Positions 1 through 64,000 of a stretch of DNA of 64,000 bases are shown in pieces. The notes below the pieces were generated by a model, which made no database searches, had not been told where the DNA came from, and saw only the letters and a program-made list of their open reading frames with translations. Origin of the DNA: Pontiella desulfatans (lineage in GTDB: Bacteria; Verrucomicrobiota; Kiritimatiellia; Kiritimatiellales; Pontiellaceae); assembly GCF_900890425.1 (NCBI RefSeq), contig NZ_CAAHFG010000001.1:992001-1056000 (forward strand), read 5' to 3'. How positions within the stretch are numbered: position 1 is the stretch's first letter; each line of letters begins with the position of its first letter. The position numbers and the translations under genes were made by a program.

Positions 1-1361
1 CCCTTTCGCTCGGTAAAATTATCATGCTGCAGTCCGGCCCCATTGGCTTTACAGAGGTCGAAAATGATGACGGGGAACTCTTCACGGATCAGGAGGCTTT
101 TGCGGCAGCGGTAGATGTGGCACTGGCGATATTTTTGATCGCGGCAGAAGAGAATGCTTATTTCAGTTATCAAAACACTGTGAACGCCCTCGATGATGAT
201 TGGAAGTGGGATTCAAGTTTTATCGAAGAGCTGAACCGTCCATTGGGTAAACCGTTAGGCGATCCCGTCAAAGACGGCTATGTCTATACCCGATCCTATG
301 AGCATGTGGATGTGTGGGTGAATGTGGAAACACTGGAGGCGGTATTGGATTGGGATCCAGAACGTGGTCTGTCTAAGATGATTGGCTCGGATAATTTTGA
401 TGGGGTCAACGAGTATGAGAGTCGAACGATCAACGGCGGAATTAATGGCGATAATAACCTGTGGAACATTGTGAGCCGGGCAACGGTCGCGACCGACGAG
501 GTGATCGATACCTCAGTGGAGGCCGGTGGCGTTGTGGCGCTGAACGCAGGGGATACATTAGGGTTTCTCGGCACAAATAAGACGGACAACGTCTTCGGCA
601 TGTATCGATCGGGCGCTTCGCGAACGCTGGTCTATACGTTTGATGTTTCCGGATATTATGATCTGAAGCTGGAGATGGACTGGGCGTGTTCCGGCGACAT
701 TGCCGACAAAAATACATCGGTTTCGTATTCGATTGATGGGGGGGCTACGCAAACCGTTTTTGATGTGGGCACATCCGGTGTAAACTGGAACGAAACATTG
801 GACAATGGAACGGTGCTGGATCGGAACCGTCGCGCAAACGTTTTAACCAATGCTGTTTCAGCGAACCATTTAACCGATGAGTTCCAGACCTACGCCACGT
901 CGATTGATGGAGCCGGATCACTTCTGACCGTAACCATCGTGATGGATTCTACGGTCGGCGGCTTCGGAGGATTCGGACTGGATAATCTGAAACTCTATGG
1001 CGCGGCTCTTGATCCCATTGATTTTGAACTCTGGATTGCCAATTATGATCTGAGTGGAACGAACGCCACAGAAAGTGCCAATCCGGACGGAGATCGGTAT
1101 ACGAACTACGAAGAATATATCGCCGGTCTGAACCCGGAGATTGCTGATGAATTTGCTCTGACCGGCTTCCTTACCGGCGAAACCAATTCCATGGATTGGA
1201 ACGCCGTCAGCGGGCGCGTTTACAATGTCTATTGGTCGAGCAACTTGGTGCACGGATTTACGTTGATCGGGAGCAATCTTGTGGAGGGCTCATTTGTCGA
1301 TACAACCACGGATCGGGATGTTCAGGCCTTCTATAAAATCACGGTGGAACGTGAGCTGTAA
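1..1361 (+). CDS. Putative glycoside hydrolase (GHL15-like), 5'-truncated by window edge
   Basis: The reading frame is open to base 1, so the gene starts upstream. The first ~115 visible residues resemble the C-terminal end of the complete protein at 16457-17638: both have an N-[AS]-Y-F element, a PLG/LGAP..GD stretch and a final strand pair (YEHVDVWVNVET here, FKHAIVVVDLET there). I therefore read it as the end of a hypothetical TIM-barrel glycosidase (GHL15 type). Next comes a ~190-residue beta-rich module starting at DNFDGVNEYESRT (about base 390), a carbohydrate-binding-like domain, then a calcium-binding-like DGDRYTNYEEYIAG segment and a terminal beta module (GRVYNVYWSSNL). The same three-part tail occurs on the next gene. 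Probably secreted. The next gene follows 22 bases later, suggesting co-transcription. Catalytic residues lie outside the window. Confidence 0.6.
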   Translation, partial: LSLGKIIMLQSGPIGFTEVENDDGELFTDQEAFAAAVDVALAIFLIAAEENAYFSYQNTVNALDDDWKWDSSFIEELNRPLGKPLGDPVKDGYVYTRSYEHVDVWVNVETLEAVLDWDPERGLSKMIGSDNFDGVNEYESRTINGGINGDNNLWNIVSRATVATDEVIDTSVEAGGVVALNAGDTLGFLGTNKTDNVFGMYRSGASRTLVYTFDVSGYYDLKLEMDWACSGDIADKNTSVSYSIDGGATQTVFDVGTSGVNWNETLDNGTVLDRNRRANVLTNAVSANHLTDEFQTYATSIDGAGSLLTVTIVMDSTVGGFGGFGLDNLKLYGAALDPIDFELWIANYDLSGTNATESANPDGDRYTNYEEYIAGLNPEIADEFALTGFLTGETNSMDWNAVSGRVYNVYWSSNLVHGFTLIGSNLVEGSFVDTTTDRDVQAFYKITVEREL

Positions 1362-1383
1362 CTTTGATTAGGAAAAAATTAGA

Positions 1384-4300
1384 ATGAAGAAAAAATCAGT
1401 AGTGGCTGCTTTTTGTGCCGCCTTGGCCATTGGAGTCTATGCAGACCCAGATTGGGATGCCGTTGTGGCACTGGGCGATCTGACGAATGCGCCGTCCGTG
1501 TATACCACCAACGGTGTGGTCACAAATGTTAACTGCGTCGGTTCGATCCAGTCGATGATGTATGAGAGCGTGGAGTATACCGGTAAAACGACACGGGTTT
1601 GGGCGTATATCGGAATGCCGGCCGGCGCCAGTGCGGAGAATCCAGTGCCTGCGGTTGTGCTGGTTCATGGGGGTGGCGGTACGGCGTTTTCTGACTGGGT
1701 TCAGCACTGGAACGATCGGGGGTATGCCGCGATTGCCATGGATAACGAAGGGCGGATGGTCGATCCGGCTACAGGCGAAAAGTTTGTGCAACCCTGGGGC
1801 GGGCCGCAACGCACCGGCATCTATGACGATATGGCGAAGCCGATCGGGGATCACTTTATGTATCACGCAACCGCATCTGCCATTGTCGCCAACTCGCTGA
1901 TACGTTCACTGCCTGAAGTAGATGCGGATAAAATCGGAATCATGGGTGTCTCCTGGGGCGGGGTGATCACCAGCACAACGATTGGGCTGGATGACCGCTT
2001 TGCATTTGCGATTCCAACCTATGGATGCGGTCATTTGTATGATGCAATGAGCCATTGGGGAGGAGCCCTTATTGATAATGAAACGTATAAGACCGTATGG
2101 GATCCCTTCCTTCGGTTGGATCAGGCAACCATGCCGGTGCTCTGGTATTCCTGGCCGGGGGATTATCATTTCCCGCTGGACAGTCAGGGAGCCAGCTATA
2201 TGGCCGCTGCCGGGGAGCGCATGGTTTCTCTGGTGCCCGGAATGAATCATTCGCACGGTTCCGCCTGGTTCCGTCCGGAAAGTTATGATTTTGCAGACAG
2301 TATCATCAGTGATGGTACTGGATGGTGTGTGCAGCAGAGTCTCAGCCTGACCGGTTCGGATGTCGAAGCGGTTTTTGCAACTACGCGATCTCTGAAAACG
2401 GCAACGCTGCTGTTTGCAACCGAAACGGGCGCGACGACCTCCTTGGACTGGACCGAAACCAATGTGACTTCCATGGTGGAAAGTCCGGCGGGCATCTGGA
2501 CCATCATGGCGCAACTGCCCGAAGGCACGACCGGGTGGTATATCAAAACCACGGCCGCGGCAAACGTTTCCGGCTATCGGGGTGAGGACGTGGTGGCCGG
2601 TTCTGATTATCAGGAAATCATTGAGTTTGAACTCCCTTCAGGTGGGTTTTCGCATTTGCACCCTTTGGGCGATACGCTGTCCACGGGGACGATAGAGATT
2701 GGTTTTTTCGCCCCTTCCACGCTGGAAATTGTAGATATTGTGGCAACCAACGAGTCGCACCCCGGGGCATTGACCTACACGGTCGACTTTCCGTGGCAGC
2801 TCCGTGAACCGGAGCTGCTGGAGCTTCAGTTTGATAACAGCGTGGCGGGTCTGACGGAAGGTCAATCGGCGACGGGTACGCTGGTGTTTGTCCGGGAAAA
2901 TATGGACGGCAGTCGGGAGCAGGTTGAACTGCCCTATGCGGTCACCACACGGGATGCGCTGACCATTATTTATGAAGTCACCACCAACTGGGCTTCGCAA
3001 ACGCCGTTCGTCATCGATGATGTACTCATTCGCAGTAATGCCGTGGTTTCATTGGATGCCGATTCCGAGGTGAATCAGCTTACGATTGATGACGGAAGCC
3101 TTCTGATAAATGGGGTTCACAGTTTAGCGACCGTTGCCGGGCTTTCGCTGAACGGAGCGGGCAACCTGATCGTGGAATCCGGAAGTCTGAGCGTGGGCGG
3201 CAGTACGATTTCAAGTCTGGAGCTGATTGAAATCAGCGGAGGTGCCGTTAATTTCGGAACCGGGCACTGCCAGTTCGGTAAGGGCGGACCGTGTGAAGTT
3301 CGGGTGATCGGTGATGATGCCTCCATTTCCATGGCGATTTTAAACCAGCAGAATGCCACGGGTTCCCAAGGCACCTTCCGGTTTGTGCTTGATGAGAGCG
3401 GCGTCAGCCCGATTGAGATGAGCTCCTATATGCACCTGGCTGAAGCCACGATTATCGTGGATGGATCGGCCTACATGGGAGGTTCCAGTACCTCGGTGTT
3501 ATTTTCTGCCTCGAACATTCAAACATTGGCCGATCCGAATAATATTTCCATGACCGGCTTTGAAGAAAACGCGTTCACCGCCTCCGTGGTTCAGGATACA
3601 GATCTGGATGAAGTTCGACTTATCATAACAGCCCAGCCCAGAGAGGTGCAGTTGATCGGCCGGGATGACTTTGATGGTGACACCCGGTATGAGAGCCGGA
3701 CGATTACCGGTGCGAATAACAGCGACAACACGCTCTGGCAGATCGTGAACCGCGAAACCGTTGCGACCGACGAGGTGATTGATACCTCTGTGGAGGCCGG
3801 CGGCGCGGTGGCCCTAAACTCGGGGGATACATTGGGTTTCCTCGGCACCAACAAAACGGACAACATCTTCGGCATGTATCGGGCGGGTGCTTCGCGAACG
3901 CTGGTTTATACGTTTGATATTTCCGGGGCGGAAGAGTTGACGCTTGAAATGGACTGGGCCTGTTCCGGCGATATGGCCGATAAGAATACGTCGGTTTCCT
4001 GCTCGATCGATGGCGGTGCAACGCAAACCGTTTTTGATGTGGGTACATCCGGTGTTAATTGGAATGAAACATTCGATAATGGAACGGTGATTGACCGTAA
4101 TCGGAGTGCATCTGTTACAACCAATGGCGTGGCTGCACTTCATTTAACCGATGAATTTCAAACGTACACCATGTCGGTTGCAGGAACAGGATCAAACCTG
4201 ACGGTATGGATTGTAATGGACAATACCGTCGGCGGTTTTGGCGGATTCGGGCTCGATAATGTGACGCTTAATGGAACCGTTATTGCATTGGATGGTTTTG

Positions 4301-4629
4301 AAGCCTGGATGAGCGGGTACAGCCTGAGCGGCACGAACGCCACAGAAAGTGCCAATCCGGACGGGGATCGGTATACGAACTACGAAGAATATATCGCCGG
4401 GCTCAATCCGGAGGTTGCGGATGCTTTTTTAATCAGTGGTCTCACCGATGGTGAACGCCTGGAATGGGATGCCGCCAGCGGCCGTGTCTACAACGTCTAT
4501 TGGTCGAGCAATTTGGTGGACGGGTTCTCGCTGATCCACAGCAACGCCCCTGGCGGAGCCTTCATCGATGCGGGGCGCACGGCCAATCCAGCCGGCTTCT
4601 ACAGAATCTCGGTTGAACTCGCACCGTAA
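1384..4629 (+). CDS. Secreted alpha/beta-hydrolase esterase with C-terminal lectin-like modules
   Basis: 1081 residues. A Sec signal (MKKKSVVAAFCAALAIGVYA) precedes an alpha/beta-hydrolase domain (about 30-420) with oxyanion motif VHGGGGTAFSDW and nucleophile elbow GVSWGG (Ser190); NHSHGSAW is a good candidate for the catalytic His region. It resembles acetyl-xylan-esterase/dienelactone-hydrolase-type enzymes and is a paralogue of the protein at 19017. The middle (about 540-750) is repetitive beta-structure of unknown role. The C-terminal ~330 residues repeat the module set of the preceding gene (DDFDGDTRYESRT, DGDRYTNYEEYIAG, GRVYNVYWSSNL), likely glycan or surface attachment. Role inferred: removal of acyl groups from the algal polysaccharide outside the cytoplasm. 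A weak AGGA-like site lies a few bases before the start. Confidence 0.75.
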   Translation: MKKKSVVAAFCAALAIGVYADPDWDAVVALGDLTNAPSVYTTNGVVTNVNCVGSIQSMMYESVEYTGKTTRVWAYIGMPAGASAENPVPAVVLVHGGGGTAFSDWVQHWNDRGYAAIAMDNEGRMVDPATGEKFVQPWGGPQRTGIYDDMAKPIGDHFMYHATASAIVANSLIRSLPEVDADKIGIMGVSWGGVITSTTIGLDDRFAFAIPTYGCGHLYDAMSHWGGALIDNETYKTVWDPFLRLDQATMPVLWYSWPGDYHFPLDSQGASYMAAAGERMVSLVPGMNHSHGSAWFRPESYDFADSIISDGTGWCVQQSLSLTGSDVEAVFATTRSLKTATLLFATETGATTSLDWTETNVTSMVESPAGIWTIMAQLPEGTTGWYIKTTAAANVSGYRGEDVVAGSDYQEIIEFELPSGGFSHLHPLGDTLSTGTIEIGFFAPSTLEIVDIVATNESHPGALTYTVDFPWQLREPELLELQFDNSVAGLTEGQSATGTLVFVRENMDGSREQVELPYAVTTRDALTIIYEVTTNWASQTPFVIDDVLIRSNAVVSLDADSEVNQLTIDDGSLLINGVHSLATVAGLSLNGAGNLIVESGSLSVGGSTISSLELIEISGGAVNFGTGHCQFGKGGPCEVRVIGDDASISMAILNQQNATGSQGTFRFVLDESGVSPIEMSSYMHLAEATIIVDGSAYMGGSSTSVLFSASNIQTLADPNNISMTGFEENAFTASVVQDTDLDEVRLIITAQPREVQLIGRDDFDGDTRYESRTITGANNSDNTLWQIVNRETVATDEVIDTSVEAGGAVALNSGDTLGFLGTNKTDNIFGMYRAGASRTLVYTFDISGAEELTLEMDWACSGDMADKNTSVSCSIDGGATQTVFDVGTSGVNWNETFDNGTVIDRNRSASVTTNGVAALHLTDEFQTYTMSVAGTGSNLTVWIVMDNTVGGFGGFGLDNVTLNGTVIALDGFEAWMSGYSLSGTNATESANPDGDRYTNYEEYIAGLNPEVADAFLISGLTDGERLEWDAASGRVYNVYWSSNLVDGFSLIHSNAPGGAFIDAGRTANPAGFYRISVELAP

Positions 4630-4699
4630 AGAACGGACGCTGGCATCCCTGCGGTGAAACAGGTTTTTGAGAGTATACAAGACACGATATGAGGCTTGA

Positions 4700-5578
4700 A
4701 TGATGAAAAATGGCAGACATCGCAGATCCTTCCTTTTGAGCATCCTCGCGTTGATGGGTGCGGCACACGTAGCGCATTCGAGCACCACTGCGGCGAGTTC
4801 GCCGAAGCCTACTATCGTTTCGCAGGAGGCCGCTCCCGAAAAGGGTTCCCATGCAGAAACGGATAAAAATGCAGTGTGGTCGTTTACGCCGGATCCCAAC
4901 CTGCCCAACGTTCTGATTCTTGGCGACTCGATTTCGATCGGCTACACCCTGCAGGTGCGCGAACTTTTGCAGGGCAAGGCCAATGTGTTTCGTCCAATGC
5001 GAGGGAACCGCCGGTTAAATTGCAACGGGACGGGATTTGGCGTTGCGAACCTGGACACATGGCTGGCGGGGCAGCGGTGGGACGTCATTCATTTTAATTG
5101 GGGGCTGCACGATCTCAAGCACGTCAAAACGGCTGGGTCGAACGACAAGTCGAACGATCCCGACGACCCCACTCAGGCGACGCTTGAAGAGTATGTAAAA
5201 AACATGGAGACCATCGTCGAGAAGCTCAAAGCCACCGGTGCCCGCTTGGTTTTTGCCACAACGACCCCCATCGTTCAGGGAACGCTCAATCCCTTGCGCA
5301 CACCGGAAGCCCCGGTGCGCTACAACGCCGCCGCGTTGGAAATCATGGAAGCGAACAAGGTTCGAGTGAATGATCTGCATGCTCTCTGCGAACCTAACCT
5401 CAACGAGTGGCAGCTTCCAAGGAACTGTCATTTCAAGCCTATCGGTTCAGAGGCGCTTGCGAAACAGGTTGCCGCCCTGATCGCCGAAGAGCTTGGCGCT
5501 GCGGACAAAACGGGAACGCCTGGTGCGGGCATGCCTGGTCCCGCTGTGTCGACGGGCAGCGGTCCCAACAGCATTTAG
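4700..5578 (+). CDS. Secreted SGNH/GDSL-family hydrolase
   Basis: 292 residues with a signal peptide (about 1-28). SGNH blocks are visible: block I LILGDSIS with nucleophile Ser77, a block II-like Gly in GTGFGVANLDTW, block III-like NWGLHDL, and a C-terminal NCHFKPIGSEALA that supplies the catalytic His. The family removes acetyl or other acyl groups from carbohydrates; here it is probably a carbohydrate esterase of the surrounding polysaccharide locus. The last ~25 residues are Gly/Pro/Thr-rich and unlike the family; they run directly into a decayed FAD-oxidoreductase remnant, so the C-terminus may be a rearrangement product. Two adjacent ATGs (4700, 4703) are possible starts. Confidence 0.75.
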   Translation: MMKNGRHRRSFLLSILALMGAAHVAHSSTTAASSPKPTIVSQEAAPEKGSHAETDKNAVWSFTPDPNLPNVLILGDSISIGYTLQVRELLQGKANVFRPMRGNRRLNCNGTGFGVANLDTWLAGQRWDVIHFNWGLHDLKHVKTAGSNDKSNDPDDPTQATLEEYVKNMETIVEKLKATGARLVFATTTPIVQGTLNPLRTPEAPVRYNAAALEIMEANKVRVNDLHALCEPNLNEWQLPRNCHFKPIGSEALAKQVAALIAEELGAADKTGTPGAGMPGPAVSTGSGPNSI

Positions 5579-5590
5579 ATGATGGCGGGG

Positions 5591-5770
5591 CGCTGCTTCA
5601 GCTGATCCCATATCGGTCTCGGCGGCCCGCGGGTGATGAATACAACCGGGCAGATGGGAATCGCCACGGGATATGCTGCCGCGCTGTGTAAAAAGTATGA
5701 CACTACGCCGCGCGGTATTTATTTGAACCGCATGGAGGAGCTGCAGGATCTTGTAAACGGTGATCCTTAA
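5591..5770 (+). pseudogene. Decayed C-terminus of an FAD-dependent oxidoreductase
   Basis: From about 5609 to 5770 one frame reads GGPRVMNTTGQMGIATGYA and then LCKKYDTTPRGIYLNRMEELQ before a TAA. This is the characteristic C-terminal end of the FAD-dependent oxidoreductase family (PF12831-like) that is common in PVC polysaccharide loci. Just upstream, in a different frame, QLIPYR (about 5598-5615) matches the QIPYR element that normally lies a few dozen residues earlier, so the segment between is deleted and the frame broken. No start codon or N-terminal FAD-binding motif is present. I read it as a relic, not an expressed gene. Confidence 0.7.
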
Positions 5771-5784
5771 ACTCACTGGCGGCC

Positions 5785-5813
5785 TTGACAGTCCGTTCTT
5801 CCTTTACTACATG
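5785..5813 (+). promoter_or_regulatory. Possible sigma-70-type promoter
   Basis: A consensus -35 TTGACA (5785-5790) is followed after 17 bases by TACATG (5808-5813), seven bases before an ATG at 5820. The -10 match is weak. If real it drove the now truncated gene that begins at 5820. Confidence 0.3.
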
Positions 5814-5819
5814 TTTTGA

Positions 5820-6240
5820 ATGAATCGGCCTTTTAAAACGCCCGCGCATCGTACCTGTTCGAATCGCCTGAAGAGGTGTAAGCGGAGCGGGTTGTTTTTC
5901 ATGGGATTGGCTCTGGCCGGGGCCGGTTTTGCTGCAGTTGAATCGGTGGATCCACGTTTCCCTTCCGAGCTGCGACCTGTCGTTGCTGATAATTGGTCTC
6001 GCCGGCCGTGGCTGCGTATCGGACAGCTGGAGGCCGAGCGGGATCAACTTTTGGAGATCATTTCAGGGTTGCCGCAGCACAACCCTAAATACCTGTCTGA
6101 CCGATTGGGCTACCACTCGGGGATCACAGATCCGTTGGCCGCGGAACGTGCAGCGCCCCACCAAATCGACATCACCTTTCAATGGAGGCCTGCTCTTGAT
6201 TCCATTGCGCTGGTTCCGGCCTTCAGCTCACAAGGTCTGA
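5820..6240 (+). pseudogene. Truncated N-terminus of a secreted protein with a discoidin-like start
   Basis: From ATG 5820 the frame gives a cationic start, a hydrophobic segment (LFFMGLALAGAGFA) and then about 95 residues (DPRFPSELRP, LEAERDQLLE, LGYHS, IDSIALVPA) resembling the N-terminal glycan-binding-like domain of large PVC secreted or sensor proteins. After VPAFSSQG (about 6233) the homologous-looking sequence ends; the remaining 35 codons to 6341 are low-quality and antisense to another gene fragment. The break point coincides with the 3' break of the opposite-strand fragment at 6240-6450, indicating one deletion that removed both 3' ends. Confidence 0.5.
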
Positions 6241-6450
6241 CCGCCGCTGGATGGTGCGGAAGGGTTCGGCTTTCGTCCCCGGATTCGCGTCGTTGCCGTT
6301 GGTGGCGATGTAATAGTGCTGCCCGGAAACCGCGAGTTTGAGATTGCGCCGCTGGATCGGCGTTCGGACGGAGTATTCAACCAGCGTGGGTTTTGGGGCT
6401 GCCAGTACCAGGGCGGGAATGGACAGGACGATTAGAATGGATGGCTTCAT
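6240..6450 (-). pseudogene. Truncated N-terminus of a right-handed beta-helix protein
   Basis: On the minus strand from ATG at 6450: a signal peptide (MKPSILIVLSIPALVLAA) and then YYIATNGNDANPGTKAEPF and RTIQ, the typical opening of secreted parallel-beta-helix (pectate-lyase-like) proteins. Homology stops after RTIQ, at about 6240, where a real protein would continue for hundreds of residues. A GAGGG ribosome site precedes the start. The IS4 element begins about 50 bases upstream of it. Confidence 0.6.
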
Positions 6451-6501
6451 TGGAACTCCCTCGTGTGCATGTGCATGAACCGCGGCGTGCGCCTTTGCTT
6501 A

Positions 6502-7895
6502 CCCATTTCATTGTCATCCCATAGATATTGAAAAAAAAGGCTGGCATGTGCCGTTGAAATCCTCCACTCGGAGGGTATGAAAAAACAACATAAACACAAG
6601 CCAGCCGGACATAGGTATACAACCTTGAAACAATTGTGCAATCTGATTCCCGGACACATGGTGTCGAGCCTTGCGCAGAAGCATGGCGTGGACATTCAAA
6701 GCCGGACGTACACGCCGTGGAGCCATGTGGTTTCTTTGCTGTACGCCCACTTCTCCCATGCACTCGGACTCAACGATGTGTGCGACGCGCTCCAGATGAA
6801 CGCGGCGGCGCTCTCTACCATCCGCGGCGCGGTTCCTCCGTCGCGTAACAACCTGAGCCACGCGAACAAGATCCGCAACGCGGACATGGCCGAAGAGCTC
6901 TACTGGTGCATGATGAAGCATCTGATGGATACAGTCCCGGGCTTCGCGAAGGGCAAGGTTCGGCGCGGATACCTCCGGCGCTTCAGCAAGACGATCCATG
7001 CGCTGGACTCGACCACGATCCAGCTCGTCGCCAACTGCATGGACTGGGCGAAGCATCGCCGCCGCAAGGCTGCGGCCAAGTGCCACCTGCGCCTCGACCT
7101 GCAAAGCTTCCTGCCCCGGTGCGCCATCATCGACACGGCGAAGCACCATGACAGCACGATGACCCAAAGCCTGTGCGCCGAGCTCAAACCCGGTGAAATC
7201 GCCGTGTTCGACAAGGCCTACAACAAGTTCAAGCATCTTTTCGAGCTGACGGTGCGCGGTGTCTGGTGGGTTGGCCGGGCGAAGGACAACATGCAGTACA
7301 AGGTGGTGCGCACCCTCGAAACCACCGGGCACAAGCGCATCCTGCGCGACGAGGTCATCGAGATGGTGGTCGAAGCATCGAAGAAAGCCTATCCGTGCGA
7401 GTTGCGCCGGGTCGTGGCGCTGGTCGAGATTAACGGCAAGGATGTCGAAATCGCCTTCATCACCAATCACCTGGAGTGGAGCGCGTGGACGGTCGCCGAA
7501 CTCTACCGTTGCCGCTGGGACATCGAGGTGTTCTTCAAGGAGATCAAGCAGACGCTCCAACTCTCCGACTTCCTGGGCTACAGCGCCAACGCCGTGCGCT
7601 GGCAGATCTGGATGGGGCTGCTGGTCCACCTGCTGATGCGCTGCCTCGCGTTCATGCACGGATGGGAGCACAGCTTCAAGCGGCAGTTCACTGTTGTGCG
7701 CGCGGTGCTTTGGCGCCGGTGGAACCTGCCCGCCTTGCTGGATTCCTATGGGACAGCCAAACCGCCCGGCCGCATACGGGGTGCGCCGGAACAGGCGTAT
7801 CTGCCGGGGTTTGTCTAAGAGCTGTGGGACAGCCATATGCACAAAGCGCGGAACCATGGTTAACCTTCAACAAAAAATCGGAATTGACTAAATGA
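6502..7895 (+). mobile_element. IS4-family insertion sequence (approximate ends)
   Basis: The element contains one transposase gene. Imperfect terminal inverted repeats are visible: the left end around 6502-6530 (CATTTCATTGTCATCCC) resembles the reverse complement of the right end around 7865-7895 (CATTTAGTCAATTCC), sharing the GTCA core at 6511-6514 and 7885-7888. I could not define a target-site duplication, so the ends are estimates. The element sits between decayed gene fragments and the first fucosidase. Confidence 0.6.
6577..7818 (+). CDS. IS4-family DDE transposase
   Basis: 413 residues. An N-terminal helix-rich DNA-binding region (about 1-110) precedes the DDE RNase-H-like core: first Asp in ALDSTTI, second in FDKAYNKF, and the IS4 signature Y-x2-R-x3-E-x6-K in YRCRWDIEVFFKEIK, which contains the catalytic Glu. 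All key residues are present and the frame is intact, so it may be active. Start ATG 6577 follows GGAGGGT at a good spacing. Codon use is GC-rich as in the neighbours. It is the only IS transposase I found in the window. Confidence 0.93.
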   Translation: MKKQHKHKPAGHRYTTLKQLCNLIPGHMVSSLAQKHGVDIQSRTYTPWSHVVSLLYAHFSHALGLNDVCDALQMNAAALSTIRGAVPPSRNNLSHANKIRNADMAEELYWCMMKHLMDTVPGFAKGKVRRGYLRRFSKTIHALDSTTIQLVANCMDWAKHRRRKAAAKCHLRLDLQSFLPRCAIIDTAKHHDSTMTQSLCAELKPGEIAVFDKAYNKFKHLFELTVRGVWWVGRAKDNMQYKVVRTLETTGHKRILRDEVIEMVVEASKKAYPCELRRVVALVEINGKDVEIAFITNHLEWSAWTVAELYRCRWDIEVFFKEIKQTLQLSDFLGYSANAVRWQIWMGLLVHLLMRCLAFMHGWEHSFKRQFTVVRAVLWRRWNLPALLDSYGTAKPPGRIRGAPEQAYLPGFV

Positions 7896-8140
7896 ATCGG
7901 ACATCAGAAACCTTAACAAAAACGGGGTTTTACTCTCCGTCAGCACCACCTATGGGATGAATGTGTACCCATTTTATATCTGGCAGGACTCTCCTATCCT
8001 CTGTTTAGGCGACACGCGGCGTTTCTGTTGATGCTACGCTGAGGGGTACAAGGTGTGGATGTTGTGGGGATGGGGGGTATCCCCTAAACACGTGATGGAC
8101 GGGATTTGCAGGCACGCTACCATTCTAAAACGAGAACTGG
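7896..8140. other. Non-coding stretch between IS element and fucosidase gene
   Basis: About 245 bases (part of a 350-base gap) with no recognisable gene. A short open frame around 7925-8028 (NGVLLSVSTTYGMN and onward) matches nothing I know and may be relic coding sequence interrupted by the IS. A small inverted repeat (GGGGTATCCCC-like) lies near 8075. Confidence 0.4.
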
Positions 8141-8159
8141 TACGTTCCGTTGGAACATA
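8141..8159. promoter_or_regulatory. Imperfect palindrome, possible operator
   Basis: TACGTTCCGTTGGAACATA is a 19-base near-perfect palindrome (arms GTTCC/GGAAC around GTT, outer TA/TA). It ends 18 bases before the chosen fucosidase start. It could bind a dimeric regulator; no other copy was found at the neighbouring promoters. Confidence 0.3.
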
Positions 8160-8177
8160 AGTGGGTAGGATATGGAA

Positions 8178-9680
8178 ATGAAGAACATGAAGCTTAAACG
8201 CGTTGCGTACGCGGCGATGATATTTTGGATGGGGACTTCGTGTGGGGCGCAGATTGAACCGACGTGGGAATCGCTGGCGGCGAACTATCGGGTGCCGGAC
8301 TGGTTTGTGGATGGTAAGCTCGGCGTCTGGTTCCACTGGGGCATCCCTTCTTCGATCGACGACGGCCGGCCGCATGATGGTTCGCACTATGGCGCGTGGA
8401 TGTATGGAACCGAGGGGCAACTGAGTGCCGCGAAGCACCCGGAGGCGGTGCAGAAGCTGACCGACTGGCACAACAACCACTACGGCCACTATTCCGAGTT
8501 TGGCTATGAGGATCTGATTCCGCGCTTCAAAGCCGAAAAGTGGGATCCCGATGCGTTGGTCAGGGAGGTCAAGGATGTCGGTGCAAAGTTTATTATGCCG
8601 GTCGCCTGCCACCATGATAACTTCGACATGTATGCTTCGTCCCATCCCTGGAACTCGGTGGACATGGGGCCCCGGCGCGATACGTTGAAGGAATGGAAAG
8701 CGGCCGCGCAGAAGGAAGGTTTGAAGTTCGGCGTCTCGACGCACCTGTATTGGTCTCCGCGCTTTTTTAACTCCGCGCGCAAGTGCCAGACCGAGGGAAC
8801 GCTGGAAGCAAAACTGTTCAATATGGAGTATCCGCCGAAGAATTATCACGCTTCCGATGCCTGGAACCAGCACTGGTACGACCGCTGTTGGGAAATCATC
8901 GAGAAATATGATCCGGACATGTTCAACAACGATTCGCCGTATCCAACCATCAAGGATGGAAACGGGCTGGGGCTTAAGCTGTTTACGGAGTTTGTGAAGA
9001 AGGATCAGGCGCAGAACGGCGGTAAGCAGGACTGCGTGCTCTCTTTCAAAAACCCGAACGAGAACAAGAAGGCCTTCACCTACAACATGGAACGCGGCAG
9101 CGCCGCCGAGATCGAGCCGGAGCCGTGGATGTGGGCGACCGACCTCTCGGGCACCTGGTTCTACCGCGACGGTGCGCGAAACCGCATGAGTATTCCCGTG
9201 ATGGTGGGGAACGCGATCGACTCGGTCAGCAAAAACGGCGTGATCATGCTGAACATTGCGCTAAAAGGCGACGGCTCGATTCCGGAGTATCAGATGGAAT
9301 ACCTGAATGCCTTCCGCAAGCTGATGAAGTTCAATGGCGAGGGCATCTACGGTTCCAGACCCTGGAAGGTTTTCGGCGAAGGCCCGTTGGTTATCAAGGA
9401 CGGGCGCGGCAGCGAAAACTTGAAGCCGTGGTGCCCGCAGGATATCCGCTTCACCACCAAGGGGGGCTCGCTCTATGCCTTTGTGCTGGCCGTGCCGACC
9501 GAGGATATCGTGATCAAGACGCTGAGGAAGGACGGGATCTACGAGGGCTCTATCGAAAAAATCAAGATGCTTGGAAGCAAGGAGCCCATCCAGTGGAAGC
9601 GTTCTGCCGATGGATTGATCATCAAGCTACCCACGAAGCTGCCGGATTCGCCGGTCATCGGGTTCAGGATTTCCGACTGA
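8178..9680 (+). CDS. GH29 alpha-L-fucosidase
   Basis: 500 residues from ATG 8178, preferred over ATG 8172 because the AGGA site at 8167-8170 is then seven bases away. N-terminal signal (KRVAYAAMIFWMGTSC) may be Sec or lipoprotein type; the TSC site is not a perfect lipobox. GH29 features: WFVDGKLGVWFHWG near the start, ACHHDNFDMY (the HHD motif), and YDPDMFNNDSPYP, in which Asp252 aligns with the GH29 nucleophile (the usual form is WND or WFD). The C-terminal ~130 residues are a beta-sandwich typical of the family. It should hydrolyse terminal alpha-L-fucosyl residues outside the cytoplasm. It begins a run of same-strand genes to 15382. Confidence 0.9.
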   Translation: MKNMKLKRVAYAAMIFWMGTSCGAQIEPTWESLAANYRVPDWFVDGKLGVWFHWGIPSSIDDGRPHDGSHYGAWMYGTEGQLSAAKHPEAVQKLTDWHNNHYGHYSEFGYEDLIPRFKAEKWDPDALVREVKDVGAKFIMPVACHHDNFDMYASSHPWNSVDMGPRRDTLKEWKAAAQKEGLKFGVSTHLYWSPRFFNSARKCQTEGTLEAKLFNMEYPPKNYHASDAWNQHWYDRCWEIIEKYDPDMFNNDSPYPTIKDGNGLGLKLFTEFVKKDQAQNGGKQDCVLSFKNPNENKKAFTYNMERGSAAEIEPEPWMWATDLSGTWFYRDGARNRMSIPVMVGNAIDSVSKNGVIMLNIALKGDGSIPEYQMEYLNAFRKLMKFNGEGIYGSRPWKVFGEGPLVIKDGRGSENLKPWCPQDIRFTTKGGSLYAFVLAVPTEDIVIKTLRKDGIYEGSIEKIKMLGSKEPIQWKRSADGLIIKLPTKLPDSPVIGFRISD

Positions 9681-9795
9681 CTGGAGCGCCACGGTTCGCG
9701 CATCCCGCAAAATAGGGATGGTCGGTGGTCGGTATTTGGTGTTCCATGGTGTGCTTTGGTGTCGTACGGAAACCCGGTGAACGTGAAGGATTTGA

Positions 9796-11598
9796 ATGAT
9801 GTGTACTAATCAGGTGAAGCTTGTTTTGGCAGTCGGTCTATGCGGGCTGTTGAGTTCGGGAAACGCGGCGGTGCAGCGGGAGGATAGTTGCGTCGTCATC
9901 GATTTGGCAGCGGCAAAGGCTGTGGATGGGTCAATTACCGTTGATTTTCAGCTGAAGGAACCCGGAGCCTATGTCGTGCAGTTGGTGCATGAGCCCGCAG
10001 TGGCCGGCAAGACGCTTTCGGCATTGGCCAGGGTCGATGGCGAGCCGGTGGGCGGGGAGCTGAAGCGCGACTATTGGATCGAGGACGGAATTGTTTCCAC
10101 CTTTACCGAGGCGGTCGAACTTGCCGAGGCCGGAACCCATGCGGTAAGCGTCGAGTGCGGGGCCAAGCCGTTGAAGGTTCGGCTGATCCCAAGCGTTTAC
10201 TGGAGGAGCCGCATCATGGTCGGTTCCGGGAAGCATTACGACGAGTGGATCAAGATGCACCAGTCGCCGGAAAAGCAGGCGGCGATGGAGTGGTACAAAA
10301 ACGCGCGCTTCGGCATGTTTATCCACTGGGGCGTCTATTCCCAGGCCGCCGGGAGCTGGAAGGGGACCAGGATTGAAGATTCGGGGATCAAGGGGCCGCG
10401 GGTGGCGGAGTGGCTGATGTATACCTTCAATATTCCGCGCGAGGAATACCGTGCGTTTGCCCAACAGTTTAATCCCGACGAATCCTTCGCCGTAAACATT
10501 GCCAGGCTGGCCAGCGACACCGGCATGAAATATGTGGTGATCACCGCGAAGCATCATGATGGATTCGCGTTGTTCGATTCGGCCAGCTCCGATTGGGACA
10601 TCGCGGATGCCACGCCGTACGACGGAGATCTGATCAAGGAGCTGTATGAGGCCTGCCGGGCGCAGGGGATTGATTTCGGGGTCTACTATTCCCACGGCCA
10701 CGACTGGATGGAGGGGTGCGACGCCAATTATGCCCATGTGAAAAAAGTACGGGATGAATATAACGTCCCGACCCGCCCGAACGGGAAAAACATGTGGGAC
10801 CCGAGCCCGAATGGATACAACGATTATCTGGAAGGCAAGGCCTATCCGCAGATTGCCGAGCTGATCAAGCTGATGCCGGACCTTCGTCTGATCTGGTTCG
10901 ATGGCGAGGGGCTGATTACGGAAGCGCAGGCGCTGCGGTTCTACCGGATGATCTATGACCTGAATCCGAATATTGTGGTGAACCGTCGCGTCGGCTATGA
11001 GTATGGCGACTACATGGATGCGGGCGACAACACAACGCCCAAGGCCGGTGAGTTGGTGGCCAAATATTTTGAAACCTGCGGAACCGCGAACCATTCGTGG
11101 GGCTTCAAGGCGCACGACCACCATTGGAAAAGCACCAACCAACTGCTCCGAAACTTTGTGGACATCATTTCCAAGGGCGGGAACTATCTCCTGAATATCG
11201 GTCCCGATGGAAAGGGCACGGTGCCCGGGCCGTGCGTGGAGCACTTTGTGGAAATGGGCGCGTGGGTGAAAACCAATGCCGACGCCATATTCGGGACGAC
11301 CCGCTGGATCCGCTTCAATGAAAACGTGAATCCCGAAAAAGGAGCCGAATCGGTTCCCGGCGAATTCTGGTTCAGCGCCAAAAGCAACAAGGTTTATGCC
11401 ATGTCGCTTGCCCCGGCCCCCGGCACCGTTCGGGTTGGATCGCTCAACGCCTCGGTTGGCAAGGTCACCGCCCTGCGCTTGCTGGGCAGCGATGCAACGC
11501 TGGAATGGACGCAGACCGACCAGGCGCTGGAAATCAATTTTTCCGGAATTAAGACGGACGATAACGGCTTCGTGGTGGAAGCAACGATTGAAGAGTAG
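9796..11598 (+). CDS. GH29 alpha-L-fucosidase with N-terminal accessory domain
   Basis: 600 residues. Signal peptide about 1-25, then a ~110-residue beta-sandwich (VDFQLKEPGAYVVQLVHEP) probably for carbohydrate binding, then the GH29 barrel from ARFGMFIHWGVYSQ (about 175) with the HHDGFALFDS motif and nucleophile Asp369 in LIWFDGEG. GGNYLLNIGPDGKG is the conserved end of the barrel, followed by the C-terminal beta domain. Sequence and architecture differ from the fucosidase upstream, so the pair may act on different linkages or on differently substituted fucose. The start follows GAAGGATTTGA. The gap of about 115 bases to the previous gene contains a CATCCC/GGGATG hairpin (about 9702-9720). 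Confidence 0.93.
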   Translation: MMCTNQVKLVLAVGLCGLLSSGNAAVQREDSCVVIDLAAAKAVDGSITVDFQLKEPGAYVVQLVHEPAVAGKTLSALARVDGEPVGGELKRDYWIEDGIVSTFTEAVELAEAGTHAVSVECGAKPLKVRLIPSVYWRSRIMVGSGKHYDEWIKMHQSPEKQAAMEWYKNARFGMFIHWGVYSQAAGSWKGTRIEDSGIKGPRVAEWLMYTFNIPREEYRAFAQQFNPDESFAVNIARLASDTGMKYVVITAKHHDGFALFDSASSDWDIADATPYDGDLIKELYEACRAQGIDFGVYYSHGHDWMEGCDANYAHVKKVRDEYNVPTRPNGKNMWDPSPNGYNDYLEGKAYPQIAELIKLMPDLRLIWFDGEGLITEAQALRFYRMIYDLNPNIVVNRRVGYEYGDYMDAGDNTTPKAGELVAKYFETCGTANHSWGFKAHDHHWKSTNQLLRNFVDIISKGGNYLLNIGPDGKGTVPGPCVEHFVEMGAWVKTNADAIFGTTRWIRFNENVNPEKGAESVPGEFWFSAKSNKVYAMSLAPAPGTVRVGSLNASVGKVTALRLLGSDATLEWTQTDQALEINFSGIKTDDNGFVVEATIEE

Positions 11599-11648
11599 GG
11601 GGCGGTGCAATCGCGGGGCCGTTGGGTTAGGCAAAAGTAAGGAATAAA

Positions 11649-13094
11649 ATGAAGAAATACAAGATCGTGGTTTTAGTGGTCGCCGGACTAGGCATGGCCG
11701 GTGCGGCAACCCTGGCCGAAACAAAGAAGCCCAATATCCTTTTCATCTTTGCAGATGATATGAGCTACGAAACCATCGGGGCGCATGGGTTGCTGGATAT
11801 CGATACCCCGCATCTCGACACCCTGGTGGAAGGCGGAGCCAGCTTCACCCATGCCTACAACATGGGCGCCTGGGGCGGCGCGGTTTGTGTTGCCAGTCGA
11901 AAGATGCTGAACACGGGGCTCTTTGTTTGGCGCTCGCAAAACGCCGACCTTGGACAGTGCGTCGGAGATGGCGGCATGTGGTCGCAACGGATGGGCAAGG
12001 CGGGATATCGAACATACATGTCCGGCAAGTGGCATGTGCCCACGAGTGCTCCCAAGATCTTCGACGTGGCGAAAAATGTGCGGCCCGGCATGCCGAACCA
12101 GGTGCCTTCCGGCTACAACCGCCCCAAGGACGAGGCCGATTATGAACAAGGCTGGAAACCGTGGGACACCACGCACAACGGCTATTGGAAGGGCGGTAAA
12201 CACTGGAGCGAAGTGCTCGCTGACGACAGCGTTGAATTTCTGGAACAGGCCGCGAAGGACGACCAGCCCTTCTTCATGTACCTCGCCTTCAACGCGCCCC
12301 ACGATCCGCGGCAGGCGCCGAAGGAATACATCGACCGCTATCCGCTCGACCGCATCAAGGTGCCGGAAAACATGTTGCCGGAATATCCCTATGCGGAGGA
12401 GGCCTGCGGCAAAGGGTTGAGGGATGAAAAGCTGGCTCCCTATCCGCGCACGGAATATGCGGTAAAGGTGAACCGTCAGGAATATTTCGCCTTGATCACG
12501 CACATGGATGACCAGATCGGGAAAATCCTGGAAGCCTTGGAAAAAACGGGGCAGGCCGAAAATACCTACATTTTCTTCTCGGCCGATCACGGCCTGGCCG
12601 TTGGGCACCATGGTTTCATCGGCAAGCAAAACATGTATGAGCACAGCATGCGCCCGCCGTTCCTGATGGTGGGGCCGGGGGTGAAGGCGGGTTCGCGAAT
12701 CGATGCGCCGATCTACCTGCAGGACGTCATGCCCACCGCGCTCGACCTGGCGGATGCCGGAACGGAGGGCATCGACTTCCAAAGCCTGCTTCCGCTGGTG
12801 AAGGGGAAAACCTCGAAACACTATGATGCCATCTACGGGGCATACATGGGAAACCAGCGCATGGTCATCAAGGAGGGCTGGAAACTGATTGCCTACCCCA
12901 ATATTGGAATCAAGCGCCTCTATCATCTGGATAAGGATCCGCAGGAAATGAATGACCTGGCCGCCAGTCCCGAATATGCCACCAAGCTGAAACAGCTATC
13001 CATCGAACTGGAAAAGGAGATGGATGCCCAGGACGATCCAATGTCCTCCATTGCCGCCGCTGACTTTCCGAAGGCACCGAAAAAGAAAAAATAG
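11649..13094 (+). CDS. S1-family sulfatase (formylglycine type, C-x-A-x-R)
   Basis: 481 residues with signal peptide about 1-23. NILFIFADDMSYET carries the metal-binding Asp pair; Cys80 in VCVASRKML is the residue converted to formylglycine (C-x-A-x-R form of the motif). GKWHVP and SADHGLAVGHHGFIGKQ supply further metal and substrate ligands. The C-terminal ~100 residues are the usual small subdomain. Length is normal for family S1. It should remove sulfate esters from the glycan in the periplasm or outside, and needs an anSME-type maturase that is not encoded in this window. The start has an AAGGAATAAA ribosome site. It lies 50 bases after the fucosidase, so desulfation and fucose release are probably co-expressed. 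Confidence 0.92.
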   Translation: MKKYKIVVLVVAGLGMAGAATLAETKKPNILFIFADDMSYETIGAHGLLDIDTPHLDTLVEGGASFTHAYNMGAWGGAVCVASRKMLNTGLFVWRSQNADLGQCVGDGGMWSQRMGKAGYRTYMSGKWHVPTSAPKIFDVAKNVRPGMPNQVPSGYNRPKDEADYEQGWKPWDTTHNGYWKGGKHWSEVLADDSVEFLEQAAKDDQPFFMYLAFNAPHDPRQAPKEYIDRYPLDRIKVPENMLPEYPYAEEACGKGLRDEKLAPYPRTEYAVKVNRQEYFALITHMDDQIGKILEALEKTGQAENTYIFFSADHGLAVGHHGFIGKQNMYEHSMRPPFLMVGPGVKAGSRIDAPIYLQDVMPTALDLADAGTEGIDFQSLLPLVKGKTSKHYDAIYGAYMGNQRMVIKEGWKLIAYPNIGIKRLYHLDKDPQEMNDLAASPEYATKLKQLSIELEKEMDAQDDPMSSIAAADFPKAPKKKK

Positions 13095-13127
13095 CAAGGG
13101 CAATGCCTTGAAGGAACGTAAATAGGA

Positions 13128-14273
13128 ATGTGTGTCATGAGGGATATGAAAAAGTTAAACCTAATCCTGTTGGTCGCCGCCGCGTCGCTGGGCTGGTGCG
13201 GAAGGGCCCATGGCCTCGAACCGCTGAAGGAATCGAACGAGGGGAACCAGAAGGATGCCATCAACCGCTTCCTGTCGAGATACGACAAGGACGGCAACGG
13301 CACGTTCGAGAAAGCGGAGGACGGGAAGACCTGGAGTCGCAACGGAAAGCTCGACAAAAACAAGGACGGGAAACTGGACAGGGAGGAGCTGGCGGGGCTT
13401 GGGCTGACGTATGTCGACAGCCCCGGCAAGCAACTGCGCAACGTCCGTTTCAAGCGCACCGAGACGGAGGATGTCTATCTGGACTTCTATTATCCGGATG
13501 TGGATGAAAGCAACGGCAAGCCGGTTGTCATCTATACCCACGGGGGCGGTTGGGCCGCAGGGAGTCGGCACGGGGCCGGGAACGCTTCGTTCAATGTGGT
13601 TCATGGCGCTCTCCTTAAGAAGGGCTTTTGCGTGGTCTCCGTTGGATATCGCCTGGTCAAGAAGGACGGGGAAACCGCAATGCGCGACTGCGTGATTGAT
13701 GCCAAGGACGCGCTTTGCTTCATCTCGGCGTACCGCAAGGAACTGGGCATCGATCCGATGCGCATCTACACCTTTGGCGACTCCGCCGGAGGGCACCTTT
13801 CGCAAATGGTGCTGCTGTCGCCGCCCGATAGCCTGAAGGGCGATCCGGAGCTGGCGAAATATCCCTACAAAACCGTGGCGGGCGTCTCCTGGTACGGCCC
13901 GTGCGATTTCGAGAAGACCGACTTGTTCAACCACGACGACCGCGAAAACTTCCGCGACCGCTTCGGCCCGCGCATTCTCAAGCCGGACACCAAGCCGGAA
14001 GACAAGCTCGCACTATATCGGGAGATGGGCCCGGTCAACTATTTGACGAAGGAGAGTCCGCCGCTCCTCATGATCCAGGGCGACAAGGACACCACCATTC
14101 CGGTCAAGCACGCCTACCATATGCAGGAAAAGGCGAAAGCCGTGGGGGCGCCCGTTGAGATCCTGATCGTAAAGAACGCCGGACATAACTGGCGAATGGT
14201 GGATGCGGAGATCGATCCCTCGCGGAATCAAATCATTGATCGAACCGTCCGTTTTTTGGTCGATCATTTATAG
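13128..14273 (+). CDS. Secreted alpha/beta-hydrolase esterase with EF-hand-like start
   Basis: 381 residues. A signal segment (KKLNLILLVAAASLGW) is followed by paired calcium-binding-like loops (YDKDGNGTFEKAEDG and DKNKDGKLDREEL, about 45-85), then an esterase/lipase domain with oxyanion motif YTHGGGWAAG, nucleophile elbow FGDSAGG (Ser219) and a C-terminal GDKDTTIPVKHA / NAGHNWR pair giving Asp and His. The HGGGW form places it near hormone-sensitive-lipase-like and carbohydrate esterases. Role inferred: deacylation of the polysaccharide. Alternative start ATG 13146 (just before KKLN) has an AGGG site and gives a tighter signal peptide. Confidence 0.8.
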   Translation: MCVMRDMKKLNLILLVAAASLGWCGRAHGLEPLKESNEGNQKDAINRFLSRYDKDGNGTFEKAEDGKTWSRNGKLDKNKDGKLDREELAGLGLTYVDSPGKQLRNVRFKRTETEDVYLDFYYPDVDESNGKPVVIYTHGGGWAAGSRHGAGNASFNVVHGALLKKGFCVVSVGYRLVKKDGETAMRDCVIDAKDALCFISAYRKELGIDPMRIYTFGDSAGGHLSQMVLLSPPDSLKGDPELAKYPYKTVAGVSWYGPCDFEKTDLFNHDDRENFRDRFGPRILKPDTKPEDKLALYREMGPVNYLTKESPPLLMIQGDKDTTIPVKHAYHMQEKAKAVGAPVEILIVKNAGHNWRMVDAEIDPSRNQIIDRTVRFLVDHL

Positions 14274-14338
14274 TCGTTCTTCCTGGAAAGGGTATGGGTT
14301 GGATGGGCAAGCGTGTATTGGAAATCAAAGGTAGGTTT

Positions 14339-15382
14339 ATGAAGAAAACAAAATTGATGTTGATGGTGTTCCCCGCTCTTCTGGTGGGGCTGTCCTCTGG
14401 AACGGCGCAGGCCATTGAGGAGTCGTCGTTCTCGAAGTCGCTTGTGCCGGGCGCGTTTATCTTGCCGTCGGACGAGGAGTCCTGGACGTGGGGGATGGCG
14501 CCGATGTACGACGAGGCCGGAAAGCTGCACATCTTTAATTCCGTTATTCCCAATTCCGGCCGATGGGTGGAAAACAGCAAGATCGTCCATTGGACCGCCG
14601 ATTCGGTTGAGGGCCCCTATACGCTGGTGGGCGATCTGTTTTCGAGCGATGACATCGGTTACCATAACCCGCAGATTTCAAAGGTGGGCGATACCTACGT
14701 CTTGGTTTACCTGTATAACAAGCATAACGATGAGAATGGTTCCATGCAGGAGGTCGGGATTGCCACGGCCACATCGTTGGATGGTCCCTGGAAGGAAAGC
14801 CCATTGAACCCGATCATTCCGGCTTCCGGCGAAATGAACGGCGCCACGATCAACCATGCTTCGAACCCGACGTTTGTTGCGGCACCCGATGGCACGTTCC
14901 GCATCTATTACAAATCGATGACGACCAAGCATCGGTTGCGGGAAATCTCGATGGCGGTCAGCGACACCCTTGAAGGCCCGTACAAGAACCATGAAGGAAA
15001 CCCGGTGATCAGCTATGCCGACCAGCAACTGGACATCGAAGATCCCTACGCGTTTTATTACAACGGAATGTACTACATGATCGTGGAGGATCGCCGGGGC
15101 GTGAAGGATATGCTCGAGGGCAATCCGCTGCCGGTGAACCACAGGAAGTCGGGCGGATTACGCCCCGGTCTCATCTATACCTCCAAGGATGGAATCGACT
15201 GGGGAATCCCGGAGGTCGGCTATTTGACCAACGAAATCTATTTTGGCGCACCACTGGCGCGTAGCGAACGCCCCAGTATCCTGTGGAAGGATGGTCAACC
15301 TGAATATCTCTTCCTGGCCTGCCACGATAAGGATCCAACCGCCGGATACTATCTGAAGATTAACAACTGGAAGGGGCGGTAG
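14339..15382 (+). CDS. Secreted five-bladed beta-propeller glycoside hydrolase (GH43/GH117-like)
   Basis: 347 residues from ATG 14339, chosen because AGGTAGG precedes it and the translation then begins with a clean signal peptide (MKKTKLMLMVFPALLVGLSS). The rest shows propeller-type repeats: SWTWGMAPMYDE, IGYHNPQISKVGDTYVL, INHASNPTFVAAPDGTFRIYY, DIEDPYAFYYNGMYYMI. The evenly spaced acidic positions (D/E at blade starts) fit a GH43/GH32/GH117-type active site, but I cannot assign a family or substrate. It is the last gene of the run beginning at 8178 and converges on the minus-strand esterase. Confidence 0.65.
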   Translation: MKKTKLMLMVFPALLVGLSSGTAQAIEESSFSKSLVPGAFILPSDEESWTWGMAPMYDEAGKLHIFNSVIPNSGRWVENSKIVHWTADSVEGPYTLVGDLFSSDDIGYHNPQISKVGDTYVLVYLYNKHNDENGSMQEVGIATATSLDGPWKESPLNPIIPASGEMNGATINHASNPTFVAAPDGTFRIYYKSMTTKHRLREISMAVSDTLEGPYKNHEGNPVISYADQQLDIEDPYAFYYNGMYYMIVEDRRGVKDMLEGNPLPVNHRKSGGLRPGLIYTSKDGIDWGIPEVGYLTNEIYFGAPLARSERPSILWKDGQPEYLFLACHDKDPTAGYYLKINNWKGR

Positions 15383-15417
15383 GCGGATCGGGATTCCTTC
15401 GCAATGCGGAGGGCGGA

Positions 15418-16362
15418 CTATTCCCGCATGGCCGCATTAATCGCCTTCTGGATTTCCGCATCCAGGGCCTTCGCCTTCGCTTCGGCTTCGGGAAGGGGGA
15501 GGGTTTTCTTTTTCATTACGCCGGGGTTGCCATGGCCAATGTCGTTGAGCAGGGCGCGGTCGTAGGCGAGTCGCTGCTCCTTAACGAGGCCGATGACCGT
15601 GTTCCATTGCGGGTCGGTGGCATGCGGGCTGGAGCCGGTCTCGAGCAGGTCGGAGCCGGTCTGGTAGCCCAACGCTTGCAGGAAGGCCTCGGCCATCAGC
15701 TCATGGCCGTAGGTGTTGGGATGGATGGGTTCCCTGGGGTAGCACTTTTCCATGAACTTTTCGATGGGCGGGCGGATGGAGAAGGCGCGGACGCCGTTCT
15801 TGCCGTTGAGCGTCATGATCCATTCGCCATACTTCGCCAGCACCTCGTTGTAGTCGGAGGCCGGGTGTTTGAAGCCAAAGCTTTCGCCTTCGCCGGGCGG
15901 TGCCTTGGGCTTGATCCGTCCGGCAAAGGGCGGCGGGGTGAGCAGGATCACCTTTGCGCCGATCGCCTGCGCATCGGCAACGAGTTTGTTGATGCCGGTT
16001 TGGTAGGCCGCAAGGCGCTCGTTGGAGAACGGGTGGTAGATGGCGCAATTCATGCCGTAGCAGGCGATCACCACATCGGGGTTTGTCCGCTCCAGCACGC
16101 GGTCGAGCCGGGTGTGCAGATCGGGGCGGGGGAAGGGATGGTCCGGTTCCGAGAGTCCGGAAACCGTTTCGCTGCTTAGGCCGAGGTTGATGACCTCGGG
16201 GGCGTCGGCCTGGTTGAGCAGGAGCCAGGTTTCGATATGGTCGGTGTAGTGCCCGCCCTGGGTGATGCTGTCGCCCAGGAACAACCACCGTTCCTTTGCG
16301 GCAGCATTGAACGCGATGGCCAGGCATGCCAGGCAGAGTAGCGGCTTGATGTTTATCGTCAT
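15418..16362 (-). CDS. Secreted SGNH/GDSL-family hydrolase
   Basis: 314 residues from ATG at 16362, where a GGAGG site sits at ideal distance; the open frame extends further upstream but without one. Signal peptide MTINIKPLLCLACLAIAFNA. Block I WLFLGDSITQG (nucleophile Ser32), block II Gly in NLGLSSETV, block III YGMN, and HPNTYGHELMAEAFL with the catalytic His. Likely a carbohydrate acyl-esterase. It is transcribed divergently from the gene at 16457, sharing a ~95-base promoter region, and only 35 bases separate its end from the convergent propeller gene. A C-terminal ~80-residue helical extension follows the catalytic block. Confidence 0.82.
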   Translation of the reverse strand: MTINIKPLLCLACLAIAFNAAAKERWLFLGDSITQGGHYTDHIETWLLLNQADAPEVINLGLSSETVSGLSEPDHPFPRPDLHTRLDRVLERTNPDVVIACYGMNCAIYHPFSNERLAAYQTGINKLVADAQAIGAKVILLTPPPFAGRIKPKAPPGEGESFGFKHPASDYNEVLAKYGEWIMTLNGKNGVRAFSIRPPIEKFMEKCYPREPIHPNTYGHELMAEAFLQALGYQTGSDLLETGSSPHATDPQWNTVIGLVKEQRLAYDRALLNDIGHGNPGVMKKKTLPLPEAEAKAKALDAEIQKAINAAMRE

Positions 16363-16456
16363 AATGAACCTCCATGAAAGCATTGAGCCATAAGGTACCG
16401 CAACCATCCTGTAAACGCACGATGGGAATTCAACGTCATGCATGTAGATTGCTTCC

Positions 16457-17638
16457 ATGAAAAAATATGCATATCCATGTGTTTTGGTTTCCCTGATTTG
16501 CCAGGCGGGCATTGCGGCCACGGGCTACCCGGTCTTTTCGTGGGACACGGTGCCGGTGTACCTCCATTTCGGAAGCTCCACCCGCATGACCGATGGGCAG
16601 ATTGAAACGGCGGCGGGCATGTCGGACTTCATCTGCCTGGAAAAGGCGCATGGAACACGAACCGACCAGGCGCATCCGGAACGGATTGCCGCAGAGGATG
16701 CGCGACGGCTCAAGAAGGCCAACCCGGATGCCAAGGTGCTGATGTATTGGAACACGCTGATTGCTTGGCCGTTCGCGTCCTATAACCGCGACTTTGCCTC
16801 CACCCACCCCCAGGACTGGATCTTGCGGGATATGGGGACGGGCGAGCCGTTGTATAAAGTGGATCGACCCAATTTCCAGGTGGCCCAGTATAACCTGCTC
16901 AATCCCAAGGTGCGCGATTGGTGGGTGGACACCGTCAGTGGCGCGGTGAATGAATTCGGTTTCGACGGTCTCTTCATGGATGCCATTTCGCAATCCAAGC
17001 GTCCGCTTTGGCTCCGCAAGGGGTGGGGGATGGGTCGGGAGGACGAGCTGGATGCGGCGGCCATCGATTTGATGAAACGAACCAAGGCGAAGATGGGCTC
17101 CGGAAAAATGCTTATCTACAACGGCTTCCGCGCCCACGCGGCGAAGGCGGATGGCGGGGCGGCGGCCGGTACGGAGTTCTTGCCCTATGGCGACGGCGCC
17201 CAGATCGAGCACTTCGATGGACTCTCCTCGAAGAGCAAGGAGGATATCCTGCTCTACTGGCAGATGGCGGATGAAGCGGCGAAGGCCGGGAAGATCGTGC
17301 TTTACAAAGGTTGGCCGGACCACGACATCAATTGGTTGAATGCGGAGTTCATGAAAAAGAGCGCGGACGAGAAGGAGACGATTGCCCGGCGGAAGCTGGA
17401 ATATCCGTTGGCTCTCTACTTGATCGGCGCTCGGGAAAACAGTTATTTTTGTTATGGCTGGGGGTACGGCATTGATGATGGTCAGTTGGTTGACTATCCG
17501 GAATACCGCCGCCAGCTCGGTGCTCCGAAGGGGGATGCGATCCGCAAAGGATGGAAGTTTAAACGGGAATTCAAGCATGCCATCGTGGTGGTTGATCTCG
17601 AAACACGGGAAGGGAAAATCCAATGGTTGAAAAATTAA
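16457..17638 (+). CDS. Putative glycoside hydrolase (GHL15-like)
   Basis: 393 residues, signal peptide about 1-21 (MKKYAYPCVLVSLICQAGIA). The remainder looks like one TIM barrel: a YLHFGSS strand, DFICLEK, AKVLMYWNT, FGFDGLFMDAI (Asp170 and Asp175, plausible active-site or substrate residues), KMLIYNGF, and a final beta region ending FKHAIVVVDLETREG. This pattern is that of hypothetical glycosidases of the GHL15 group; no activity can be named. Its C-terminus is related to the first gene in the window. It overlaps the following sulfatase by one base (TAATG) if that gene starts at 17638, so the two are translationally coupled. Confidence 0.6.
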   Translation: MKKYAYPCVLVSLICQAGIAATGYPVFSWDTVPVYLHFGSSTRMTDGQIETAAGMSDFICLEKAHGTRTDQAHPERIAAEDARRLKKANPDAKVLMYWNTLIAWPFASYNRDFASTHPQDWILRDMGTGEPLYKVDRPNFQVAQYNLLNPKVRDWWVDTVSGAVNEFGFDGLFMDAISQSKRPLWLRKGWGMGREDELDAAAIDLMKRTKAKMGSGKMLIYNGFRAHAAKADGGAAAGTEFLPYGDGAQIEHFDGLSSKSKEDILLYWQMADEAAKAGKIVLYKGWPDHDINWLNAEFMKKSADEKETIARRKLEYPLALYLIGARENSYFCYGWGYGIDDGQLVDYPEYRRQLGAPKGDAIRKGWKFKREFKHAIVVVDLETREGKIQWLKN

Positions 17639-19020
17639 TGTGGCTTCGCACCGGTCTAAGGTCGAACGTCTGGTGTCTCTTGGGTCTGGTTGTGGCCATC
17701 GGTGCTGTTGCCAAGCCAGAGAAACCGAACCTGATCTTTATCTTCGCGGATGACTGGGGCTATGGCGATCTGGGGATCCATGGCAGTACGTTCTGCAAGA
17801 CGCCGCGGCTGGACCGGATGGCCAGCGAAGGCATCGACTTCCAAAACTTCACGGTCAATCATCCCGTCTGCTCGCCGAGCCGGACGGCGGTGATGACGGG
17901 GCAGTTTCCCGCGCGGCATTCGGTGCATCAGCATTTTGCCTCCACGGAGCATCACGTTAGGGCAGGCATGCCCGACTGGCTGGATCCGAAGGCACCGATG
18001 CTGCCGCGTATGCTCAAGGAGGCGGGCTACGCCACCGCCCACTTCGGCAAGTGGCACCTTTGCAACGACCATATTCCCGACGGGCCGATGCCGCCGGAAT
18101 ATGGCTACGATGAGTTTGGTGCGTTCAACCTTCCGAACGAAGCCCCGGAGCAAATGCCGACCGTTGCAACCTGCCCGCGTGCGGTCGACTTCATCAAACG
18201 CCACAAGGACCAGCCGTTCTTCATCAACCTCTGGCTGCACGAAACCCATACGCCGCACTATCCGCTGGAGAAATACCTGAGCCAGTTCGAAAGTCTGGAC
18301 GAGCAAAAGCAGGTCTATGCGGCCGTGGTGGCCGAGGGCGATGCCGGGGTCGGGCTCGTGCTCGACACCTTGAAGGAGCTCGGGCTGGATGAAAATACGC
18401 TGGTCGTCTTTTCCTCCGACAATGGCCCGGAATGGACGGGCTCGAAAAAGCAGACCGACGATACCTCCACGGGGCCGGGCCTCGGTTCGTATTATTCCGT
18501 TGGCGAAAAAGGCGAACTGAAGGGACAAAAGCGGTCGCTCTATGCCGGTGGTATCCGCGTGCCCTTCATCGCGCGCTGGCCCGGCGTGGTGCCGGTCGGA
18601 AAAACCGACCGCGATTCCGTGCTTACCGCCGTTGATCTGCTGCCCACCTTCATGGAGCTGGCCGGGGAGAAGCTGCCCAACGGCTATGAACCCGATGGCC
18701 AGAGCATGGTCTCCGCCCTGAAGGGGAAAGGTTTTGAACGTAGCAAGCCGATCTTCTGGGAATGGGCGCCGGCGCGGAACCATCCCGAAGTGTGGCCGCA
18801 CCAGGGGATCTGCGAGGGCAAGTGGAAGCTGCTCTACAATGAAAAACTCGGGAAGGCGGAGCTTTACAACCTGGAAGAAGATTGGGCGGAAGCCTCCGAT
18901 GTCTCGAAGGAGCATCCGGAAACCGTCGAAAAACTCACCCTTCAAATCAAGGCGTGGAAAAAGACGCTGCCCACCGAACCGCCAGCCGACTGTGTTTCCA
19001 GGCTCAGGAACCCTAAATGA
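17638..19020 (+). CDS. S1-family sulfatase (C-x-P-x-R)
   Basis: 460 residues from ATG 17638; ATG 17623 is an alternative that adds five residues. Signal peptide about 1-25. NLIFIFADDWGYGDLG provides the metal Asp pair, Cys78 in VCSPSRTAVMTG is the formylglycine site, and GKWHL and SSDNGPEW give other active-site residues. GGIRVPFIARWPG and the C-terminal subdomain are complete. It is a different subfamily from the sulfatase at 11649 (C-x-A-x-R), suggesting another sulfation position. Stop TGA overlaps the next start (ATGA), so GHL15-sulfatase-esterase form a tight three-gene unit. Confidence 0.93.
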   Translation: MWLRTGLRSNVWCLLGLVVAIGAVAKPEKPNLIFIFADDWGYGDLGIHGSTFCKTPRLDRMASEGIDFQNFTVNHPVCSPSRTAVMTGQFPARHSVHQHFASTEHHVRAGMPDWLDPKAPMLPRMLKEAGYATAHFGKWHLCNDHIPDGPMPPEYGYDEFGAFNLPNEAPEQMPTVATCPRAVDFIKRHKDQPFFINLWLHETHTPHYPLEKYLSQFESLDEQKQVYAAVVAEGDAGVGLVLDTLKELGLDENTLVVFSSDNGPEWTGSKKQTDDTSTGPGLGSYYSVGEKGELKGQKRSLYAGGIRVPFIARWPGVVPVGKTDRDSVLTAVDLLPTFMELAGEKLPNGYEPDGQSMVSALKGKGFERSKPIFWEWAPARNHPEVWPHQGICEGKWKLLYNEKLGKAELYNLEEDWAEASDVSKEHPETVEKLTLQIKAWKKTLPTEPPADCVSRLRNPK

Positions 19021-20297
19021 TTCGCAATACATCCGCGGAAGGGGGGCGCCGTAAAAATGCACTACGATGGAAGCTTCCTGGCGCCTTCTGCCTCTTGTGC
19101 ATTTTTTTGGCCATAAACATTTCGCAGGCTGCTCCTTCTGGGGATTTCCAAGAAGAATGCGGCGATGTGCTGGCGCTGGGAAAACTTGTGAAAGCTCCTG
19201 CAATGCAGGCGGCCGAGGGCTTCGAGGTTTCGGAAAACTTGAAGGCGGTCTTTTTCGATGCGCTCGATTGGAAGGGGCAACCCACCAAGGTTTTCGCCTG
19301 GTTGGGGCTTCCGGAAAAGCGCGACGGCAAGGTTCCGGGAATCGTGCTGGTGCACGGCGGCGGTGGAACGGCGTTCAAGGATTGGGTGAAGAAATGGAAC
19401 GACCAAGGCTTTGCCGCCATCTCGATTGCGGTGGAGGGGCAGATCGATGTGAAGGATCCGGATGCGACGGACCGGGGCAAGTCATGGAAACAGCATCGCT
19501 GGCCGGGGCCGCGGCGTTCCGGTATTTATGGCGACTCGGCCGAGCCGCTGAAAGACCAGTGGATGTATCACGCCGTGGCCGATACGGTCCTCGCCAATTC
19601 GCTGCTGCGCTCGTTGCCGGACGTGGATCCGGACCGGGTGGGGGTGATGGGCATTTCGTGGGGCGGGGTGATCACCAGTACGGTGATGGGGATCGACAGT
19701 CGCTTCGCCTTCGCCATTCCCACCTATGGGTGTGGAAACCTGTCGGCGGCTGAAAACCAGTATGGTCGGGCGCTGGGAAACAATGAGCTCTACAAGCAGG
19801 TGTGGGATCCGATCCTTCGCCTCGAAAAAGCAACAATGCCCGCCCTTTGGTTTTCGTGGCCCGGCGATCAGCATTTCCCGCTCGATAAGCAGGCCTCGTG
19901 TTATGAGGCCATGGCCGGAGATTATATGGTATCGCTGATTCCGGGCATGAAGCATGGCCATGGCGCCGGATGGAATCCACCGGACAGCTATGCCTTTGCC
20001 CGGGACGTCGTTGAATCGGGGGCTCCGTGGTGCCGACCAACCAACGCCCGGGTCAAGGATGGCTCGGCCATGGTTGCGTTTGCCTCCACCAAGGCCTTGG
20101 ATTGCGCCATGTTGGTTTCGACGTCCGATGCCGGGGTAACCGGCTCCCGCAACTGGGTGGAATCCCCGGCAACGCTGAAGCAATCCGGGAATTCGTGGAT
20201 GGCTTCCGCCCCCTTGCCATCCGGAACAACGGCATGGTTCATCAACGTCAAAAGCGGGCCGCTGACGGCCAGCTCGGATTTCAAGGCCATCCCCTGA
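19017..20297 (+). CDS. Secreted alpha/beta-hydrolase esterase, acetyl-xylan-esterase-like
   Basis: 426 residues, with an internal signal segment (FCLLCIFLAINISQA, about 24-40) after a cationic stretch. Oxyanion motif LVHGGGGTAFKDW, nucleophile elbow GISWGG (Ser214), and GMKHGHGAGW as catalytic His region. It is clearly a paralogue of the N-terminal half of the 1081-residue protein at 1384 (shared GGGGTAF.DWV, TYGCG, and FSWPGDQHFPLD/YSWPGDYHFPLD). It lacks the C-terminal modules of that protein and ends in a small beta domain. Four-base overlap with the sulfatase. Probably removes acyl groups during glycan breakdown. Confidence 0.8.
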   Translation: MIRNTSAEGGRRKNALRWKLPGAFCLLCIFLAINISQAAPSGDFQEECGDVLALGKLVKAPAMQAAEGFEVSENLKAVFFDALDWKGQPTKVFAWLGLPEKRDGKVPGIVLVHGGGGTAFKDWVKKWNDQGFAAISIAVEGQIDVKDPDATDRGKSWKQHRWPGPRRSGIYGDSAEPLKDQWMYHAVADTVLANSLLRSLPDVDPDRVGVMGISWGGVITSTVMGIDSRFAFAIPTYGCGNLSAAENQYGRALGNNELYKQVWDPILRLEKATMPALWFSWPGDQHFPLDKQASCYEAMAGDYMVSLIPGMKHGHGAGWNPPDSYAFARDVVESGAPWCRPTNARVKDGSAMVAFASTKALDCAMLVSTSDAGVTGSRNWVESPATLKQSGNSWMASAPLPSGTTAWFINVKSGPLTASSDFKAIP

Positions 20298-20404
20298 GTT
20301 TTTTGTTGGCATAGTATATTTAAGGGATGGCGCTTTTATTCGGACGGGGCATAATGGGCCGTTTTAGGAAGCATAGTAATCAGATAGATACATAAGGAGA
20401 AGAG

Positions 20405-22330
20405 ATGGATAATTCAGGGAAGAAAACACCGGTGGTTCCGCCGGAACTGCTGTTGACGTTTGTTTTGGTAACGATCCTGTTCCCGCTGTGGGGGTTCGCC
20501 AACGACATCACGAACCCGATGGTGGCGGCGTTCAAGAACATCCTGCTGCTCTCCAACTTCGAGAGCTCGCTGGTGCAGGCGGCGTTCTACGGCGGCTATG
20601 CGCTCATGGCGATCCCGGCGGCGCTGTTCATCAAGAAGTTTTCCTATAAGAAGGGCGTTGTGCTCGGCCTGGCGCTCTACTCGTTCGCCTGCCTGATGTT
20701 CATTCCCAGCGGCCTGGCGATGTCGTACCCGCTGTTCCTGCTCTCCTACCTGATCATGACCAGCGGCCTCTCCTTCCTGGAAACCACCGCCAACCCCTAC
20801 ATCCTTTCGATGGGCGACGAAGCCACCGCCACACGCCGGCTCAACCTCGCCCAGGCGTTCAACCCGATGGGCTCGATCGTCGGCATGTTCGTGGCCAGCA
20901 TGTTCATCCTCGCCAGCCTCGACGGCACCAGCGAGACCGCCCGCCGCCAGATGGAGACGCTGGCCAAGGAAGGCACGCCCGTCCACCTGCAGGAACTTGC
21001 CGGACAGATCGGCACCGCCGACGCCCTGGCCGCGGTGGTCGCCACCGCCGACTGGCAGGACAGCAAGAAGCTCTACAAGAAGGCCGGGGAACTCTCGGCG
21101 TCGTTGAAAGACGGCACCTTCCTGCTCGACAACGCCAACGCCGCGCAGGCCGACGAGGTCGCCGCCGCCCTCGCCGCCCAGCCCAAGGGCAACAAGTTCA
21201 AGGCCGCCGCCGATGCCGTGGCCGTCGTGCTGCAGATCAAGGGCAAGCCCCAGCCGACCCCGGCCGAAGCCCAGCGCAACGATCTATTCGTCGGCGACCG
21301 CGGGCTGGAGCTGACGCTCGCGCTGAACCGGGAGCAGCCGCTGCTGGCCCAGGCCGGCGAGTGGGAAAACATCGACCAGCACTTCGCCGAGGCCGTTGCG
21401 CCCGCCGCCGGGCTCGCCGCCATGTTCGGCCCCGCCGCCACGGTGGACGCCGCCAAGGCCACCGCCCTCGTCGCCCAGGTCCGCCAGGAGCTCGCCGCCG
21501 CCCAGGGTGCGCTCGAAGGCATCCCGACCGACGGGCTCAAGGACTATTTCGCCGCCGCCGGCACCGGCCTCTCCACCATCCAGAAGGCCGACCTCGGCAT
21601 CGTCTCCACGCCGTATGCGCTGATGGGCGGCTTCCTGATCCTCGTCGTGGCGCTCTTCGCCTGGAAACTGCCGGCCAAGACCCAGGGCGAACACGAGGAC
21701 GACCAGGGCGGCATGGACGTCGGCGGCACCGTCAAGCGCCTCTTCAAGAACGCCACCTACATCGAAGGCGTCGTTGCGCAGACCTTCTACGTCGGCGCGC
21801 AGATCATGTGCTGGACGTTCATCGTGCAATACGGCTCGATGGAGCTCGGCCTCTCCAAGGCCACCGCGCAGAACTGCAACATCCTCGCGATGGTCATCTT
21901 CGTCTCCAGCCGCTTCGTCTGCACCTTCCTGATGCACTACATCAGCTCCGGCGCGCTGCTCACCATCCTCGCCTCCGGCGCGATCCTGCTGACCACCGGC
22001 ACGATCTTCGTGGAAGGCTACGCCGGGCTCTACTGCCTGATCGGCGTCAGCGCCTGCATGTCGCTGATGTTCCCGACCATCTACGGCATCGCGCTCGACG
22101 GCCTCGGCGACGACGCCAAGCTCGGCTCCGCCGGGCTGATCCTCGCCATCGGCGGCGGCTGCATCATGACGCCGCTGCAAGGGCGCATCATCGACCTGCC
22201 GGCGATCGACCTCGGGTTCATGGAGCTCGCCAGCGTGCGCGCGTCGTTCGCGCTGCCTTTGATCTGCTTCGTCGTGATCGCCCTCTACGGCTGGCGCACC
22301 TTCAGCATCCACCACAAGAAAGAAAGTTAG
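20405..22330 (+). CDS. FucP-like MFS sugar:H+ symporter with large periplasmic insertion
   Basis: 641 residues; FucP-type permeases are usually ~430. The N-terminal helices carry family motifs: LFPLWGFANDITNPM, FYGGYALMAIPAA, GLSFLETTANPY, RRLNLAQAFNPMGS. The C-terminal half resumes at STPYALMGGFLILVVALFAW and continues with the usual helices to QGRIIDL and the end. Between them, residues about 172-398 are an extra Ala-rich, largely helical, GC-rich segment that falls in the TM5-TM6 loop, predicted periplasmic. The frame is intact through it. Function inferred: import of L-fucose or a related sugar released by the neighbouring fucosidases. The start has an AAGGAGA ribosome site. Confidence 0.85.
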   Translation: MDNSGKKTPVVPPELLLTFVLVTILFPLWGFANDITNPMVAAFKNILLLSNFESSLVQAAFYGGYALMAIPAALFIKKFSYKKGVVLGLALYSFACLMFIPSGLAMSYPLFLLSYLIMTSGLSFLETTANPYILSMGDEATATRRLNLAQAFNPMGSIVGMFVASMFILASLDGTSETARRQMETLAKEGTPVHLQELAGQIGTADALAAVVATADWQDSKKLYKKAGELSASLKDGTFLLDNANAAQADEVAAALAAQPKGNKFKAAADAVAVVLQIKGKPQPTPAEAQRNDLFVGDRGLELTLALNREQPLLAQAGEWENIDQHFAEAVAPAAGLAAMFGPAATVDAAKATALVAQVRQELAAAQGALEGIPTDGLKDYFAAAGTGLSTIQKADLGIVSTPYALMGGFLILVVALFAWKLPAKTQGEHEDDQGGMDVGGTVKRLFKNATYIEGVVAQTFYVGAQIMCWTFIVQYGSMELGLSKATAQNCNILAMVIFVSSRFVCTFLMHYISSGALLTILASGAILLTTGTIFVEGYAGLYCLIGVSACMSLMFPTIYGIALDGLGDDAKLGSAGLILAIGGGCIMTPLQGRIIDLPAIDLGFMELASVRASFALPLICFVVIALYGWRTFSIHHKKES

Positions 22331-22360
22331 GCGCATCCCCCATATACGGGATGGGCAGGC
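22331..22360. terminator. Hairpin after the transporter gene
   Basis: GCGCATCCC and GGGATGGGC pair around an eight-base loop immediately after the stop at 22330. No T tract follows, so it may be an mRNA-stabilising or attenuating hairpin rather than a full terminator. A similar CATCCC/GGGATG hairpin lies after the fucosidase at about 9702. Confidence 0.35.
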
Positions 22361-22424
22361 GCCTGGCTCATGATAGGTTGAATGAGACCGGGCGTACTGC
22401 CTTTAAAGGATGATTTAGGAAACA

Positions 22425-24215
22425 ATGGGTAACTCGATGAGGTTGAATATGAAAAGCAAAGTAATCGTGGCAATTATGGGAGCCTTGCTGCTGCAAGGTA
22501 TCGCCGCCGAGCAGGGCATGAATGAAATGTGGGGAGAAAGCACCGTCAAGCTCCGTGCCGAAAATGCCGAACGGGGGCAGCTTTTCAACGATGGCAACTA
22601 TGCCATGTTCATCCATTGGGGCCTCTATTCCCAGCTCGGCAACCAGGTGGGGGATAAAACCTACTACGGCATTGGCGAGTGGATCATGAATCCGCGTATG
22701 GCCGGCATCCCCGTGGCCGAATACAGGAAGCTGGCGGGAACCTTCAACCCGCAGCAGTTCGATGCCAAGTTCATTGCCAAGCTGGCGAAGGATGCCGGGA
22801 TGAAATACATCATCATCACCAGCAAGCACCACGACGGCTTCGCGATGTACGATTCCAAGGCCTGCGATTTCAACATCACCAAAACCACGCCGTGGGCAAA
22901 GGACCCGATGCACGAACTCGCCGCCGCCTGCCGGGCGGAAGGCCTCGGCTTCGGCTTCTACTATTCCCACAACCAGGACTGGACCTTCCCGGGCGGCAAT
23001 GGTGGCCCGAAGGTCGATGCGGATGGGAAATCGGCGACGTTCGATGACTACTTCGTGAAAAAATGCTTGCCGCAGGTCGAGGAGATCACCAGCAACTATG
23101 GGCCGATCGAGCTGGTCTGGTTCGATACGCCCGGCAAGATGCCCAAGGAATATGTGCAGCAGCTCGTCGATGTGGTTCGCAAGAACCAGCCCAACGCGCT
23201 CGTTTCCGGCCGTGCCGGACATGGCTTGGGCGACTACCAGTCGCTCGGCGACATGGAAGTGCCGCACAAGAACGTGAAGGGCATGTGGGAAGCGGTCGAC
23301 ACCACCAACGATTCGTGGGCCTATGCCTGGTACGACGAATATTGGAAAACCCCCAAGGAAATCCTGCGCCGCCTCATCGCCTGCGTCGGCCGCGGCGGAA
23401 CCTACATGCTCAATATCGGCCCCCGGGGCGACGGTTCCGTGCCGGAGCGCGCCGCCCGCGCCCTGCGCGAATCCGGCGAATGGATCCGTTCCTACCCGCA
23501 GGTGGTGTATGCCACGGAAGCATCGCCGTGGGAGCACGCGCTTCCGTGGGGCGATGTCACCGTCAAGGGCAACAAGCTTTACCTTTCCGTCTTCGACTGG
23601 CCGGCCTCCGGCAAGCTCCACCTGCCGGGCCTCAAAACCCCAATCACTTCCGCCAAGCTACTGAAGGGCAATGAAGGGGAGACGGTTAAATTTTCATCCG
23701 CTAATGGCTGGACGATTTTCGAACTTCCGCCGGTTGCTCCGGAAAAGCTGGTGTCGGTCCTCGAAGTGGATCTGGCCGGTGCGCCGGAAGTGGATCCGAC
23801 CTTCGGTCTCGATCCGGAAATGGAAACGGAAGTCCTTGCCGAATTCAGCACTGTGGAGGGCGCTGATCTTTCCCATAAACGCTGGATGGAAAAATTCGGG
23901 GAGTGGAAAGCGGTGATGCATGCCCACAACTGGACTGCGGATGGAAAGGCGATGTTCGAAATCAATGTGCTCAAGCCGGGCGACTACAACGTTAGCCTGA
24001 CCTATGCCGGCGAGGGGCGCCTGGTCTGGGGCGTGGATGTCGTGGGGGGCGAGCATATCCAGAACCAGCAGAATTCTTCGCACAACTACCAGAAATTCCC
24101 GATCGGATGGATGAACTTTCCGAAGCCTGGGAAATACAAGGTTACCGTCTCTTGCCTGGAAGGCGACTTCAAAACCTCCAGCCTGAAGGGCATCCACTTT
24201 ATGTCCGTCCAGTAA
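22425..24215 (+). CDS. GH29 alpha-L-fucosidase with C-terminal beta domain
   Basis: 596 residues. TAGGA precedes ATG 22425; a signal segment KVIVAIMGALLLQGIAA follows after twelve residues, so ATG 22449 is an alternative start. The barrel contains YAMFIHWGLYSQ, KHHDGFAMYDS, YYSHNQDW, and nucleophile Asp234 in LVWFDTPG; GGTYMLNIGPRGDG closes it. Residues about 470-596 form an extra beta-sandwich (EINVLKPGDYNVSLTYAGEG) like the domain placed N-terminally in the fucosidase at 9796. Third GH29 in the locus and the only one directly next to the FucP-like permease. Confidence 0.93.
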   Translation: MGNSMRLNMKSKVIVAIMGALLLQGIAAEQGMNEMWGESTVKLRAENAERGQLFNDGNYAMFIHWGLYSQLGNQVGDKTYYGIGEWIMNPRMAGIPVAEYRKLAGTFNPQQFDAKFIAKLAKDAGMKYIIITSKHHDGFAMYDSKACDFNITKTTPWAKDPMHELAAACRAEGLGFGFYYSHNQDWTFPGGNGGPKVDADGKSATFDDYFVKKCLPQVEEITSNYGPIELVWFDTPGKMPKEYVQQLVDVVRKNQPNALVSGRAGHGLGDYQSLGDMEVPHKNVKGMWEAVDTTNDSWAYAWYDEYWKTPKEILRRLIACVGRGGTYMLNIGPRGDGSVPERAARALRESGEWIRSYPQVVYATEASPWEHALPWGDVTVKGNKLYLSVFDWPASGKLHLPGLKTPITSAKLLKGNEGETVKFSSANGWTIFELPPVAPEKLVSVLEVDLAGAPEVDPTFGLDPEMETEVLAEFSTVEGADLSHKRWMEKFGEWKAVMHAHNWTADGKAMFEINVLKPGDYNVSLTYAGEGRLVWGVDVVGGEHIQNQQNSSHNYQKFPIGWMNFPKPGKYKVTVSCLEGDFKTSSLKGIHFMSVQ

Positions 24216-24286
24216 TAGATGGATGTTTGTATTTTCCCGGTGGTCGTATAGGCTGGTTGGATAATTTCTAACCAGGAGAATACCGA

Positions 24287-25153
24287 ATGAAGCATGGGAA
24301 GATCGCCGCTATAATCACGTTATGTGTTTGGTCTGCCGTTTGCGTTGCCGAACCGGGGACGCCACTCAGTGAGCCGGTCATCAAGAAATGGACTGAGCCC
24401 GGGGAAAAGGGGAAGACGGTCGAGTTCATGACCATCGACGGTGTGATGGTGCATGAAACCGATGAGGCCAAACAACCCCAACCGCCGATTGTGGTTCCCG
24501 GCACGGCGAGCTGCGGGGAAAAGGTCGGCACGGCGCCGTCGGACGCCATCGTTTTATTTGACGGAACTCCGGAGTCGCTGGAAAATTGGACGGACACCAA
24601 GGGGAACAAGACCAAATGGGTGTTCGTTGACGGCGCCTTGGAGTCGGTGAAAAAAGCCGGGTATATCCAAACCAAGGAAAAATTTGGCTCCTGCCAGCTG
24701 CATGTCGAATGGGCTTCGCCGTCAACGGTCAAGGGCAGTGGGCAGGGGCGCGGCAACAGCGGGGTTTTCCTGATGGGAACCTACGAGGTGCAGGTGCTGG
24801 ATTGCTACGATAACAAAACCTATCCGGATGGGCAGGCGGCGGCGCTGTATGGGCGGAAAAAGCCTTTGGTGAATGCCTCGCGCAAGCCCGGCGAGTGGCA
24901 GACCTACGACATTGTTTTCCACCGTCCGATCTTCGATGGATCCGGAAACGTGCTCCGGAAAGCGACCTTTACCGTTTTGCATAACGGGGTGCTGGTTCAG
25001 GATCATGTATTCCTGTCGGGCGGCACGGGCTGGAAAGGGGCGCATTCGGCCTCCGATTACCAGGCGCACGCCGACGCGCTTCCGATTTCGCTGCAGGATC
25101 ACGGAAACCCCGTTCGCTATCGGAACATCTGGGTCAGGCCGCTGGCGGATTAA
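24287..25153 (+). CDS. Secreted DUF1080 (3-keto-disaccharide hydrolase-like) protein
   Basis: 288 residues, signal peptide about 1-22 (ending CVA). Residues about 88-288 form the DUF1080 concanavalin-like jelly roll: IVLFDGTPESLENW, WVFVDGALESV, GNSGVFLMGTYEVQVLD, GEWQTYDIVFHRP, and terminal PVRYRNIWVRPL. The family includes 3-keto-glycoside hydrolases and binding proteins and is very common in PVC polysaccharide loci. The ~60 residues before the domain are Pro/Lys-rich and look like a linker. CAGGAGAA site at good spacing. It converges on a second, divergent DUF1080 gene, with a strong hairpin between. Confidence 0.87.
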   Translation: MKHGKIAAIITLCVWSAVCVAEPGTPLSEPVIKKWTEPGEKGKTVEFMTIDGVMVHETDEAKQPQPPIVVPGTASCGEKVGTAPSDAIVLFDGTPESLENWTDTKGNKTKWVFVDGALESVKKAGYIQTKEKFGSCQLHVEWASPSTVKGSGQGRGNSGVFLMGTYEVQVLDCYDNKTYPDGQAAALYGRKKPLVNASRKPGEWQTYDIVFHRPIFDGSGNVLRKATFTVLHNGVLVQDHVFLSGGTGWKGAHSASDYQAHADALPISLQDHGNPVRYRNIWVRPLAD

Positions 25154-25204
25154 AACGCAAAACACCCGATTTACTCCATAAAAGAGCGAATCGATCCCGC
25201 TACC

Positions 25205-25246
25205 GTCTAATTAGAATTGACGGCCGTGAATTCTAATTAGACTTTT
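25205..25246. terminator. Perfect 14-bp palindrome between convergent DUF1080 genes
   Basis: GTCTAATTAGAATT (25205-25218) and AATTCTAATTAGAC (25229-25242) are exact inverted repeats around a ten-base GC-rich loop, with TTTT on the plus-strand side. Most likely a terminator serving the gene ending at 25153 and possibly the opposite one; the AT-rich stem is unusual for that role. Confidence 0.6.
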
Positions 25247-25315
25247 ATCGCACGTCCGGACGATGTGGAGAACGTCCATTTGCAACTCACGGAAGTAGTG
25301 ACGGCTCGGGGTCTT

Positions 25316-26152
25316 TTATTGATCGGTAGTGGTTGGCAAGGGCTTATCCCGCCGGTCTGGTTGGAGCAACTTCAGTTCCACCTTGCGGAAGTCGATCGGC
25401 TGGCCCTCGGCCTGAAGGCCGATGAATCCTTCCGTCAACAGCTTGCCTAGCACAAACAGATCCGGATCATAGCCGGCAATGACGCCTCCGCCGATTTGGG
25501 GTTGCGAATACTCGAGCACCTTCTTCCCGTTGATGATGTGGACAATGCGGTTGCTACCGTCAACAATCGCTTCGGCACGTACCCATTCCCCGGGGGGATA
25601 GGTTTCGGCCGTCGACTGAACAACGTGCTTTTCGGTCAGTGCACCCTTGTAGACGATATGGGTTCCCGGTGTGCAGACATTGCCGGTTGCCCTCGGTTTG
25701 TTGTTCGGTTGCCCGGCAAGGAACTGCAATTCGACGGCGATGGGCCAGTTCTGGTCTTTCAGGATTGTTTTCGGGTTTTGGGCATGCAGCATCACTCCAC
25801 TGTTGAGGTCGGCATATTGGGGAGCTCCCTCATGCAGTTTCCCGACAAAGCGGTACTCGACCACCAGATGGTAGTTGGAGAATGGCTGCTTGTAGTAGAG
25901 ATGCCCGAAGCGCTCGCCAAATTCTTCGTATTTGTCGTATCGCACCTTGAGAAGGCCGTCCTCGACGCGAAACGTATCCCCAAAATTATCGCCCATCTCG
26001 TGATGGTTCAGTTTCACGATCCAATCATCGATGTCCGTGCCGTTGAATAGCTGTATCCATCCCTCGTTGGACGTCTCGGCGCCGATCGCCATCACGTTGA
26101 TCAGGAGTGCCGCGAGCATGCCGATTTTGGTTTTCGTTTGTTTGAAGGTCAT
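25316..26152 (-). CDS. Secreted DUF1080 (3-keto-disaccharide hydrolase-like) protein
   Basis: 278 residues from ATG at 26152 (AGGAAAG site), giving a signal peptide MTFKQTKTKIGMLAALLINVMAIGA; a longer frame to 26263 has none and overlaps the upstream gene. DUF1080 features: WIQLFNGTDIDDWIVK, FRVEDGLLKVRYD, YHLVVEYRFVG, NSGVMLHAQNP, GEWVRAEAIVDG, GFIGLQAEGQPIDFRKVEL. This is the canonical form (complete GLQ.EG.P.FR element), more typical than its convergent neighbour. It lies 23 bases behind the flavodoxin-like gene, probably in the same transcript. Confidence 0.88.
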   Translation of the reverse strand: MTFKQTKTKIGMLAALLINVMAIGAETSNEGWIQLFNGTDIDDWIVKLNHHEMGDNFGDTFRVEDGLLKVRYDKYEEFGERFGHLYYKQPFSNYHLVVEYRFVGKLHEGAPQYADLNSGVMLHAQNPKTILKDQNWPIAVELQFLAGQPNNKPRATGNVCTPGTHIVYKGALTEKHVVQSTAETYPPGEWVRAEAIVDGSNRIVHIINGKKVLEYSQPQIGGGVIAGYDPDLFVLGKLLTEGFIGLQAEGQPIDFRKVELKLLQPDRRDKPLPTTTDQ

Positions 26153-26175
26153 TGCTTTCCTGTTCCGGATTAGCC

Positions 26176-26811
26176 CTAGCGGATAAAATGGGTCCAGGCT
26201 TTGGCCACCGGCTCGGGCGCAGGAATGTGCTCTTTTCCGTATTCCATCAGCTTCATGATCCAAGCCATGTTTTTCCCCAGAACCTCCATGATCTGCACGC
26301 CCTCTTCATCCTGTTCGACTTCTCCGCCCCTCAATCCGTGGGCGACGTTCCAGTAGTTGGAGGCGGGCATGATCATTTCGGCGTAGTTGATGAATTTATT
26401 CATGGCATCAACCGTGGGAAGTCCGCCCGAGCGCCGGACTGCGGCAACGGAGGCGCCTACCTTGTGGCGGAATAGGTTTCCATTAACACCCGCAACATAG
26501 AAGGCCCGGTCGAGGAACGATTTCATCGTGCCGCCAACACCGGAGAAATGAACCGGGGATCCGAGCAGAATGCCATCGGCTTCGGCCATCTTCTGGATCC
26601 ACCCATTCACCGGGTCGTCGTCGAAAACACAGGTTCCGTCCTGGCTTTTCAAACACGCGTGGCAGGACATGCATCCGCGCAGCTTTTCCTTGCCGACGTG
26701 GATCAGCTCGGTCTCGATGCCGGCTTTTTCCAGTTCGCCGAAAACGAGTTTCATTGCGAGTGCCGTATTCCCGTTTTCATGGGGGCTTCCATTGAATCCA
26801 ACAACGTTCAT
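26176..26811 (-). CDS. NADPH-dependent FMN reductase / flavodoxin-like protein
   Basis: 211 residues from ATG at 26811 (AGGAAG site). The N-terminal VVGFNGSPHENGNT is the FMN phosphate-binding loop; CMSCHACLKSQDGTCVFDDD is the Cys motif of the iron-sulfur-flavoprotein/FMN-reductase family, and GSPVHFSGVGGTMKSFLDR the flavin ring-binding segment. No signal peptide, so cytoplasmic. It should reduce quinones, metals or other acceptors using NAD(P)H. Why it is co-oriented with a secreted DUF1080 gene is unclear; one possibility is redox handling in a 3-keto-sugar pathway. Confidence 0.88.
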   Translation of the reverse strand: MNVVGFNGSPHENGNTALAMKLVFGELEKAGIETELIHVGKEKLRGCMSCHACLKSQDGTCVFDDDPVNGWIQKMAEADGILLGSPVHFSGVGGTMKSFLDRAFYVAGVNGNLFRHKVGASVAAVRRSGGLPTVDAMNKFINYAEMIMPASNYWNVAHGLRGGEVEQDEEGVQIMEVLGKNMAWIMKLMEYGKEHIPAPEPVAKAWTHFIR

Positions 26812-26920
26812 CTTGTCTTCCTTCTGTTTTCGGGTGTTTCTATGCGGCAGAGGCAACTCAAAGCGTCTTGAGTCGTCATTCAAAAAGTGCCGCTACTCCT
26901 TCTGGATTCTGGCTTGGCGC

Positions 26921-27835
26921 TTAGGTGGTCTTGAGCTTGCCGGCCATGGTTTCGACGAGGGCAATGATAACGATGCCGGCGAGCATGATGGCGATGGCGA
27001 TGCCGGTTTCGGCATTGAGTTCGGGAAGCTGATAGAAATAGCCGACCACTTTTTCCTTGATGGCATCCCCATCCTGGAAGGTTTTGATATCCGGTGTTTT
27101 CCAGGGCCAGAGAATGGCCAGGGAACCGAAGATGAAGCCGGTGAGCAGCGCAATGGTTTGGTCGTGGAACTTCTTGAAGATCCAGGAGAGCAGGCGGGCG
27201 AAGACGACGAGACCGCCGACGGCGCCAATGCCAACGGGGATCAGGACCTTGAAGTCGAAATTGTTGATCGCGTCGATCATCACCAGTTGGTAGTTGCCCA
27301 TCAGCAGCAGGACATACGAGCCGGAGAGGCCGGGCAGGATCATGCTGCACATGGCCACTGCGCCGCAGATGAGCAGGTAGGGGATGGAGGCATTCTGTTC
27401 GGCCGGTTCCAGGAAGGCGAGGGCCGCAGCCACGGCGGTGCCGAGAATGAACAGGGCAACCACGGACCCGCTGCGCTTGCCGATCCTGAGGCCAACGAAG
27501 TAGACGGAGGCGAGGATGAGACCGAAAAAGAACGACCACACATAGAGGGCGTGGCTTTCAAACAGGTATTCCAGCAGCCTGGCCACGCTGAGGATGCTGG
27601 CCACCACACCGATGCCGATGGCGGAGAGGAACTTGATGTCGATATGCTCGAACAACTCCTTGAACTTGAAGGTGCATCCGAGCTTGATGGCTTTCGTGTC
27701 GAAGGATTTAATGGTGTTTATGAGTTTTTCAAAGATACCGGTCAGCAGGGCCATGGTACCGCCGGAGACGCCCGGAATCACGTTGGCCGCGCCCATCAGC
27801 GCGCCCTTGAGCATGTTGGAAATGTAGTCGATCAT
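26921..27835 (-). CDS. DUF368 polyprenyl-phosphate transporter family membrane protein
   Basis: 304 residues with about eight hydrophobic helices. It opens with the DUF368 signature KGALMGAANVIPGVSGGTMA, and an inverted related segment (MILPGLSGSYVLLLMGNY) occurs mid-protein, as in the family. DUF368 proteins (PopT) have been linked to recycling of undecaprenyl phosphate carrier lipid across the membrane; that role is from family knowledge. It is transcribed divergently from the Nfu-like gene with a 90-base shared region. Confidence 0.9.
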   Translation of the reverse strand: MIDYISNMLKGALMGAANVIPGVSGGTMALLTGIFEKLINTIKSFDTKAIKLGCTFKFKELFEHIDIKFLSAIGIGVVASILSVARLLEYLFESHALYVWSFFFGLILASVYFVGLRIGKRSGSVVALFILGTAVAAALAFLEPAEQNASIPYLLICGAVAMCSMILPGLSGSYVLLLMGNYQLVMIDAINNFDFKVLIPVGIGAVGGLVVFARLLSWIFKKFHDQTIALLTGFIFGSLAILWPWKTPDIKTFQDGDAIKEKVVGYFYQLPELNAETGIAIAIMLAGIVIIALVETMAGKLKTT

Positions 27836-27925
27836 GAAAGTCGAACCCCTGTCTTGTTAAAGTCGGAGGAAAGTAGTAGGGATTAAGCAACTTGAAGTCA
27901 ATTTCATCCAAGAAAGGAATCAATC

Positions 27926-28174
27926 ATGACAGATCAGGAAATTATGGACGCAGTCAATGTCATCATGGCAGAGGAAGTTGCACCTGCCCTTGCATCGCAC
28001 GGCGGTGGCGCACTGGTAACCAAGGTTGAAAACGGCGTGGTGTTCGTGGAGCTTGAAGGCGGTTGCAAAGGGTGCCCCGGCGCACGCATGACCATGAAGA
28101 ACGGAATCGAGACCCTCCTTAAGGAACGCGTTCCGGAAGTGAAGGAAGTGATCGACGATACCGTCCACATGTAG
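27926..28174 (+). CDS. NifU-like C-terminal domain Fe-S scaffold protein
   Basis: 82 residues forming a single Nfu/NifU C-terminal domain. The GCKGCPGA motif provides the two cysteines that hold a [4Fe-4S] cluster at a dimer interface. HGGGALVTKVENGVVFVELEGGC is the conserved strand segment before it. No N-terminal scaffold or ferredoxin domain. GAAAGGAATC ribosome site at good spacing. Followed by a Rho-independent terminator, so monocistronic. Confidence 0.92.
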   Translation: MTDQEIMDAVNVIMAEEVAPALASHGGGALVTKVENGVVFVELEGGCKGCPGARMTMKNGIETLLKERVPEVKEVIDDTVHM

Positions 28175-28202
28175 TCGGACCGGTATTCGGCTGTATACTT
28201 TT

Positions 28203-28238
28203 GCGCATCGGCAATACGTTTTGCCGGTGCGTTTTTCT
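28203..28238 (+). terminator. Rho-independent terminator after the Nfu-like gene
   Basis: GCATCGGCAA (28205-28214) pairs with TTGCCGGTGC (28221-28230, one mismatch), followed by GTTTTTCTTT. Confidence 0.8.
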
Positions 28239-28359
28239 TTGGTCATGTAAAAAGGTGAAAACAATTGAACCGCTGTCGGCGATTTGCAACTATCTGCGTC
28301 CATGTAGCTGGATTTACGCCTTGCTCAAGAGGGGTTCGGCCATGCATGGAGACCTGTAG

Positions 28360-30612
28360 ATGAAAATTCTGATTGCCGAAGACAACGCGTTCTCCCGTAC
28401 CCTGCTAAAAAAAACACTCACGAAGGCGGGCTACGATGTGATTGCCGCCGAAAACGGCGACGTGGCCTGGGAGGTGCTCCAGCAGGACGATCCGCCCAAG
28501 CTTGCGCTGATCGACTGGATGATGCCCGGCCTCAGCGGCATCGAGGTGTGCCGCAAGATCCGCGAAATCGATTCGGCGATTCCCATCTACGTGATTCTGC
28601 TCACCGCCAAGAGCGACAAGGAGGACGTGCTCGAAGGGTTCTCGGCGGGGGCCGACGATTTCATCAAGAAGCCGTTCGACAGTGGCGAATTGCTGGCCCG
28701 CATCCAGGTTGGGCGCCGCTTGGTCGAGCAGCAAGCCTTGATGCACTGCTTGATTGATTCCATTCCCGACCCGATCTACATGAAGGACAGCCGCGGCCTC
28801 TACCTCGGTTGCAACGCCGCCTACGCGCGCTTCGTCGGTACCGATTTCGACGATATTTTTGCCCGTACGGCATCCGATGTTCTGCCGCCGGCCCAGGCGC
28901 AGCAGTCGCATATGGAAGACCTGCGCGTCCTGGCCAATGGCGAAATTTTCGAAACCGAAGGTTGGGTGAACAGCGCCGAGGGGCACGACGTCTACCACAG
29001 CACCATCAAGATTCCCTATCTGGAATCCTCCGCCGGATCCACCGGCATGATCGGAATCTGCCGCGACCTCACCAAGCGCATCGAAATGGAGCAGGAGATG
29101 CGCCGCCTCGCCGTCGCGGTCGAGCAGTCCACCGAATCGATCATGATCACGGGGGTTGACGGCACCATCCTTTATGCCAATGCGGCGTTCGAAACTACAA
29201 CGGGCTATCGTCTTGACGAAGTCTTGGGCCAGCATCTCGACATCTTGAAAAGCGGAAAGCACGACGACGCCTTTTTCGAGAAGCTTTGGGAAACCATTTC
29301 CTCCGGAAACACCTGGGGGGGCGAGCTAACCAACAGGAAAAAGGATGGAAACCTCTATGTCGAGGAGGCGGTGATCTATCCGATTCGAAACGATTCAGGG
29401 AAAGTGGTCAACTATGTCGCGATCAGCCGCGACATCACCCAGGAGCGCGAAATCGAAAAACACCTGCGCCAGCAGCAGAAAATGAACGCCATCGGTGAAC
29501 TCGCCGGTGGTGTGTCGCACGACTTCAACAATATCCTCACCGCCATCCTTGGCTATGTTGCACTCTGCATGAACTCGGTCGAGGAAGACGGCAAGGTCTA
29601 TGGCTATCTCAAGGAAATCGTGAAGGCCGGCGACCGGGCAACCAAGCTGGTGCGCCAGATCCTGACCTTCAGCCGCCAGGAGGAACAGGAGTTCACTTCG
29701 CTCGAACTCCAGTCGATCATCGAGGATTCGCTCAGCATGGTGCAGACCACCATGAAGAAGAGCATTGCGCTCAAGTTGGATATCGATCCCAAATGCGGCG
29801 CCATCCACGGCGATCCGACGCAATTGCAACAGGTGATGATCAACCTCTGCACCAATGCTGCGCATGCGCTGGGCAAGGAAGGCCAGGGTACCCTGAGCGT
29901 GAAACTCAAGCAGGTTGAGCTGCATGGCCGCAGGGCCGACGACCAGGCCATTGATCTTGATCCTGGGTTCTATGCGTGCATCATGGTGAAGGATACCGGT
30001 TGCGGCATGCCCCCCGAGGTGCTCGAACGGATCTTCGAACCCTACTTCACCACCAAGAAAAAGGGTGAGGGGACGGGGTTCGGTCTTTCGATCGTCCACG
30101 GCATTGTCCGGAAGCACCGTGGCACCATCACGGTCGATAGCGAAGAGGGGGTGGGCACCACGTTCACGCTTTACTTCCCGCTGCTTTTGGAAACGGTCGA
30201 ACAGGAAAAGCAAGCCTTGGATCTTTCCACGCCCGAGGGCTATGGCCACATTTTGTTTGTCGACGACGACGAAGCCGTGCTCTCGATGGGGCGCGAGATT
30301 CTCGAATCCTTCGGCTATTCGGTCGTCACGGCCACCAACGGCAAGCGCGGGTTCGAGACGTTCATGCAGAATCCCAATGGGTTCGATGCCCTGGTAACCG
30401 ACTACAGCATGCCAGAGGCCAATGGCCATGAGCTGATCAAGAAGGTGCTGGACGTTCGGCAGGACATTCCTGCCATCCTCTGCAGTGGCTACATGGAAAA
30501 GGTGGATGGCGAAGACCTCAAGAACCTCGGTCATGCCGCCTACATGGCCAAGCCCATCGACTGGCGCGAGCTGAGCCGCACCATCCAACGCGAGATCGGC
30601 AAGCAAGGATAG
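28360..30612 (+). CDS. Hybrid histidine kinase: REC-PAS-PAS-HisKA-HATPase-REC
   Basis: 750 residues, no membrane segments, so cytoplasmic. N-terminal receiver 1-120 (phosphoacceptor Asp52 in LIDWMMPG, Lys in FIKKPF). Two PAS domains follow (about 130-245 and 255-375: [28 protein letters not shown]). HisKA has His387 in [11 protein letters not shown]; ATPase boxes include [18 protein letters not shown] and [15 protein letters not shown]-terminal receiver (about 630-750) has Asp681 in VTDYSMPEA. The DFNNIL form of the H-box is typical of kinases with receiver output. Input signal unknown. No partner regulator is adjacent; it may pass phosphate to a distant Hpt or regulator, or connect to the pilus ATPase downstream. 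Confidence 0.93.
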
Positions 30613-30686
30613 CTTCTTTTTCCCGTTTACTTCAGGCTCTGGCACCGAAGTTGCTTAAGATATGATCTGTTTAGTAGGGGTCCCAG

Positions 30687-32171
30687 ATGAAAAGAATCGA
30701 TCAGTATCTTGAAGAAATGCTCGAAAAGGGCGCCAGCGATATCCATCTTTCAACGAACCACCAGCCCTGCTACCGCATTGATGGTGAAATGCAATTCCAG
30801 CGCGGAACCGAAAAGTTCACCGATGAAGAGCTGCGCGAGCTGCTCTACGAATTTGCACCCGAGCGCAATATCCAGGAGTTGGAGGAGGTGTGGGATACCG
30901 ACTTTGCCTACGAGCTCCCCGGAACCGCCCGTTTCCGCGTGAATATTTTCATGGATCACGAAGGGATCGGCAGCGTGATGCGCCAGATTCCGTCGCGCGT
31001 TCCCACGTTTGAGGAGTTGAACATTCCAGAAGGCGTCCGCTCCTTCTGCTTCCTGAACAAAGGCCTCGTCATCGTTACGGGCCCGACGGGCAGTGGCAAG
31101 TCCACTACGCTCGCGGCCATGGTTGATTTGATCAACCGCACACGCCGCATGCACCTGATCACCGTTGAGGATCCGGTGGAATTCAAGCACCGCTCCCTCG
31201 GTTGCCTGGTCAACCAACGCGAAGTCCACGTGCATACGAAGAGTTTTTCCAATGCCCTTCGTGCCGCGCTCCGCGAAGACCCCGACATTGTTCTGGTGGG
31301 GGAGCTGCGCGACCTCGAAACCATGGAAATTGCCATCGAAACCGCCGAAACCGGACACTTGGTGTTTGGCACCTTGCATACCAACACCGCCGCAACAACG
31401 GTTGATCGAATCATCGATAAGTTTCCCGCCGACCGCCAAAACCAGATTCGCACCATGCTGGCCGATTCCCTCCAGGGGGTCATTGCCCAGACCCTCTGCA
31501 AGCGGATTGGCGGGGGGCGGATCGCCTCCTGCGAAATCCTCGTGGTCACCCCGGCCGTCGCGGCCAACATCCGCGAAGGAAAGACCCACCAGATCCCATC
31601 CATTATGCAGACCGGCAAAAACGTCGGCATGTGCACGTTTGCCGACGACCTGCTGAGTCTCGTGAAGCGAGGGATTATCAGTCCGGAGGAAGCCTACAGC
31701 AACGCCATCGACAAACCGTTCCTCCAGAAAAAGTTTCAAGAGGAAAAGATCGCACTCGATCTGTCGCGTTCGGCCCTCGACGATATCGACATGCATCAGG
31801 AAGAGTCCGAAAACGTCTCCAAAAGCGAAAAGGCCCGCAAAAAGCTGCACATCAATCCCCGCGATACGGCCGCCCTGCGCGAGCTGGTCCTGATCCTCGC
31901 CACGGATGAGAATCCGGACGAACGCAATGGGCATGAATCCTTGGAATATGCCCAGAAGTTGCTCGACCTCACCGGGCAGAACGATGCCTTGACCCTGATG
32001 CTCATTGCGGCGTCGTATGCCGAGTTGCAGCATTTTGGCGAAGCCAGCGAGTGGGCGAAAAAGGCGTTGAAGGTGGCCAAGGCCAATAAGCAAAAGGATT
32101 TGTCGGCCCGTATCCTGCGCTATATGAACCTCTTCAAGCGCGGGATTCCGCTCCGCGGCGAATCGGCCTAG
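30687..32171 (+). CDS. PilT/PilU-like ATPase with C-terminal TPR-like extension
   Basis: 494 residues; PilT is usually ~350-380. Residues 1-350 are a twitching-motility ATPase: GASDIHLS opening, Walker A GPTGSGKST (132-140), Asp box LITVEDPVEF, Walker B DPDIVLVGELRD and His box GTLHTNTA. The catalytic set is complete. Residues about 370-494 are charged helices resembling tetratricopeptide repeats (YAQKLLDLTG, ASYAELQHFGEASEWAKKAL). Role: hexameric motor for type IV pilus retraction. The tail could recruit partners. Start has AGTAGGGGT at good spacing. No other pilus gene is in the window. Confidence 0.9.
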   Translation: MKRIDQYLEEMLEKGASDIHLSTNHQPCYRIDGEMQFQRGTEKFTDEELRELLYEFAPERNIQELEEVWDTDFAYELPGTARFRVNIFMDHEGIGSVMRQIPSRVPTFEELNIPEGVRSFCFLNKGLVIVTGPTGSGKSTTLAAMVDLINRTRRMHLITVEDPVEFKHRSLGCLVNQREVHVHTKSFSNALRAALREDPDIVLVGELRDLETMEIAIETAETGHLVFGTLHTNTAATTVDRIIDKFPADRQNQIRTMLADSLQGVIAQTLCKRIGGGRIASCEILVVTPAVAANIREGKTHQIPSIMQTGKNVGMCTFADDLLSLVKRGIISPEEAYSNAIDKPFLQKKFQEEKIALDLSRSALDDIDMHQEESENVSKSEKARKKLHINPRDTAALRELVLILATDENPDERNGHESLEYAQKLLDLTGQNDALTLMLIAASYAELQHFGEASEWAKKALKVAKANKQKDLSARILRYMNLFKRGIPLRGESA

Positions 32172-32173
32172 AC

Positions 32174-32205
32174 CGGCCGGTTATTAGCCGAATTTTTTAT
32201 TTACC
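32174..32205 (+). terminator. Weak terminator-like hairpin
   Basis: CGGC and GCCG arms around CGGTTATTA, followed by AATTTTTT, directly after the PilT-like gene. The stem is short. Confidence 0.4.
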
Positions 32206-32260
32206 TTAAATATGATCATGTTAATAATGTATCTTCGTTTCCAACCACGGAGGTATATTG

Positions 32261-34216
32261 ATGGCAGATCGATCCAGCGTTTCGCAACTCTTTGCTCCGC
32301 CGGCCCGGGTAAGTGACGGCTCCTTCTATCCCTCCCACGGCAGCTACGAAAAAATGTATGCCCAGAGCCTGGAAAACCCGGAAGCGTTCTGGGGAAGCCA
32401 GGCCGAAGTCCAGATTGATTGGTTCCACCAATTCACGCAGGTGAGCGATTGCGACCTGGCCAGCGGCATGGTGGCTTGGTTTCTCGGTGGAAAGCTCAAC
32501 GTCTGCCACAACTGCGTGGATCGGCACCTTTCCATCCGCGGCGACAAGGTGGCCATTCTTTGGGAAGGCGACGAACCCGGCGACGTGCGGAAAATCACCT
32601 ATCGCGAGCTGCACCGGGAGGTTTGCCGGCTGGCCAATGTGCTGCGTCACAATGGCATCCGTAAAGGTGACCGCGTGGCGATCTATATGCCGATGATTCC
32701 GGAGGCGGCCTTCGCCATGCTGGCCTGCGCCCGGATCGGGGCGGTGCATAGCGTGGTCTTTGCCGGCTTCAGCGCAGAGGCGCTTCGCGACCGCATCCAG
32801 GATGCGCGCTGCAAGGCGGTCATCACGGCCGACGAAGGGCGGCGCGGCAAAAAGACCATTCCCCTGAAGCGTCCGGTGGACGAAGCGGTGATGGCCTGCC
32901 CGACCGTCGAGCATGTGTTCATGGTTCGCCACACCGAAAGCAAGGTTCCGTTCTATGAGCCACGCGATATCGACCTCGGCGAAGCCATGAAAAACGAGCG
33001 CCCCTATTGCCCGGTCGAGCACATGGATTCGGAGGATACCCTCTTCCTGCTCTATACGTCCGGATCAACCGGAAAGCCGAAGGGCATCTCCCATACGAGC
33101 GCGGGATATCTGCTCTATGCCATGCTGACCCATCGCTATGTTTTCGACTATCGCGAGGACGATGTTTTTGCCTGTGTGGCCGACATTGGGTGGATCACCG
33201 GGCACAGCTATGTGGTCTACGGCCCGTTGGCGAATGGGGCAACGACGGTCATGTTTGAATCGATTCCAACCTATCCCGATGCCGGCCGCTACTGGGACAT
33301 GGTTGAACGGCACAGGATTACCCAGTTCTATACCGCCCCGACCGCCATCCGCGCCATCGCCCGCCTCGGCGACGAATTCGTGAAACGGTACGACCGCTCC
33401 AGCCTGCGCGTGCTCGGCAGCGTGGGCGAGCCGATCAACCCCGAGAGCTGGAACTGGTATTACAACGTGGTTGGGGAGGGGCGCTGCAATATTGTGGATA
33501 CCTGGTGGCAGACGGAAACCGGCGGCATCATGATCACGCCCTTGCCCGGGGCCACGCACACCAAGCCGGGGTCGGCGACCTTCCCGTTCTTCGGCATCGT
33601 GCCGGTGCTGCTGGACGACCAAGGCAACGAGATCGAGGGCAACGGGGTGTCCGGCCTCTTGGCCATCAAGAGTCCGTGGCCCTCCATGGCGCGCACCATC
33701 CAGGGCGACCACCGGCGCTTTGCCCAAACCTACCTCGATCCATTCCCCGGCTATTATCTGACCGGCGATGGTTGCCGGCGCGATGAGGATGGCTACTATT
33801 GGATTACCGGCCGCGTGGACGATGTCATCAATGTGTCCGGGCACCGCATGGGGACGGCCGAAGTTGAAAGCGCGCTCGTCAGCCATCCTGGCTGCGCCGA
33901 GGCCGCCGTGGTTGGCTTCCCCCACGAGATCAAGGGGCAGGGCATTTTTGCCTACGTCATCCTCAAGGAGGGCTTCGATGCCGATGCCGAGCTGATCGGC
34001 GAGCTGCGCAACGAGGTGCGGACCCACATTGGCCCCATCGCCGTTCCCGACCAGATCCTGATCACACCCGGCCTGCCGAAAACGCGTTCCGGCAAAATCA
34101 TGCGCCGCATTCTGCGCAAGATCGCCAGCCAGGAAACCGGGGAGCTGGGCGATATCTCGACGCTGGCCGATCCATCCGTCGTCGAACTTTTGATCGAGAA
34201 GCGAAAGGGGCTATGA
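32261..34216 (+). CDS. acs: Acetyl-CoA synthetase (AMP-forming)
   Basis: 651 residues from ATG 32261, with CGGAGGT upstream. Acyl-adenylate motifs: [15 protein letters not shown] (ATP phosphate loop), [32 protein letters not shown] (hinge), and C-terminal [17 protein letters not shown], in which the Lys of SGKIM is catalytic and commonly regulated by acetylation. Full length for Acs, and the N-terminal [11 protein letters not shown]-type segment is typical. Converts acetate, ATP and CoA to acetyl-CoA, useful for acetate released by the deacetylating esterases of the region, although it is not adjacent to them. Confidence 0.97.
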
Positions 34217-34302
34217 TTTCGTAAAAGCGCAAAGGGTAAAGGTTGCAAAGCCGTTTTAACTGTGTAGCATGCTCCACCTGTCAATTTTCAGAAGGAGCAT
34301 TT

Positions 34303-34524
34303 ATGGCGAAAGAAGAAGCAATCGAAGCAGAAGGCGTGGTTAAAAAAGTACTGCCCGCCACCATGTACCGTGTCGAATTGGAAAACGGGCACGAAATTCT
34401 CGCGCACATTTCCGGGAAAATGCGCAAGCATTTCATCCGTATTGCCGTCGGCGACCGCGTGACCGTCGAAATTTCCCCCTACGATTTGGAAAAGGGACGC
34501 ATCACGTTCCGCCACCGCAACTAG
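34303..34524 (+). CDS. infA: Translation initiation factor IF-1
   Basis: 73 residues, full length, from ATG 34303 (GAAGGAGC site). A single S1-like OB fold: [53 protein letters not shown]. Binds the ribosomal A site during initiation. The transporter gene starts 16 bases later, so the two may share a transcript. Confidence 0.97.
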
Positions 34525-34539
34525 CGGAGGAATTCCATC

Positions 34540-36078
34540 ATGTCTCAGCGGAGTCTGTGGGGAAGCAAGGTCGGTTTCCTGCTGGCCGCCATTGGATCGG
34601 CGGTCGGGCTCGGGAACATCTGGCGTTTCGGCTACATGGCCTACGAAAACGGAGGCGGCGCCTTCCTGGTTCCCTACGTGGTCGCCCTCCTGCTCGCCGG
34701 CATTCCGCTGATGATCCTCGAATACACCCTGGGGCACCGCGAAAAGGCGGCACCGCCCCTGGCCTTCGCCCGCATCGACCGCCGCTGGGAAACGATCGGG
34801 TGGTGGATGCCCACCATCGCCTTCTTCGGCATCAACCTCTTCTATGCCGCCGTCATCGGCTGGTGCATGAACTATTTCTGTTTTTCCGTGAACCAGGCGT
34901 GGGGCGCGGATACGGGCGACTTTTTCATGAACACCTTCCTGCAGGTGTCCGATTCGCCGTTCGAGCTCGGCGGCATCCGCTGGCCGATCCTGGCCGGCAC
35001 CGTCCTGACGTGGGTCATTAGCTGGGCCATCTGCTTTCGCGAGGTGAACCATGGCATCGAGAAAGCCTCGATGATCTTCATGCCGTTGCTGGTGGTGCTC
35101 ACGCTGGTGCTCATCGGTTGGGCGTTGCGTTTGGAAGGGGCCTGGCCCGCCATCAAGGAGCACTATCTCACCGCCCGGTGGGACAAGATCAATCCATTCA
35201 CCGCCTCCGGCAGCAAGGTCTGGGTGGAGGCGTTCGGGCAAATCTTTTTCACGCTTTCGCTCGGTTTCGGCATCATGATTGCCTACGCCAGCTATCTGCC
35301 CAAAAAGACCGACATTGTCGGCAACGCCCTGATCACGTCGGTGCTCAACTGCCTCTATTCTTTCCTGACGGGCTTCGCCGTCTTCGGCACCATCGGCTTC
35401 ATGGCCGCCTCCAAGGGCGTACCGTTCGCCGAGGCCATCACGAGCGGCCCCGGCCTCGCGTTCGTGGTCTATCCCGAGGCCATCAACCAGCTGCCCACCG
35501 GGCAAACCATCTTCGGCATGCTCTTTTTCCTGGTGCTGATCATGGCCGGCCTCTCCTCCGCCATTTCGTTGGTCGAGGCCTTCTGCTGCTCCCTGATTGA
35601 TAAATTTGATTTTGACCGCAAAAAGACCGTCACGTGGGTTTGTGTGCTGGGTTGCCTCGGCAGCGTGGTCTTCACCACCCGCGCCGGCTTGTGGATCCTC
35701 GATATCGTCGATCACTTCGTCAACAACTATGGCCTCGTCACCGGCGGCATCTTCGAATGCCTGTTGGTCGGATGGGTGCTCAAGGCCGCCATCGCACGGA
35801 AACATGTGGACCAGGCGGGGGGCGTCAAATTGAACAAAGGCTGGGAAATCCTGGTCAAGTTCGTCACTCCGGCCATTCTGATTTTGGTAATCGGCTTTGC
35901 GCTCTACAGCGAATTTTCCGAAAACTATGGCGGCTATTCCACCATCGCGCTTCTCGTCATCGGCCTGGGCTGGCTGATCGCCGCCCTGATCATTTCCTTC
36001 ATCCTCATGCGCTATCCTTGGAGCGGCGCCAAACTCGGCCGCGAGCACGAGCCCGAGGAAGACCACCTGTTGGTCTAG
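34540..36078 (+). CDS. SNF-family (NSS/SLC6) sodium-dependent transporter
   Basis: 512 residues, about 12 helices. The start SKVGFLLAAIGSAVGLGNIWRF is the sodium and substrate-binding TM1 signature of the neurotransmitter:sodium symporter family, and PYVVALLLAGIPLMILEY and ISLVEAF are further family segments. It imports an amino acid or related amine with Na+; the substrate cannot be read. The C-terminus ends EHEPEEDHLLV, and a degraded copy of this end lies 250 bases downstream. Start has GCGGAGGAA. Confidence 0.93.
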   Translation: MSQRSLWGSKVGFLLAAIGSAVGLGNIWRFGYMAYENGGGAFLVPYVVALLLAGIPLMILEYTLGHREKAAPPLAFARIDRRWETIGWWMPTIAFFGINLFYAAVIGWCMNYFCFSVNQAWGADTGDFFMNTFLQVSDSPFELGGIRWPILAGTVLTWVISWAICFREVNHGIEKASMIFMPLLVVLTLVLIGWALRLEGAWPAIKEHYLTARWDKINPFTASGSKVWVEAFGQIFFTLSLGFGIMIAYASYLPKKTDIVGNALITSVLNCLYSFLTGFAVFGTIGFMAASKGVPFAEAITSGPGLAFVVYPEAINQLPTGQTIFGMLFFLVLIMAGLSSAISLVEAFCCSLIDKFDFDRKKTVTWVCVLGCLGSVVFTTRAGLWILDIVDHFVNNYGLVTGGIFECLLVGWVLKAAIARKHVDQAGGVKLNKGWEILVKFVTPAILILVIGFALYSEFSENYGGYSTIALLVIGLGWLIAALIISFILMRYPWSGAKLGREHEPEEDHLLV

Positions 36079-36175
36079 GCTTCTCCCCGTCTCCGTTATT
36101 GTCCTCTTTGACGTCTTCGGCCTGGTGGTCGGGGGACTGCGGCGGATGAACATCATCTGATGGGCACCATCGACT

Positions 36176-36326
36176 CTCCATCCTGATGGGCTGGACTGGC
36201 TTTGCTTGTCATGAACCTCGGTGGGTTTCTGGCGGAAGCATCATCTCCTTCATTTTCGTGCGCTCGTGAAGCAGCGAAAAACGCGCCCGCACCCACGAAC
36301 CCGAAGAGGACCACCTGGTGGTGTAG
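36176..36326 (+). pseudogene. Relic C-terminus of a second SNF-family transporter
   Basis: One frame reads SIISFIFVRS then stop, corresponding to LIISFILMRY of the intact gene; shifting frame, HEPEEDHLVV and a TAG (36293-36326) match HEPEEDHLLV at the end of the intact gene. The 250-base spacing and diverged sequence indicate that a tandem paralogue was mostly deleted, leaving only its last ~45 codons. Confidence 0.65.
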
Positions 36327-36345
36327 AACGAGCATCCCGCTCGTT
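36327..36345 (+). terminator. Hairpin at the edge of the accessory island
   Basis: AACGAGC and GCTCGTT are exact arms around ATCCC, immediately after the transporter relic. Only a short T run follows. Confidence 0.45.
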
Positions 36346-36394
36346 TGGAGCACCCCGGACGGTTGACCGGATTCATGGCGATCCAGGGCTAGTA

Positions 36395-36439
36395 TTCGTT
36401 TGCAAAATAGATTGTTAAGTAATACATATTGCAAACGAA
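36395..36439. promoter_or_regulatory. Palindromic operator/promoter of the AbiE operon
   Basis: TTCGTTTGCAA (36395-36405) and TTGCAAACGAA (36429-36439) are perfect 11-base inverted repeats, ending five bases before the antitoxin start. A -35-like TTGCAA (36400-36405) lies 17 bases before TACATA (36423-36428), so the repeats bracket the promoter. AbiEi antitoxins are known to repress their own operon by binding inverted repeats, and this layout fits that. Confidence 0.7.
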
Positions 36440-36444
36440 AACTA

Positions 36445-37242
36445 ATGAAGGCGTATATAGACCATTTTGTTGAAGAGCTGTTATCCACCGGTCGGTACAG
36501 TTTTTCGCGCTCCGAAATCAGTGCCCGTTTCGATGTTGGCGACGATGCGTTGCGGCAATCCCTTCATCGCTTGGCACGGGCGGGAAAGATCCAGCCTCTT
36601 CGGGGTGGTTTCTATGTCATTGTCCCGCCTGAGTACAAAAGTCGGGGCATGTTGCCGCCTGAGATGATAATTGATGACTTAATGCGTCATATCGGTCGCA
36701 CATATTATGTTGGCCTTCTATCAGCCTCGGCATTGCACGGTGCTGCGCATCAGCAACCTCAGAGCTTTGCAACCATCATTTCAAAGCCATCGATCCGTTC
36801 CATACAGGTTCAGGGACTCAATCTGGTTTTTCCTGTTAAGTCGGTCCTTCCATCAATGGGCATTGAAAAGAGAAAGTCGCCCTCGGGCTATTTCGAGCTC
36901 TCTTCTCCGGAGCTGACCGCAATAGACCTACTCATCTATTATCGCCAATGCGGCGGAGTTGCGGCTGTTGTTCCTGTGCTTGAAGAACTCATTGAACTGA
37001 TGGACGGGGTGCGGCTTGCAAGGATGATCGGGGTAGATATCCATACCGCTCCCGTTCAGCGTCTGGGTTTTATTCTGGATGTGGTCCTTGGAGAAGGTGA
37101 ATTGGGAGCGGCGGTGATGAGTGTGTTGGAAAAACGGGATTATTTCCACATTCCCCTCGTTCCTGGAGTGAAAAACGGCAATTGCCCGATTGATTCCAAG
37201 TGGAAGATAAACGTCAATGCCGATCTGGAGGATGAACTTTGA
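36445..37242 (+). CDS. abiEi: AbiEi-type antitoxin (type IV toxin-antitoxin)
   Basis: 265 residues from ATG 36445. An N-terminal winged-helix segment (FSRSEISARFDVGDDALRQSL, then ARAGKIQPLRGGFYVI) precedes the AbiEi-antitoxin domain (YYVGLLSASALHGAAHQQP, SPELTAIDLLIYY). The family represses the operon and counteracts the nucleotidyltransferase toxin without direct binding. No clear ribosome site; the leader contains the palindromic operator. The toxin start overlaps the stop by four bases. Base composition is more AT-rich than the flanking core genes, suggesting transfer. Confidence 0.85.
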   Translation: MKAYIDHFVEELLSTGRYSFSRSEISARFDVGDDALRQSLHRLARAGKIQPLRGGFYVIVPPEYKSRGMLPPEMIIDDLMRHIGRTYYVGLLSASALHGAAHQQPQSFATIISKPSIRSIQVQGLNLVFPVKSVLPSMGIEKRKSPSGYFELSSPELTAIDLLIYYRQCGGVAAVVPVLEELIELMDGVRLARMIGVDIHTAPVQRLGFILDVVLGEGELGAAVMSVLEKRDYFHIPLVPGVKNGNCPIDSKWKINVNADLEDEL

Positions 37243-38018
37243 TTCCCCGCGCCTATATAACCCATTGGAAACAGCATGCGCCTTGGATCAGCGATGCACA
37301 GGTTGAGCAGGATCTCGTCATCTCCCGCGCACTAGTTGATATATATTCCGATAAGCTGCTGTCAAACTCCTTGGCCTTTCGTGGCGGAACGGCACTACAC
37401 AAGCTCTATTTTTCTCCCGCACCGCGATATTCGGAGGACATCGATCTGGTTCAGATCCGTCCCGAACCCATCGGAGCTGTCATAGACCGCTTACGTGAAG
37501 TGCTTAACTATTTAGAACCTCCTAATATCAAGCAGAAGGATCGAAATACAACACTCATCTTTCGTTTTGAAACCGAGGTGGAACCGGTGATCCGAATGCG
37601 GTTGAAGGTCGAGATTAACTGCCGGGAACACGACTTTGTATTTGGATCCATCAAAAAAGACTATGACGTGGACTCACCGTGGTTTTCCGGGATGGCGGAG
37701 CTAACCACGTTTGAGCTGGAGGAACTGCTCGCCACCAAGGTTCGCGCGCTCTACCAGCGCCGAAAGGGGCGCGACTTGTTCGATCTCTGGTACGCAGATC
37801 AAAAGGCCGACATCGACTGGCCGCGTGTCATGGATGCATTCCGTACGATCATGACGAACGACGGCACCCCCGTCACCAACCGCCAGCTACAGCTCAATCT
37901 CGAGGAGAAGGTCAACCACCCCGACTTCCTCGCAGACATCCGAAACCTGCTGAGGCCGGAACTCGCAATAGAGCTTGAGGACATGAACCTGAATTTTCTT
38001 GGGATTACGAATGAATAA
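37239..38018 (+). CDS. abiEii: AbiEii-type nucleotidyltransferase toxin
   Basis: 259 residues starting at TTG 37239, overlapping the antitoxin stop (TTGA); no in-frame ATG lies close enough to replace it. FRGGTALHKLY (about 48-57) and YSEDIDL (64-70) are the GS and DxD motifs of the DNA polymerase beta-like fold, and KGRDLFDLWY (about 176-185) is the conserved C-terminal motif. AbiEii-type toxins block growth, reportedly by acting on tRNA 3' ends with a nucleotide substrate; this gives abortive phage defence. The gene overlaps the following methylase by eight bases. Confidence 0.88.
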   Translation: MIPRAYITHWKQHAPWISDAQVEQDLVISRALVDIYSDKLLSNSLAFRGGTALHKLYFSPAPRYSEDIDLVQIRPEPIGAVIDRLREVLNYLEPPNIKQKDRNTTLIFRFETEVEPVIRMRLKVEINCREHDFVFGSIKKDYDVDSPWFSGMAELTTFELEELLATKVRALYQRRKGRDLFDLWYADQKADIDWPRVMDAFRTIMTNDGTPVTNRQLQLNLEEKVNHPDFLADIRNLLRPELAIELEDMNLNFLGITNE

Positions 38019-39078
38019 CGCTGCTCCAACCATAGACCTTAAAGATTTCCCAACGACTCGTTATCGTGGGAGCAAGCGGAAAATGCTTCCTTGGATGCAG
38101 AACCATCTTTCAGGGTTGGAGTATGGCAGTGTGCTTGATCTGTTTGGTGGTACGGGAAGTGTTAGCTTTATGTTTAAGCAAATGGGGAAAAGGGTGGTCT
38201 ATAATGACCATTTACAGTTCAACCATTTGATAGGAAAAGCCCTGATTGAAAATGACAACGTCCATTTCCCCGAGGCAGAAATCAACAATCTTTTTACCGG
38301 GGTTCCGGAAACGGATTTCATCCGCAATAACTTCAAGGGCATCTATTACACGGAGGATGAAAACTGCGAATTAGAGGTCGTTGCTGGAAATATCCGTAAG
38401 CTTAGGGCGGGATCTTATAAACAAGCGCTCGCCTATTATGCTCTTTTCCAGGCGTGTCTTGTTAAGCGACCTTTCAATCTTTTTCATCGCGCAAACCTTA
38501 GCATCCGCTTGGCCAAGGTGGATCGAAATTTCGGAAACAAGACCACTTGGGAGCGGCCCTTCGAGGAGTTGATGACACGATACATTAAGGAAATCAACAG
38601 CGCCGTTTTTGTTGGCAAGGAGAAGTGCCGATCAACTTGTTTTGACGCTCTGGATGCCCCTGTGAATGTAGATCTCGTATATATTGATCCCCCGTACCTG
38701 TTTAACACGAGAGGCAATGAAACGTCAGACTATCTCCGTTGCTACCATTTTCTAGAGGGGCTGGCGCGGTTTTCGGAATGGGAATCACTGATTGATCGCG
38801 AGACGATTAATTTCCGGATGGCACCTGAACAGAAAAATCGATGGATTGACAAGGAGAGCATCTATGAATCCTATGATTTGCTCTTTGAGAAGTTCCGGGA
38901 TAGCATAATTGCCATCTCGTATAAAAAAGGCGGGATACCATCCGTCGAATTCCTGCGCAAGCAACTGAAAAGGCATGGGCGGAGGGTTAGTACGAAAACA
39001 TGCCACTATAAATATGCATTAAATCATCAGAACGGAAATGCCTCAAAAAATAGGGAAGTATTGTTTATCGCCGAATAA
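38011..39078 (+). CDS. D12-class DNA N6-adenine methylase
   Basis: 355 residues from ATG 38011. TRYRGSKRKMLPWM resembles the Dam-type N-terminal segment, DLFGGTGS (43-50) is the SAM-binding motif and DPPY (226-229) the catalytic motif. The central ~150 residues are the target-recognition part; the specificity cannot be read. There is no restriction endonuclease next to it. The start overlaps the toxin end (ATGAATAA), so it seems to be translated with the AbiE pair. As an orphan it could mark self DNA or be a remnant of a restriction system. Confidence 0.85.
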   Translation: MNNAAPTIDLKDFPTTRYRGSKRKMLPWMQNHLSGLEYGSVLDLFGGTGSVSFMFKQMGKRVVYNDHLQFNHLIGKALIENDNVHFPEAEINNLFTGVPETDFIRNNFKGIYYTEDENCELEVVAGNIRKLRAGSYKQALAYYALFQACLVKRPFNLFHRANLSIRLAKVDRNFGNKTTWERPFEELMTRYIKEINSAVFVGKEKCRSTCFDALDAPVNVDLVYIDPPYLFNTRGNETSDYLRCYHFLEGLARFSEWESLIDRETINFRMAPEQKNRWIDKESIYESYDLLFEKFRDSIIAISYKKGGIPSVEFLRKQLKRHGRRVSTKTCHYKYALNHQNGNASKNREVLFIAE

Positions 39079-39102
39079 GTTTGTGCATGGAGAAGGGGAA
39101 GC

Positions 39103-39825
39103 ATGATGGTGTTTAAGAAAACGTATAGTTTAATATCTGGATTCTTGAATATATATTGGGAATCTGTCGTTCTGGGGGTGGTGTTAGTAACTGCTCTAAT
39201 ATTATTTATTCTTTACCGTCAGAGTGACGAAACATCTGCTCCATTGCTGTCAGGGTTTCTCACGGGGTGCGTAATTCTTTTGCTACAACTGTGCTTTGAT
39301 TTGCGGAAGAGCAAGGAGTTGTTAAAGCTTAAGCAGTTGAGGATTAAGCGAATCCTTCCTTATCGTGAGGGAAAGGGTTTTTACGAGTCACTGGTGGCTG
39401 AGGCAAATCATTCGATTGATTGTGCGGGCATAACGATGTCGAGGTTTGTTGATGATTTTGCTCATCCTCGCAGAGGAGATTCCCAGGCTTTATTGCAAGC
39501 TCTTGAACGCGGTGTAAACGTGCGCTTTTTGGTTCCACATGAAAACTATTTATCCGAAGCAGATAAAGTACGAGCTTCAAAATCTATAGAACGAATAACC
39601 CAAATAGCAGCAGAGACAAGAACTGGAACAATAGAGATGCGCGTCTTCAATCATTCACCTGCACATAGCATATTCATATCAGATGATGATTGTCTTTTGG
39701 GTCCGGTATTCCCCGATGTAGTAAGCAAAGATTCTCCGGCTGTTCATACTCTTAAGAAAAGTAGTTTTGCTAAACCTTATATAGAATATTTCGAGAGTGA
39801 ATGGGGTAATGCAAACAGCATTTAG
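39103..39825 (+). CDS. Membrane-anchored protein with degenerate phospholipase-D-like domain
   Basis: 240 residues. Two hydrophobic helices (about 20-38 and 47-65) anchor a cytoplasmic domain (about 80-240) whose pattern (GFYESLVAEANHSIDCAGI, LLQALERGVNVRFLVPHENY, HSIFISDD) fits the PLD fold. The HKD motif H-x-K-x4-D appears as His188-x-Ile190-x4-Asp195: the lysine is replaced by isoleucine, so hydrolase activity is doubtful; it may be a sensor or binding domain. A single motif per chain would imply dimerisation. The region is markedly AT-rich. The next gene starts inside its end. I know no exact match; a membrane effector or sensor role is inferred from context. Confidence 0.6.
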   Translation: MMVFKKTYSLISGFLNIYWESVVLGVVLVTALILFILYRQSDETSAPLLSGFLTGCVILLLQLCFDLRKSKELLKLKQLRIKRILPYREGKGFYESLVAEANHSIDCAGITMSRFVDDFAHPRRGDSQALLQALERGVNVRFLVPHENYLSEADKVRASKSIERITQIAAETRTGTIEMRVFNHSPAHSIFISDDDCLLGPVFPDVVSKDSPAVHTLKKSSFAKPYIEYFESEWGNANSI

Positions 39826-40795
39826 TGTGATATGTCCTTCCCGTCTACACCTTTCCCTGATCGGAATGGGCCATGCTGGATACCGGGTGAATGGGGGGAT
39901 TGGTTTTGCGTTGAATGCGCCTTCGTTGGATATTCAGTTCTCCATTTCTTCCGAGCCGGGAATCGATATTCAAGATGTTCGCGAGTTTCCGTTTGAGACG
40001 ATACAGATCCAGCAACTGCAGGCCTTGCTTGGCGGCTTCATAAGCAACAACAAGATTGCGCAAGGTGTCCGCATTCATGTCGGCGGTTCCACCCCGACAC
40101 ACGGAGGGTTTGGTTCGAGTACGGCGATTCGTTTGGCTTGTCTTGAGGGAATGTCCCATCTGTTCAATTTGGAAGCATCGCGTGAAGAACTTGTTGTGGC
40201 ATCAGGGCGAGGAGGCACATCGGGTATTGGGATCAATACTTACTTTGATGGCGGGTTTGTTTTTGATGTGGGGCATGCGGCGGAAGGGTCGGATTTTGCC
40301 CCGTCGCATTCGAGAACCGGGCATGATCCCTCACTTGCATTGATTCAGATGCCAATGCCCCAATGGGAAATCGGTGTTTGTATTCCCAGGCAGATTCCGC
40401 TTAAGACCCAGTTGGAAGAACAGCATTTTTTCCGTAGCCATTGTCCGCTTCCGGCCTGCGACATCCATGAAATCCTGTATCATTCGGTATATGGGATCAC
40501 GGCTTCTGTAAAAGAACGGGACTTTGGCCGCTTTTGCGGTGCCGTTCGTGCCCTACAGCGCACGGCATGGAAAAAAGGGGAGCGTACGCTTTATGGCGAG
40601 CGGCTGCAGCAGGTCGAAGATGCGATTTATGATGCCGGTGCTTTGGCTGTTGGCATGAGCAGCTTGGGGCCGGGACTCTTTTTCCTTGGGGATGATGTTC
40701 CAACGAAGATAGAAGCATTACGCAAGCAGCTGCCCACCTGCGAATGGCTTTCAACCTCTGTGCGGAACTCAGGCCGGGAGGTTGAGGATGGCTGA
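39809..40795 (+). CDS. Beta-RFAP-synthase-like protein of the GHMP superfamily
   Basis: 328 residues from ATG 39809 (GTG 39797 possible), overlapping the preceding gene by 17 bases. PSRLHLSLIGM at the start, THGGFGSSTAIRLA (GHMP nucleotide/phosphate loop), SGRGGTSGIGINTYFDGGFVFDVGH and GMSSLGPGLFF are hallmarks of beta-ribofuranosylaminobenzene 5'-phosphate synthase relatives. The authentic enzyme condenses PRPP with an aromatic acid in methanopterin synthesis, a pathway mainly of archaea and methylotrophs. Its presence here, coupled to a nucleotide-processing fusion protein and next to an abortive-infection locus, suggests a repurposed PRPP- or nucleotide-related role. Confidence 0.75.
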   Translation: MQTAFSVICPSRLHLSLIGMGHAGYRVNGGIGFALNAPSLDIQFSISSEPGIDIQDVREFPFETIQIQQLQALLGGFISNNKIAQGVRIHVGGSTPTHGGFGSSTAIRLACLEGMSHLFNLEASREELVVASGRGGTSGIGINTYFDGGFVFDVGHAAEGSDFAPSHSRTGHDPSLALIQMPMPQWEIGVCIPRQIPLKTQLEEQHFFRSHCPLPACDIHEILYHSVYGITASVKERDFGRFCGAVRALQRTAWKKGERTLYGERLQQVEDAIYDAGALAVGMSSLGPGLFFLGDDVPTKIEALRKQLPTCEWLSTSVRNSGREVEDG

Positions 40796-42428
40796 CATCT
40801 ATTTTCTGACCTCCAATCTGGTGAAGCTTAGTCATGCCCGGCACATAGCCCGTAATCTGGATGTCCACATCAGGAAGCAGGATTATTACGGTGCGGCCTA
40901 TTCGGAACCCCGCATTGACGGGCGTGAAGAACTGCTTGACCAGAGCCTTAAAGACGGCATTCGGCGAATGGCCGGTGTGCCGATGAATTCCCAAAAGGAC
41001 GATGAGTCATTTTTGTTCGATCAAATGCCTCTGGGAGCCAGTTATTACGACTCACTGTTCTTCATTGAAGACACGTCGGTCATCATCCATGCCTTGAGTT
41101 CTTCCGAAAACGAGTTCCCCGGTACGGATGTTAAATATTGGATGAAGGAAACCTCTTTCGATCAATTAGACGCTTTGCTGAAACAGGCGGGTAATGATCG
41201 AAGGGTTACCGTTCGTTCGGATGTCTGTCTGCATATACCCCGGCCAGAGGGCTTGAAGGTTGGGGTTGGGGAATCCTTTATTCGTTTCATGGGCGAATCG
41301 TCGGGAAGCATTGTTGATAAGGAATATGAATTTGAAATCAACCCCATATTCCCTTGGCTCGATAACAAGACGTTTAATAAGTGGTTTGTTCCCAATGGCA
41401 GTCAGGTTCCAATCAGTATGCTTCCAATTGACGAGGCCACAACTGCCGATTTCCGTCAGCAATCCATAGGCAACATGTTTGAGTGGTTGTTAGAAACAGG
41501 CTTGGTTCAGAAAAAGAAAGCCCGGAAGGTGCGGCGGGGCAAACAAGCACTTTTTTCGTTCGCCCGAAACCATCTGTTTCTGGTGTCGGGGTATCCATGT
41601 TCAGGGAAAACCACCATTGGTGAATATTTAAGCCGGAATATGGGATTCCACCACATTGAAGCGAGTGATTTCATGCGGCATGCATATCACCAGCGCCATG
41701 GGTATACGTCATCGGTGCCACTGGAGCTTTTTGCTTGTAGAATACTGGAACAATTTCCGGAAACGGTGGTGGATGGTGTTTTATCTGAAATTGACCGAAC
41801 AGATCTTCCGGATGTTGTTATTACTGGGTTACGTTCGCCTGATGAGATCAGGATTTTCAAGGAACAGTATAGCGGTGCCGGTGATGTTCGGACTGTGTTT
41901 CTTGAGGCAGATACGGCCATTCGGTATGAACGAAGCGATAAACGAGGACGTGAGGATGCCCTCCGTTCTCTGAGTGAATTTGAAAAGCGCGATGGATTGC
42001 AGACAGACATGGGGCTGGGGGTAGTCGAGGGTGAAAGCCAATACCGTGTGGAAAACAATGGCCGTTTCGAGGCATTCTACAGACAGTTTGAGACGGTTTT
42101 TTCTTTGCGCCTAACCCCATTGGACCTGGAGAAAGCGAAATTCATAACCAAGTATGAGCACAACTTGGAGGGGCGTATTCTGTTGTTCTTTCTGATCGAT
42201 GAGCTTGTGGCTGATGAGCGCGAGGCATATTCAACCACAGAGATATCCAAGGGAATAAATCGAGTATTTACAGAGAATCGATTCCAAACAGAAAAGGATA
42301 ATGTCAGCCGTTACTTCAATTTTAGAAGCCATCCTTACTATCGAGCGTTTCCCGATAACGGCGTTGTTCGCTTCGCTTTATCCGCTACCGGGAGGAGCCT
42401 GGCAACAAAGCTCGCTCGCGTTGTATAG
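40788..42428 (+). CDS. Ham1-like NTP pyrophosphohydrolase-P-loop kinase-winged helix fusion
   Basis: 546 residues from ATG 40788 (GGGAGG site), overlapping the previous gene by eight bases. Residues 1-~240 resemble Ham1/RdgB non-canonical NTP pyrophosphatases of archaeal type: YFLTSNLVKL, FFIEDTSVIIHAL with the catalytic acidic pair, and EFPGTDVKYWM. Residues about 262-450 are a P-loop nucleotide-kinase-like domain: LVSGYPCSGKTTIGEYL (Walker A 268-275), then EASDFMR and VVITGLRSPDEI. The C-terminal ~95 residues look like a winged helix (STTEISKGINRVF). The three parts suggest hydrolysis and rephosphorylation of a nucleotide coupled to sensing or regulation. No such fusion is familiar to me from known systems. 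Confidence 0.75.
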   Translation: MADIYFLTSNLVKLSHARHIARNLDVHIRKQDYYGAAYSEPRIDGREELLDQSLKDGIRRMAGVPMNSQKDDESFLFDQMPLGASYYDSLFFIEDTSVIIHALSSSENEFPGTDVKYWMKETSFDQLDALLKQAGNDRRVTVRSDVCLHIPRPEGLKVGVGESFIRFMGESSGSIVDKEYEFEINPIFPWLDNKTFNKWFVPNGSQVPISMLPIDEATTADFRQQSIGNMFEWLLETGLVQKKKARKVRRGKQALFSFARNHLFLVSGYPCSGKTTIGEYLSRNMGFHHIEASDFMRHAYHQRHGYTSSVPLELFACRILEQFPETVVDGVLSEIDRTDLPDVVITGLRSPDEIRIFKEQYSGAGDVRTVFLEADTAIRYERSDKRGREDALRSLSEFEKRDGLQTDMGLGVVEGESQYRVENNGRFEAFYRQFETVFSLRLTPLDLEKAKFITKYEHNLEGRILLFFLIDELVADEREAYSTTEISKGINRVFTENRFQTEKDNVSRYFNFRSHPYYRAFPDNGVVRFALSATGRSLATKLARVV

Positions 42429-42430
42429 GA

Positions 42431-43039
42431 TTATTTCAGCGTAATCCGTCGCCCATCCAACTGAATCCGCCCCTCGGCGATCCACTGGAGGGCTTCGGGG
42501 TAGGCGATGTGCTCCTGGGCGTGGAGCTTTTCCATCATCGTTTCGAGCGTGTCGTCGTTTTCGATGGCGATCATCCTTTGGTTGATGACGGCACCGGTGT
42601 CCACGCCGGCATCGACGAAATGGACGGTGCAGCCGGTAAACTTGACGCCATAGTCGAAGGCCTGCTTTCCGCCGTCGAGGCCAGGGAAACTGGGTAGCAG
42701 GGAGGGGTGGATGTTGATCATCCGCCCGGCGAATGCGTTGAGCAGGCCGTCTTTCACAATCCGCATAAAGCCGGCGAGGGCAATGAAGTCGACATTGTGC
42801 TCCTCAAGAATCTTCAGCACGTTCTGTTCGGCCTCGCCGTCGAGCTTGGTCTTGAACGGGGCGCAGTCGAAATAGATCGCCGGAATATTGTGTTTACGGG
42901 CGCGTTCGAGAATGTAGGCATCCTTCTTGTCGGCCAGCACGCACTTGATCTCCGCATCCAGCGTTCCCGCTTCGATGGCATCAATAATCGCCTGGCAGTT
43001 GGTGCCCGATCCCGATCCGAATATCGCCAATTTCAACAT
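42431..43039 (-). CDS. purN: Phosphoribosylglycinamide formyltransferase
   Basis: 202 residues from ATG at 43039 (CTGGAG site). LAIFGSGSGTNCQAI is the phosphoribosyl substrate loop; INIHPSLLPSFPG contains the catalytic His, and HFVDAGVDTG the catalytic Asp. Transfers a formyl group from 10-formyl-THF to GAR in purine synthesis. It ends two bases from the stop of the island's last gene, so the island abuts it tightly. It is divergent from dut across a palindromic repeat. Confidence 0.95.
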   Translation of the reverse strand: MLKLAIFGSGSGTNCQAIIDAIEAGTLDAEIKCVLADKKDAYILERARKHNIPAIYFDCAPFKTKLDGEAEQNVLKILEEHNVDFIALAGFMRIVKDGLLNAFAGRMINIHPSLLPSFPGLDGGKQAFDYGVKFTGCTVHFVDAGVDTGAVINQRMIAIENDDTLETMMEKLHAQEHIAYPEALQWIAEGRIQLDGRRITLK

Positions 43040-43057
43040 GCTAAACTCCAGATAACT

Positions 43058-43131
43058 TAAACCACTAATTATCACTAATCTGCACTAATTGTGTATGGGA
43101 TTAGTGTGAATTAGTGGAGATTAGTGGTTTA
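43058..43131. repeat. Palindrome of 10-bp-phased CACTAAT units
   Basis: Three CACTAAT units at 43063, 43073 and 43083 are mirrored by three ATTAGTG units at 43100, 43110 and 43120, each at exact 10-base period, with outer arms TAAACCACTAAT and ATTAGTGGTTTA. The whole can fold into a long hairpin between purN and dut. Confidence 0.75.
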
Positions 43132-43194
43132 TGAAATTCGGAAGCAAAGATAATATGCGTCGAATTTGTTAACTATGAAAATCAGAGGGTATAC

Positions 43195-43632
43195 ATGCAT
43201 TTGAAAATCAAACCGCTTAATGACACCGCACGCGAAATCTATTCCGACCATGGCCACTTCCACGAAGGCGATGCCGGACTCGACCTCTATGTTTTGGAAG
43301 ACATCACCATTGAACCCGGCGAAACCAAACCGATCAAGCTGGGCATCGCCTGCGAGCCAGAGGATGGCCGCGCCTATTTCCTGATGCCTCGTTCGAGCAT
43401 TTCCAAAACTCCGCTGCGCATGGCCAACTCCCTCGGCCTGATCGACGGCGGCTATCGCGGCGAGCTCATGGCCATGTGCGACAACATCAAGGATTTTACC
43501 TATACCGCTGAAAAAGGACAACGCCTTTTCCAGGTCGTCGCCTGCGACTGCACCCCGATCTTTTACGAAATGGTGGAGGAACTCTCCGAAACCACGCGCG
43601 GAGCCGGGGGGTTTGGTTCCACCGGGAAATAA
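43195..43632 (+). CDS. dut: Deoxyuridine 5'-triphosphate nucleotidohydrolase
   Basis: 145 residues, trimeric dUTPase. Motifs in order: GDAGLDLYV (1), PRSSISKTPL (2), NSLGLIDGGYRGELM (3), KGQRLFQVV (4) and RGAGGFGSTGK (5). Converts dUTP to dUMP and PPi, keeping uracil out of DNA and feeding dTMP synthesis. Complete. A CGTGA-type palindrome (43642-43694) follows. Confidence 0.96.
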   Translation: MHLKIKPLNDTAREIYSDHGHFHEGDAGLDLYVLEDITIEPGETKPIKLGIACEPEDGRAYFLMPRSSISKTPLRMANSLGLIDGGYRGELMAMCDNIKDFTYTAEKGQRLFQVVACDCTPIFYEMVEELSETTRGAGGFGSTGK

Positions 43633-43641
43633 GGCAGGAAA

Positions 43642-43694
43642 GTGACGGTTGAGACGTGAGAAAAGAATCAAGGCTCAATCGTCACGCATCACGA
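43642..43694. repeat. Palindromic GTGACG/CGTCAC repeat between dut and radC
   Basis: GTGACGGTTGAG (43642-43653) pairs with CTCAATCGTCAC (43674-43685, one mismatch); related CGTGAG and GCATCACG units lie inside and outside. Could act as a terminator-like hairpin; no T tract is present. Confidence 0.6.
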
Positions 43695-43701
43695 AAACCC
43701 A

Positions 43702-44454
43702 ATGCCTGATAAAAACGAACATCTTAAATACACCGTAATCGAAGATAACTTTCGTGTCTGCGACATGCCGGCGCAACTGCGTCCGCGCGAGGAGTTCGAG
43801 CGTGTCGGGGCGGAAAATGTTTCCGATGCCGTGTTGCTGGCGTTGATTCTCCGCACGGGGACCCGGGGCATGAACGTGGTGGAGGTTGCCCAGCGGTTGC
43901 TTTCGGCCTTTGGCTCGCTGACGGCGCTGGCCAAGGCGTCGGTGAAGGATATCCAGGCAATCAACAGCATCGGACCGGTGAAGGCACAAATGATCAAGGC
44001 GGCGATGGAACTGGCGCAGCGGCTGACCCGCGAGAGTGTTGGCGAGAGCCCGATGGTGGTTACGCCCGAGCAGGCTGCCGCCGTACTGCGCGAACGCGCG
44101 CGCGTTTTACAAAAGGAAGTCTTTTGGGCGCTGATGCTCGATGCCAAGAACCGGCTCATCGGCGAACCTCAAAAGATTAGTGAAGGCACCCTGACGAGCA
44201 GCCTCGTCCATCCGCGCGAACTGTTTAAGAAAGCGTTGGAACACTCCTGCGTATCGATCATTCTCGCCCACAACCATCCCTCCGGGGATCCGGCGCCGTC
44301 GTCCGAGGATATTAAAATCACCAAGCAATTGATCGGCGCGGGAGAGGTGATGGGCATCAAGGTGCTCGACCACATCGTGATCGGCCACCGCAAATACCAC
44401 AACTCGACCGATTTCCTCAGCCTGCGCGAGGCCGGGCTGGTTCGGTTTGGATAA
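43702..44454 (+). CDS. radC: RadC-family JAB1/MPN-domain protein
   Basis: 250 residues. N-terminal helix-hairpin-helix-like part (LTALAKASVKDIQAINSIGPVK) followed by the JAMM metalloprotease-like domain with SLVHPRELFKKAL and HNHPSGDPAPSSED, the zinc site. The family was historically linked to DNA repair but its function is unsettled. Full length. Its 3' side is followed by a 70-bp tandem repeat array. Confidence 0.94.
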   Translation: MPDKNEHLKYTVIEDNFRVCDMPAQLRPREEFERVGAENVSDAVLLALILRTGTRGMNVVEVAQRLLSAFGSLTALAKASVKDIQAINSIGPVKAQMIKAAMELAQRLTRESVGESPMVVTPEQAAAVLRERARVLQKEVFWALMLDAKNRLIGEPQKISEGTLTSSLVHPRELFKKALEHSCVSIILAHNHPSGDPAPSSEDIKITKQLIGAGEVMGIKVLDHIVIGHRKYHNSTDFLSLREAGLVRFG

Positions 44455-44478
44455 TCCGCGATCACCGATCACGATTCC

Positions 44479-44670
44479 TGTAGGGCGGGGGCCGCGACCC
44501 AGCCGGTGCGGATGCTCCGCGATCGGGGATCGCGGCTACACAGGACGATGTAGGGCGGGGGCCGAGACCCCGCCGGTGCGGATGGTCCGCGATCGAGGAT
44601 CGCGGCTACACGAGCGGGTGTAGGGCGGGGGCCGATACCCCGCCGGTTCGGATCATCGAGGATCGTGCAA
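44479..44670. repeat. Tandem 70-bp repeat array with internal palindromes
   Basis: The unit begins TGTAGGGCGGGGGCCG at about 44479, 44549 and 44619, an exact 70-base period; the third copy is partial. Each unit contains CCGCGATCG..GATCGCGG, a near-perfect palindrome, and GGGG/CCCC complementary segments, so each can fold. REP-like non-coding array between radC and larC. Confidence 0.85.
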
Positions 44671-44733
44671 GCCTGCTGATGGTCTGCTAGAGGCTTGGCG
44701 ATAAACTCAAAACCTGCCATGCTCCCGGGCATT

Positions 44734-45936
44734 ATGAAAACACTCCATTTTGAAAGCATTGGCGGGGCGAGCGGGGATATGATCCTTGGTGCGCTGGTTG
44801 GACTGGGCGTTCCGGTCGGGGAACTGAACGATGAGCTGAAGTCGCTGAAGGTTGATCCGTTCGAGATCGTGGCGGATGAAATCGTCGAGCAGGGAATGAG
44901 CGGCATCCGCGCAAAGGTGGAGCTCCATGGGCACCACCATCATCACCATCATGACCATGGGCATGATCACGACCACCATCATGGCCGCCATTTGAGTACG
45001 ATCCTGAAACTGATTGGGGATAGCGCGTTGCCGGAACCGGTGAAGACCAACGCCGCGAAGGTGTTTCAGCGTATCGGCGAGGCCGAGGCGGCGATCCACG
45101 GCGTGGATATTGAAAAGATCCACTTCCATGAGGTTGGCGCGATGGACTCGATTGTCGATATTGTCGGTTGCTGCCTTGCCCTTCATAAGTTGGGCGTTGA
45201 TGAAGTGTCCATCCGAAGCCTGCCGCAGGGGCACGGAACGATCGAATGCGCCCATGGAACCTATCCGAATCCTGCACCGGCCACATTGCGTCTTCTGGAA
45301 GGATTTCCGGTGCAGGATGTCGATGAACCGTTCGAGCTGGTCACCCCGACCGGGGCGGCGCTGATCTCCAGCTGGCGGACGGCGGCGGCTCCTATCTCCG
45401 GAAGCAAGGCTGCAAAAATCGCCTACAGCTTTGGGCACAGGAAACTGAATGGCCGGCCCAACCTGCTGCGCGCAACGCTTTACGAGTCGGCGGAGGATCA
45501 AACCGTGGATGAGGTTTTGGTGCTGGAGTGCAATTTGGACGATACCACGCCGGAGCTGGTCGGCTGCCTGTTCGATCGACTGCTCGAGGCCGGTGCGCTG
45601 GATGTCTACACCACGCCGGTCTTCATGAAGAAGCAGCGGCAGGGAATTCTGCTGACGGTGCTGTGTCTGCCATCGGATCGTGAGGCGATGCTGGATCTGG
45701 TTTTTGCGGAGTCGACTACCTTCGGTATTCGCGAGCATCTGTCCAGGCGGACGGTGCTGGAGCGTAGTTTCCAAACCGTGGAAACCCCGTTTGGTGCTGT
45801 TCGGATAAAAGTTGGCAGACGCCATGGTGAGGTGGTTACGGCTTCGCCGGAGATCGACGATTGCCGGGCACGGGCATCAATCAACGGTGTATCAGTCAGG
45901 GAAGTTTACGAGGCGGCTAAAAAGGAAATCAGATGA
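44734..45936 (+). CDS. larC: Nickel-pincer cofactor biosynthesis protein LarC
   Basis: 400 residues from ATG 44734. HFESIGGASGDMILGALVGLG is the family N-terminus; a His-rich stretch (residues about 66-87) is expected for a nickel-handling protein; IHFHEVGAMDSIVDIVG, LVTPTGAALI and LECNLDDTTPE are conserved blocks. LarC inserts Ni into the pincer nucleotide that serves lactate racemase and related racemases/epimerases. The partners LarB and LarE are not in this window, nor is a LarA-like enzyme. Stop overlaps the next start (ATGA). Confidence 0.93.
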   Translation: MKTLHFESIGGASGDMILGALVGLGVPVGELNDELKSLKVDPFEIVADEIVEQGMSGIRAKVELHGHHHHHHHDHGHDHDHHHGRHLSTILKLIGDSALPEPVKTNAAKVFQRIGEAEAAIHGVDIEKIHFHEVGAMDSIVDIVGCCLALHKLGVDEVSIRSLPQGHGTIECAHGTYPNPAPATLRLLEGFPVQDVDEPFELVTPTGAALISSWRTAAAPISGSKAAKIAYSFGHRKLNGRPNLLRATLYESAEDQTVDEVLVLECNLDDTTPELVGCLFDRLLEAGALDVYTTPVFMKKQRQGILLTVLCLPSDREAMLDLVFAESTTFGIREHLSRRTVLERSFQTVETPFGAVRIKVGRRHGEVVTASPEIDDCRARASINGVSVREVYEAAKKEIR

Positions 45937-47324
45937 AATTGATATCGATTGCATTATGTTTATTGGCTGTTGCCGGGGCTTCGGCGGAAACCTATTTTGC
46001 CAACGGCATCAAGATTGGCGAGGTGGATCAGGATTCGGCGATCATCTGGACGCGGTTGACCCAGGAACCGGCGCTGAATATTGTCGGAGCGAAGTTTATC
46101 GAGAGCAAAGCCCATGTGGTTCCGGCCTCGAAGCAGCTGCCCGAAGGCAAAGCGCTCGCCGATATGGAGGGCGCGGTTTCCGGGGCTCCCGGCAAGGTTC
46201 GGTTGGTCTGGCAGAAGAAAGATGGCAAGCAGGTTGCCAGCGATTGGAAATCAGTGGATGCCACCACTGATTTCACCGCCAAGTTTGAGTTGGCCGGATT
46301 GAAAGCGGCAACGGAGTATTCGCTTCGAATGGAGTCGGACTCAGGAACTCATTTCAATGGAATGTTCAAGACCGCCCCGCCCGTCGGTGAGGGTGCGGAT
46401 GTTTCGTTTGCTGTCGTGACCGGGCAGGACTTTAACCGGCGTGATGACGCGAAGAAGGGGCACAAGATCTATCCACACATGCAAAAGCTTGGCTTGGATT
46501 TCTTCGTGCATACCGGCGACATCGAATACTACGACAAGTCGCAACCCTACGCCACGAGCCTGGAATACGCCCGTTTCAAGATGGCGCGCATGTATGGCCT
46601 GCCCAACCAAGTGGCGTTCCATTCTTCCATGCCCAGCTATTTCATCAAGGACGACCACGATACCACCAAAAACGATGCGTGGCCGGAGCAGGCCTACGGA
46701 GAGCTGACCTGGAACCAGGGGCTTGAGCTGTTCCGCGAGCATTTCCCGGTGCTCGATAAAAACTACCGCACCATTCGCTGGGGCAAGGATCTACAGGTCT
46801 GGTTGATGGAGGGGCGTGATTTCCGCAGCCCCAACACGATGAAGGACGGGCCGGCCAAAAGTATTTGGGGCAAGGAGCAGAAGGAATGGTTCTTCCGCAC
46901 GGTCAAGGAATCCGATGCGACGTTCAAGGTGCTGATCAGCCCGACACCGGTCGTCGGCCCCGACCGCGGCAACAAGAACGACAACCATGCGAATGTTGGT
47001 TTCAAGCACGAGGGCGACGAAATTCGCGCGTTTATCGCGTCGCAGAAAAACATGTTCGTGGCCTGTGGCGACCGGCATTGGCAATATGTCTCCGTCGATG
47101 CCGAAATCGGCGTGAAGGAGTTTTCGTGCGGGCCTACCTCCAACAAACATGCGGGTGGATGGAAAAACAGCAACGTGCTGCCGGAACACCGCTATTTGAA
47201 TGTGCAGGGTGGATTCATGACGATCGGCGTTGACCGTCGCGACGGGAAACCGGTTTTAACGGCGCGCCACTACGATGTGGATGGCAAGCTTTGCAATGAA
47301 GATGTGAACCAGGGGGAAATCTAA
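45933..47324 (+). CDS. Secreted PhoD-like alkaline phosphatase
   Basis: 463 residues, signal peptide about 1-19. An N-terminal fibronectin-like beta domain (QDSAIIWTRLTQEP to FKTAPP) precedes a metallophosphatase core with FFVHTGDIEYYD, PSYFIKDDHDT, and VACGDRHWQYVS supplying metal ligands. The first PhoD metal motif appears as VVTGQDF rather than the usual G-S-C-Q form, so details of the site may differ. Exported phosphomonoesterase or diesterase is likely. Coupled to larC and to the sialate esterase by overlapping start/stop codons. Confidence 0.85.
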   Translation: MKLISIALCLLAVAGASAETYFANGIKIGEVDQDSAIIWTRLTQEPALNIVGAKFIESKAHVVPASKQLPEGKALADMEGAVSGAPGKVRLVWQKKDGKQVASDWKSVDATTDFTAKFELAGLKAATEYSLRMESDSGTHFNGMFKTAPPVGEGADVSFAVVTGQDFNRRDDAKKGHKIYPHMQKLGLDFFVHTGDIEYYDKSQPYATSLEYARFKMARMYGLPNQVAFHSSMPSYFIKDDHDTTKNDAWPEQAYGELTWNQGLELFREHFPVLDKNYRTIRWGKDLQVWLMEGRDFRSPNTMKDGPAKSIWGKEQKEWFFRTVKESDATFKVLISPTPVVGPDRGNKNDNHANVGFKHEGDEIRAFIASQKNMFVACGDRHWQYVSVDAEIGVKEFSCGPTSNKHAGGWKNSNVLPEHRYLNVQGGFMTIGVDRRDGKPVLTARHYDVDGKLCNEDVNQGEI

Positions 47325-48877
47325 TGCGTGGATGGATGGTGTTGCTGGCCGTATGGGCCATGGGATGTTCAAGTTTTGCCGAGCTCAAGCTCGCAACCGT
47401 GTTTGCGGATGGAATGGTGCTGCAACGCGATCAAAAGGTGGCCGTTTGGGGCTGGGCCGATCCGGGGGCGGAAGTGACCGTTTCTTTTGCCGGGCAGGAA
47501 AGAAACGCCACAGCCGGTGCCGATGGTAAGTTCATGGTTCGCCTCAAAAAAATGGAGGCGTCCGCCAAGCCGCAGGTGCTGGTGGTCAAGGCCGGTGCCG
47601 ATGTGGTGGAAGTCGGGAATGTTGTCGTCGGGGAGGTTTGGCTTTGTTCCGGGCAGTCGAACATGGCGATGTCCGTCAAGGGGGCCGATCAGTTTGAAAA
47701 GGAGCAGGCTGCGGCCAATTTCCCGCTGATCCGCATGTTTACGACGGCCCGCACGACCAGCACCGAACCGCTGGCGGATTGTTCCGGAAGCTGGCAGGTC
47801 TGCGCGCCGGAAACCGTCGGCGGCTATTCCGCCACCGCCTATTTCTTTGGCCGCGAAATCCATAAGGAGCTGGGCGTGCCGGTGGGGTTGCTGCATTCCT
47901 CCTGGGGGGGCACCTGTGTCGAGGCCTGGACGCCCATCGCCTCCATGGAGCAATTCCCGTCCGTCATGGAATACAAGGCCGGCCTGGATGCACAAGCCGG
48001 CAGGTTTGATCCGGCTGCGGAACAGGCGAAGCAGGCCAGGGCGTTGGAGCAGTGGGTGGAAAAGGTGAAGCAGGCCAAGGCGGAGGGCAAGAAGGCGCCG
48101 CGCCGCCCGCAGCCGAAGACCGATCCGAAGCAATCGCAGAACTATCCCGCCAATCTCTACAATGCCATGATCCACCCGCTGGTTCCCTATGGGATGCGCG
48201 GCGCCATCTGGTATCAGGGCGAGCGCAATGCGAAAACCTCCGAAGGGGCGATGCTCTACCGCGACCTGCTCGAAAACATGGTGGTGCAGTGGCGCAAGGA
48301 TTGGAACAGCGAATTCCCGTTCTACGCCGTGCAGCTGGTGAACTATAAAAAACCGCAGGAGTTGCCGGTCGAAGACACCGCCTGGGCATTCATCCGCGAA
48401 AGCTTCCTGAACTTTCATAAAGAAGTTCCAAACGTTGGAATCGCCGTCACGATCGACGTGGGCATGGAGAAAAACATCCATCCGACCGACAAGCAGGCCG
48501 TAGGCTACCGCTTGGCCCGGCAGGCCCTGGCAAAAACCTACAAAATGGAGGTGGTGGCCGGTGGCCCGATCTATGAATCGATGAAAAAGGAAGGCGGCAA
48601 GATCGTCATCACGTTCGACGATGTTGGATCCGGCCTGGTGGAGCAGGGCGCCGCGCCGCTGAAAACCTTTGCCATTGCCGGCGCGGACAAGCAATTTGTT
48701 GCGGCGCAGGCCGCCATTGTGGGCCAAACGGTCGTGGTCGGTTCCCCCGAGGTTTCCGATCCGGTAGCGGTTCGCTATGCCTGGGCGGATAATCCGGTGG
48801 GTTGCAACCTGTTCAACAAGGAAGGTTTCCCGGCTTCGCCCTTCCGCACCGACGATTGGCCATCCACCGGGGAATAG
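47324..48877 (+). CDS. Secreted sialate O-acetylesterase-like SGNH protein
   Basis: 517 residues, signal peptide about 1-19. N-terminal beta domain (VFADGMVLQRDQKVAVWGWA) typical of the family, then VWLCSGQSNMAMSV with nucleophile Ser112, GLLHSSWGGTCVEAWTP, GAIWYQGERNA and a C-terminal region with VGIAVTIDVG and NIHPTDKQAVGYRLA bearing the catalytic Asp-His pair. A Lys/Ala-rich insert (about 225-265) interrupts the domain. Removes O-acetyl groups from sugars. One-base overlap (TAATG) with the phosphatase gene. Confidence 0.88.
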   Translation: MRGWMVLLAVWAMGCSSFAELKLATVFADGMVLQRDQKVAVWGWADPGAEVTVSFAGQERNATAGADGKFMVRLKKMEASAKPQVLVVKAGADVVEVGNVVVGEVWLCSGQSNMAMSVKGADQFEKEQAAANFPLIRMFTTARTTSTEPLADCSGSWQVCAPETVGGYSATAYFFGREIHKELGVPVGLLHSSWGGTCVEAWTPIASMEQFPSVMEYKAGLDAQAGRFDPAAEQAKQARALEQWVEKVKQAKAEGKKAPRRPQPKTDPKQSQNYPANLYNAMIHPLVPYGMRGAIWYQGERNAKTSEGAMLYRDLLENMVVQWRKDWNSEFPFYAVQLVNYKKPQELPVEDTAWAFIRESFLNFHKEVPNVGIAVTIDVGMEKNIHPTDKQAVGYRLARQALAKTYKMEVVAGGPIYESMKKEGGKIVITFDDVGSGLVEQGAAPLKTFAIAGADKQFVAAQAAIVGQTVVVGSPEVSDPVAVRYAWADNPVGCNLFNKEGFPASPFRTDDWPSTGE

Positions 48878-48950
48878 CCCGAAAACCCGTTTGCGTTTTT
48901 CCCCTTCCTCCAATATCGTCACGACCTTTTGAGATTTGGGGAATGGACTT

Positions 48951-49709
48951 ATGTTGGCAAAACGAATCATACCCTGCCTGGATGTAACGGGCGGGCGCGT
49001 CGTTAAGGGCGTGAATTTTGTGGACTTGCGCGATGCGGGCGATCCGGTGGAATGCGCCAAGGCCTACGAGGCCCAGGGCGCGGACGAACTGACGTTCCTC
49101 GACATCACCGCATCGAGCGACGGGCGCGACACGATGGTGGATATTGTCCGCCGTTGCGCCGAGCAGGTGTTCATGCCGCTGACCGTCGGCGGCGGAATCC
49201 GCACGGCAGCCGATGTGCGCCGCATGCTCAACGCCGGTGCCGACAAGGTTTCGTTCAATACGGCGGCCATCAACAATCCCGACATTCTCAACGAATGCTC
49301 CGAATCGTTCGGGTCGCAGTGCACCGTGCTCGCCATCGATGCTCGACGCAACGGCGACGGCACCTGGGGCGTATTCACGCACGGCGGGCGCAACCCGACC
49401 GAGCTAGACGCCATCGAATGGGCGATCGAAGGAACCCGGCGCGGGGCGGGGGAAATCCTGCTCACCAGCATGGATTGCGATGGATGCCGCGACGGCTACG
49501 ACCTGGAGCTGACCCGCACGATATCCGAAGCGGTCAACGTGCCGGTCATTGCATCGGGTGGGGCCGGGACGAAGGATCATTTTGTGGACGCAGTAACGGA
49601 GGGGAAGGCGGACGCTGTCCTGGCCGCATCGCTGTTCCACTTTGGGGAGCTCACGGTGGGTGAGCTGAAGGAATATATGAAATCAAAGGGTATAGAGGTG
49701 AGACTATGA
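48951..49709 (+). CDS. hisF: Imidazole glycerol phosphate synthase cyclase subunit
   Basis: 252 residues from ATG 48951. [19 protein letters not shown] gives the first catalytic Asp (CLDV) and Lys; [42 protein letters not shown] (second catalytic Asp) and PVIASGGAG follow the half-barrel repeats. Forms IGP and AICAR with the glutaminase HisH, not encoded here. Four-base overlap with hisI. Confidence 0.97.
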
Positions 49710-50122
49710 GCAAGGAACTTGAAGAAGGATTGGAACTGGCGCTGGATTGGAACAAGTTGGAGAAGGCCGTTGAAGGCACGAAGGGCATCATCCCCGTGGC
49801 CGTGCAGCATGCCGACACGAAGGAAGTCATCCTCGTGGCCTACATCAACCAGATTGCGTTCGAGGAATCGCTCAAGCGCAAGATGCTGGTGCTCTGGAGC
49901 AGCTCCCGCCAGGAATTGTGGGTGAAAGGCCTGACCTCCGGCGAAACCTTCGAGCTGCTCGAAGCCTATGTGAACTGCGAGCAGAATTCGCTGCTCTTCG
50001 TCGTGCGCCCGAACCGCGGCGGCATCTGCCACACCAAGAACGCCAAGGGCGAGCCGCGCAACTGCTACTACCGCAAGATCGACCTCGCCAACCCGACCCA
50101 GCTCGAAAACATCGACGAGTAA
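49706..50122 (+). CDS. hisI: Phosphoribosyl-AMP cyclohydrolase, variant metal site
   Basis: 138 residues. [30 protein letters not shown] and [17 protein letters not shown] are clear HisI blocks; Cys91, Cys108 and Cys120 fit the three zinc cysteines. The usual DCDxDxLL segment reads NCEQNSLL (90-97): the three aspartates expected to bind magnesium are Asn, Glu and Asn. The CHTG..SCF element also has a longer loop. Operon position behind hisF supports the function. No HisE domain is fused. Confidence 0.9.
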
Positions 50123-50131
50123 AGAATGACG

Positions 50132-50255
50132 AGTAATTCGTAATGCGTAATTTTCTCTTGCTCTAGCAGGGTGGGGCGCGCTTTCATTTTACGCATTACG
50201 CATTACGCATTACGCATTACGCATTACGCATTACGCATTACGCATTACGCAATCA
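50132..50255. repeat. ACGCATT heptamer tandem array with inverted flank
   Basis: About 8.5 tandem copies of ACGCATT occupy 50191-50250; an inverted short copy (TAATTCGTAATGCGTAATT, about 50133-50151) lies 40 bases upstream. The arms can pair into a hairpin. It fills the gap between hisI and the phosphohexomutase gene. Confidence 0.85.
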
Positions 50256-50270
50256 GAGAGATGAGGAATC

Positions 50271-51734
50271 ATGGAAATCAAAATCAACGACCTGATGCAA
50301 CAGAGCGGCGTGAAGTTCGGTACCAGCGGCGCACGCGGCCTGGCGGCCGAGATGACCGACCAGGTCTGCTACACCTACACGAAGGGCTTCCTGCAATATC
50401 TGGAGGAGACCGGCGAGCTGAAGAAGGCCGGCGAGCCGGTGGCCATTGCCGGCGACCTGCGCCCGAGCACCGGGCGGATCATGGGGGCGGTGGCGAAGGC
50501 GGCGTCCGACATGGGCTACCACCCGGTGAACTGCGGCCGGATTCCGTCCCCGGCGGTGGCGCTCTACGGTCTGGAAAACGTCTGCCCCGCCATCATGGTG
50601 ACCGGCAGCCACATTCCGGCCGACCGCAATGGCATCAAGTTCAACAAGCCCACCGGCGAAATCCTTAAATTCGACGAGGAGCAGATCCGTGAACAGGTTG
50701 TCGATGTGGATGAATCCGTTTTCGGCGGAGAAGGCTTTGGGCTGCCCGAGGAAAACATCGATGCGCGGATCAACTATATCCAACGCTATCTCCGCACCTT
50801 CCCGAAGGATTGTCTCCAAGGCGCAAAGCTGGGCATCTACCAGCATTCGGCCGTGGGGCGCGATGTGCTGATCGAAATCTTTTCCGGCCTCGGGGCAAAG
50901 GTTACCCCGCTCGGATTTTCCAGCACGTTTGTCCCCGTCGATACCGAGGCCATCCGGCCGGAGGACGTCGAACTGGCAAAGGAGTGGTCGGCCGAAAACG
51001 GGTTCGATGCCATTCTTTCCACCGATGGCGACAGCGATCGGCCGCTGATCTCCGACGAGAACGGCAACTGGTTGCGCGGCGATGTGTCCTGCATCCTGGC
51101 GGCGAAATATCTCGGCGCCGATTCCGTAAGCACCCCCGTCAGCTGCAACACTGCGGTGGAAAAGTGCGGTTGGTTCAAGGATATCCGCCGCACGATGATC
51201 GGCTCGCCGTTCGTGGTGGCCTCGATGATCGAAGCCTCGTTCGCCGGTTGCAAGGGTGTTATTGGCTACGAAGCCAACGGCGGCTTCCTGACCAATTCCG
51301 ATTTCCCGATCAATGGAAAGGAGCTGCGGGCGTTGCCGACGCGCGATGCTGTGCTTCCTGTGCTGTGCATCATCCTGCTTTCGATTCAGGAACGCAAACC
51401 CATCTCCGCCTTGCTGGCCGAATTGCCGCAACGCTTCACCGCCAGCGACCGTATCCAGGATTTCCCGACCGAGGACAGCCGCAAGATCATTGAGCGGTTC
51501 AACGAGGTTTCCGCGATCGAAGACGCCTTTGGCGAAGTGTTCGGCAAGGTGGGCTCCATCGATCTCACCGACGGATTGCGCGTGACCTTCGAGTCTTCCG
51601 AGGTGCTGCACATGCGTCCTTCCGGCAACGCGCCCGAGTTCCGCTGCTACAACGAGGCCGACTCCGAGGAGCGCGTGCAGGAGATGCAAAATCAGTCGAT
51701 GCAGATTCTTCTTCGCATGAAAAGTGATGCGTGA
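50271..51734 (+). CDS. Phosphomannomutase/phosphoglucomutase family
   Basis: 487 residues. SGVKFGTSGARGLA is the substrate entry loop, VTGSHIPADRNGIKF contains the phosphoserine (Ser113), STDGDSDRPL (DGDSD 252-256) binds magnesium, and MRPSGNAPEFR is the phosphate-binding loop. The active-site element is TGSHIP rather than the common TASHNP. Interconverts hexose 1- and 6-phosphates for nucleotide-sugar synthesis. Start has GAGGAATC. Confidence 0.92.
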   Translation: MEIKINDLMQQSGVKFGTSGARGLAAEMTDQVCYTYTKGFLQYLEETGELKKAGEPVAIAGDLRPSTGRIMGAVAKAASDMGYHPVNCGRIPSPAVALYGLENVCPAIMVTGSHIPADRNGIKFNKPTGEILKFDEEQIREQVVDVDESVFGGEGFGLPEENIDARINYIQRYLRTFPKDCLQGAKLGIYQHSAVGRDVLIEIFSGLGAKVTPLGFSSTFVPVDTEAIRPEDVELAKEWSAENGFDAILSTDGDSDRPLISDENGNWLRGDVSCILAAKYLGADSVSTPVSCNTAVEKCGWFKDIRRTMIGSPFVVASMIEASFAGCKGVIGYEANGGFLTNSDFPINGKELRALPTRDAVLPVLCIILLSIQERKPISALLAELPQRFTASDRIQDFPTEDSRKIIERFNEVSAIEDAFGEVFGKVGSIDLTDGLRVTFESSEVLHMRPSGNAPEFRCYNEADSEERVQEMQNQSMQILLRMKSDA

Positions 51735-51775
51735 TCGGTGATGCTCCTCTCGTCTCACGCTTCACTCATCACGTT
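51722..51775. repeat. GTGAT/ATCAC palindromic repeat before trpE
   Basis: GTGATGCGTGATCGGTGATG faces CACGCTTCACTCATCACG across CTCCTCTCGTCT. Short units in opposed clusters again, overlapping the last codons of the mutase gene. Confidence 0.6.
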
Positions 51776-51834
51776 TTTGGTTGCTTCGAAAATCGCAAAA
51801 GTTACCATCCACTCTTTTAACCAAGAGAAAAACC

Positions 51835-53358
51835 ATGGCAATCGTTCCGGATAGAGCAACATTTTTGGAAAAGGCGAAGCAGGGGAACCTGGTGCCGGTG
51901 TGGAAGGAAGTCCTCGCCGACCAGGAGACGCCGGTTTCGGCCTATGAACGGGTGCGCAAGTTTTTGCGCGAGCGCGACCATGCGTCGCACACCTATCTGC
52001 TGGAGTCGGTGGAGGGGGGCGAGAACATTGGCCGCTATTCCTTCATTGGCGGCACCCCGCGCACGATCCTGCGCGCCTATGGGCGCCGGGTGGAAATCGC
52101 CACGAATGGCGGCGAACCGGTGGTGATCGAGGATATCGATCCGCTGGAGGCGCTGAAAAACCACATGCGGCAGTTCGCGCCCGTGGTGGACGATCCGGCC
52201 TTGCCGCGCTTCATCGGCGGGGCGGTGGGTTTTCTGGGCTACGATGTGGTTTCGCAGTTCGAGCCGCGCGTTCCCATCATTGGGAACGACGAGATCGGAA
52301 ACCCCGATATGGTGTTCATGGTTACGGATGGCCTGATTGCCTTCGACCGGGTGAACCATAACCTGAAGATCGTGGCGAATGCGCATGTCGAAGATGATCC
52401 CAACGCCGCCTACGACAAGGCGCTGGCGCAGATCGATGAACTTTGCGAGGCCTTGCAGACGCCGATCGAACGCGTGCTGATCGATACGCACGACGAAGTG
52501 GAACCGCTTGAGCCGAAGTCGAACACCACGAAGGAGGAATTCCTGGAGATGGTCGAAAAGACCCAGGAATACATCCGCGCCGGTGATGTGATCCAGACCG
52601 TGCTCTCGCAGCGCTTCGAGGTGGAAAACGAAGCCGATTCGTTGGATGTCTACCGGGCGCTTCGTTCGATCAATCCCTCTCCCTACATGTATTGCCTCGA
52701 CATGGGCGAGAGCGCCATTGTCGGCACCTCCCCGGAAATCCTCGTGCGCTGCGAAGACCGCAACGTGGAAGTCCGCCCGATTGCCGGCACCCGCCCGCGC
52801 GGTGAAACCCCGGCGGAGGATCTGGCCCTCGAACAAGATTTGCTGGCCGATCCGAAGGAACGCGCCGAACACATCATGCTGGTCGATCTGGGCCGGAACG
52901 ACATCGGCCGCGTTTGCGACTTCAATACCGTCGAGGTGCCCGACCTGATGGTCATCGAGCGCTATAGCCATGTGATGCATATTGTGTCCGATGTAACCGG
53001 CCGGCTTTCCGACGCGCACGACGAATATGACGTGGTTCGCGCCAGCTTCCCGGCGGGCACGGTGAGCGGGGCGCCGAAGATCCGGGCGATGGAAATCATT
53101 GCCGAGTTTGAAAAGAGCAAGCGCGGGCCCTATGCCGGCGCGGTGGGCTATTTCAACTATAACGGCAACTTCGATTCGGCCATCACCATCCGCACCGTCA
53201 TCCTCGACAAAAACAAAGCCTATGTGCAGGCTGGCGCCGGCATCGTCGCCGACTCCGTGCCGATCAACGAATACGAGGAAACGCGCAACAAGGCACGCGG
53301 CATGATGAAGGCCCTCGCCCTCGCCAAGCACTACCACGCCGCCCGGATAGGGAAATAA
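51835..53358 (+). CDS. trpE: Anthranilate synthase component I
   Basis: 507 residues from ATG 51835. TYLLESVEGGENIGRYSF contains the LLES element of the tryptophan feedback site, favouring TrpE over PabB. Chorismate-binding core: QTVLSQRFEVE, SPSPYMY-like segment, GTSPEILVR, IAGTRPRGETP, ERAEHIMLVDLGRNDIGRV, FPAGTVSGAPKIRAME, and AGAGIVADS. The amidotransferase subunit gene lies 440 bases downstream, separated by an inserted cassette. Confidence 0.96.
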   Translation: MAIVPDRATFLEKAKQGNLVPVWKEVLADQETPVSAYERVRKFLRERDHASHTYLLESVEGGENIGRYSFIGGTPRTILRAYGRRVEIATNGGEPVVIEDIDPLEALKNHMRQFAPVVDDPALPRFIGGAVGFLGYDVVSQFEPRVPIIGNDEIGNPDMVFMVTDGLIAFDRVNHNLKIVANAHVEDDPNAAYDKALAQIDELCEALQTPIERVLIDTHDEVEPLEPKSNTTKEEFLEMVEKTQEYIRAGDVIQTVLSQRFEVENEADSLDVYRALRSINPSPYMYCLDMGESAIVGTSPEILVRCEDRNVEVRPIAGTRPRGETPAEDLALEQDLLADPKERAEHIMLVDLGRNDIGRVCDFNTVEVPDLMVIERYSHVMHIVSDVTGRLSDAHDEYDVVRASFPAGTVSGAPKIRAMEIIAEFEKSKRGPYAGAVGYFNYNGNFDSAITIRTVILDKNKAYVQAGAGIVADSVPINEYEETRNKARGMMKALALAKHYHAARIGK

Positions 53359-53359
53359 C

Positions 53360-53794
53360 CTCTCGCCAAGACGCAAAGGCGCAAAGAGATGAGTGAAAAC
53401 GATATAGCTCGGATAGTGGTGGATGTCGCGTTGCATATCCACAAGGAAACCGGGCCGGGACTGTTGGAAAGTGTTTATGAAGTGATTTTGGCGGATGAGC
53501 TGGAGAGGCGAGGCTTATCCGTTCATCGTCAGGTTCCGATTCCGATCAAATATAAGGGCAGGGTATTGGGTGAGGGGTTCCGTGCGGATTTGATTATTGA
53601 TGAAAAGGTCATTATAGAACTCAAGTCCATTGAGCATGTAAAGGATGTTCATAAAAAACAGTTGCTTACATATTTAAAGCTTTCTGGCAGAAAGCTGGGT
53701 TTGTTGATTAACTTTGGTGAAAGCCTGATAAAAAACGGCATTACACGGGTGGTTAATGGTCTGTAACCTTGGCGTCTTTGCGCCTTTGCGAGAG
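53360..53794. mobile_element. Inverted-repeat-flanked GxxExxY cassette inside trpE-trpG
   Basis: Left repeat 53360-53388 (begins CTCTCGCCAAGACGCAAAGG) and right repeat 53767-53794 (its reverse complement begins CTCTCGCAAAGGCGCAAAG) are built of CGCAAAG/GGCGC/CCAAGACG units and face each other around one small gene. Nothing else separates trpE from trpG. I infer that the gene plus repeats is a discrete insertion; no transposase is present and no target duplication could be shown. Confidence 0.5.
53389..53766 (+). CDS. GxxExxY-family protein (PD-(D/E)XK-like)
   Basis: 125 residues. HKETGPGLLESVYEVILADEL contains the naming GxxExxY motif; FRADLIIDEKVIIELKSIEHV resembles the D-x(n)-E-x-K core of PD-(D/E)XK nucleases. 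Function unknown; members are small, widespread, and often scattered in genomes. It sits between trpE and trpG, bracketed by inverted CGCAAAG repeats, and is less GC-rich than both neighbours. Confidence 0.88.
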   Translation: MSENDIARIVVDVALHIHKETGPGLLESVYEVILADELERRGLSVHRQVPIPIKYKGRVLGEGFRADLIIDEKVIIELKSIEHVKDVHKKQLLTYLKLSGRKLGLLINFGESLIKNGITRVVNGL

Positions 53795-53801
53795 ATAAGA
53801 T

Positions 53802-54365
53802 ATGATTTTAGTAATAGATAACTACGATTCCTTTACCTACAACCTCGTGCAATACCTCGGCGAGCTGGGCGCGGAAATGCGGGTCTTCCGCAACGACGAA
53901 ATCACCGTCGAGCAAGCCGTTGCCCTCAATCCGGAAAAGGTGCTGGTCAGTCCCGGCCCTTGCACACCGAAGGAGGCCGGCATCTCGTGCGATATCATCC
54001 GCGAGTTCGGCCCTCGCCTGCCACTCTTCGGCGTTTGCCTCGGCCACCAGTCGATTGGCGATGTGTATGGCGGCAACGTCATCCGCGCCGACCGCCTGAT
54101 GCACGGCAAAACCTCGCCCATGATCCATGAAGGCAAGAGCGTCTTCAAAGGGCTGCCGAGCCCGTTCGACGCCACCCGCTACCATTCCCTGATCATCGAG
54201 CGCGCATCCCTGCCGGATTGTCTGGAGATCACCGCCTGGACGGCCGAGGGCGAAATCATGGGAGTGAAACACAAGGAGCACCCGGTGCATGGCGTCCAGT
54301 TCCACCCCGAATCCATCCTGACGATGGAAGGCAAGCAGCTCCTCCAGAATTTCCTGGATCTCTAG
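53802..54365 (+). CDS. trpG: Anthranilate synthase component II (glutamine amidotransferase)
   Basis: 187 residues, class I amidotransferase. [20 protein letters not shown] at the start, [13 protein letters not shown], nucleophile Cys in [18 protein letters not shown], and [11 protein letters not shown] with the His-Glu pair. Supplies ammonia to TrpE; such subunits can also serve PabB. Complete. Confidence 0.95.
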
Positions 54366-54435
54366 TCTGTTGGGCCCATTCGGAAGCGGCTCTTGCTGCT
54401 TGGAAAAAGCATGAAAAAAGGCGGGGAAACAGTGC

Positions 54436-54464
54436 TTTACATAGGGGGGGGCGATCCGTATAGT
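54436..54464 (+). promoter_or_regulatory. Sigma-70-type promoter for rpsO
   Basis: TTTACA (54436-54441), a 17-base spacer containing a G8 run, and TATAGT (54459-54464), about 48 bases before the GTG start of rpsO. Good match at ideal spacing. Confidence 0.65.
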
Positions 54465-54512
54465 CCCGCTCTTACTTTTGGAAAAGAAAGAAACTAATTA
54501 AGGAGTCCACAC

Positions 54513-54776
54513 GTGGATCAAGCAGTCAAAGCTGAAGTTAAAAACGAATTCAAGCGCAGCGAGCAAGACACCGGTTCCGTCGAGGTTCAGGTTGCGCTTC
54601 TCACCTCGCGCATCAAGGAATTGACAGAGCATCTTAAGGGCCATTCCAAGGATCACAGTTCGCGTCGCGGCCTCATTATGATGGTCAACAAGCGCCGCAA
54701 GTTGCTGAGCTACCTACAGAAGAAAGACGATGCACGCTACAAAGAGCTGATTGGTAAGCTCGGCCTGCGTAAATAA
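54513..54776 (+). CDS. rpsO: Ribosomal protein uS15
   Basis: 87 residues, starting at GTG 54513 with AAGGAGT at optimal distance. [49 protein letters not shown] are the conserved 16S-rRNA-binding segments. Placed before pnp, as in many bacteria. The non-ATG start is supported by both the ribosome site and the family N-terminus. Confidence 0.96.
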
Positions 54777-54812
54777 TCGTCTATCCGGATGCTCTGAAAT
54801 CCGTATTCGTTC

Positions 54813-54840
54813 GCAAGCCCTTTATTTCTAAAGGGCTTGC
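54813..54840 (+). terminator. Strong hairpin between rpsO and pnp
   Basis: GCAAGCCCTTT and AAAGGGCTTGC form a perfect 11-bp stem with a six-base loop, 36 bases after rpsO. No proper T tract follows. It may be a partial terminator or an RNase processing site; in other bacteria the rpsO-pnp spacer carries the RNase III site through which PNPase controls itself. A second small hairpin (CCGCCC/GGGCGG, 54853-54867) follows. Confidence 0.55.
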
Positions 54841-55020
54841 GTCGTTTAAAGTCCGCCCGTTGGGCGGCGCAATAAGGGAAGGTTGGATTCATGGAAGATC
54901 GGGGAGCGAAACAAGCATCCATCCCGTCTTCCAGCCTTCCAATAATCCAGCCCGCAGGGGCTAAACAATAGAAAGGTGCGCTCTTCGGAATAAAATTTAT
55001 GGCAAGGGCGCAATTTTAGT

Positions 55021-57126
55021 ATGAAGGGTACAACCAAAGTAGAATTCGAAGTCGGCGGCAAGTCGATGGTTCTCGAAACCGGCCTTTTGGCCAAGCAAGC
55101 ACACGGCTCCGTAACCTGCGGAATTGGCGACAACATTGTTTTCTCCGCCGTTACCGCTGCAAAAGAAGCGCGCGAAGGGTGCGACTTCTTCCCGCTCCAG
55201 GTCGAATACCGCGAAAAGTTTTACGCGGCCGGTCGTTTCCCGGGCGGATACATCAAGCGCGAGGCGCGTCCTTCCGAGAAGGAAATCCTCACCATGCGCG
55301 TTACCGACCGTCCGATCCGCACGCTGTTTCCGGACAACTTCCACCGCGAAGTCCAGATCAACAACATGCTGATGAGCTGCGATGGCACGCTCGACACCGA
55401 CGTGCTCAGCGTGAACGCCGCTTCGGCCGCGCTGACCCTCACCGACCTGCCGTTCAACGGCCCGATCGGCGCCGTCCGCATTGTGCGCAACGACGGACAG
55501 TGGATCATCAACCCGAACCACGACCAGCTCGCCGCCAGCGACATCGACCTGACCTACTGCGGATCCCGCGACAAGGTCATGATGATCGAAGGCAGCGCCC
55601 AGGAAATCCCGGAAGCCGATTTCATCGAAGCCATGAAGACGGCCCACGTTGAAGTGGTCAAAATCATCGACGGCCAGCTCGAACTCCGCAAGGCGCTCGG
55701 CATGCCGGAAAAAACCTACGCTCCGGAACCCAAGGATACCACGCTGGTCGACAAGGCCCGCGAACTCGTTGGTGAAAAGTTCAAGGAACTGATGAAGATT
55801 GGTGGCAAGCTGGAGCGTCAGGACGCCGTATCGGCCCTGAAGGAAGAGCTCAAACCCCAGATGCAGGAACTCTTCGCGGAAATGACCGAAGATGAATATT
55901 TCCATGCCTTCCACGATCTCGAAGTGGAAACCGTCCGGAAGAACGTCACCGAAGGCGGAACCCGCATCGGCGGACGCGGCATGCTCGAGCTCCGCGACCT
56001 CGAAGGCCAGGTCGGCGTGCTGCCCCGCACGCACGGATCGGCCATCTTCGGCCGTGGCGAAACGCAGACCATCTGCACCGTGACCCTCGGCACCAAGAAA
56101 GAAGCCCAGCGCTTCGATGCCGTTACCGGCGGTGTGGACGAAAAGAACTTCATCCTGCACTACAACTTCCCGCCCTACTCGGTGGGGGAAGTCGGCCGTC
56201 TGGGAATGACCGGACGCCGCGAAATCGGACACGGCAACCTGGCCGAACGCTCCATTGCCCCGGTCATGCCGGAAGACTTCCCGTACACCGTGCGCGTGGT
56301 TTCCGAAGTGATGGGCTCCAATGGCTCCTCCTCCATGGCCTCCGCCTGCGGCGGCTGCATGGCGCTGATGGATGCCGGCGTTCCGCTGAAGGCACCGGTT
56401 GCCGGGATCTCCGTGGGCCTCTTCACCGACGATAACGGCGCTTCTGTTGAAGTGATCGACATCCTCGGAATCGAAGACCATTGCGGCGACATGGACTTCA
56501 AGGTTGTCGGTACCCGCAAGGGCATCACCGGCTTCCAGGTCGACCTCAAGGTGCATGGCATGAACTGGGACCAGGTCGAGGAAGCCTTCGAAATCGCCCG
56601 CAAGGGACGTTGCGATATCCTGGACTACATGGAAAGCGTGCTGCCGGCACCGCGCGAAGATCTCGCCGCTTGTGCGCCGCGCATCACCACCGTCAAGATC
56701 GATCCGGATAAGATCGGTGCCCTGATTGGCCCGGGCGGCAAGCACATCCGTGCCATCACCGATGGAACCGGCGCGCAGATCGACATCGAAGAAGACGGTA
56801 CCGTCAACATCTTCGCGGCCGATGCCGAAGCCATGCAGGCGGCGGTTCGCGAAGTGAACGCCCTGACCGCCGAAATCGAAATTGGCACCACCTACGACGG
56901 CAAGGTTATTGCGGTTAAGGACTTCGGCGCGTTTGTCGAATGCATGCCGGGTAAAGAAGGGCTGGTTCATATTTCCGAAATGGCCAACGAGCGGATCGAC
57001 AGTGTTGATTCAATCTGCAAGCCGGGCGATGCCATGCGCGTGAAGTGCATCGACATCGACAACCAGGGCCGCGTACGTCTCAGCCGCAAGGCCGCGCTGA
57101 ACGACGAAGCTGCCGCTGCGGAATAA
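55021..57126 (+). CDS. pnp: Polynucleotide phosphorylase
   Basis: 701 residues, normal length. Two RNase PH domains: the first opens with [21 protein letters not shown] and has [18 protein letters not shown]; the second includes [26 protein letters not shown] and [13 protein letters not shown]. An all-helical linker lies between. The C-terminus has a KH domain ([25 protein letters not shown]) and an S1 domain ([16 protein letters not shown]). Degrades RNA 3'-5' with phosphate as part of RNA turnover. Confidence 0.97.
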
Positions 57127-57150
57127 GTTTCCCCTCCATAGGAAACTGCA

Positions 57151-57178
57151 AAAGGCGTCCCTCGCGGGGCGCCTTTTT
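57151..57178 (+). terminator. Rho-independent terminator of pnp
   Basis: AAAGGCGTCCC and GGGGCGCCTTTTT pair around TCGC, ending in TTTTTGTTT. Confidence 0.85.
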
Positions 57179-57193
57179 GTTTGGTGGGCCCTT

Positions 57194-57574
57194 CTACTGT
57201 TTTTCCAACCAGCTTTCGGCATCTTCCGCCCTGGGGAATATTTCCAATTCGACGTTGGCGCGGGGGGTGAACGCCTGCCACATGCGGGTCAGGCGGATGG
57301 CGAGCAGGCGACGGGTGACCACCGCAATGGCAATTACTTGTGGCCTTTCCTGCGTTGACTCATTGCATTTTTCGGCCATGTATTGGATGTCGGCAAGATT
57401 AATCTCAAAGTGCTCGACCGCGGTGTAATCCAGGAAAACCTGTTTGAGGCGGGGGAGCATGTCGGGAGCGGTGAGGCGCTCGACAATCTTGCGCATCCCT
57501 TTGCCGTCAAGGTTCCCGGTGCAGGTGATGTCGGCACGGGATTTGTTGCTGGAAAAGCAGAGTTCGGTTCCCAT
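57194..57574 (-). CDS. Hypothetical SpoIIAA/STAS-like cytoplasmic protein
   Basis: 126 residues from ATG at 57574, with a GAGGT site. No signal or membrane segment. The strand-helix pattern (RADITCTGNLDGKGM, FLDYTAVEHFEINLADI, VIAIAVVTRRLLAIRLTRMW, IFPRAEDAESWL) fits the SpoIIAA/STAS-like fold, in which such proteins act as regulatory or lipid-binding modules. I recognise no specific family, and it shares no obvious operon link with its neighbours. Confidence 0.6.
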   Translation of the reverse strand: MGTELCFSSNKSRADITCTGNLDGKGMRKIVERLTAPDMLPRLKQVFLDYTAVEHFEINLADIQYMAEKCNESTQERPQVIAIAVVTRRLLAIRLTRMWQAFTPRANVELEIFPRAEDAESWLEKQ

Positions 57575-57630
57575 GGAATACCTCGTTTTGGTGGGGATAC
57601 TCTAGGAGCCATGTGGTTTTGAGGCAATTC

Positions 57631-58641
57631 TTATTCGGGGTTGATTCCGGCAACCTTGCGGATGAAGTTGCGTTTGAAGGCTTCCATGGAATGGGCGGAT
57701 AGGACGTGTTGCCGAAGGGGTTCGATTTGGTTTGGCCAGCTGGCCCGCACCTCCTGCAGGGTGCGGGCGAGGGCATCCGCATGGCCCGGATCGAACGTCC
57801 AGTTTTGCGGCAGGAGGTCTTTCATGCCATCACGGGCGCTGGCGATGACCGGGATGCCGCGGGCGAGGGCTTCGAGCATGACCAGCGGAACGCCTTCATA
57901 GCGCGAAGGAATCATGAGGAAATCGATTTTTTCGTAGATGGCTTCCATGTCCTCCTGCCAGGGCATCAGGGTAATGTTTCGTTGCCCGGCAACCAGGGTG
58001 CGCAGTTTGGCTTCATCCGGTCCGCCGCCGACGAGGAGGAGGTGGCAACCCTTGAAAGCGGACTCGTTCAGGAATGCGCGCACCATGAAGTCCTGTTGTT
58101 TTTGGTTGAACTCGATGCGCCCGATGACGCCCAGCGTTGTTGGCTCCGATGGTTGGTGTTGGATGCCGGGAGCGGGAATCCCGTTGGGAACGATGGAGAT
58201 TGGTTTGGCGCAGCCACGTTCGAGCATGATTTGCTTCATGCTTTTGGAGATGGTGATGAAGCGGTCGGGGGTGTTGAAGCGGTGTTGGTTCAGGCGGTCG
58301 CGGAGTGCGCCGAGTTTGGCGCCCATGTCGGCCATGCGGTGCGGGATGGCGATATAGCTGGCGCATTCGATACCGGCCTGTTTCGCGGTTTTTATGCCCT
58401 TGGTGGATTGGGCAATGTCGCCCTGGATGCAGAGCACGAGGTCGGCCGGAGGCATCTTTTCCTGCGCCGGGCAGGCAGGGATGCCTGCCCCGCGAAGCCG
58501 TTCCGCCAGTTTTTGGTTGGCGGGGTTGATCAGGCAGACGACTTCGGCCGAGGGTTCGGCGGCCAGCGCCTCGATCCCGTGGCAGGCCATGACCTGATGG
58601 CCGCCAAAGTCGGGATTGTCGTCGTATATGAGGATCTTCAC
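57631..58641 (-). CDS. GT4-type glycosyltransferase
   Basis: 336 residues, two Rossmann-like lobes of the GT-B fold. YDDNPDFGGHQVMACHGIEAL at the start, FITISKSMKQIMLERG and ISIVPNGIP mid-protein, GVIGRIEFNQKQQDFMVRAF at the nucleotide-sugar lobe, and SRYEGVPLVMLEALARGIPVIAS containing the E-x7-E motif. Retaining sugar transfer to a lipid or glycan acceptor is likely. Groups with the following envelope-glycan genes but is separated from the next by a palindromic repeat. Confidence 0.88.
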   Translation of the reverse strand: MKILIYDDNPDFGGHQVMACHGIEALAAEPSAEVVCLINPANQKLAERLRGAGIPACPAQEKMPPADLVLCIQGDIAQSTKGIKTAKQAGIECASYIAIPHRMADMGAKLGALRDRLNQHRFNTPDRFITISKSMKQIMLERGCAKPISIVPNGIPAPGIQHQPSEPTTLGVIGRIEFNQKQQDFMVRAFLNESAFKGCHLLLVGGGPDEAKLRTLVAGQRNITLMPWQEDMEAIYEKIDFLMIPSRYEGVPLVMLEALARGIPVIASARDGMKDLLPQNWTFDPGHADALARTLQEVRASWPNQIEPLRQHVLSAHSMEAFKRNFIRKVAGINPE

Positions 58642-58672
58642 ATTCTAAACGCGGCTATGGAACGGGAGGTTG

Positions 58673-58758
58673 TAACCGCAAAAGAACTCAAGGAACGCAA
58701 AGAGGAAATTCAATATTCTCCCACTGTTTTTGCGTTCTCTGCGTTCTTTCGCGGTTAA
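58673..58758. repeat. Palindromic CGCAAAG-type repeat without a gene
   Basis: TAACCGCAAAAGAACTCAAG (58673-58692) continues as GAACGCAAAGAGG and faces TTTTTGCGTTCTCTGCGTTC and TTTCGCGGTTAA (58729-58758). The arms match with few mismatches, giving a long hairpin. The unit sequences are like those around the GxxExxY gene at 53.4 kb, but no gene lies inside. Confidence 0.75.
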
Positions 58759-58798
58759 TTGGATCAGCATGGTTTTAGAGGGAAATGGAAAGGAGGGC

Positions 58799-61700
58799 CT
58801 ATAAACCCGGCAACGGGGCGAGTCCCATGGTTGTTTTGGCTTGCGGCGGGACGAGCTGCTGGAATTCCTTGGTGTTGCGAACCGAATCGAAGCGCTGGTC
58901 TTTGCGGATACGGCTACGGACGGGTTCGCCTCCCACTTCGATGGCTTTCTTGAGCGAAACATACATTTCGCCGCGTTTGTTGAGGGCCAGCTGAAGGCCG
59001 GCCAGGTTGATCCATCCGTTTGGATCCTGGGGTACGGCGGCGGTGTATTTCTTCAGTGCGAGTTCGACGGTCTGGAACTGGCGCTTCTCGGCCATGAACT
59101 GCGCGAGCGCCATCATTTCCTCCGGCTTCAGCTTGTTGCTGGCGATAATCTGGCGGCCAAGCGCATCGCCGTTGCGCGCCAGGCCGGAATTGAACTGGAT
59201 GGCGATCAGCTCCATTATTTCGGGAAAGACGAACTGGTTGGCCTTGAAATCTTCCTGGATCTTTTTCTCCAGTTCCTCGCGGCGGGCGGTCATGGTTTTC
59301 ATCCGTTTGAGGTTTTCGCGGAAGGCTGCGCCCTTGTCATTGTTCGGATCCTTTTCAAGGAACTCATCGAACAGGGCGATGGCCTCGTCGAAGCGGCCTT
59401 GCCTGGAGATGAGGTCGGCCAGGCGGAAGTTGGCTTCGGGGCTGAGGTCGTATAGGGCGACGGCCTGGCGGAAGGCGGCTTCGGCTTCCTTGGGCTTGCC
59501 ACGGGCGGCGTAGAGCCCGGCCAGGGCGCTGCGGAGCTTGGAGAACGACTTTCGCGCAACGATGTCGCGAATGAATTTTTGATCGTTGAGCAGGCGGTCG
59601 CAATACCAGTTCCAGAAGTCGGTGTCGTTCTTGACCATTTCCGCCGAGAGCGGGGTGGGCTTGTTGTTGATCTTCATGATCAGTCCGTGCGGCGTAAGAT
59701 AGGGGTACATCCAAGGCAGGACATAGCTTTCCTCAACATAGAAGGTGCGTAGCGGCGGCTTGCCATCCTGGCCGAGCGGGGGATCGGATGGGACGAGGGC
59801 CGCGCCGACCGGCCGGGTTTTCTCGTTGGTCTTGGTTTCGGTGCGGTATTGGTTGTGGTCGAAGATCATGCGGCTGAGGAACCCATTGATCTGCATGACG
59901 CCGGCGACGCCCTGCACCTGTACCTTGCCGCCTTCGGTCTTGACGTCGGCCCCGGCCTGGATGGTTCCGTTCTGGACCCCTTGGACGTAGAGCTGGAAGG
60001 CGCGGTTGGAGTCGATGGGCGAGGGAATCCAGATCTGGTCACCGTAGAGGTCGCGCATGACGTTCATGTAGGTGTTGTCGGCCAGCGCGTTCTGGGTGAT
60101 GAGGTAGACGTCCTGACGCACCTTGGCGGAATAGATCATGTAGGTCGGCACGAAGCGTCCCGGGTCGGTGCCGCCGAAGAAGATGGCGTTGGTGCCCATG
60201 GGCGGGGGATAGGCCTTGTTGGGGTATTCGTCCCACAGCCTTTCGAACTCCGCCTCGGAATACCACGCGCGCATGTCTTCCTCGATGCCCTTGACGCCTT
60301 CGAGCTGCCAGTTGCCGAACTGCCAACCAAAGTCGTGGCCGTCCTGCTCGGCGCCGCCGACCACCTTGAGTTGGGCCTCGTTGTTGTAGTTTTTGTAGAT
60401 CAGCGCAAACGGCAGGAGCAGCACGAGGAGCACACCGACTATTTTGGTGATCTTGTTGTTCTTGGCCATCGTTTCAAGGAAGGCCATGAGGAATAGGATG
60501 CCGTAGCCGAGCCAGATGACGAAGATGGCGTGCGACTGGATGTATTGCACGCGCCCGATGAACAGGCTCTGGATGTCGGTCTTCGGGTTCTGCAGGATCA
60601 TGAACACGATGCCGACGGAGAGGAACGCAATAAAGGTCGTGACCAGCCAGCCAATGTTCTTTTTCCCGGTCTTCCAGCCGAAGCCGAACGGGATGGCGGC
60701 CAGAATGGCGATCGGCCAGTAGAACTGGGAACGCAGGTCCATGAGGTAGGTGCCGACCTGCTCCAGGAAGCGCGGGGTGAAGACGTGCGCGAGTTTGACG
60801 CGTTCGTACTGGCCGCGGGTGATGGCGTGCATGAAGCCCTGCCAGGTGCGCGGATAGCCCCAGTTGATCGGCGGGTTCTGGTCGGACGAGAGCGGCATGT
60901 AGAGGTAGAACGCGAGGCCGATGAACATCACCAGGAAGGTGGGGCCAACAATTTTGCCCTTGGGCAGCACGAAGGTGGCGACGACCGGGACGAGCAAGCC
61001 GTAGAGCGTCCAGATCCAGAATCCGGCTTCGGCGGGGCCGGCGACCCACATCCACTTGGCATGCTCCGGCGAGGTGGCGGCCCATTTGTTGAAGCCCACC
61101 AGCAAAATATACATCGAGCCGGTAACGATGAAATCGCGCACCAGGAACGGATGCCTGATCAGCATGCAGCAGGCGATGCAGGCCACAATGCCGAGAATCT
61201 GGATGAAGAGGTTGCCAAAATAGACGCCAATCAGGGAGAGCACCAGGGCGCCAAAGGCGCCGAGGATGAAGCCCAGATGCTTGAGCTGGAAGATTTCAAG
61301 CTCGTTGAAAAGGACGGCGGCGGCAATGGCCAGCCCCATGAACATGAGGGTTTGGTGGTTGGTGATGCCCAGGCCGAAAGCGAATGCGCAGAGTAGGAGC
61401 CACTTGGATTGGCCGGGTTGCGACATCCAGCGGTAAAGGAAAACCAGCACCAGCGACTGGAAAAAAATGTTGAAGGTATACACTTCGGCAATCACCGCCT
61501 GCGACCACATGCCCTGGCCAAACGCCAGCAAGAGGCCACCGGCAATGCCGGCCACGGAGCAGAACAGGCTTTCCGTGCCTTCGCCCAGCATGCTCGATTC
61601 CTTTTTAAGGCTGCGCAGCAGGTCCATGCCGGAGCGGCTGATGAGCAGGGCGAGTGCGCCACAGGCGGCGGCACCGGCGAAGGCCGAGAAAAAGTTGACG

Positions 61701-61975
61701 CCCCAGGCCGGGTTCGGATGCCCGTGGAACTTAACGCCGTGGAAGACCCATTGGAAGAACCAGGTGAGCAACGACCAAATCGGATAACCCGGCGGATGCG
61801 GCACGCCGAGATAGTCGGAGGCAACCACCAGCTCGCCGGAATCCTCAAGGCCGAGCGTGGGTTGGAGGGTCAGGGTGTAGACGATCAACGAGATGGCGAA
61901 GGTGGCCCAGCAGGCGATCCAGTCCGATTTGCGGAAAAACTTATCAGTACTCAAAGCGATTCTCTCCATTTGCAA
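58799..61975 (-). CDS. DUF2723/GT117-like membrane glycosyltransferase with TPR tail
   Basis: 1058 residues. About 12 hydrophobic helices in the first ~560; TLQPTLGLEDSGELVVAS followed by GVPHPPGYPIWSLL is the DUF2723 signature and contains the catalytic-type acidic pair of GT-C enzymes. Then a soluble region (about 560-830), and TPR repeats in the last ~230 (ALAGLYAARGKPKEAEAAF, DLISRQGRFDEAIALFDEFLEKD). GT-C enzymes use polyprenyl-linked sugars on the outer face; protein O-mannosylation is proposed for relatives. The related gene at 62648 is another GT-C protein. Start ATG 61975; ATG 61969 with GGAGA-like context is possible. Confidence 0.88.
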   Translation of the reverse strand: MQMERIALSTDKFFRKSDWIACWATFAISLIVYTLTLQPTLGLEDSGELVVASDYLGVPHPPGYPIWSLLTWFFQWVFHGVKFHGHPNPAWGVNFFSAFAGAAACGALALLISRSGMDLLRSLKKESSMLGEGTESLFCSVAGIAGGLLLAFGQGMWSQAVIAEVYTFNIFFQSLVLVFLYRWMSQPGQSKWLLLCAFAFGLGITNHQTLMFMGLAIAAAVLFNELEIFQLKHLGFILGAFGALVLSLIGVYFGNLFIQILGIVACIACCMLIRHPFLVRDFIVTGSMYILLVGFNKWAATSPEHAKWMWVAGPAEAGFWIWTLYGLLVPVVATFVLPKGKIVGPTFLVMFIGLAFYLYMPLSSDQNPPINWGYPRTWQGFMHAITRGQYERVKLAHVFTPRFLEQVGTYLMDLRSQFYWPIAILAAIPFGFGWKTGKKNIGWLVTTFIAFLSVGIVFMILQNPKTDIQSLFIGRVQYIQSHAIFVIWLGYGILFLMAFLETMAKNNKITKIVGVLLVLLLPFALIYKNYNNEAQLKVVGGAEQDGHDFGWQFGNWQLEGVKGIEEDMRAWYSEAEFERLWDEYPNKAYPPPMGTNAIFFGGTDPGRFVPTYMIYSAKVRQDVYLITQNALADNTYMNVMRDLYGDQIWIPSPIDSNRAFQLYVQGVQNGTIQAGADVKTEGGKVQVQGVAGVMQINGFLSRMIFDHNQYRTETKTNEKTRPVGAALVPSDPPLGQDGKPPLRTFYVEESYVLPWMYPYLTPHGLIMKINNKPTPLSAEMVKNDTDFWNWYCDRLLNDQKFIRDIVARKSFSKLRSALAGLYAARGKPKEAEAAFRQAVALYDLSPEANFRLADLISRQGRFDEAIALFDEFLEKDPNNDKGAAFRENLKRMKTMTARREELEKKIQEDFKANQFVFPEIMELIAIQFNSGLARNGDALGRQIIASNKLKPEEMMALAQFMAEKRQFQTVELALKKYTAAVPQDPNGWINLAGLQLALNKRGEMYVSLKKAIEVGGEPVRSRIRKDQRFDSVRNTKEFQQLVPPQAKTTMGLAPLPGL

Positions 61976-62130
61976 AATGAACCTACAGGATAGATTAAAC
62001 AGCCTTCAGGTCAAGTGTGCACCCACGTTACAATGAAGTTGATGGGTATTTTGCCCCGGTGCATCAAATACGAAAAATACTCGCATTGAGGGAGCGGGGC
62101 GGCTTACTCTTGTCCCGTTTATTCCATATT

Positions 62131-62643
62131 ATGAAGACGATCCTATCCAATCTGGCCGAATTCCTCCGAAGCAAGGACAAGCTTTCCATGCAGTTCATCA
62201 AATACCTGTTCTGCGGCGGGATCACCTTCGTGGTGGATGTGGCCGTGTTCTACCTGATGGCCTGGTTGTTGCTGCCGAGCCTGCGCGAGGGCGATCCGTT
62301 CGGCATGGTGATCGGGGTGTTTGGTTGGAAAATCGGGGCGGTGCCGGAGGAGGTGCTGCTCCGAAACTTCGTGATCAACAAGGTGGTGGCCTTCCTCGCC
62401 TCCAATACGGCGGCCTATGTGACCAACGCGATGTTCGTTTTCCAGGGCGGGCGCCACCAGCGCTTCAAGGAGGTTGGCCTCTTCTATCTGTTCTCGACGA
62501 TCTCGTTCGTGGTTTTCACTTGGTTGAGCCGTCTGCTGATCAGCCAGTTCGGTTGGCAGGTTTCGTGGAGCTATTTTTTCGTGTTTGCGTGCGCCATGGT
62601 GACCAACTTCACCATGCGAAAAAAGTTTGTCTTCAAGGGGTGA
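62131..62643 (+). CDS. GtrA-family membrane protein
   Basis: 170 residues from ATG 62131, four hydrophobic helices. MQFIKYLFCGGITFVVDVAVFYLM is the GtrA start, and NKVVAFLASNTAAYVTNAMFVF and MVTNFTMRKKFVFKG the conserved C-terminal elements. Between helices 1 and 2 there is a ~35-residue loop (LREGDPFGMVIGVFGWKIG) longer than usual. The family is thought to move or present polyprenyl-linked sugars in envelope glycosylation. The following GT-C gene starts four bases after the stop, indicating a functional pair. Confidence 0.88.
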   Translation: MKTILSNLAEFLRSKDKLSMQFIKYLFCGGITFVVDVAVFYLMAWLLLPSLREGDPFGMVIGVFGWKIGAVPEEVLLRNFVINKVVAFLASNTAAYVTNAMFVFQGGRHQRFKEVGLFYLFSTISFVVFTWLSRLLISQFGWQVSWSYFFVFACAMVTNFTMRKKFVFKG

Positions 62644-62647
62644 TGGC

Positions 62648-64000
62648 TTGAACCGGAAGCTTATTCCAGCCATTGGGATTGCCGCCGCTGCCCTGGCCGT
62701 GCTGCTGGCTGCGCTCAATATGCAACATGGCAACCTGAACCAGGACGAGGGGTGGTACCTCTATGCCGCCAAAATGGTGCGCGATGGCCACGCGCCCTAC
62801 GCCGACTTCGCATTTACCCAGGGGCCGGTTCTTCCGCATGTCTACGCCATCTTTTATCCGGTGGTGGATGCGCTGGGCGTTGCCGGAGGACGTTTGGTCA
62901 CAACTATTATGGGGCTGCTGGCCGCACTGTTCGCCGCTGCCACGGCGTGGCGACTCTCGGAAAAAAACAAAAGCGCGGCTGGTGTTGCGGTCTTCTTGCT
63001 GGTCGCCTGCAACGTCTACCAAAGCTATTTCACGACCGTGGTGAAAACCTATGGGCTCTGCGCCTTTTTCCTTTCGGTCGGCTTTTTTGCCCTTTCGTTC
63101 AAAAACCGGTGGGGGGCGCTGGTATGCGGTGCGTTGCTGGCGCTCGCCGCCGGAACACGGCTTTCGGCGGGGGTCGTGTTGCCGGTCGCCGGTGTTTGGC
63201 TGCTTTTCCAGCGCGAACGGCGGCTCGATTGGTTTTGGTTCGGTGTCGGCGGCGGACTGGTGTTGCTGGCCGTCTATCTTCCATTCTTCGTTTCCGCCTT
63301 CGAACAAACCAAATTTGGTTTGCTTGAATACCACGCCGGTCGCGATGGCGGCGGGCTAGGCAAACTGCTGGTGCTCAAAACCGGTTTTGTCTCCCGCTTT
63401 GTGCAGGCCTATTTCATCTTCACCCTCCTGGCGCTCGCCACATTCTGCTTTTCCCCCAGAGAGAGCTTCCGCAATCCGTTTGCCCTGCTGCTGTGGCTGT
63501 GCGGTGCGGGCATCAGCCTCGTCCACCTCTCCGCCAACTTTCCGTACGACGACTACCAAGCCATCGCCTATCCCATTCTGGCCACCGCCGTTGCAACAAG
63601 TTTGCTGCCGCAGCTCAAGGAAAAATGGATTGCCCCGGGGTTGGTGCTGCTGCTGCTATCCACCACCGCCGCCGCCTTTTCCTCGCCGGTCAACATGGAC
63701 TGGTTCGTGCGCGGCCGCGACCGCATCTGGTGGCAGTTCAAAGAGCAGAACGATCTGCAAACCCTGCGCGAGGCGGCGGGCGTTGTTCGCCAAAACATGC
63801 CTGAAAAGGACGTATTGTTGACACAGGACACCTATTTAGCCGTCGAGGCGGGGGTCTCGGTTCCATCCGGTATGGAGCTGGGCCCTTTTTGCTATTATCC
63901 GGACATGCCGCGCGAGCAGGCCGAACAGTTCCACCTGCTCAATCGCGAAATGCTCATCCAACTCCTAAATCAAACCGATGCCCCCCTGGCCGCCTTCAGC
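62648..64000 (+). CDS. GT39-like membrane glycosyltransferase (C-terminus outside window)
   Basis: The frame starts at TTG 62648, seven bases after AAGGGG, and stays open to the window end, so at least 451 residues. No ATG gives a sensible N-terminus. The first helix (IGIAAAALAVLLAAL) leads to NLNQDEGWYLYAAKMVRDG, the acidic motif of ArnT/PMT-type GT-C transferases, then ADFAFTQGPVLPHVYA. Eight or so further hydrophobic helices follow, then a soluble C-terminal domain beginning near MDWFVRGRDRIWWQF. It should use a polyprenyl-phosphate sugar, possibly presented by the preceding GtrA protein. Acceptor unknown. Confidence 0.8.
   Translation, partial: MNRKLIPAIGIAAAALAVLLAALNMQHGNLNQDEGWYLYAAKMVRDGHAPYADFAFTQGPVLPHVYAIFYPVVDALGVAGGRLVTTIMGLLAALFAAATAWRLSEKNKSAAGVAVFLLVACNVYQSYFTTVVKTYGLCAFFLSVGFFALSFKNRWGALVCGALLALAAGTRLSAGVVLPVAGVWLLFQRERRLDWFWFGVGGGLVLLAVYLPFFVSAFEQTKFGLLEYHAGRDGGGLGKLLVLKTGFVSRFVQAYFIFTLLALATFCFSPRESFRNPFALLLWLCGAGISLVHLSANFPYDDYQAIAYPILATAVATSLLPQLKEKWIAPGLVLLLLSTTAAAFSSPVNMDWFVRGRDRIWWQFKEQNDLQTLREAAGVVRQNMPEKDVLLTQDTYLAVEAGVSVPSGMELGPFCYYPDMPREQAEQFHLLNREMLIQLLNQTDAPLAAFS

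Follow-up and report, generated by a model that had tools for sequence, protein, structure and literature searches.

A probable fucan locus of Pontiella desulfatans

We analysed a stretch of 64,000 nucleotides of the Pontiella desulfatans genome (contig NZ_CAAHFG010000001.1, positions 992,001 to 1,056,000 of the forward strand), hereafter called the window, in which an intact GHL15 gene is followed closely by genes for a sulfatase, an esterase, a symporter and a fucosidase. The features on which the analysis rests are as follows.

15418..16362, minus strand: SGNH hydrolase (PF13472, 61.7 bits), divergent from the GH168 gene, with 94 bases between the likely ATGs
16457..17638, plus strand: probable GH168 (Pfam GHL15) fucanase gene, intact open reading frame of 393 aa with ATG start
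16979..16981, plus strand: codon of Asp175 (FunA D206, MeGH168 D167), proposed nucleophile, D in 90 of 90 rows
17207..17209, plus strand: codon of Glu251 (FunA E264, MeGH168 E237), proposed acid/base, E in 84 and D in 6 of 90 rows
17607..17615, plus strand: ribosome-binding-site-like GGGAAGGGA, its last G 8 bases from the ATG at 17623
17623..19020 (alternative start 17638), plus strand: S1-type sulfatase (Pfam Sulfatase, 183.5 bits)
19017..20297, plus strand: AXE1-like esterase (AXE1 45 bits, cut-off 21)
20405..22330, plus strand: FucP-type L-fucose:H+ symporter (TIGR00885, 481.1 bits, cut-off 280.4)
22425..24215, plus strand: GH29 alpha-L-fucosidase, here GH29c (PF01120, 239.2 bits; best solved match 9rzx, 765.8 bits)
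24287-25153, downstream of GH29c: 3-keto-disaccharide hydrolase

Beyond the esterase the genes are spaced by 107 bases (esterase to FucP), 94 bases (FucP to GH29c) and 71 bases (GH29c to the 3-keto-disaccharide hydrolase), and the region upstream of the GH168 gene holds a second sulfatase, a BD-FAE-type esterase, two further GH29 genes and a weak match to GH43 that stays under the cut-off. With three GH29s, FucP and two sulfatases among the neighbours of GH168, the locus is centred on fucose.

The sulfatase carries the C-x-P-x-R formylglycine motif as CSPSR, which does not vary across 15 rows (residues 78-82 when numbering starts at 17638). Among solved chains it comes closest to a kappa-carrageenan sulfatase of S1_16 (200.8 bits), with 7stt level at 199.9 bits. 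The model of the esterase, built from an alignment in which one row is a much longer window protein, superimposes on cephalosporin C deacetylase 1l7a with Z 26.2 and 16% identity over residues 43-334, leaving about 90 C-terminal residues outside, and a candidate triad of the CE7 kind, Ser214, Asp284 and His313, is invariant in the 15 rows of the alignment. Relatives of the SGNH hydrolase (77% and 69% identical) are found about 8 kb upstream of a sulfatase-esterase-GH29c row in two other loci (L096 and L097).

Three further features of the region deserve mention. The FucP protein has 641 aa against a model length of 410, and because the model matches it in two stretches, it seems to carry an insertion of about 200 residues (roughly 185-390); its gene also stands out in composition (GC 0.657, third-position GC 0.928). 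The fucan locus also contains a DDE transposase (PF01609 with DUF4372), at window 6577-7818. A GH43/GH117-like protein at 14294-15382 has weak database matches only, and relatives of it (67-70%) occur near other GH168 genes in two genomes of the same genus (L104 17089-18117 and L105 1279-2343).

GHL15 and the GH168 family

The original prediction described the product of 16457-17638 as a TIM-barrel-like GHL15 glycosidase from a family without established activity. Its first half is borne out by a profile search, in which the protein scores 137.4 bits against Pfam GHL15 (PF14885; cut-off 27, E 1.2e-39) and which turned up no known non-enzymatic family; GHL15 is likewise matched by all 14 rows in an alignment of its relatives, and NCBIfam has no model for the protein. 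The second half does not survive. Fun168A, the endo-1,3-fucanase that founded GH168, scores 161.8 bits on the same Pfam model, the PDB labels MeGH168 a GHL15 protein, and the paper on MeGH168 places it in GH168, so that GHL15 is the present-day, enzymatic GH168 fucanase family. The GHL families other than GHL1 were termed uncharacterised as of 2017 in a paper on Cwp19, which treats GHL10.

The best solved match has an E-value of 2.5e-188 (phmmer), which excludes chance. Ten solved sequences match within residues 21-392 at E 2e-36 or below, and all can be traced to GH168 enzymes through their name, title or paper, apart from 9f9v and 8rg3/8rg5, which bear titles that mention no family; the E-values are 2.1e-64 for Fun168A, 1.6e-70 for Fun168E and 1.3e-36 for Fun168D, and the identities are 70% to 9f9v (371 residues), 41% to 8rg3, 40% to MeGH168 and 37% to Fun168E. 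Among the 13 phmmer matches no chain is named GH107, GH174 or GH187, which is no proof of absence. The product is most likely a member of the known GH168 family and not a new enzyme family, and the claim of novelty falls, since GHL15 is GH168 and a protein 70% identical has already been solved.

An AlphaFold2 model built from the 14-row alignment (mean pLDDT 89.1) predicts strands and helices that alternate as in a TIM barrel, followed by a group of strands at the C-terminus, in agreement with the GH168 architecture of a TIM barrel plus a C-terminal antiparallel beta-sheet. It superimposes on solved GH168 chains with Z 40-55, the closest being 9f9v (Z 55.4, rmsd 1.3, 361 residues), and on the fucotetraose complexes of Fun168E and Fun168A with Z 48.0 and 42.7. 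The fold also bears on the possibility that the protein is a TIM-barrel glycosidase of the GH191/GH114/PelA kind, an alpha-1,4-galactosaminidase and not a fucanase. The PDB names some GH168s 'GH114 TIM-barrel', and GH191 and PelA chains align with the model at Z 19-21, but these matches share only 10-15% identity (10-13% for GH191) and lie far below the GH168 range: after 14 GH168 entries Z drops to 21 at the first non-GH168 entry, a GH191. Given also that phmmer, run to E 10, has no GH191 chain in its 13 matches and that the locus is built around fucose, we regard a galactosaminidase as barely credible.

We consider it very probable that gene 16457-17638 encodes a GH168 fucanase, probably secreted, which would hydrolyse alpha-L-fucosidic bonds inside sulfated seaweed fucan by a retaining mechanism. 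Its N-terminus resembles a signal peptide by eye, suggesting export, and fucanase activity with an endo mode would be expected by analogy with its characterised relatives, fucanase activity having been reported for FunA, FWf5 and five further homologues. In the founding paper of the family, 5 of 13 soluble FunA homologues cut the tested fucan and 8 did not, so membership in GH168 alone does not give the substrate. For the linkage, alpha-1,3 would be somewhat more likely than alpha-1,4.

Active site

FunA and Fun168A are one protein by accession, and the FunA mutants D206E and E264Q are reported to be inactive; both of these essential residues have their counterparts here, in Asp175 and Glu251. 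(Chain numbers were converted to those of the papers with offsets of 15 for Fun168A and 3 for MeGH168, both of which give the residues that the papers name.) In 9jp3, the closest crystallised mutant (D171A of the GH168 9jos, with fucotetraose), the alanine falls at the position of Asp175. Mutation of Asp170 and Asp175 had been proposed; the choice of Asp175 was sound, but Asp170 (D in 78 of the 90 aligned rows) aligns with FunA D201, which does not belong to the essential pair, and Glu251 should take its place. E81, K82, Y115, N117 and N234 of FWf5, which are among the highly conserved GH168 residues named in the FWf5 paper, correspond by motif and order to E62, K63, Y97, N99 and N222, all invariant in the 14 rows of relatives; FWf5 is an endo-1,4-fucanase and cuts alpha-1,4 bonds.

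In the positive subsites the protein parts from the family founder. In the 90-row alignment the residues of Fun168A at subsites +1 to +3 are replaced (R170 by K, Y266 by F, Q207 by A, Y132 by I, N267 by D and H209 by S), and these positions follow MeGH168 and Fun168E, not Fun168A, the residues that resemble MeGH168 being K134, R225, Q179 and F253.

Phylogeny and distribution

In a tree of 90 rows, which omits four loci with short matches (L013, L018, L032 and L037), the protein groups with those of four Pirellulaceae genomes (G405, G406, G407 and G564) and with 9f9v at a support of 100/99, forming what we call the window clade. Its sister is a 23-row clade of Fun168A and 9jos (100/94), with Fun168D and Fun168E/MeGH168 outside the pair. 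Fun168A (FunA, from Wenyingzhuangia fucanilytica) therefore shares family, fold and catalytic pair with the window protein and belongs to its sister clade, yet has different positive-subsite residues; MeGH168 (9nhf) and Fun168E (9jom) have the common subsite pattern and belong to another, well separated clade. With these two groups PbFucA (8rg3) of Planctomycetes bacterium K23_9, solved and identical to the G517 protein in the columns kept for the tree, and not with the window clade.

The closest known relative is 9f9v, released in 2025 under the title 'Crystal structure of 892_05174 from Planctomycetota strain 892', which has the same catalytic pair and differs in its planctomycete source, being 96.5% identical to a Rhodopirellula rubra protein. 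We found no activity report for 9f9v in the literature searched; it and PbFucA are presumably described in a 2024 paper on how Planctomycetota break down fucoidan.

Genomes were scanned in the taxonomic family of the host (29 genomes, E 1e-3), in its phylum (387, E 1e-40) and in the family of G405 (241, E 1e-60), and at these limits GH168 matches were found in 21 of the 387 phylum genomes and 28 of the 241 in the family of G405. Across the three scans full-length relatives above 60% identity occur only in the own genome and in G405, G406, G407 and G564; the next best full-length matches reach at most 44%, one 83-residue piece in G028 reaches 53%, and P. sulfatireligans has a piece of GH168 at 77%. 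As so far known, then, the window clade comprises Pontiella, four Pirellulaceae genomes and 9f9v, and because it is present in two phyla and yet not in the nearest relatives, its distribution suggests lateral transfer between them. The GC content of the gene (0.567, against 0.565 for the window) gives no compositional sign of transfer.

The own genome (8,658,305 bases in 6 contigs) is rich in the family, with 11 GH168 matches, two of them pieces of one frame, or 12 by profile, 11 of which exceed the cut-off. One further member reaches into the window: positions 24-1361, together with bases before the window, are the tail of a second GH168-containing gene, a 971-aa open frame 29% identical to the 16457 protein, and the 1081-aa protein after it opens with an esterase domain that shares 48% identity with the esterase of the coupled genes.

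Gene overlaps

The original prediction proposed translational coupling of GH168, sulfatase and esterase through a TAATG and an ATGA overlap. Both overlaps are present, the first formed by the GH168 TAA (17636-17638) and an ATG at 17638, the second at 19017-19020, and the coupling looks real, since overlaps recur in relatives, although with another start codon at the first junction. A second in-frame sulfatase ATG lies at 17623, 15 bases before 17638. Its equivalent and the purine-rich leader, with a run similar to that at 17607..17615, are kept in P. sulfatireligans (L013) and in the Pirellulaceae genome G564 (L092), where TAATG is absent (TAAGG and TAACA, respectively). For this reason a 16-base overlap at 17623-17638, read from the ATG at 17623, is the likelier arrangement. 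The ATGA overlap of sulfatase and esterase is kept in P. sulfatireligans and G020 (L097), both of the same genus, and in G019 (L096) the two genes are one base apart (TAGTATG). Promoter-like sites (3, against 3.5 in shuffles) and terminator-like sites (9, against 10.4) show no excess, so they do not fix the limits of an operon.

Overlaps of this kind might be mere compact spacing in a dense cluster, the sulfatase and the esterase serving other substrates. Sulfatases are so numerous in the own genome (751 first-look candidates) that some will adjoin a GH168 by chance, and among 116 GH168 places in 40 genomes the orthologous sulfatase lies within 500 bases in at least 4 and the orthologous esterase in 2. 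Against this, a Pirellulaceae genome has the same overlap, its sulfatase being 78-79% identical, as does P. sulfatireligans with its dead GH168 tail, and in G596 an unrelated pair, a different GH168 (36-41%) and its sulfatase (59-60%), overlaps by ATGA. We think incidental spacing unlikely, though it deserves some weight, and prefer the coupling.

Upstream coupling may also occur: in the R. rubra genome G405 (L093, near 9686) a GH29 gene 36% identical to GH29c seems to overlap the start of the GH168 reading frame by GTGA, on which account GH168 there may be coupled to that gene.

Which genes recur together

Gene associations were compared in 40 genomes chosen for having a GH168 match (hence 40 of 40 by construction), which leave out G234, G237, G259 and G298 of the 21 phylum genomes with matches and G414, G565, G566, G615, G617, G621 and G624 of the 28 matching genomes in the family of G405. 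The rows counted were 21 of 47 for the esterase (at least 55% identity), 24 of 81 for the sulfatase (at least 56%), 47 for GH29c and 116 for GH168, and for sulfatases the best 41 candidates per genome were scored.

The associations are partial over the 40 genomes. The window clade occupies six places, five intact and one a remnant. The orthologous sulfatase adjoins its GH168 in at least three of the six (the own genome, the P. sulfatireligans remnant and G564), the orthologous esterase lies within 5 kb in three (own, remnant and G406), G564 having it 6.6 kb away, and the places with GH29c inside 5 kb number four (own, remnant, G405 and G406); in G407 none of the three orthologues is near, among the matches listed. 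Seen from the 24 sulfatase places among the matches listed, GH168 is within 500 bases in 4, the esterase within 500 bases in 4 and GH29c within 5 kb in 10. Over the 116 GH168 places GH29c is within 5 kb in 11, a raw count, uncorrected for the clustering of such genes.

Two genomes, G019 (90, 69 and 79% identity) and G020 (83, 74 and 78%), have the sulfatase, esterase and GH29c one after another with no GH168 beside them, and esterase and GH29c stand together without it in G021 (68 and 78%); in Allomuricauda an esterase (35%), a GH29c (55%) and a GH168 (40%) stand in a row. The steadier set is sulfatase, esterase and GH29c (22425), with GH168 as a variable partner and not a fixed member. Since related genomes keep the three without this GH168, the GH168 likely cuts the chain while the others trim its ends, and consecutive action on one residue, as originally proposed for GH168, sulfatase and esterase, fits the sulfatase, the esterase and the GH29 fucosidase better than it fits GH168.

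The same observations weigh on another reading, in which GH168 is exo-acting or acts on short oligosaccharides, trimming the very terminal residue that the sulfatase and the esterase attack. Its tight coupling to both would suit such a role, as would its MeGH168-like subsites, for a hairpin at its positive subsites has led to the suggestion that MeGH168 is exo-acting; its authors, who did not determine its activity, leave exo action open. Fun168E, however, has the same subsite residues and is titled an endo-1,3-fucanase, and G019 and G020 have the row but not this GH168. An exo-acting GH168 thus appears improbable, and chain cutting remains our preferred role for it.

In three loci (L003, L026 and L028) a GH168 of a different clade is accompanied by another GH29 type, 61-64% identical to that at window 8172-9680, which would fit a pairing of every GH168 type with a particular fucosidase. 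In two Akkermansiaceae MAGs (L014 and L015) a GH168 (29%) is accompanied, about 2-4 kb away, by a sulfatase that shares 48% identity with the coupled one.

Proposed function

Sulfated, acylated fucans are tied to ocean carbon storage. In the scheme that we propose, GH168 would cleave alpha-L-fucosidic bonds inside sulfated fucan in two retaining steps, Asp175 serving as the nucleophile and Glu251 as the acid/base by analogy with FunA; the sulfatase and the esterase would remove sulfate and acyl groups at the new ends so made, GH29c would release fucose from the unmasked ends and FucP would import it, an order of action, and a location of the enzymes, that we infer. Stepwise action of exo-sulfatases (S1_17 and S1_25) and GH29/GH95 fucosidases on sulfated fuco-oligosaccharides has been described (PMC12786026), although for those two subfamilies, whereas the solved chain nearest to the coupled sulfatase is the S1_16 enzyme noted above, tied with 7stt. 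Pontiella desulfatans is reported to grow on fucoidan, and the main text of the paper that reports this growth does not name GH168 (0 occurrences).

More speculatively, and with the balance against the proposal as a whole, the window clade might have its own cleavage specificity for acylated and sulfated fucan and might be exchanged by Pontiella and planctomycetes, in part as a pair of GH168 and sulfatase genes with translational overlap, docking onto the conserved end-trimming set of sulfatase, esterase and GH29, with the overlap fixing the proportion of chain cutting and unmasking. What had been an unknown glycosidase becomes a testable candidate fucanase with named catalytic residues and a corrected choice of point mutants, and the sulfatase, esterase and GH29 set offers a defined enzyme mixture for the poorly understood unmasking of sulfated, acylated fucans.

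The remnant in P. sulfatireligans

The GH168 of P. sulfatireligans (L013 9540-10360) is a 124-codon reading frame that matches from about residue 267, the C-terminal third, and is without the equivalents of Asp175 and Glu251. Just upstream, on the other strand, lies a piece of a response regulator, and the missing part of GH168 was not found at similar identity elsewhere in the P. sulfatireligans genome. Almost the whole length is matched in its sulfatase (87%), esterase (76%) and GH29c (85%). A species whose GH168 has lost the catalytic part offers a natural comparison, pointing to fucans that P. desulfatans could attack and its sister could not. In G028, of the same genus, another GH168 (L104 11935-14596) is found in two pieces, residues 24-284 (34%) and 308-390 (52%), with about 1.7 kb between them, and may be a second copy that has been broken.
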